Virus record (IMG/VR): IMGVR_UViG_3300030328_003006
Location: 6,380-27,877 of that record
DNA length: 21,498 nucleotides
Origin: a virus
Reading direction: 5' to 3' (one strand)
The position numbers and the translations under genes are program-made. Each line of letters begins with the position of its first letter. Within the stretch, counting starts at the first letter, position 1. Shown one piece after another: positions 1 through 21,498 of this stretch. Below the pieces are notes generated by a model. The model saw only the letters and a program-made list of their open reading frames with translations, made no database searches and was not told where the DNA came from.

Positions 1-38
1 CCCTTTTATTTTTTATTAATTTTATTATATATTATATT
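1..38 (+). other. AT-rich leader before the first gene
   Basis: This short stretch is almost pure A/T after an initial CCC. It opens with a T-rich run (CCC, four T, A, six T). That could be the 3' arm and U-tract of a terminator whose hairpin lies outside the window, but the left arm is not visible. It contains no Shine-Dalgarno-like sequence ahead of the ATG at 39 and no recognisable Bacteroidota -7 promoter box (TAnnTTTG). Confidence 0.3.
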
Positions 39-887
39 ATGGCAAAAAAACAAAAAGTAGAGGTAGAAGAACCTCAAGTAAAAGAAGAAGTGGTAGTAGA
101 AACTCCACAGGTTGTAGAACAACCAAAAACAAAAAGAGTAGAACCAACTTATAAAAAGTCAGAAGATGGTTGGGAAATAAAAAATAGAATATACAAGTTA
201 AAAGGTAACAAAAAACCTTTATCAAGATCTATTAGGTCTGCAAACATCCATTACTTTGACGAAGAAAAAGGTTACGAAAGAGAACTTAAATATTGTCAAA
301 ACCAAAGGACTTGTTTTGTTGATGAAATGAAAGGTGATCAAAGATTAGAACACGTTGTGTTTAGAAACGGCATGTTAATAGTTGAAAGAGAAAAAGTAAT
401 TTTACAAAAATTGCTTTCACTATATCACCCTGATAGAGATGTAATATTTTATGAAGAAAAACCAGTCGCAGACGCGGTAGATCAAATTACCTGGTTAGAA
501 ATGGAAATAGAAGCATTAAATGCTGCCAAAAATATTGACATTGACATGGCTGAAGCTATTATGAGAGTAGAAATAGGTTCTAAAGTATCTAACATGAGTT
601 CTAAGGAACTTAAAAGAGATTTGTTATTATATGCTAAAAATAATCCTATATTATTCTTAGAATTAGTAAATGACGAAAATGTTGTTCTTAGAAACTTTGG
701 TATTAGAGCTACTGAAATGGGGATATTAAAATTGTCTCCTGATCAAAGAACATTTAGTTGGGGTTCTAACGATAGAAAACTAATGAATGTTCCGTTTAAT
801 GAACATCCATATTCTGCTTTAGCAGCTTGGTTTAAAACCGATGAAGGTATGGAGATTTATTCAAATATAGAAAAACAATTAAAATAA
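39..887 (+). CDS. Conserved phage structural-module protein (282 aa), function unknown
   Basis: This 282-aa protein has a charged Lys/Glu/Val-rich N-terminal tail (about residues 2-45, low complexity and probably disordered), then a compact folded part. The folded part contains GYERELKY near residue 80, LSLYHP near 130 and an Ala/Glu-rich helix starting at MAEAIMRVEIG (170-180), which runs into a basic helix. It has no signal peptide, membrane segment or enzyme motif. I recall similar proteins in uncultured marine phages beside connector genes, but no function is established from sequence. Its place directly upstream of the adaptor-like genes suggests a head-completion, scaffold-like or connector role (inference). 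The ATG at 39 is chosen because it opens the reading frame and precedes the Lys-rich tail. The start context is A/T-rich without a Shine-Dalgarno motif. A 55-nt gap holding a strong hairpin separates it from the next gene. Confidence 0.85.
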   Translation: MAKKQKVEVEEPQVKEEVVVETPQVVEQPKTKRVEPTYKKSEDGWEIKNRIYKLKGNKKPLSRSIRSANIHYFDEEKGYERELKYCQNQRTCFVDEMKGDQRLEHVVFRNGMLIVEREKVILQKLLSLYHPDRDVIFYEEKPVADAVDQITWLEMEIEALNAAKNIDIDMAEAIMRVEIGSKVSNMSSKELKRDLLLYAKNNPILFLELVNDENVVLRNFGIRATEMGILKLSPDQRTFSWGSNDRKLMNVPFNEHPYSALAAWFKTDEGMEIYSNIEKQLK

Positions 888-893
888 TCAAAC

Positions 894-932
894 TGTAGGA
901 GCGTTCGCCCTACGGGGCGATCGCAAACTACA
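894..932 (+). other. Intercistronic RNA hairpin with a UACG tetraloop
   Basis: Pairing read directly: 894-898 (TGTAG) with 928-932 (CTACA); internal loop GA (899-900) against AAA (925-927); 901-903 (GCG) with 922-924 (CGC); one T-T mismatch (904/921); 905-910 (TCGCCC) with 915-920 (GGGCGA). The loop is TACG (911-914) closed by C-G, the exceptionally stable cUNCGg class. It is by far the most GC-rich spot in an AT-rich neighbourhood. No U-tract follows, so it does not look like an intrinsic terminator on this strand. It ends 10 nt before the next start codon and leaves that A/T-rich start region unpaired. It may set translation initiation, act as a processing site or stabilise the downstream transcript (inference). 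Confidence 0.75.
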
Positions 933-942
933 ATAAAAAATT

Positions 943-1623
943 ATGGCGATAGGTATAGATAAAGTTTATCAAAAAGTTTTAGCAATAGCTAACAAAGAGC
1001 AAAGAGGTTATATAACTCCACAGGAGTTTAATTTATTTGCAGATCATGCTCAAATGGATATATTTGAACAATATTTTTACGATATTAATCAATTTGGCAG
1101 AACACCTGGTAACGATACCGCTTATTCTGATATGTTAACTTTATTAGAAGAAAAAATTAGTATATTTAAAAATATTAAATTATTAAATTACAAGTCACCA
1201 TATTTTCAAAAACCAAGAGAATTATATAGAGTAGGTACTATAGAAACTGGATATGGAGTTGTTGAGCAAGTTACTCATAAGGAATATTTAAATATTAAAT
1301 TATCTCCTTTAGCAAAACCAACTTTAAAAAGAGCTGTATATATAGACATGCCAAAAGGCTTTAGATTATACCCTACATTCACAAACAATGTTCATTGTCA
1401 CTATATAAGAAGACCTAAAAAAGTAAACTGGGGATACGTTGTTGCTAATGACAACGCTTTATATGACCCAAGCACTAGTATAGATTTTCAATTACATCCT
1501 TCTGAAGAAAATAACTTAATTATTAAAATTCTAGCCTTAGCTGGAATAGCTATAAATGACCCTACAATATATCAAGTAGCTACAGCGGAGGATAATAAAA
1601 ATATTCAACAAGAAAAATTATAA
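943..1623 (+). CDS. Adaptor / ring-like virion protein (226 aa)
   Basis: This 226-aa protein has no signal or membrane segment. The N-terminal half is helical and contains NKEQRGYITPQEFN at residues 17-30, followed by a helix of the type DIFEQYFYDINQF. The middle and C-terminal parts are more beta-rich. The combination of an 'NK-Q-GY-tP-EFN' motif and a following aromatic helix resembles short proteins encoded between capsid and tail genes of crAss-like and uncultured marine podoviruses, where ring or adaptor roles have been assigned. This is recall, not a search. Its place immediately before the 474-aa adaptor-like gene (3-nt gap) fits a portal-to-tail ring component. The ATG at 943 lies 10 nt after the strong hairpin, in the context CAATAAAAAATT with no Shine-Dalgarno motif. 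The PQEF stretch looks EF-hand-like, but acidic ligands are missing, so calcium binding is not proposed. Confidence 0.8.
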   Translation: MAIGIDKVYQKVLAIANKEQRGYITPQEFNLFADHAQMDIFEQYFYDINQFGRTPGNDTAYSDMLTLLEEKISIFKNIKLLNYKSPYFQKPRELYRVGTIETGYGVVEQVTHKEYLNIKLSPLAKPTLKRAVYIDMPKGFRLYPTFTNNVHCHYIRRPKKVNWGYVVANDNALYDPSTSIDFQLHPSEENNLIIKILALAGIAINDPTIYQVATAEDNKNIQQEKL

Positions 1624-1626
1624 AAA

Positions 1627-3051
1627 ATGGGATTATTAGACAGCTTTATACAAAAACAAGATGAGGAAACTGCGGAAGGAACACTTATTGATTTAGGTTT
1701 AAATTCAAAAACTTATTATGAAGGTGCTGATGGTGTTCAAAACAACGGCGTTAGTAGTTATGGTAATTATCAATTTGTTTCTTTAGAAGACGTTATAAAT
1801 AGTTTTATGGTTGCTTACGTAGGTGAAGACAAGATAATAAACAAGGTAAAAAGAACTGACGTTGCTTTTCACGCTCAAAGATCTTTAGCTGAATTAAGTT
1901 TTGATACTTTAAAATCTGTAAAGTCCTATGAATTAGAGGTACCATCCTCACTAACACTTCCAGTGCCACAAGATTATATTCATTATATAGCCTTATCTTG
2001 GATTGATGATAGTGGTATAAAAAATAGAATATACCCAACTTCAAAAACTTCTAACCCTGTGGCTTTTCAACAAAACACTGACGGCACGTTAAAATTTGAA
2101 GAAAATGTTTGGAAAAATCCTGAAACAGGTTTATATGAAGAGTATGGTATTACAAGGTCTTACGATTCGTTTGGTAATCCTATAGCCTCAGAAACACATA
2201 ATCCAGCTGATAGTTCTTTTACATCAAAAACACCTTTACCTCAATTCCCTACAGAAGTTAGAATTGACGTGACTGGTGATTCTCGTACAATGGCAAGTGG
2301 AAGCACAACAACAAACTATGTTGCTTACGGGCCTGGTTCTGGAATGCAAATTAATTTTCAAGACACACATTCGGACATAGCTGTTGGTATGTCAGTATTT
2401 GGTCCTGGTATACCACTAAACTCTACAGTTGCTACGGTAGGGGACTCTACTAGCGCAAACTATGAAGGTACTGGTATTACTATAACAAACCCAGAAAGAG
2501 TTGCTGATCAACTTTTAGAAAATCCAACAAACACGGCTGGTAGGCCTTTAAACGTACAACAAGCTAATACACAGATTATAATTGTAGATTTAAATACAGA
2601 ATCTAATACTTGGAGTAAATATAAATCACACGCTTCTGTAGCGACTAAAGATAATTATAAAGATGATATAGAATGGATCAATGAAGGTAGAAGATATGGT
2701 CTTGATCCTCAATATACTCAAAACAATGGTTCTTATTATATAAATGACGACACTGGTTTAATCCACTTCAGCTCTAATATTTCTGGCAAAACTATTGTTT
2801 TAGACTATTTAAGTGATAGTTTAGGAACTGATTCTGAAATGAAAATACATAAGTTTGCAGAAGAAGCTTTATATAAGTGTATTGCATACGCTGTGGTATC
2901 TACAAAGGCTAATATACAAGAGTATATTGTGCAAAGATTTAAAAAAGAAAGATTTGCGGCTGTAAGAAAAGCTAAATTACGATTATCAAATTTAAAATTA
3001 GAAGAATTAACTCAAATACTTAGAGGTAAGTCTAAACAAATAAAACACTAA
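1627..3051 (+). CDS. Tail adaptor-like protein with beta-rich insertion (474 aa)
   Basis: The N-terminal part (about residues 53-110) is a helical region containing SFMVAYVGED and HAQRSLAELSF. It leads into a beta segment, TLPVPQDYIHYIALSWID, near 111-127. The C-terminal part (about 400-474) is helical and strongly basic, ending RGKSKQIKH. This helix-beta-helix plan resembles the T7 gp11 / P22 gp4 class of tail-tube adaptor proteins, which bind below the portal, but this protein is much longer (those are roughly 170-200 aa). The extra length is a central Ser/Thr/Asn-rich beta region (about 185-330). It carries a GMSVFGPGIPLNSTVATV segment at 254-271 that recurs in the 422-aa protein encoded further on. 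The upstream gene ends 3 nt before the start, and the context is TTATAAAA with no Shine-Dalgarno motif. The fold assignment is an inference from layout and neighbours. Confidence 0.8.
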   Translation: MGLLDSFIQKQDEETAEGTLIDLGLNSKTYYEGADGVQNNGVSSYGNYQFVSLEDVINSFMVAYVGEDKIINKVKRTDVAFHAQRSLAELSFDTLKSVKSYELEVPSSLTLPVPQDYIHYIALSWIDDSGIKNRIYPTSKTSNPVAFQQNTDGTLKFEENVWKNPETGLYEEYGITRSYDSFGNPIASETHNPADSSFTSKTPLPQFPTEVRIDVTGDSRTMASGSTTTNYVAYGPGSGMQINFQDTHSDIAVGMSVFGPGIPLNSTVATVGDSTSANYEGTGITITNPERVADQLLENPTNTAGRPLNVQQANTQIIIVDLNTESNTWSKYKSHASVATKDNYKDDIEWINEGRRYGLDPQYTQNNGSYYINDDTGLIHFSSNISGKTIVLDYLSDSLGTDSEMKIHKFAEEALYKCIAYAVVSTKANIQEYIVQRFKKERFAAVRKAKLRLSNLKLEELTQILRGKSKQIKH

Positions 3052-3054
3052 TAC

Positions 3055-6000
3055 ATGGCTGAAATTAAGCAGAATTTTTCGGCAGGTAAAATGAATAAAG
3101 ACCTGGACGAAAGACTATTACCTAAAGGTCAGTACAGACACGCGGAGAATATACAAATATCCACGTCGGAAAGTTCAGACGTTGGGGCTGTAGAAAATAT
3201 ATCTAGCAATATACAGTTATCTGATATTATAGCTGATAGCGCTACATGTGTTGGTTTTTACAGTAACGAAAAAGATAATAGTATTTATTGGTTTACGGTT
3301 GGTAATGCCACACCTGTTTCTTTTGCTAATGGTAATTTTTCTGACAGAAGACCTGATTTTGGCTTTGTTCGTTACACACAAATCGATTGGGATGAGCAAG
3401 GTTTAAGTTTAATTACAAATGATAAGTGGATATTAATATCTGATCAATACCCGCAAGTAGATCATGGTATGCAAATTACTAATGGTATTTTACAAAGAGG
3501 TGATAATATCACTATGCCAAGTTCACCTAGTAATAGTTCAATTAGACAATTAGTAGATGTTATTGAAGGTGTTGAATACAAAGTATCTTATGATAGAAAA
3601 TATACAGGTGGAACATCTACACAAACAAATTGGTATATGGACTGGGGTGATGGAAACCAATCACTTGGCGTGTCAACAGAGTCAAGTGGTAGCTTTGTAA
3701 CTGTAACAGATACATTTGTAGCGTCATTTACAGGTACTATGGAGGCAAGATTATTTTTCATAGCCGACATGGAAGGTCGTATTGATAATGTTTCTATAAC
3801 TTCAGTTAATCAAGTAAGTAATATACTAAAATATAAAAACAACGCTGTAATACCTGTTTTTGTTGATATGGATAATTCTGTATTAAAATTTGATTCAAAT
3901 AATACAATAACAGGTATAAATATTATAGACAATTTATTATTTTGGACAGACAATATTAACGAGCCAAAAAAAATAAATATAGATTTATGTATTGAAGGAA
4001 CTGAAAATCAAAATACAAGCACTAAATTAATTGTGCCAGAAAGAAATATTGATTTATCTTCTGATATAAAAGTAAGAGAAGAGCATATTACGGTTATTAA
4101 AAAAGCTCCTAAAACAAAACTTACGCTAGACATGGAGACAGAAGAAGACACAACAGCCGTGCTTGAAGACGCTCCTTTTACAGATGTTTTCGGCGACTTA
4201 TTACCAATGGCACCAGGAACTATTATACCTTTAACTGGCGCTGGGCTTTTTGTAGGTGTAGAAACAGGTACTTTTATTAATCAAGCAGGTCCAGCACTTG
4301 TAGTTGGAGATGAACTTTTGTTATTAGATTCAGCTGGCCCTAATATACTGCCAGAAAATTACAATATAAAATTAAAAATATTAGCAGATCTTAGTGGACA
4401 ACCAGATGGTGGTGGTGGTACGCTCCCAGCTAATACTTTTAGAACTAAAATTATAGATGGTCTTGTTACTCTTGGTCAAGAGAACTGGTATGTTTTTAAA
4501 AAAGCAAAACAAGAAGATTTTTTTGAAAAACAATTTGCTAGATTTAGTTATAGATATAAATATCAAGATGGTGAATATTCTACTTTTGCACCTTTTTCTC
4601 AAATAGCATTTAAGCCAACCGATTTTGATTATGAAACTAAAAAAGCATACAATTTAGGTATGCAAAATAAATTAAAAGAATTGACACTTAAGAATTTTGT
4701 TGAAGCAGATATTTTAGAAGATGTTGTTCAAATAGATTTATTATACAAAGAATCAAACTCACCAAACGTATATATTGTAGAGACTTTAAAATACAATGAT
4801 TATAGAAATACTACAAACAGCTGGGATGATAATGAATATCGAGTAAACTCAGATCTTATATACGCTATACTTCCTTCAAATCAATTATTAAGACCGTTTG
4901 ATAACGTACCAAGAAAAGCATTGGCACAAGAAATTACTGGTAATAGAATTGTGTATGGTAATTATATTCAAAATTATAATCTAACAGAAAAACCTGTTAT
5001 TAATTCTACTTATACTTCTAGAACAGGCGTTACTCTTAGCGCTGGAACTCCAAACCCATCATTAAAATCATTAAGAAATTATCAACTTGGCATATCTTAT
5101 TTAGATGAGTATGGTAGAGAAACACCAGTATTTAGTAATACAACATCATCTTTTAAAATACCTAAAAGTGAAGCAAAAAATTCTAATGCTTTGCAATTTA
5201 CACCAATAACATCTGCGCCTGAATGGGCTAAATCTTACAAAATATTTGTTAAAGAAACTTCTAACGAATATTATAATTTAGCTATGGATAGGGTTTATAG
5301 AGCTAGAGACGGTAATATATGGCTGTCTTTTCCTTCTTCTGAAAGAAATAAAATAGATGAAGAAACGTTTTTGATATTAAAAAAACAACTAGATGCTAGT
5401 GTTCAAGTTGAAGAAAATTTAAAATACAAAGTAATAGCTATAGAAAGTGAGGCGCCAGTAGAAGTAAAAACAGATACTAATTTTATTGCTAAGTCTAACG
5501 GTAATGGTACAATAGCAGACTTGTTCACAGGCGACATGCCTTTGATAAATGATAAGTATTTTCAAATAAGCGAACCTATTTGGAAAACAGACAACGGTCC
5601 AAGTATTGATAATATTACTGAAGTTTTAAGTATTAAATTTAGAGACACCGCGGCTGGTATTTCGTCAGATTTTTATGAAATATCTTACGTGCAATTTGAA
5701 GCGCCACATTATAATATAACTTTAAGGAATAAAATAAAAGAAGCTGATAGTTGGATTTTTGATAACTATGCTAATACAACTTCTTTTGCAGCATCTGATT
5801 TAAATACAGATTTAGAGTTAAGGATGTATAGAAATATAGTTCAAGATCAACCCAAGTTTGATGGTAAATTTTTTGTAAAAATACTTAATGATGAGTTGAC
5901 AGAAAAATACGTATTAAGAGGTGACGTAAACGAAGAACAATATGTTTCAGTTGGTGTAGTTAGTCCTTTTTATTTAGCTGACAAAGGTGCTGATTACACA

Positions 6001-8916
6001 GACAGTTTGCTTTCACTTGCTAATCTTGGTAACGATGGAACGCTCGCCTATGCTGATGTAGGTTTTGCAACAGATACTAAAGGTGACTGGACAACTCATG
6101 CTTTAAAATTTAATAATGACGGTGTAAGCAGCGAGTGGTTTATTGATCAAGTTTATTATGCTTCAACTCAACCCGGGGGTAATATAGAGTCTGGCTTAGG
6201 TATGTCTAGTGGTTATGGAAAAGGTATATACAAAGTTGCTGGTGGAGCGCCTGGTGGTTTAGATCAGTGGTATATGGAATTATCTTTTTCTGAAATAAAA
6301 CCTAATGCGGTTACAAGATTTCAAGGAGATGCTATAATACCAAGAGCTGTAGGCAGTGATTGGGAAGGTGATTTAAATATTGCCGCAATTGAAGATCCGC
6401 GTAATTTTTCTGTAGGTTCTAGTCTTAACACTGAGCATGATGATCAAATAGTAGTGTCTCAGTTTAAACAAAATAAGTTGTTTAAATTTGCAGGTGATCA
6501 AACTGGTGATAAATATATAATAAACGGTGAAGTTATAAAAGAACGAAGATACAACCACACTAGTTACGACGATTTAGATGCCGCATGGCAAAATGTTGTT
6601 AATAATAGTAGTCCATCACCAACTGCAGAGCGTTGGGGTTATAGTCTAAACAATCAAACTAGCCAAAACACCGGTTCATACAACAACGGCGTTGTAAATC
6701 CAAGGGGTACGTTAGAAATTTTATATGATGAATTTGCTGAGTCAAATAACAGAAGAATTACTTATATTATACCATTTGCTAAATATGATACTAATCCCAC
6801 TATGGACATAACCACTGGAGTACCTATATATGAACCAGCTGTAACAGGTGGTATACTAGGGCAGTTTGTAAATGACAGTGGTACTACTTATAATAATTTT
6901 CTTGATTGGGACTCTGATAGTAATGGTTCAAGAGATGGCAATGGCGCTGATAAAGATACAGCTAGATCAATATTGTTTTTAGATGTTGCGGAGGGTGAAG
7001 ACGATGAATTGGTAAGTGATAATCCAGCTATTTGGGAAACAGAACCAAAAGAAAATATAGATTTAGATATTTATTACGAAGCTAGTGAGTGTCTTGATAT
7101 TGCTTTGCATAATACAACGCAAGAGTTGGATTGGTTTAATTGTTATTCTTTTAACAATGGAGTTGAATCAAATAGATTAAGAGATGATTTTAATCAAATA
7201 GTTATTGATAAAGGCGCAATAGCATCTTCAACAATTGATTTTGTTTACGAAGAAGAAAATAGAAAAAGCGGATTAATATTTTCTGGATTATATAACTCAA
7301 CCAACGGTATTAACAATTTAAACCAATTTATTGCTGCAGAAAATATTACTAAAGACATAAACCCTACATACGGTTCTATTCAAAAGCTTTTTAGTAGAAA
7401 TACTGATTTAGTTACTTTTTGCGAAGATAAAGTTATAAGAATATTAGCAAATAAGGACGCGATATTTAATGCTGATGGAAATCCAAATCTTATAGCCACG
7501 CAGAACGTGTTGGGACAAACAATGCCTTTTACTGGTGATTTTGGTATATCAAATAATCCCGAGTCATTTGTCAAAGAATCTTATAGGGCTTATTTTACAG
7601 ACAAAAACAGAGGCGCAGTGTTAAGATTATCAATGGACGGTTTAACACCTATATCCGATCATGGTATGACAGACTTTTTTAAAGATAATTTAAAAAATGA
7701 AAGCAAACTAATAGGTAGTTATGACGAAAAGAAAAAAGAATACAATTTAACTTTACCAACATATAATCAAACAATATCATTTAAAGAAGATGTAAAAGGT
7801 TGGACAAGTTTTAAATCTTTTGTTTTAGAGCAAGGTGGAAGTGTTTCTAATGAATATTATACTTTTAAAAATGGTAATCTATATCAACACCATAATAGTG
7901 ATACTAGAAATAATTTTTACGGACAACAATATGATTCTAAAATTACAACAATATTAAATGATGAAGCAGATATTGTAAAATCATTTAAAACAATAAATTA
8001 CGAAGGTACGCAGTCAAATGTAAATGCAAATTTAAATGATAGTAATTACTACAATTTATCTCAAAAAGATGGTTGGAAAATAGAAAATATAAAAACAGAT
8101 AAAGATATTGGTTTTGTTCCTGAATTTATTGGTAAAGAAGGTAAATGGTTTAACAATATAAAAGGTAAAAACATAAATACAAAACAAGATATAAATACAT
8201 CTAGCTTTTCTTTTCAAGGTATTGGTAGGCCTTCTCTTGTAGAGTATTTTGACGTGCCACAACCTGTTAATGTTATTGTTGAAATATTTATGAACCCAAC
8301 AACAAGTCGTTGGTTTGTTGAGAACAATAGCAATCAAACTCTTTTAAAAAGAGGTTTAACTGGCTCTACTAATATGTTTGATGATCCAAATGAGCCAAAC
8401 GGAAACAATACAAACCCTAACGTAGTTGCAGAACAAATATTTGGTGGCAATGTTTATAGACAAGGTGAAACTGTAAATGAAATAGTACAGTTTAAAATAA
8501 GACCTGGTGTTGATTATAGTCAACAACCATACCAACCTATTCCAATACAAGCATCTGATTTTTCAGCAAGACACCTTGTGCCTCCTGGCCCTGATGGTGA
8601 AAGATCAAGAGCTTTTTCAGACTCATTAGTTGATCCGGGAGGCTTTTTTAGAAGTGGTACGTTTGTTGAAGATATACAAACTTTTAACGATGCTGGTGGA
8701 GCTGTTGAAGACAAAGGTCCAGATGCCGTTGGTTTTATAGGCTCAACATTTAGTCCTATAAGCGCAAATGTTAATTTTGTTGATACTGACGTGCCAAACA
8801 CAAACAATAATCACGTGTTATTAAACGTGCCAATTAAATTTACAGTTCCAGAAACACCTGGTGTTGACACTGTAAGAATAGAGTTATTTTTAGAATACCA
8901 AAGTCTTAATCAATGA
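3055..8916 (+). CDS. Large tail nozzle / stabilisation (muzzle-like) protein, 1953 aa
   Basis: The N-terminus carries a signature I recognise from marine podovirus tail proteins: FSAGKMNKDLDERLLPKGQY at residues 8-27, then HAENIQIS. Further family-type stretches are INIIDNLLFWTDNINEPKK (about 285-305), EHITVIKKAP (about 343), SYRYKYQDGEYS, and, near the C-terminal third, YFTDKNRGAVLRLSMDGL. Position after the adaptor gene and size match the P22 gp10 / T7 gp12 / crAss 'muzzle' role: the distal tail nozzle that closes the DNA channel and carries receptor-contacting parts. Residues about 83-252 look like an inserted carbohydrate-binding-module-like beta-sandwich: SIYWFT precedes it, IDNVSITSV (243-251) ends it, and the core fold resumes at ILKYKN. 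A second insertion at 1284-1301 is an Asp/Asn/Gly loop resembling a calcium-binding motif. No signal peptide is present. The stop overlaps the next start (ATGA). The nozzle role is confident; details are inferred. Confidence 0.85.
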   Translation: MAEIKQNFSAGKMNKDLDERLLPKGQYRHAENIQISTSESSDVGAVENISSNIQLSDIIADSATCVGFYSNEKDNSIYWFTVGNATPVSFANGNFSDRRPDFGFVRYTQIDWDEQGLSLITNDKWILISDQYPQVDHGMQITNGILQRGDNITMPSSPSNSSIRQLVDVIEGVEYKVSYDRKYTGGTSTQTNWYMDWGDGNQSLGVSTESSGSFVTVTDTFVASFTGTMEARLFFIADMEGRIDNVSITSVNQVSNILKYKNNAVIPVFVDMDNSVLKFDSNNTITGINIIDNLLFWTDNINEPKKINIDLCIEGTENQNTSTKLIVPERNIDLSSDIKVREEHITVIKKAPKTKLTLDMETEEDTTAVLEDAPFTDVFGDLLPMAPGTIIPLTGAGLFVGVETGTFINQAGPALVVGDELLLLDSAGPNILPENYNIKLKILADLSGQPDGGGGTLPANTFRTKIIDGLVTLGQENWYVFKKAKQEDFFEKQFARFSYRYKYQDGEYSTFAPFSQIAFKPTDFDYETKKAYNLGMQNKLKELTLKNFVEADILEDVVQIDLLYKESNSPNVYIVETLKYNDYRNTTNSWDDNEYRVNSDLIYAILPSNQLLRPFDNVPRKALAQEITGNRIVYGNYIQNYNLTEKPVINSTYTSRTGVTLSAGTPNPSLKSLRNYQLGISYLDEYGRETPVFSNTTSSFKIPKSEAKNSNALQFTPITSAPEWAKSYKIFVKETSNEYYNLAMDRVYRARDGNIWLSFPSSERNKIDEETFLILKKQLDASVQVEENLKYKVIAIESEAPVEVKTDTNFIAKSNGNGTIADLFTGDMPLINDKYFQISEPIWKTDNGPSIDNITEVLSIKFRDTAAGISSDFYEISYVQFEAPHYNITLRNKIKEADSWIFDNYANTTSFAASDLNTDLELRMYRNIVQDQPKFDGKFFVKILNDELTEKYVLRGDVNEEQYVSVGVVSPFYLADKGADYTDSLLSLANLGNDGTLAYADVGFATDTKGDWTTHALKFNNDGVSSEWFIDQVYYASTQPGGNIESGLGMSSGYGKGIYKVAGGAPGGLDQWYMELSFSEIKPNAVTRFQGDAIIPRAVGSDWEGDLNIAAIEDPRNFSVGSSLNTEHDDQIVVSQFKQNKLFKFAGDQTGDKYIINGEVIKERRYNHTSYDDLDAAWQNVVNNSSPSPTAERWGYSLNNQTSQNTGSYNNGVVNPRGTLEILYDEFAESNNRRITYIIPFAKYDTNPTMDITTGVPIYEPAVTGGILGQFVNDSGTTYNNFLDWDSDSNGSRDGNGADKDTARSILFLDVAEGEDDELVSDNPAIWETEPKENIDLDIYYEASECLDIALHNTTQELDWFNCYSFNNGVESNRLRDDFNQIVIDKGAIASSTIDFVYEEENRKSGLIFSGLYNSTNGINNLNQFIAAENITKDINPTYGSIQKLFSRNTDLVTFCEDKVIRILANKDAIFNADGNPNLIATQNVLGQTMPFTGDFGISNNPESFVKESYRAYFTDKNRGAVLRLSMDGLTPISDHGMTDFFKDNLKNESKLIGSYDEKKKEYNLTLPTYNQTISFKEDVKGWTSFKSFVLEQGGSVSNEYYTFKNGNLYQHHNSDTRNNFYGQQYDSKITTILNDEADIVKSFKTINYEGTQSNVNANLNDSNYYNLSQKDGWKIENIKTDKDIGFVPEFIGKEGKWFNNIKGKNINTKQDINTSSFSFQGIGRPSLVEYFDVPQPVNVIVEIFMNPTTSRWFVENNSNQTLLKRGLTGSTNMFDDPNEPNGNNTNPNVVAEQIFGGNVYRQGETVNEIVQFKIRPGVDYSQQPYQPIPIQASDFSARHLVPPGPDGERSRAFSDSLVDPGGFFRSGTFVEDIQTFNDAGGAVEDKGPDAVGFIGSTFSPISANVNFVDTDVPNTNNNHVLLNVPIKFTVPETPGVDTVRIELFLEYQSLNQ
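8913..8916 (+). promoter_or_regulatory. ATGA stop-start overlap, translational coupling
   Basis: The start codon of the 422-aa gene shares four bases with the TGA stop of the 1953-aa nozzle gene. With no Shine-Dalgarno sequence upstream, termination-reinitiation is the likely way the downstream gene is translated (inference). Confidence 0.7.
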
Positions 8917-10181
8917 AACAGATAAATACATTTAACATAAACTCACAGCCAATAGTTGGCAATGGAGAATCTAGATCGTATACGATTACAGGTGATACAG
9001 GCGCTGTTTTTAGTATGATTATATTAAATGAAGATGGTCATTATTATAATTTTCCTGAAAACACTATTGTTAGTAAAGAAGAAAATACAGTTACACCCTC
9101 TGGTTCTTTTTCGGCTACACCTACAAAACTGTTAACAAAAGTTTTAAAAGATGGTACTTATAGTGGCGCTATAAATTTTCCAAAAGTTACTGACGACGAT
9201 GAATATAAAATAATTTTAGAAGCAGATGCTGGTTCTGATACGGTTTTTTCAGAAAATTTGTCAACAAACAGCGTGTATTGTCACGATGCAATCCCGCAAA
9301 TTATAGATACTACTTTAACATTTTCTTTAAGTTCTACTGGTAGTTCTGGTACTTATAATACATTGCCAAGCAACTATACTTCTACAGGGTTAAGCTCTAA
9401 AGTTAGTAGAAAAGAATTTAGTACAACTTTTTCAATATCATGGGCTGTAAGTTTAAGTAGTAGTCAATTTATTATAGCTAGACAACCCGTGATTAATGAT
9501 TTTTATTTTACAACAACAAAAGATACTTTGACAGCTGGTACTGGAACTTCTTTAGAATTAAAAGATATAAAAGGTTTATCAAAAGGCATGACTGTTAGTG
9601 GCACTGGAATAGCTAGTAATTCGGTAATAACAAGAATTATAGAAGGATATAAAGACGAAAACAAATCTACAGCTGCAAACCCGGTATATGTTAAACCCGC
9701 AAATTCTATTAACTCTACTGTTATAGGTGGTACTGTTATTATTAATAATAGTTCAACTTTTGTTGCTGATAGAACTTTAACTTTTAAAGGTTTTGGTAAT
9801 GACGGTGCTGGACCGTTTAATGGCACACAGTTTATAGTTAAAAACTTTAAATTAGTTATTGATCCAGTAGTTACAACAACAGACGCAGCTGTAGACAATA
9901 GTACAACAATACCTATTACTAGTACAAACGGTATAAAAGCAGCTGATACAGTTTTAATGACAGGTATAGGTGTAACAGATTCTTCACCACATGTAGATGC
10001 TATTAGCTCTGGTGTAAACATAACAGCAAGCTCTGCACAAACTATAGAAAACGGACAAACAGTTACGTTTACAGGAAGTAGTAGAACTGGTACTATTACA
10101 GCTGATGTAGAAATAAAAAAATATGGTAGACAAAATTTAACATTAACACTAGAATTAGATAATATTTTAACAGTAGGATAA
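8913..10181 (+). CDS. Beta-rich virion-associated protein with GMTVSGTGI-type repeats (422 aa)
   Basis: This is a Ser/Thr/Asn/Gly-rich protein with few Cys or Trp residues and no signal peptide, as expected of a beta-sandwich virion or fibre-associated protein. The N-terminal part contains NGESRSYTITGDTGAVFSM, a beta domain I associate with small tail proteins of marine phages. Two related modules follow. One is centred on GMTVSGTGIASNSVITRI (residues 225-242). The other, weaker one spans TIPITSTNGIKAADTVLMTG (332-351) and its continuation. The same kind of segment is in the 474-aa adaptor-like protein. The gene starts inside the stop of the nozzle gene and ends 1 nt before the next gene, so the three are probably co-translated. 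A role as a decoration or host-contact component bound to the nozzle is inferred from position and composition. No enzymatic motif was seen. Confidence 0.75.
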   Translation: MKQINTFNINSQPIVGNGESRSYTITGDTGAVFSMIILNEDGHYYNFPENTIVSKEENTVTPSGSFSATPTKLLTKVLKDGTYSGAINFPKVTDDDEYKIILEADAGSDTVFSENLSTNSVYCHDAIPQIIDTTLTFSLSSTGSSGTYNTLPSNYTSTGLSSKVSRKEFSTTFSISWAVSLSSSQFIIARQPVINDFYFTTTKDTLTAGTGTSLELKDIKGLSKGMTVSGTGIASNSVITRIIEGYKDENKSTAANPVYVKPANSINSTVIGGTVIINNSSTFVADRTLTFKGFGNDGAGPFNGTQFIVKNFKLVIDPVVTTTDAAVDNSTTIPITSTNGIKAADTVLMTGIGVTDSSPHVDAISSGVNITASSAQTIENGQTVTFTGSSRTGTITADVEIKKYGRQNLTLTLELDNILTVG

Positions 10182-10182
10182 T

Positions 10183-10566
10183 ATGAGAGCAAAATTAACT
10201 TTTGAACATGACCTAAACACCTCTTTACAAGTTGGTGATAATATATGGTACGCATCCACTACACAATCTGGTGGTTATAATATAACATCTACTGATAGTA
10301 ATAACTTTGCTTTATTAGGACAAGTAACAAGTATAAGTAGTGAATATAAAAAAGCAGAGATTGAAGTTGAAATACCTGGCTTTGATTTACCACAAGATTT
10401 AGGTTTAACTTTAGATGAAACTACATATGTAATGTTTTCTAAAAATAAAAAAATAAATTCAAGCAGTTTAAAGGGTTATTATGCTGAAGTGAACTTAATA
10501 AATAACTCAACAGAAAAGATTGAACTTTTTGCAATAGGTTCTTCAATAGCTATTAGTAGTAAATAA
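10183..10566 (+). CDS. Small conserved phage virion-module protein (127 aa)
   Basis: This is a short beta-rich protein with no signal or membrane segment. It begins with LTFEHDLNTSLQVGDNIWYA, has an LLGQVTSI strand, and ends in a distinctive block: MFSKNKKINSSSLKGYYAEV, NNSTEKIELFAIGS and a terminal SSK. I recall this C-terminal pattern (FSK-N-K-N-SSL-GYYA-V ... NNS-ELF-VGS ... SSK) from small hypothetical proteins in marine phage structural clusters, with no function assigned. The start is 1 nt after the previous stop. AGGA at 10175-10178 gives this gene the only Shine-Dalgarno-like spacing in the window, but those bases are also the Val-Gly codons of the preceding gene, so it may be coincidental. 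A minor tail or decoration role is inferred from context only. Confidence 0.75.
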   Translation: MRAKLTFEHDLNTSLQVGDNIWYASTTQSGGYNITSTDSNNFALLGQVTSISSEYKKAEIEVEIPGFDLPQDLGLTLDETTYVMFSKNKKINSSSLKGYYAEVNLINNSTEKIELFAIGSSIAISSK

Positions 10567-10607
10567 TACGCAAAAAGTGTAATTATAAATAAATAAACAA
10601 TAAAAAC

Positions 10608-11267
10608 ATGGCAGTAGGTTTAATTAAAAAACAAATAATACATAGTTCTGAAAAAAGCTCTCCAGCAAAATTTCTTGGAAATTTATTTGCTGGTAAGGGT
10701 AATTTAAAAAAATTAAAAGAAGCTGAAAAAATGTACAACGAGCAAATGTCAGCCTATAAAGATTTTCAATTTACAAATCCTTATAGTAAAAATGTATTTG
10801 CCAATATGGAAAATCCTTTTGAGGATTTAACAGTTAATCAAAAACAAGCTGATTTTCAAGCAAGGCAAAACCAAGTGGGTCAAGCTAATATATTAGATTC
10901 TTTACGTAGTGGTGGTCGATTTGACGCTGGAAATATACAAGCGTTAGCAAATCAAGCTCAATTAGCAACACAAGAGGCATCTCTTTCTATAGGTAAACAA
11001 GAGTCACAAAACCAAATGCTTAGAGCTAGAGAGGCTTCAAGATTACAAACATTAGAACGTCAAGGTAGAGAGGGAGTTCAAAGAGGTGAGGCAATGGTAC
11101 AAGGTATGGAATTTGATAGACAATCAACAATGCTTGGAATGTCAATGCAGCAAGTTGGTAATGCACAACAGGCAATTGCAGCCAATAAAGCAATGTGGGG
11201 TAATATAATTGGTGGTGTTGCATCAGCTTTTAGTGGTTCAACATTTAACTTTGGGAGTTCAGTATAA
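10608..11267 (+). CDS. Internal virion protein, T7 gp14-like in position and character (219 aa)
   Basis: After a basic N-terminus (IKKQIIHSSEKSS) there is a short Gly/Phe stretch, then an NPY motif and a PFEDLTVNQKQADFQARQNQ segment (about residues 65-84). A long Gln/Ala/Ser-rich helical region follows, with LRSGGRFDAG, IQALANQAQLATQEASLSIG and repeated Gln-Arg heptad-like stretches (about 95-195). It ends in a hydrophobic Gly-rich tail (NIIGGVASAFSG). Length (219 aa), Gln/Ala-rich helices and position at the head of three ejection-type genes recall T7 gp14 (about 196 aa), which enters the outer membrane during DNA ejection; I recall similar proteins from marine podoviruses. The start follows a 41-nt A/T-rich gap with no clear promoter, hairpin or Shine-Dalgarno motif. 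The ejection role is inferred. Confidence 0.8.
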   Translation: MAVGLIKKQIIHSSEKSSPAKFLGNLFAGKGNLKKLKEAEKMYNEQMSAYKDFQFTNPYSKNVFANMENPFEDLTVNQKQADFQARQNQVGQANILDSLRSGGRFDAGNIQALANQAQLATQEASLSIGKQESQNQMLRAREASRLQTLERQGREGVQRGEAMVQGMEFDRQSTMLGMSMQQVGNAQQAIAANKAMWGNIIGGVASAFSGSTFNFGSSV

Positions 11268-11281
11268 TTAAAAAATAAAAT

Positions 11282-12907
11282 ATGGGAGCAGATCAATACT
11301 TAATAAGAGCAGCAGGGGGAATGGCGCCACAACCGTTTGATTATAGCGGCATAATGCTTGCTATAAAGGCTATGGGCCAATATTCGTCAGCTAAAAATGG
11401 CTTAGCGGATGAAATGGTTACTTATGGTGCCGAAAATTTTAATATTAATGAAATGCCAAAAGAAATTTTCACGGGAACTTATGGTGATCAAAATATGAAT
11501 TTTATCACAAAAGCTAAAGATGATTATTACAAAGCTGTTAACGTGACAAGGAGAACTCCTTCTTGGTCTAAAAAATACAAAAACGCTATAAAGAAAATTA
11601 ATAGTATAAAAAGCATGTTTGAAAAAAACAAAGCAGATGCTGTTAAGTGGGCTAGTATGCAAGGGGAGAATGCTAACAAGGCTTGGAGAAATAGATCTGC
11701 TGGTATTGGATTTGATGCTGAAAATAGATTAGCTGACATAGTGTTAAATCCATATACAAATAAAATGAACTCTGATTTAATTATGACAGAGGGTGGTATT
11801 ATGGTCCAGCAACCAACAGCGGGTGGAAATGATCCATTAAACCCACCACAAGATACTCGAGTAGATATAGGTGGAGAAAGATATGTAACAATGGGTGGGG
11901 AGATTCAGACTGAGCTAATCAATATATCTGATATAATGCAAGGTTATAAGGAAAATCTTGCTTATAAAAAAATAAAACTAGATGACGGTACTTATTTAAA
12001 CATGGCAGAAGAGGTTGAAAAGATTATATTAAAATATGGTAAAACTGCTAAGTTAGGAGGAAGAGGAGATTTTGAAGAGAGATTGTTTAGAAATGAACTT
12101 ACACTTTTGTTTCAAAAAATCAAAAGATTAGGGCCTGATGCCTTAAGAAGTTTAGCTTATGACTATGAAAATGGTGCTAAAGGAGGGACTTTTGTGCAGA
12201 AAAATAGTAAAAATATTATGGGGTATGATGACGAAGAGTGGGTTGAGTTAGTACAGCAGAGTTTTGATGAAGGCTCTAATGAGAAAGGGTTTATATACAA
12301 CGACATGGCCTCTGCAGATATAGATGAGACAAAAACAGGGAAGAGTGCAATGGGTGAAGAAATAATCCAGGGAATATGGCAACAATCAGACGCTAATATG
12401 ATGTCACCTACTCCTTCTACAATATCACAAATGAAAAAGCAAATTTTATCAAGTGCTTTTGCCACTAATAATTACGATGTATTAGAGACGTCGTTAATGG
12501 ATTGGCTTGAAGACATCTCTAGAGAACAATGGGAAACTACTAAGCCAAATGTTATTGACGATAGGAATAGTATAGTAATGGCAACAAATAAAAGAATATA
12601 CAAACAAGACTTTAATACTTTTGTAAATATCATGTCAGGCAAAAGTGATGATCCAACTAGAACTGTAAATCTTGGTGGTGATACGTATAGATATGTAAAA
12701 CAAACAAAAGACTGGAAAGATGATAATGGTGTAGTACATAAACTAAAGGATAAAATGGCTTGGGAAAGTAATTATAATGGTGTTTATGAACCTATACCAC
12801 CAAGAGCTAATGGTAGCGCGGGAAGTGGTAGATCTCTACATTCCTTATTAAACAATAGATCAGAATTTGACTTTTTACTTAATGAAGATTATAATCCTAA
12901 ATTATGA
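11282..12907 (+). CDS. Putative internal virion protein, T7 gp15-like in position (541 aa)
   Basis: This is a mostly helical, charged 541-aa protein without a signal peptide. It opens with MGADQYLIRAAGGMAPQPFD, has a strongly basic helical stretch around residues 97-140 (many Lys, ending NKAWRNR), and an acidic middle with DDEEWVELVQQSFDEGSNEK near 317-336. It ends in a Ser/Gly/Asn-rich tail. I do not recognise a named domain. The role of inner-core or ejection protein is inferred from order: a gp14-like gene lies 14 nt upstream and a giant gp16-like gene overlaps downstream. T7 gp15 is longer (about 747 aa), and sequence similarity was not established. The start ATG at 11282 is preceded by AATTAAAAAATAAAAT, with no Shine-Dalgarno motif. 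The stop (TGA, 12905-12907) overlaps the next ATG. Confidence 0.75.
   Translation: MGADQYLIRAAGGMAPQPFDYSGIMLAIKAMGQYSSAKNGLADEMVTYGAENFNINEMPKEIFTGTYGDQNMNFITKAKDDYYKAVNVTRRTPSWSKKYKNAIKKINSIKSMFEKNKADAVKWASMQGENANKAWRNRSAGIGFDAENRLADIVLNPYTNKMNSDLIMTEGGIMVQQPTAGGNDPLNPPQDTRVDIGGERYVTMGGEIQTELINISDIMQGYKENLAYKKIKLDDGTYLNMAEEVEKIILKYGKTAKLGGRGDFEERLFRNELTLLFQKIKRLGPDALRSLAYDYENGAKGGTFVQKNSKNIMGYDDEEWVELVQQSFDEGSNEKGFIYNDMASADIDETKTGKSAMGEEIIQGIWQQSDANMMSPTPSTISQMKKQILSSAFATNNYDVLETSLMDWLEDISREQWETTKPNVIDDRNSIVMATNKRIYKQDFNTFVNIMSGKSDDPTRTVNLGGDTYRYVKQTKDWKDDNGVVHKLKDKMAWESNYNGVYEPIPPRANGSAGSGRSLHSLLNNRSEFDFLLNEDYNPKL
12904..12907 (+). promoter_or_regulatory. ATGA stop-start overlap, translational coupling
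   Basis: The 541-aa gene ends within the start codon of the 2710-aa gene. Coupling the two putative inner-core proteins would help keep their stoichiometry fixed (inference). Confidence 0.7.
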
Positions 12908-15900
12908 TTCCAATAGATTCTACAGAATATAGAACTCCCGAAGAAATAATCTCAGCTGGCTCTACTGAAGGAGAGACTGGCCCAAATCATATTGCAAATC
13001 TTTATGAAATTAAAAAAAGTATTAATTATAATAAAGATTCAAGGTTTAGAGAGAAAGTCTTAAGTGAATTTTTTGCAATTGAAAGTGATTTTGATAGCGA
13101 AAGACCTAGACTATTTACCCCACGAGACGTTCCTAGTATTGTTGATAGAATACCCGGTAAACAACCAGTTGAATTTGATGCTGGTGGTAGCGGAATGTTT
13201 GATTATAAAAATGACTATGATACTGATTTAAAAAATCATCATGGACAAGATTGGTTTGATCTTTTTACTCTTTTTAATGAAAAAGGTACTATAGAACTTG
13301 ACGAAGTACCAAAATCATTAAAAGAAAGATTTAATAAGGTTTTAGAAAGTGAAAAACAATTAAGAATAAAAACTCTACAAGATACTTATGTTGATCAAAA
13401 TATGACTGAGAACTACTGGGTAATGCCTGAGAAAGTGCCGGACAAAACGCTTTGGCAAGGTTTTGAGCAAGTTGAAGAAAATATATGGGGAGATCCAAAC
13501 GAATTTACAGAACAATGGGAAAAAGATAGAGTAATACAAAAGAGTGATTTTCCACCAAAAATGAAGTATATTGGTCTTGATGATTTAACTCTTGAACCGA
13601 TGTATGAGTTAGACAAACCCGCTAGTGAATTAATCGAGACTAAGTTCAAAGATGTAAACAATAAAATGGGCGATTATATGCGCGCCTATGGCTCTTATGC
13701 TGAAAAACAAATAAGCGAATATAATAGTTTATTGGATAAGTACAACATTTCAAGTGGTAAAGATTTTAAGTTGTCTGAATTACAAGAATTCCTTGACAAT
13801 CAAAACATACCTCTTTCTACAAGAAAACAGGTTTTTGAGAAACAATTAGAAGTTGTAAATGTTTTAAAAGATTTTCAACAACAAGCTTTGGCAGTTGGTG
13901 ATGGGGCGGCGGTTTTAGAAAGTTTAAATAAAAATTATAGTAACACATACGCTGCACTATTAAGTTTACAAAGAATATTGACCGAAACGGTAGACCTTGC
14001 GTTGTTTGGTGGTGAACTTCTTGAAAATTTTGCTTCTACTGGAGATCCATCAAAAGACGCGCGAATTGGAACTATTAAGGCTTATCGTAACGCGCACATG
14101 CCCCAAGCGTACTACATGTTGGATAAAGCCGAAAGCAATCTAAGTCTTGCTGGTAAAGTAGAAAACACTACTTGGGATAATTTTGGTAGTACAGTAACAG
14201 GAATGCTGGCTGATAATACTTTTAGTCTTATTGCCGCATTTACTTACCAAGGAATGATAAAAAGAGGGCTTAAAAGAAAAGCTAAAAAAATTTTAACAGG
14301 TACGTGGATGACGGTTGAAGGTGCTGGAAAATTAAGTAGAATGGAAAAATTACAGCGACTTTCTACTGACAATATTGCTTTTATAAAAAAGCAACTTACA
14401 AACCCAGACATTGTTCCGTCAGAAAAAATTAAATATCAAAAAGAGTTAGAAAAACAACAGAGATATAAAGAATATAGTACCTCTCAAAAATTTTTTGCAA
14501 GTTTAATGTTTGGTGGTATAGCTGCTTATGCAGAGAGAGTTGGTACTATGCGATGGGTTGATGACTTAATACAAACTTCAAAGTATTTAGGTATTAAAAG
14601 TATTAAAGACGGTATTAGAAAAACTGGTAAGTTTTTGTGGATGGGACCTGGTACTGAAGTTATAGAAGAATCACTAACTCTTTTGGGTCACAACATGGTT
14701 GATCAAGCTGTTTTAAAAGAAGATAAAAGTTTAATAGAAGGTATGGATGCTGACTTTTTTGCCAACGTTATTGTAACTTCTTTGGCTATAGGGGCCCCAC
14801 AAATGAGTCAAAACATGAAATTAATAGTTGGATCTCATTTAAAAACTGCAGAAGAGAGAAAAAAATACACATCGTTACTTGAAGAATATATTGATAATTT
14901 ATATATATTAGAAGAAGGTACAAATCTAGCCACAAGAGAAGGTATAAGACTTGCTGATAGAAGTATATTAGAACAAAGAAATCAAGAAATATTACAAGAA
15001 GTAGGAAGGCATGATATTGGAGTTTTTGGAAAAATATCTGAACTTACTTCGGGCGAGATAAAAGAAGTTTTTGATATTGCAAGAAAACAAATGGCAATAT
15101 TAAGACACTTTCAGGATATAGGTGCTAGTGGTCAAACTGGTAAATATACACAAAAAGAAAAACAAAGACTTCAAGAAGAATACGATAATTTACAAGCTCA
15201 AAAAGAAGATCTTTTAAGAACTCCTGAAAAAAATAGATTAATAAAACTTGAGGAAACTCACGGCAAAACAAATGTTACTACTAAAATGTATGAAGATTAT
15301 GGTAAACATCATTATTTTAATACTATTGTAAGGGGTATAATTAAAGACAAAGATAAGTTTAAAATTATTGAAAGCAGAGAAGATCTTGACGAGGCGCTTA
15401 CTGAAGCTGTTCAAAACGGTGTTATATCAGAAGAGTTTAAAGAGCAAATTTTAGCTGGTTATGACGGAACAGCAGAATATACAGGTGGTAATGCTACTTT
15501 TTTACCAGATGGTACTATATTAATATTTGACGAGAATGTTCGGGTGAATTTAGGAGCTACAAACTCAATTGATAGGGAAGATGCAATACAAGCCGCAATA
15601 CATGAACTTGGTCATATTTATGATATTAATAATAGTTTAGTTAAAGATAATCAAGTTGTAGAAGAGGCAAGGGAACTTGTTAGTGGTATATTAGATTATG
15701 TAAAAAACTTGTATGATACAAATAGAATTTCAGAAAAATTATACAATGAGTTTTTGGCGAGAGTAAATACTTACTCAGAAAGTAATTCTGGTCAAGTTGA
15801 TCTTGTAGAGCTTTTGCAAATAATAGCTACAATGAAAAGAGCTGGTATGCTTTCTACTGAAGAAAGTAGTTTAAACTATCATTTAAAAAGCTTTTTTAAT

Positions 15901-18900
15901 GCTTTACACGTTTATAGGTTTGGTGAAAACGCTAGATTTTTACGATTTCAAACAACAGAAGATATTTTAAGATATATTGATAATTTTAATAAAAAAGTTT
16001 TAGAAAGAAAAAATATATCAATGCTTCCACCGGAAGAGCAAGAAGGTATAATGCTTTCTGCTGGTACGCAAAGAACTCCTGAGAAGTTAATTAGAATAAT
16101 TAAAAATAAGAATAGCAAACCAGTTGAAATAAAACGAGCTGAAGCAGAATTATTAGCACAATATAATGCGTTAGCTTTAACTGCTATAAGATTTGACGAT
16201 AGAGCTGGTGATATACCTAGAAAAAACGTTGTTTCTGCTCTATCTGTTTATTTGCCTAATCTTATAAAAAGATATGTACCTGGAAAAGCTAAATTTTCTA
16301 CATTTGTAACTTCAAATATTGGTCCTAAAAACGACACAATATATGAAGAGGCTAAAATATTAGCTATACGTGATGGTGTTAAGCTTGACGATCCAAATAT
16401 ACAAGATCTAGCTGGTGATGTAAATGACATGGCAAATACACAAAACACTTTTGTGCAAAAGATAAACATGCTAACAGATTTTTCTATTGTGTCTACTGCA
16501 GCAAATAAAATAAAAGCTTTAGTAAAAGCAAAGGTTGGTGATACTTTTAAACAAGTGATACAAGATTATGCTGGTAAAGTTGGTGAACTTATATTTGGTA
16601 TACCTGCTAAGAAAATTATGGAAGGTGGTGCTAATTTAACTGCTGTTACAAAATATGAAAAAGGCATGCCAATACCAGCTGAGGGCCAAAGTATACAAAG
16701 AATTTTTGGTGCAGGAGAAAATATGAGTAAGTTTATTAAAACTTTACCATTGTTAAATGTTGCTAGGAAAACAGCTGATATAAATAAAGTTGGTGAAAAC
16801 ATAGATGTATCAAGAGAGGTTTATGGTAGGGCTATTGGTTTGAAAGGTAGAGTACAAGATTATTTTTACGAAGATTATACAGATCCAAAGGCTCTTAGTA
16901 AAGACCCTAAAGTTAAACGAGATGCTGAAACATCGCCAGGTGGTAGAAGTTTAGGCTTATCAAGCCAAACACCTGTTAAAATATTAAAGCCAGAGTTTAG
17001 AAATCCAACACCTGAGACTATTGAAAAAGTTAAACAAGATTTTGGTATAACTCCTAAGGGTGAGCCGAATGTGTATAGCAGAGATATTGGACAATTATTA
17101 AAAGCAGCCGCCAAAACACTTTCAATTGGTGTGTCATTATCTGGTGCTCAAAGAGGTTTAGAAGAGAGAAAAGCGCCTAAAAAAGAAATAGCTAAAGTTA
17201 CAACTGCACAAAGCAAAGCTGCTTTTAGCGCGGGTACTGCTAGAATGAAAACAGACGTTATGCACTCTGGCATTATAAACCTTACGTTTGAAGGTGACAA
17301 TGCAAGAGCTGACCAATTATTAAAAGTGGCTGGGTTAAGATTAACATTTAAACACCGTACTGAAGACGAAATAAACGAGTATTTTGATTTCTTTGAAAAT
17401 ACTATTCTAAAAGTATTTCCAAGAAATATGTTTGGAGGAAGTTTAAAAAGTTTTATAAAACCAAGTAGAAGAATACTTCCAAAAAGAAAAGGTGATAAAA
17501 AAAGAGGTGATGAAATACTTACACTAAAAGACGGTAGAAAAATAAGCATTAATGATTACTTTAACGAAAAAAGAGATGATTTAATAAAAAGAGCTAAAGA
17601 AGATTATGATGGTGATAATAAAGTTGTTTTTGGAAAACCATTTGAAGGTGAGGGCGCTAAGTATAAATACGGCGATACTTTTGCAAAATTATATGGAGGT
17701 GATTTTGACGCAAATGATCCAAGATATATAAAGGCAGTTGAAAAAGCTTTTTATGACGGTACTAGAGAAGAATATAACGCAATATTTGCTAGCATGCATC
17801 AGCAGATGATGGCTAGAATAAATGAATCAATAAAAGCAGATCGTACAAACGCAACAATATGGGCTAGTTATTTCACGCTTGTAGGTTTAGATTCAAAGCA
17901 TCCTTGGCGAATGGGTGCTGAGTGGGTATTGTTTACTAAAAAACCAATTGGAGCTGCAAAGTTAAAAGGTGGAAAAATAAGCACTAATCCAAAAGCAGCT
18001 GGTTTTAAATATTACGAGTGGGAACACGCTATGATGGCTACAAGATCATATATGTATTTATTAGAAGCAATGTTGCTGCCGATTACTATGGAAGATGGAA
18101 CAGAAATATCTGTTGACTTTGATTTGGCTTATACTTTAGTAATGGAAAACTACAAATTAATAGCTCTTGATAATTACGATGATAAAGTTAAACTTGGCGG
18201 ATCAGGTAGACAAAAAACAATGGGTAGAGATTGGCAGTTTTTAGTAGATACTTTTCTTAAAAGGTATTTTGATAGCCCTGTTGCTGCTATTAAAGGTATA
18301 AATGGTAAAGGTATAAATCCAAAAAGCTTATTTGGCGAGGGTAGAAAAACAGCTGCAGAAATATATAATGTAAATATTAACGGAAATATACAAGCTTTAG
18401 ATACTCAAGTTAAACAAAGAGGTATGTTTTCAAAAGGAACTAAAATAGCTAGAGGTTATAACAAGAACACTAAGGCAAGGGGCATGAGTACTTTTGATTT
18501 TGATGAAACGTTGATTATTGACGGCAAAAATTTTATCACAGCCACAAGTCCTGATGGTGATGTTATTAAAATTAGTAGTGGGCAATGGCCTATACAAGGC
18601 CCTGACTTGATGAATCAAGGTTACACTTTTGATTTTAAAGATTTTGTAAACGTGCGCGGGGGACAAGAAGGGCCACTATTACAGAAAATGAAAAACCAAA
18701 TAGAAAAGTATGGCACTAGTAATGTTTTTGTGTTAACAGCTAGAATGCAAGAAAGTGATACGGCAATACACGGTTGGTTAAAAAGTAAAGGTATAACTAT
18801 ACCATTAAAAAATATAACTGGACTAGGTAATAGCACTGGCGAAGCAAAGGCCATGTGGATGTTAGAGAAATTCAGTGAGGGTTATAATGATATGTATTTT

Positions 18901-21036
18901 GTTGATGACGCCTTGCCAAACGTTAAGGCTGTTAAAAACGTATTAGAGCAATTAGATATAAAATCAAAAGTAGTTCAAGCTAAAGTTAATTTTAGCGCTG
19001 GAACTAAGTTTAATAAAATACTAGAAGAAGTTACTGGTATTAGTGCTAAAAAAAGATTTAGTGGGGTAAAAGCCAGAAAGCGTGGCGCTGACAAGGGTAA
19101 GTTTAGATTTTTTATACCACCGTCACACGAGGATTTTGTAGGTTTACTTTACAATTTTATTGGAACCGGCAAAATGGGTAATAGACATAGAGACTTTTTT
19201 GAAAAAACATTAATAAAACCTTTAAACACTGCTTTTAGAGAATTAAATGCTACTAAACAAGCTATAGCAAACGACTACAAAAACTTAAAAAAATTAAACC
19301 CTAAAATAGCTAAACAACTAAATCAAAAGGTAAAAGAAAGAAAGCTAGGCGATTACACTTATGGTGATGCTGTAAGAATATATTTATGGGATAAGCATGG
19401 TTACAATATACCTGGGTTAAGTAAATCTGATCAAACCGTGCTAGTTGGCATTGTTAAAAGCGATAGCAAACTAAAGCAGTATGCAGATACTGTAAACATA
19501 ATATCTAGACAAGAAAAATATGTTGCTCCTGGTGATGTTTGGGAAATAGGTGATGTTAGAACCGATTTGATACAAGCTACAGAGGGTGTTAATAGAGATC
19601 AGTTTTTTACAGAGTTTAATAATAATATTGCTGAAATTTTTAGTAAAGAAAATCTAAATAAAATTGAAGCTGCTTATGGAGAAAATGTAAGAGAGGCGCT
19701 TGAGGACATGATTCATAGAATTAAATCAGGTAGAAGAAGACCACAAGGTACTAATAAAAATGTAAATAGATTTTTAGATTATTTACAAGCTTCTATTGGT
19801 GGCGTGATGTTCTTTAACATGAGATCTTCTGTGTTACAGCAATTATCTATTGTTAATTTTATAAACTTTGAAGACAACAATTTATTCCAAGCAGCTAAGG
19901 CATTTGCTAATCAAAAACAATACTGGAGAGATTGGGTAATGATATTTAACTCTGATATGTTAAAGCAAAGAAGAGGTGGTTTAACAATGGATATTAACTA
20001 TCAAGACATAGCTAGTCACGCCGCTAGGTCAAAACAGCCTATAAGAGCTATAATAAAAAGACTTTTAACTTTAGGATTTACGCCAACACAAATATCTGAT
20101 AGTATGGCTATTGCTTCTGGTGGTGCTACTTTTTATAGGAATAGAGTAAAAACTTATTTGAAACAAGGTTTAAGTCAAAAAGAAGCTGAGCAAAAAGCTT
20201 TTGATGATTTTCAAGGAGTTGCTGAATCAACTCAGCAATCCGCAAGACCTGACATGACATCGTCTCAGCAAAATTCCGTGCTAGGTTGGTTTATATTAGG
20301 TTTTCAAAACGTTACGTCTCAGTATGCTAGAATAATGAAAAAATCTGCTAGTGATATTATAAATAGAAGAATATCGCCTCCATACAAGACCCAAAGAAAA
20401 AGTGACATGGCAAATGTTTCCAGAATACTTTACTACGGTTTTGTACAAAATATAATTTTTTACACTTTACAAACGGCTTTATTTGCTGCCTTGTTTAACG
20501 AAGATGAAGATGATGAGGAGTTTTTGAAAGGCAAAAAAGGAAGAATATTAAATGGTACATTAGACAGTTTGCTTAGAGGTGCTGGTGTTGGGGGTGCAAT
20601 TGTATCTACATTAAAAAATATGGCCTTTGCCTTTGCAAGCGAAAGGTCTAAGCAGTGGAACAATGACGAGAGTAGTGTATTAGTTGAGTTATTAAACGTG
20701 TCTCCACCGCTTGGTATTAAAGCTAGAAAAATAGTTAATGCGGAAAAAACACTTAACTATAATGCAAAAGTAATAGATTATATGGACACGTTTGATATTG
20801 ATAATCCAATTTGGTCAGCCGCAACCAATTATATTGAGGCTGTAACAACACTACCTGCGAATAGACTATATAATAAAACGCAAAATCTTAGAGAGGCAAC
20901 TGACAGCGATAATAACGCATGGCAAAGATGGTTTATGATGTGGGGTTGGAGTCAATGGAATCTTGGTATAGAAGACGATGAGATTGAGCGAATAAAAAGG
21001 ATTACTAAAAGAAGAAAAAAGAAAAAACAATTATGA
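12904..21036 (+). CDS. Giant multi-domain internal virion / polyvalent protein with zincin and HAD domains (2710 aa)
   Basis: Order seen: a helical N-terminal part with hydrophobic patches near residues 530-542 and 617-631; a coiled-coil-like stretch near 735-765; a metallopeptidase-type segment with HELGH at 900-904; a sigma-region-2-like patch, KRYVPGKAKFSTFVTSNI (1122-1139); an uncharacterised region with YEWEHAMMATRSYM; then a HAD phosphatase domain (DFDET 1865-1869, TAR 1945-1947, Lys1982, VDDALPNV 2000-2007). The C-terminal third has GATFYRNR, QQSARPDMTSSQQ, a hydrophobic helix 2508-2531, an acidic patch 2533-2539, a LLRGAGVGGAIVSTLKN segment and a basic tail RRKKKKQL. I recall this C-terminal part from giant phage proteins and it resembles LPD38-type regions. 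Four [F/L]S[A/K]GT motifs lie at 1051, 1441, 1842 and 2030. At about twice the length of T7 gp16 and in the equivalent position, it is probably ejected with the DNA, perhaps as a processed polyprotein. Confidence 0.85.
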   Translation: MIPIDSTEYRTPEEIISAGSTEGETGPNHIANLYEIKKSINYNKDSRFREKVLSEFFAIESDFDSERPRLFTPRDVPSIVDRIPGKQPVEFDAGGSGMFDYKNDYDTDLKNHHGQDWFDLFTLFNEKGTIELDEVPKSLKERFNKVLESEKQLRIKTLQDTYVDQNMTENYWVMPEKVPDKTLWQGFEQVEENIWGDPNEFTEQWEKDRVIQKSDFPPKMKYIGLDDLTLEPMYELDKPASELIETKFKDVNNKMGDYMRAYGSYAEKQISEYNSLLDKYNISSGKDFKLSELQEFLDNQNIPLSTRKQVFEKQLEVVNVLKDFQQQALAVGDGAAVLESLNKNYSNTYAALLSLQRILTETVDLALFGGELLENFASTGDPSKDARIGTIKAYRNAHMPQAYYMLDKAESNLSLAGKVENTTWDNFGSTVTGMLADNTFSLIAAFTYQGMIKRGLKRKAKKILTGTWMTVEGAGKLSRMEKLQRLSTDNIAFIKKQLTNPDIVPSEKIKYQKELEKQQRYKEYSTSQKFFASLMFGGIAAYAERVGTMRWVDDLIQTSKYLGIKSIKDGIRKTGKFLWMGPGTEVIEESLTLLGHNMVDQAVLKEDKSLIEGMDADFFANVIVTSLAIGAPQMSQNMKLIVGSHLKTAEERKKYTSLLEEYIDNLYILEEGTNLATREGIRLADRSILEQRNQEILQEVGRHDIGVFGKISELTSGEIKEVFDIARKQMAILRHFQDIGASGQTGKYTQKEKQRLQEEYDNLQAQKEDLLRTPEKNRLIKLEETHGKTNVTTKMYEDYGKHHYFNTIVRGIIKDKDKFKIIESREDLDEALTEAVQNGVISEEFKEQILAGYDGTAEYTGGNATFLPDGTILIFDENVRVNLGATNSIDREDAIQAAIHELGHIYDINNSLVKDNQVVEEARELVSGILDYVKNLYDTNRISEKLYNEFLARVNTYSESNSGQVDLVELLQIIATMKRAGMLSTEESSLNYHLKSFFNALHVYRFGENARFLRFQTTEDILRYIDNFNKKVLERKNISMLPPEEQEGIMLSAGTQRTPEKLIRIIKNKNSKPVEIKRAEAELLAQYNALALTAIRFDDRAGDIPRKNVVSALSVYLPNLIKRYVPGKAKFSTFVTSNIGPKNDTIYEEAKILAIRDGVKLDDPNIQDLAGDVNDMANTQNTFVQKINMLTDFSIVSTAANKIKALVKAKVGDTFKQVIQDYAGKVGELIFGIPAKKIMEGGANLTAVTKYEKGMPIPAEGQSIQRIFGAGENMSKFIKTLPLLNVARKTADINKVGENIDVSREVYGRAIGLKGRVQDYFYEDYTDPKALSKDPKVKRDAETSPGGRSLGLSSQTPVKILKPEFRNPTPETIEKVKQDFGITPKGEPNVYSRDIGQLLKAAAKTLSIGVSLSGAQRGLEERKAPKKEIAKVTTAQSKAAFSAGTARMKTDVMHSGIINLTFEGDNARADQLLKVAGLRLTFKHRTEDEINEYFDFFENTILKVFPRNMFGGSLKSFIKPSRRILPKRKGDKKRGDEILTLKDGRKISINDYFNEKRDDLIKRAKEDYDGDNKVVFGKPFEGEGAKYKYGDTFAKLYGGDFDANDPRYIKAVEKAFYDGTREEYNAIFASMHQQMMARINESIKADRTNATIWASYFTLVGLDSKHPWRMGAEWVLFTKKPIGAAKLKGGKISTNPKAAGFKYYEWEHAMMATRSYMYLLEAMLLPITMEDGTEISVDFDLAYTLVMENYKLIALDNYDDKVKLGGSGRQKTMGRDWQFLVDTFLKRYFDSPVAAIKGINGKGINPKSLFGEGRKTAAEIYNVNINGNIQALDTQVKQRGMFSKGTKIARGYNKNTKARGMSTFDFDETLIIDGKNFITATSPDGDVIKISSGQWPIQGPDLMNQGYTFDFKDFVNVRGGQEGPLLQKMKNQIEKYGTSNVFVLTARMQESDTAIHGWLKSKGITIPLKNITGLGNSTGEAKAMWMLEKFSEGYNDMYFVDDALPNVKAVKNVLEQLDIKSKVVQAKVNFSAGTKFNKILEEVTGISAKKRFSGVKARKRGADKGKFRFFIPPSHEDFVGLLYNFIGTGKMGNRHRDFFEKTLIKPLNTAFRELNATKQAIANDYKNLKKLNPKIAKQLNQKVKERKLGDYTYGDAVRIYLWDKHGYNIPGLSKSDQTVLVGIVKSDSKLKQYADTVNIISRQEKYVAPGDVWEIGDVRTDLIQATEGVNRDQFFTEFNNNIAEIFSKENLNKIEAAYGENVREALEDMIHRIKSGRRRPQGTNKNVNRFLDYLQASIGGVMFFNMRSSVLQQLSIVNFINFEDNNLFQAAKAFANQKQYWRDWVMIFNSDMLKQRRGGLTMDINYQDIASHAARSKQPIRAIIKRLLTLGFTPTQISDSMAIASGGATFYRNRVKTYLKQGLSQKEAEQKAFDDFQGVAESTQQSARPDMTSSQQNSVLGWFILGFQNVTSQYARIMKKSASDIINRRISPPYKTQRKSDMANVSRILYYGFVQNIIFYTLQTALFAALFNEDEDDEEFLKGKKGRILNGTLDSLLRGAGVGGAIVSTLKNMAFAFASERSKQWNNDESSVLVELLNVSPPLGIKARKIVNAEKTLNYNAKVIDYMDTFDIDNPIWSAATNYIEAVTTLPANRLYNKTQNLREATDSDNNAWQRWFMMWGWSQWNLGIEDDEIERIKRITKRRKKKKQL
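16051..19005 (+). repeat. Four dispersed [F/L]S[A/K]GT peptide motifs at domain junctions
   Basis: Copies lie at 16051-16068 (MLSAGT), 17221-17238 (AFSAGT), 18424-18441 (MFSKGT) and 18988-19005 (NFSAGT). They split the protein into segments of about 1052, 390, 401, 188 and 679 residues, and the 188-residue segment is almost exactly the HAD domain. Synonymous codons differ between copies (for Ser: TCT, AGC, TCA, AGC; for Thr: ACG, ACT, ACT, ACT), so the peptide rather than a recent DNA duplication is conserved. A basic residue follows within two to four positions each time. A weaker match, RFSGVKARK, lies at residues 2051-2059. Confidence 0.65.
21033..21036 (+). promoter_or_regulatory. ATGA stop-start overlap, translational coupling
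   Basis: The TGA of the 2710-aa gene overlaps the ATG of the exported-protein gene. This ties synthesis of a cell-envelope protein to the virion operon. Confidence 0.65.
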
Positions 21037-21498
21037 AAAAACTAATTACTATATTATTAATAACTTTAGTCGCTTGTTCTACCCCAAAAGAATGTTGCTC
21101 GCAAGTTAATTTAAAAAAGTATTTTAAATTTGCTACATTTTATGCGGCTGCTAATGGTGGTACTTCTATATCAGATGTAGACGTATTTTCTGTAACTAAT
21201 GGTTTAGAAACAACTACAGTTAAAACACCATATGATTACAACTTAGCTTTAGGTATACGTAAGATAGCTAGATTTGGTTATGAAAATAGAGCACAAACTT
21301 TTTACGATGGTACCGAAGAATCTTGGTCAGACGGTGCTAACGTTGGTAAAGCTCGTGGATTAGAATTTTTATTTGAAGTAGATTATAAAAGACAACAAGG
21401 TAATGAATATTTAGATCAGCATCACTTTATAAGATTTGTAGATAACAAATATATATTGAAAGGTGAGTATTTAGAAGATGGTTTCGCGGACATTAAAT
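21033..21498 (+). CDS. Predicted exported lipoprotein, 3' end outside window (155+ aa)
   Basis: The frame is open to the window end (155 codons, no stop), so the gene is partial. The N-terminus is a compact signal peptide: MKKLITILLITLVAC, with the lipobox LVAC at residues 12-15, predicting signal-peptidase II cleavage and lipidation of Cys15. A CCSQ stretch follows; a Ser-Gln boundary is common in Bacteroidota signal peptides, so signal-peptidase I cleavage there is an alternative. The mature part is Gly/Asn/aromatic-rich (YFKFATFYAAANGGTSISD, LALGIRKIARFGYENRAQTF, FYDGTEESWSDG). I recall related exported proteins in uncultured marine phages next to internal virion genes. The alternating strand-like pattern could be part of an outer-membrane or surface beta structure. 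Surface masking, superinfection exclusion or lysis support are possible; none is shown by the sequence. Confidence 0.8.
   Translation, partial: MKKLITILLITLVACSTPKECCSQVNLKKYFKFATFYAAANGGTSISDVDVFSVTNGLETTTVKTPYDYNLALGIRKIARFGYENRAQTFYDGTEESWSDGANVGKARGLEFLFEVDYKRQQGNEYLDQHHFIRFVDNKYILKGEYLEDGFADIK

Follow-up and report, generated by a model that had tools for sequence, protein, structure and literature searches.

Lineage-specific tags at the module borders of a giant crAss-like phage protein: a candidate recognition signal for its own zincin-like domain

The locus and its giant protein

The window (the whole stretch of DNA analysed here, 21,498 nucleotides) sits in a 27.9-kb virus record and carries a giant multidomain protein behind a crAss-like structural module. 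This module is composed of a weakly ring-like protein (PF25710 gives only a weak match in the window genes), virion structural proteins and a muzzle, whose match to PF25729, the C-terminal domain of the Crassvirus muzzle, exceeds the cut-off (6e-9), with structural PHROGs in the neighbouring genes. The muzzle N-terminus is present in 49/49 related contigs searched, and ORFs that we take, from reading their sequences, to be portal-like and capsid-like precede the window in the same record. The muzzle match, the structural PHROGs and the muzzle N-terminus in the related contigs place the phage, by its sequence, among the crAss-like phages (Crassvirales). The portal-like ORF (L029:1118-3535, C-terminus NFESAGNDNIGG) and the next ORF (L029:3564-4799, N-terminus KFKSAGDDSIVK), both in the bases of the record before the window, have F[KE]SAG[DN]D[SN]I in common, possibly a second recurring peptide.

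The giant protein is probably an ejected cargo (polyvalent) protein of this phage, a role suggested by gene position (compare PMC10172136); its place behind the muzzle and structural genes would likewise point to delivery into the host. As in polyvalent proteins, several unrelated domains lie in one large polypeptide, here a zincin-like domain, a HAD domain and further modules, and the modules vary among relatives. A Pfam search found nothing above cut-off for the whole protein, nor for its single modules. The features discussed below are:

12904..21036, plus strand: giant multidomain protein, 2710 aa, a real ORF downstream of the muzzle and structural protein genes
15277..16008, plus strand: zincin-like metallopeptidase domain, residues about 792-1035, with HExxH and a distant Glu; pLDDT about 58-93 per ten-residue block
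15601..15615, plus strand: HELGH active-site motif, residues 900-904
15808..15810, plus strand: Glu969, candidate third zinc ligand
16054..16068, plus strand: tag J1, LSAGT, residue 1051, in a low-confidence linker right behind the zincin domain; in relatives FSES (L002), FSED (L054), LSAGT (L003)
17224..17238, plus strand: tag J2, FSAGT, residue 1441; in relatives AAFSAGS (L003), AAFSERL (L002), AAFSEAF (L054)
18427..18441, plus strand: tag J3, FSKGT, residue 1842, ahead of the HAD domain; in relatives FSRGT (L003), FSEAT (L054), MSLAV (L002)
18472..18987, plus strand: HAD phosphatase domain, residues about 1857-2028, with a DFDET motif; closest to the T4 polynucleotide kinase 3' phosphatase
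18991..19005, plus strand: tag J4, FSAGT, residue 2030, between the HAD and C-terminal domains
18991..21033, plus strand: conserved C-terminal domain, residues 2030-2710 (alignment A1), with no further tag copies

A first scan gave 27 related loci, and an alignment-based scan found at least 480 IMG/VR relatives, 80 of them retained, and a further 13 in genome assemblies; after removal of repeats, the comparison set held 114 proteins of at least 900 aa. In INPHARED (50,697 phage records), tblastn found no relative at E 1e-3, and the C-terminal part gave one doubtful match (E 0.3); there being no convincing match, no isolate with proteomics was found. Judged by their sequences, the several hundred IMG/VR relatives form a large crAss-like group from which INPHARED contains no isolate. 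The LPD38 polyvalent proteins of Bacteroidota were also looked at; their loci are too short for the tag to be judged.

HExxH occurs in 100 of the 114 relatives, nearly always once, and those that lack it are mostly truncated proteins. Across 36 divergent members, the alignment leaves as invariant only one Gly, the His/Glu/His of HExxH and one Glu about 60 residues further on, which is the signature expected of a zincin; it is on this HExxH...E pattern alone that we call the domain zincin-like. Both elements are invariant in alignments A3 and A4, and the other zincin group has its invariant Glu at a distance that agrees with that of Glu969 (invariant in A3). Searches of Pfam (with the zincins of the window and of the relatives), of PDB sequences and of folds gave no confirming match, and a structure search with the whole zincin model listed no metallopeptidase, its results being dominated by disordered and helical regions. 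HDxxH stands in place of HExxH in three relatives, HDAFH in L059, HDGLH in L061 and HDILH in L071, which are possibly altered or inactive metallopeptidases, and one relative has neither motif; L059 and L071 keep a J4 tag, and L061 is without one.

For the HAD domain, the best VIA-align match of the model is to 5uj0_B (Z 10.7, rmsd 3.0 over 126 residues, aligned range 463-634 of the model). The HAD fold together with DxDxT, here a conserved FDFDET, is that of the T4 Pnkp 3' phosphatase type. In L023 an additional module follows the HAD domain, with FSDSG on one side of it and FSDSN on the other. L021 carries a P-loop insert (GAGSGKS) directly after its HAD domain, with no tag between the two and a tag only after the insert, as if a kinase-phosphatase pair were kept together.

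Tag copies at the module borders

The original prediction was of a motif, FSAGT, that appears four times within about 1000 residues. Exact FSAGT is present only twice, at residues 1441 and 2030; four copies are reached as [FL]S[AK]GT, with LSAGT at 1051 and FSKGT at 1842. Over 2000 residue shuffles, [FL]SxGT averaged 0.08 copies, and none reached four copies or two of exact FSAGT. Repetition alone is nevertheless weak evidence, because any protein of this length should contain about three repeated 5-mers, and it is the comparative data that carry the claim. The proposed placement around known domains was borne out: J3 lies 22 residues ahead of FDFDET (residue 1864), J4 begins two residues after the end of the HAD-aligned range at residue 2028, and J1 follows the metallopeptidase region, 151 residues past HExxH. 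The copies also differ in their codons, as had been noted. Whether they sit in exposed linkers, a check suggested at the outset, receives a divided answer, since J1 and J4 are in predicted low-confidence linkers and J2 and J3 in low-confidence predicted helices. At J1 the pLDDT is under 50 over model residues 256-277 (tag at 272-276), while J4 (636-640) coincides with a five-residue dip below 50 at 635-639, between a HAD strand (626-631) and a helix (640-650). The models are poor outside the zincin and HAD domains, and J3 resembles a conserved pre-HAD helix of the form [LF]-[SN]-K-A-V..AR.

Two look-alikes occur in the muzzle protein, FSAGK at 3076 and LSAGT at 5038, and both are probably chance, the comparison with relatives covering the FSAGK position only. 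There the relatives read F-[S/T/L/I/F/V/N]-x-G-K-M-N-K-D and the position does not track the phage's tag, for which reason FSAGK was rejected as a tag. In the module between J1 and J2 (16054-17223), the segment RYVPGKAKFSTFVTSNI recalls sigma-factor region 2 by eye; Pfam gives this no support.

The relatives carry their own versions at the same borders. L003 (78% identical over the query region) reads LSAGT, FSAGS, FSRGT and FSAGT at the four sites; L054 reads FSEDT, FSEAF, FSEAT and FSEGL, with FSE at all four; and L002 reads FSES, FSERL, MSLA and FSEGL. The residue after the serine accordingly runs A/A/K/A in the window, A/A/R/A in L003, E/E/E/E in L054 and E/E/-/E in L002. The J1-J2 module is much alike in all four proteins, whereas L002 and L054 have metallopeptidase regions very unlike that of the window. 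At the border between the HAD and C-terminal domains, FSAGT is found only in the window and L003, most proteins having [K/N]-[F/Y]-S-x-x, with KFSKS the commonest form. FSAGT is one lineage's version and finds no support as a general signal, and a motif scan across homologues, as originally proposed, recovers the borders but in most proteins not the FSAGT itself. L003 has a further match, MSAGTETIE, at residue 544. L056, L065, L070 and L085 have [YF]DR[DE] ahead of the C-terminal domain and YNR[KE] ahead of the HAD domain, perhaps another version of the tag.

The two residues that follow [FY]S at J4 were set against those that follow [FY]S further upstream, both within one protein and between proteins; conserved core motifs were left out. 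With regular expressions, score cut-offs and the number of top matches chosen during the work and not beforehand, agreement within a protein exceeded permutation at z 5.2 (42 non-redundant proteins), while 14 control dipeptides all stayed at |z| ≤1.4, so that the signal is specific to [FY]S. Significance is also reached at some neighbouring positions (two and four residues further along, offsets 5-6, and the pair preceding F), and because these carry signal the tag is probably several residues long. For a few proteins (e.g., L054, L057, L104) the regular expression for J4 picks a wrong position, an error that should add noise, not signal. A set of 51 proteins retrieved once the idea existed gave z 5.8, these proteins having also been part of the earlier pooled tests.

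Inheritance alone is disfavoured as the source of this agreement, which holds when tags are permuted within clusters of at least 70% C-terminal identity (z 5.9) and in near-independent sister pairs, where 27 of 36 informative pairs are positive and 9 negative (sign P 0.002); the sequences share ancestry, and sister pairs reduce its effect and do not remove it. Gene conversion or linker duplication was rejected as the origin of the copies, as their codons do not match: synonymous codons agree in 211 of 368 cases against 200 expected, and serine codons in 32 of 122 against 32.7. Since codon agreement is no more than chance, the similarity between copies lies in the peptide. In three proteins whose J4 lacks the serine, the substituted sequence is seen again further upstream: L010 and L011 (KFKRTA with KYKRTS, KFKRVS) and L097 (KFASKM with KFASKP), a recurrence matched in about 1% of other proteins; several other proteins with a serine-less J4 show no upstream recurrence of their J4 sequence, and L017, L020, L049 and others have no clear tag at J4.

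The tags occur only in the part of the protein that lies between the HExxH zincin-like domain and the C-terminal domain. Downstream of HExxH, 91 of 424 [FY]S resemble the J4 tag, compared with a mean of 55.8 and a maximum of 75 for permuted tags (200 permutations); upstream of it the count is 10 of 293 against 10.4, with no within-protein agreement (z 0.01). The test is negative in the C-terminal domain downstream of J4 (z 1.3), and the other ORFs of the loci have no excess of the phage's own tag (30/970 against 31.4). Distances from HExxH to the first tag downstream of it peak at 100-200 residues. The comparison thus reveals a recognition-like signal under concerted selection, and the original suggestion of selection on a short peptide at domain borders finds strong support in a motif that varies between phages, agrees between the borders of one protein and occurs only downstream of the metallopeptidase.

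What may read the tag

When phages are compared, the tag differs in a concerted way at all borders, which suggests recognition by the metallopeptidase domain of the same protein. With C-terminal and HAD similarity allowed for, proteins with more similar zincin regions also have more similar J4 tags (partial Mantel r 0.17, 0/1000 permutations as high); no such prediction comes from the pre-HAD region, the HAD domain or the second C-terminal region in the same test. The regions flanking the zincin are predictive too, and the N-terminal regions more weakly than the zincin: adding N-terminal covariates leaves the zincin at P 0.011 and, given the zincin, the post-zincin region has P 0.0045 and the N-terminal P 0.04. 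When the C-terminal identity of a pair is 80% or more, the tag is shared in 6 of 11 pairs whose zincins are related versus 12 of 70 whose zincins are not (P 0.012, the pairs being non-independent). In the pair L012 and L014, C-terminal identity is 97%, the zincins are unrelated and the tags differ. Statistically modest and short of proof as they are, these comparisons modestly favour the zincin as the putative reader of the tag.

We infer that the tag is a lineage-specific recognition signal at the module borders, probably for cleavage, read by the protein's own zincin and yielding about five products, and we consider this reading reasonably probable. The zincin would read the tag within the same polypeptide, and recognition would lead to cutting at or beside the aromatic/serine core. 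Many zincins favour a large hydrophobic residue immediately C-terminal to the cut, so that the cut would fall before F/Y/L/M. The expected products would be an N-terminal unit of about 120 kDa with the protease, middle modules of 43 and 46 kDa, the HAD phosphatase of 21 kDa and the C-terminal domain of 78 kDa, with separation taking place before packaging or else in the host after ejection. Against self-processing stand the tags kept by L059 and L071 despite HDxxH, the want of a clear J4 tag in L017, L020, L049 and others, the searches that gave the zincin no confirming match, and the place of J2 and J3 in low-confidence predicted helices.

The tag could instead be a docking peptide that is never cut, by which a common partner (the N-terminal unit, the zincin serving as a binding domain, or a portal or packaging factor) holds each module, tag and partner co-evolving. 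Our comparative tests show recognition, not cutting, and both the predictive N-terminal regions and the tagged HDxxH members suit such a partner. Self-processing nonetheless fits more simply, because J1 and J4 lie at borders in predicted low-confidence linkers, the tags begin right after the zincin and other proteins of the locus have no excess of them. HExxH and the distant Glu, invariant while the remaining zincin diverges, also speak against docking; we regard it as unlikely, though the most serious of the alternatives. A separate protease of phage or host might cut at the tag, for instance a prohead protease like the one reported to cut head and ejection proteins in the giant phage SPN3US (PMC10052503, PMC7411985). 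Against this, other ORFs of the loci have no excess of the phage's own tag, and the tag is linked to zincin similarity and to no other gene; a host protease, moreover, would not readily explain a tag that changes between close relatives, and we think this reading improbable. Least probable of all, by a little, is an ordinary flexible linker or helix cap (an aromatic, a serine, then a helix) recurring by composition or linker recombination, since, even with a helix starting at once after J4 and J3 resembling the pre-HAD helix, capping or composition does not predict [FY]S-specific agreement, absence upstream of the zincin or joint loss of the serine, and the unmatched codons speak against recent recombination or gene conversion.

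Taking recognition by the zincin further, the ejected giant proteins of crAss-like phages may be true polyproteins, in which zincin and border tags co-evolve like lock and key; an exchanged protease module would then force a change of all border tags, and the tag would serve as a barcode restricting processing to the phage's own protein. We put this wider proposal forward tentatively and hold it with rather less confidence than the reading of the tag itself.

Known systems

Why so many injected phage proteins contain metallopeptidases has been a question since polyvalent proteins were described, and a readable tag makes it directly testable. The tag also predicts module borders in hundreds of unannotated giant proteins, and its family offers candidate protease-peptide pairs of differing specificity. 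One likeness is to RNA-virus polyproteins cut by their own protease, in which several sites share a virus-specific sequence that follows the specificity of the protease; it is drawn without a claim of homology, the window protein being a probably ejected protein of a DNA phage, with a metallopeptidase.

Among crAss-like phages, the cargo proteins of phi-crAss001, e.g., gp45-gp50, are similarly large, are encoded after the muzzle and are expected to be ejected, a likeness by gene position; they are packaged in capsid and tail, and neither "cleavage" nor "protease" appears as a word in the paper that describes them (PMC10172136). The N4 virion RNA polymerase is likewise giant and ejected and has a zincin-like domain with HExxH, yet it is packaged unprocessed, which counts against self-processing, and no tag series is mentioned for it in the available parts of the sources (PMC12633501, PMC5512222). 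Polyvalent proteins as described by Iyer et al. (2017; PMC5512222) are giant multi-module phage proteins with HExxH domains, for whose zincins autoproteolytic release of modules was proposed, P1 DdrB being a processed precedent; no recognition signal is described in the part of that work available, and a lineage-specific, concerted tag downstream of the zincin is a feature of the window family. A tag of this kind was not found described in the available portions of the literature on polyvalent and crAss-like cargo proteins. Processing by zincins is a proposal known since 2017; new, within those sources, are the lineage-specific tag, its concerted change between phages and its confinement to the region downstream of the zincin.
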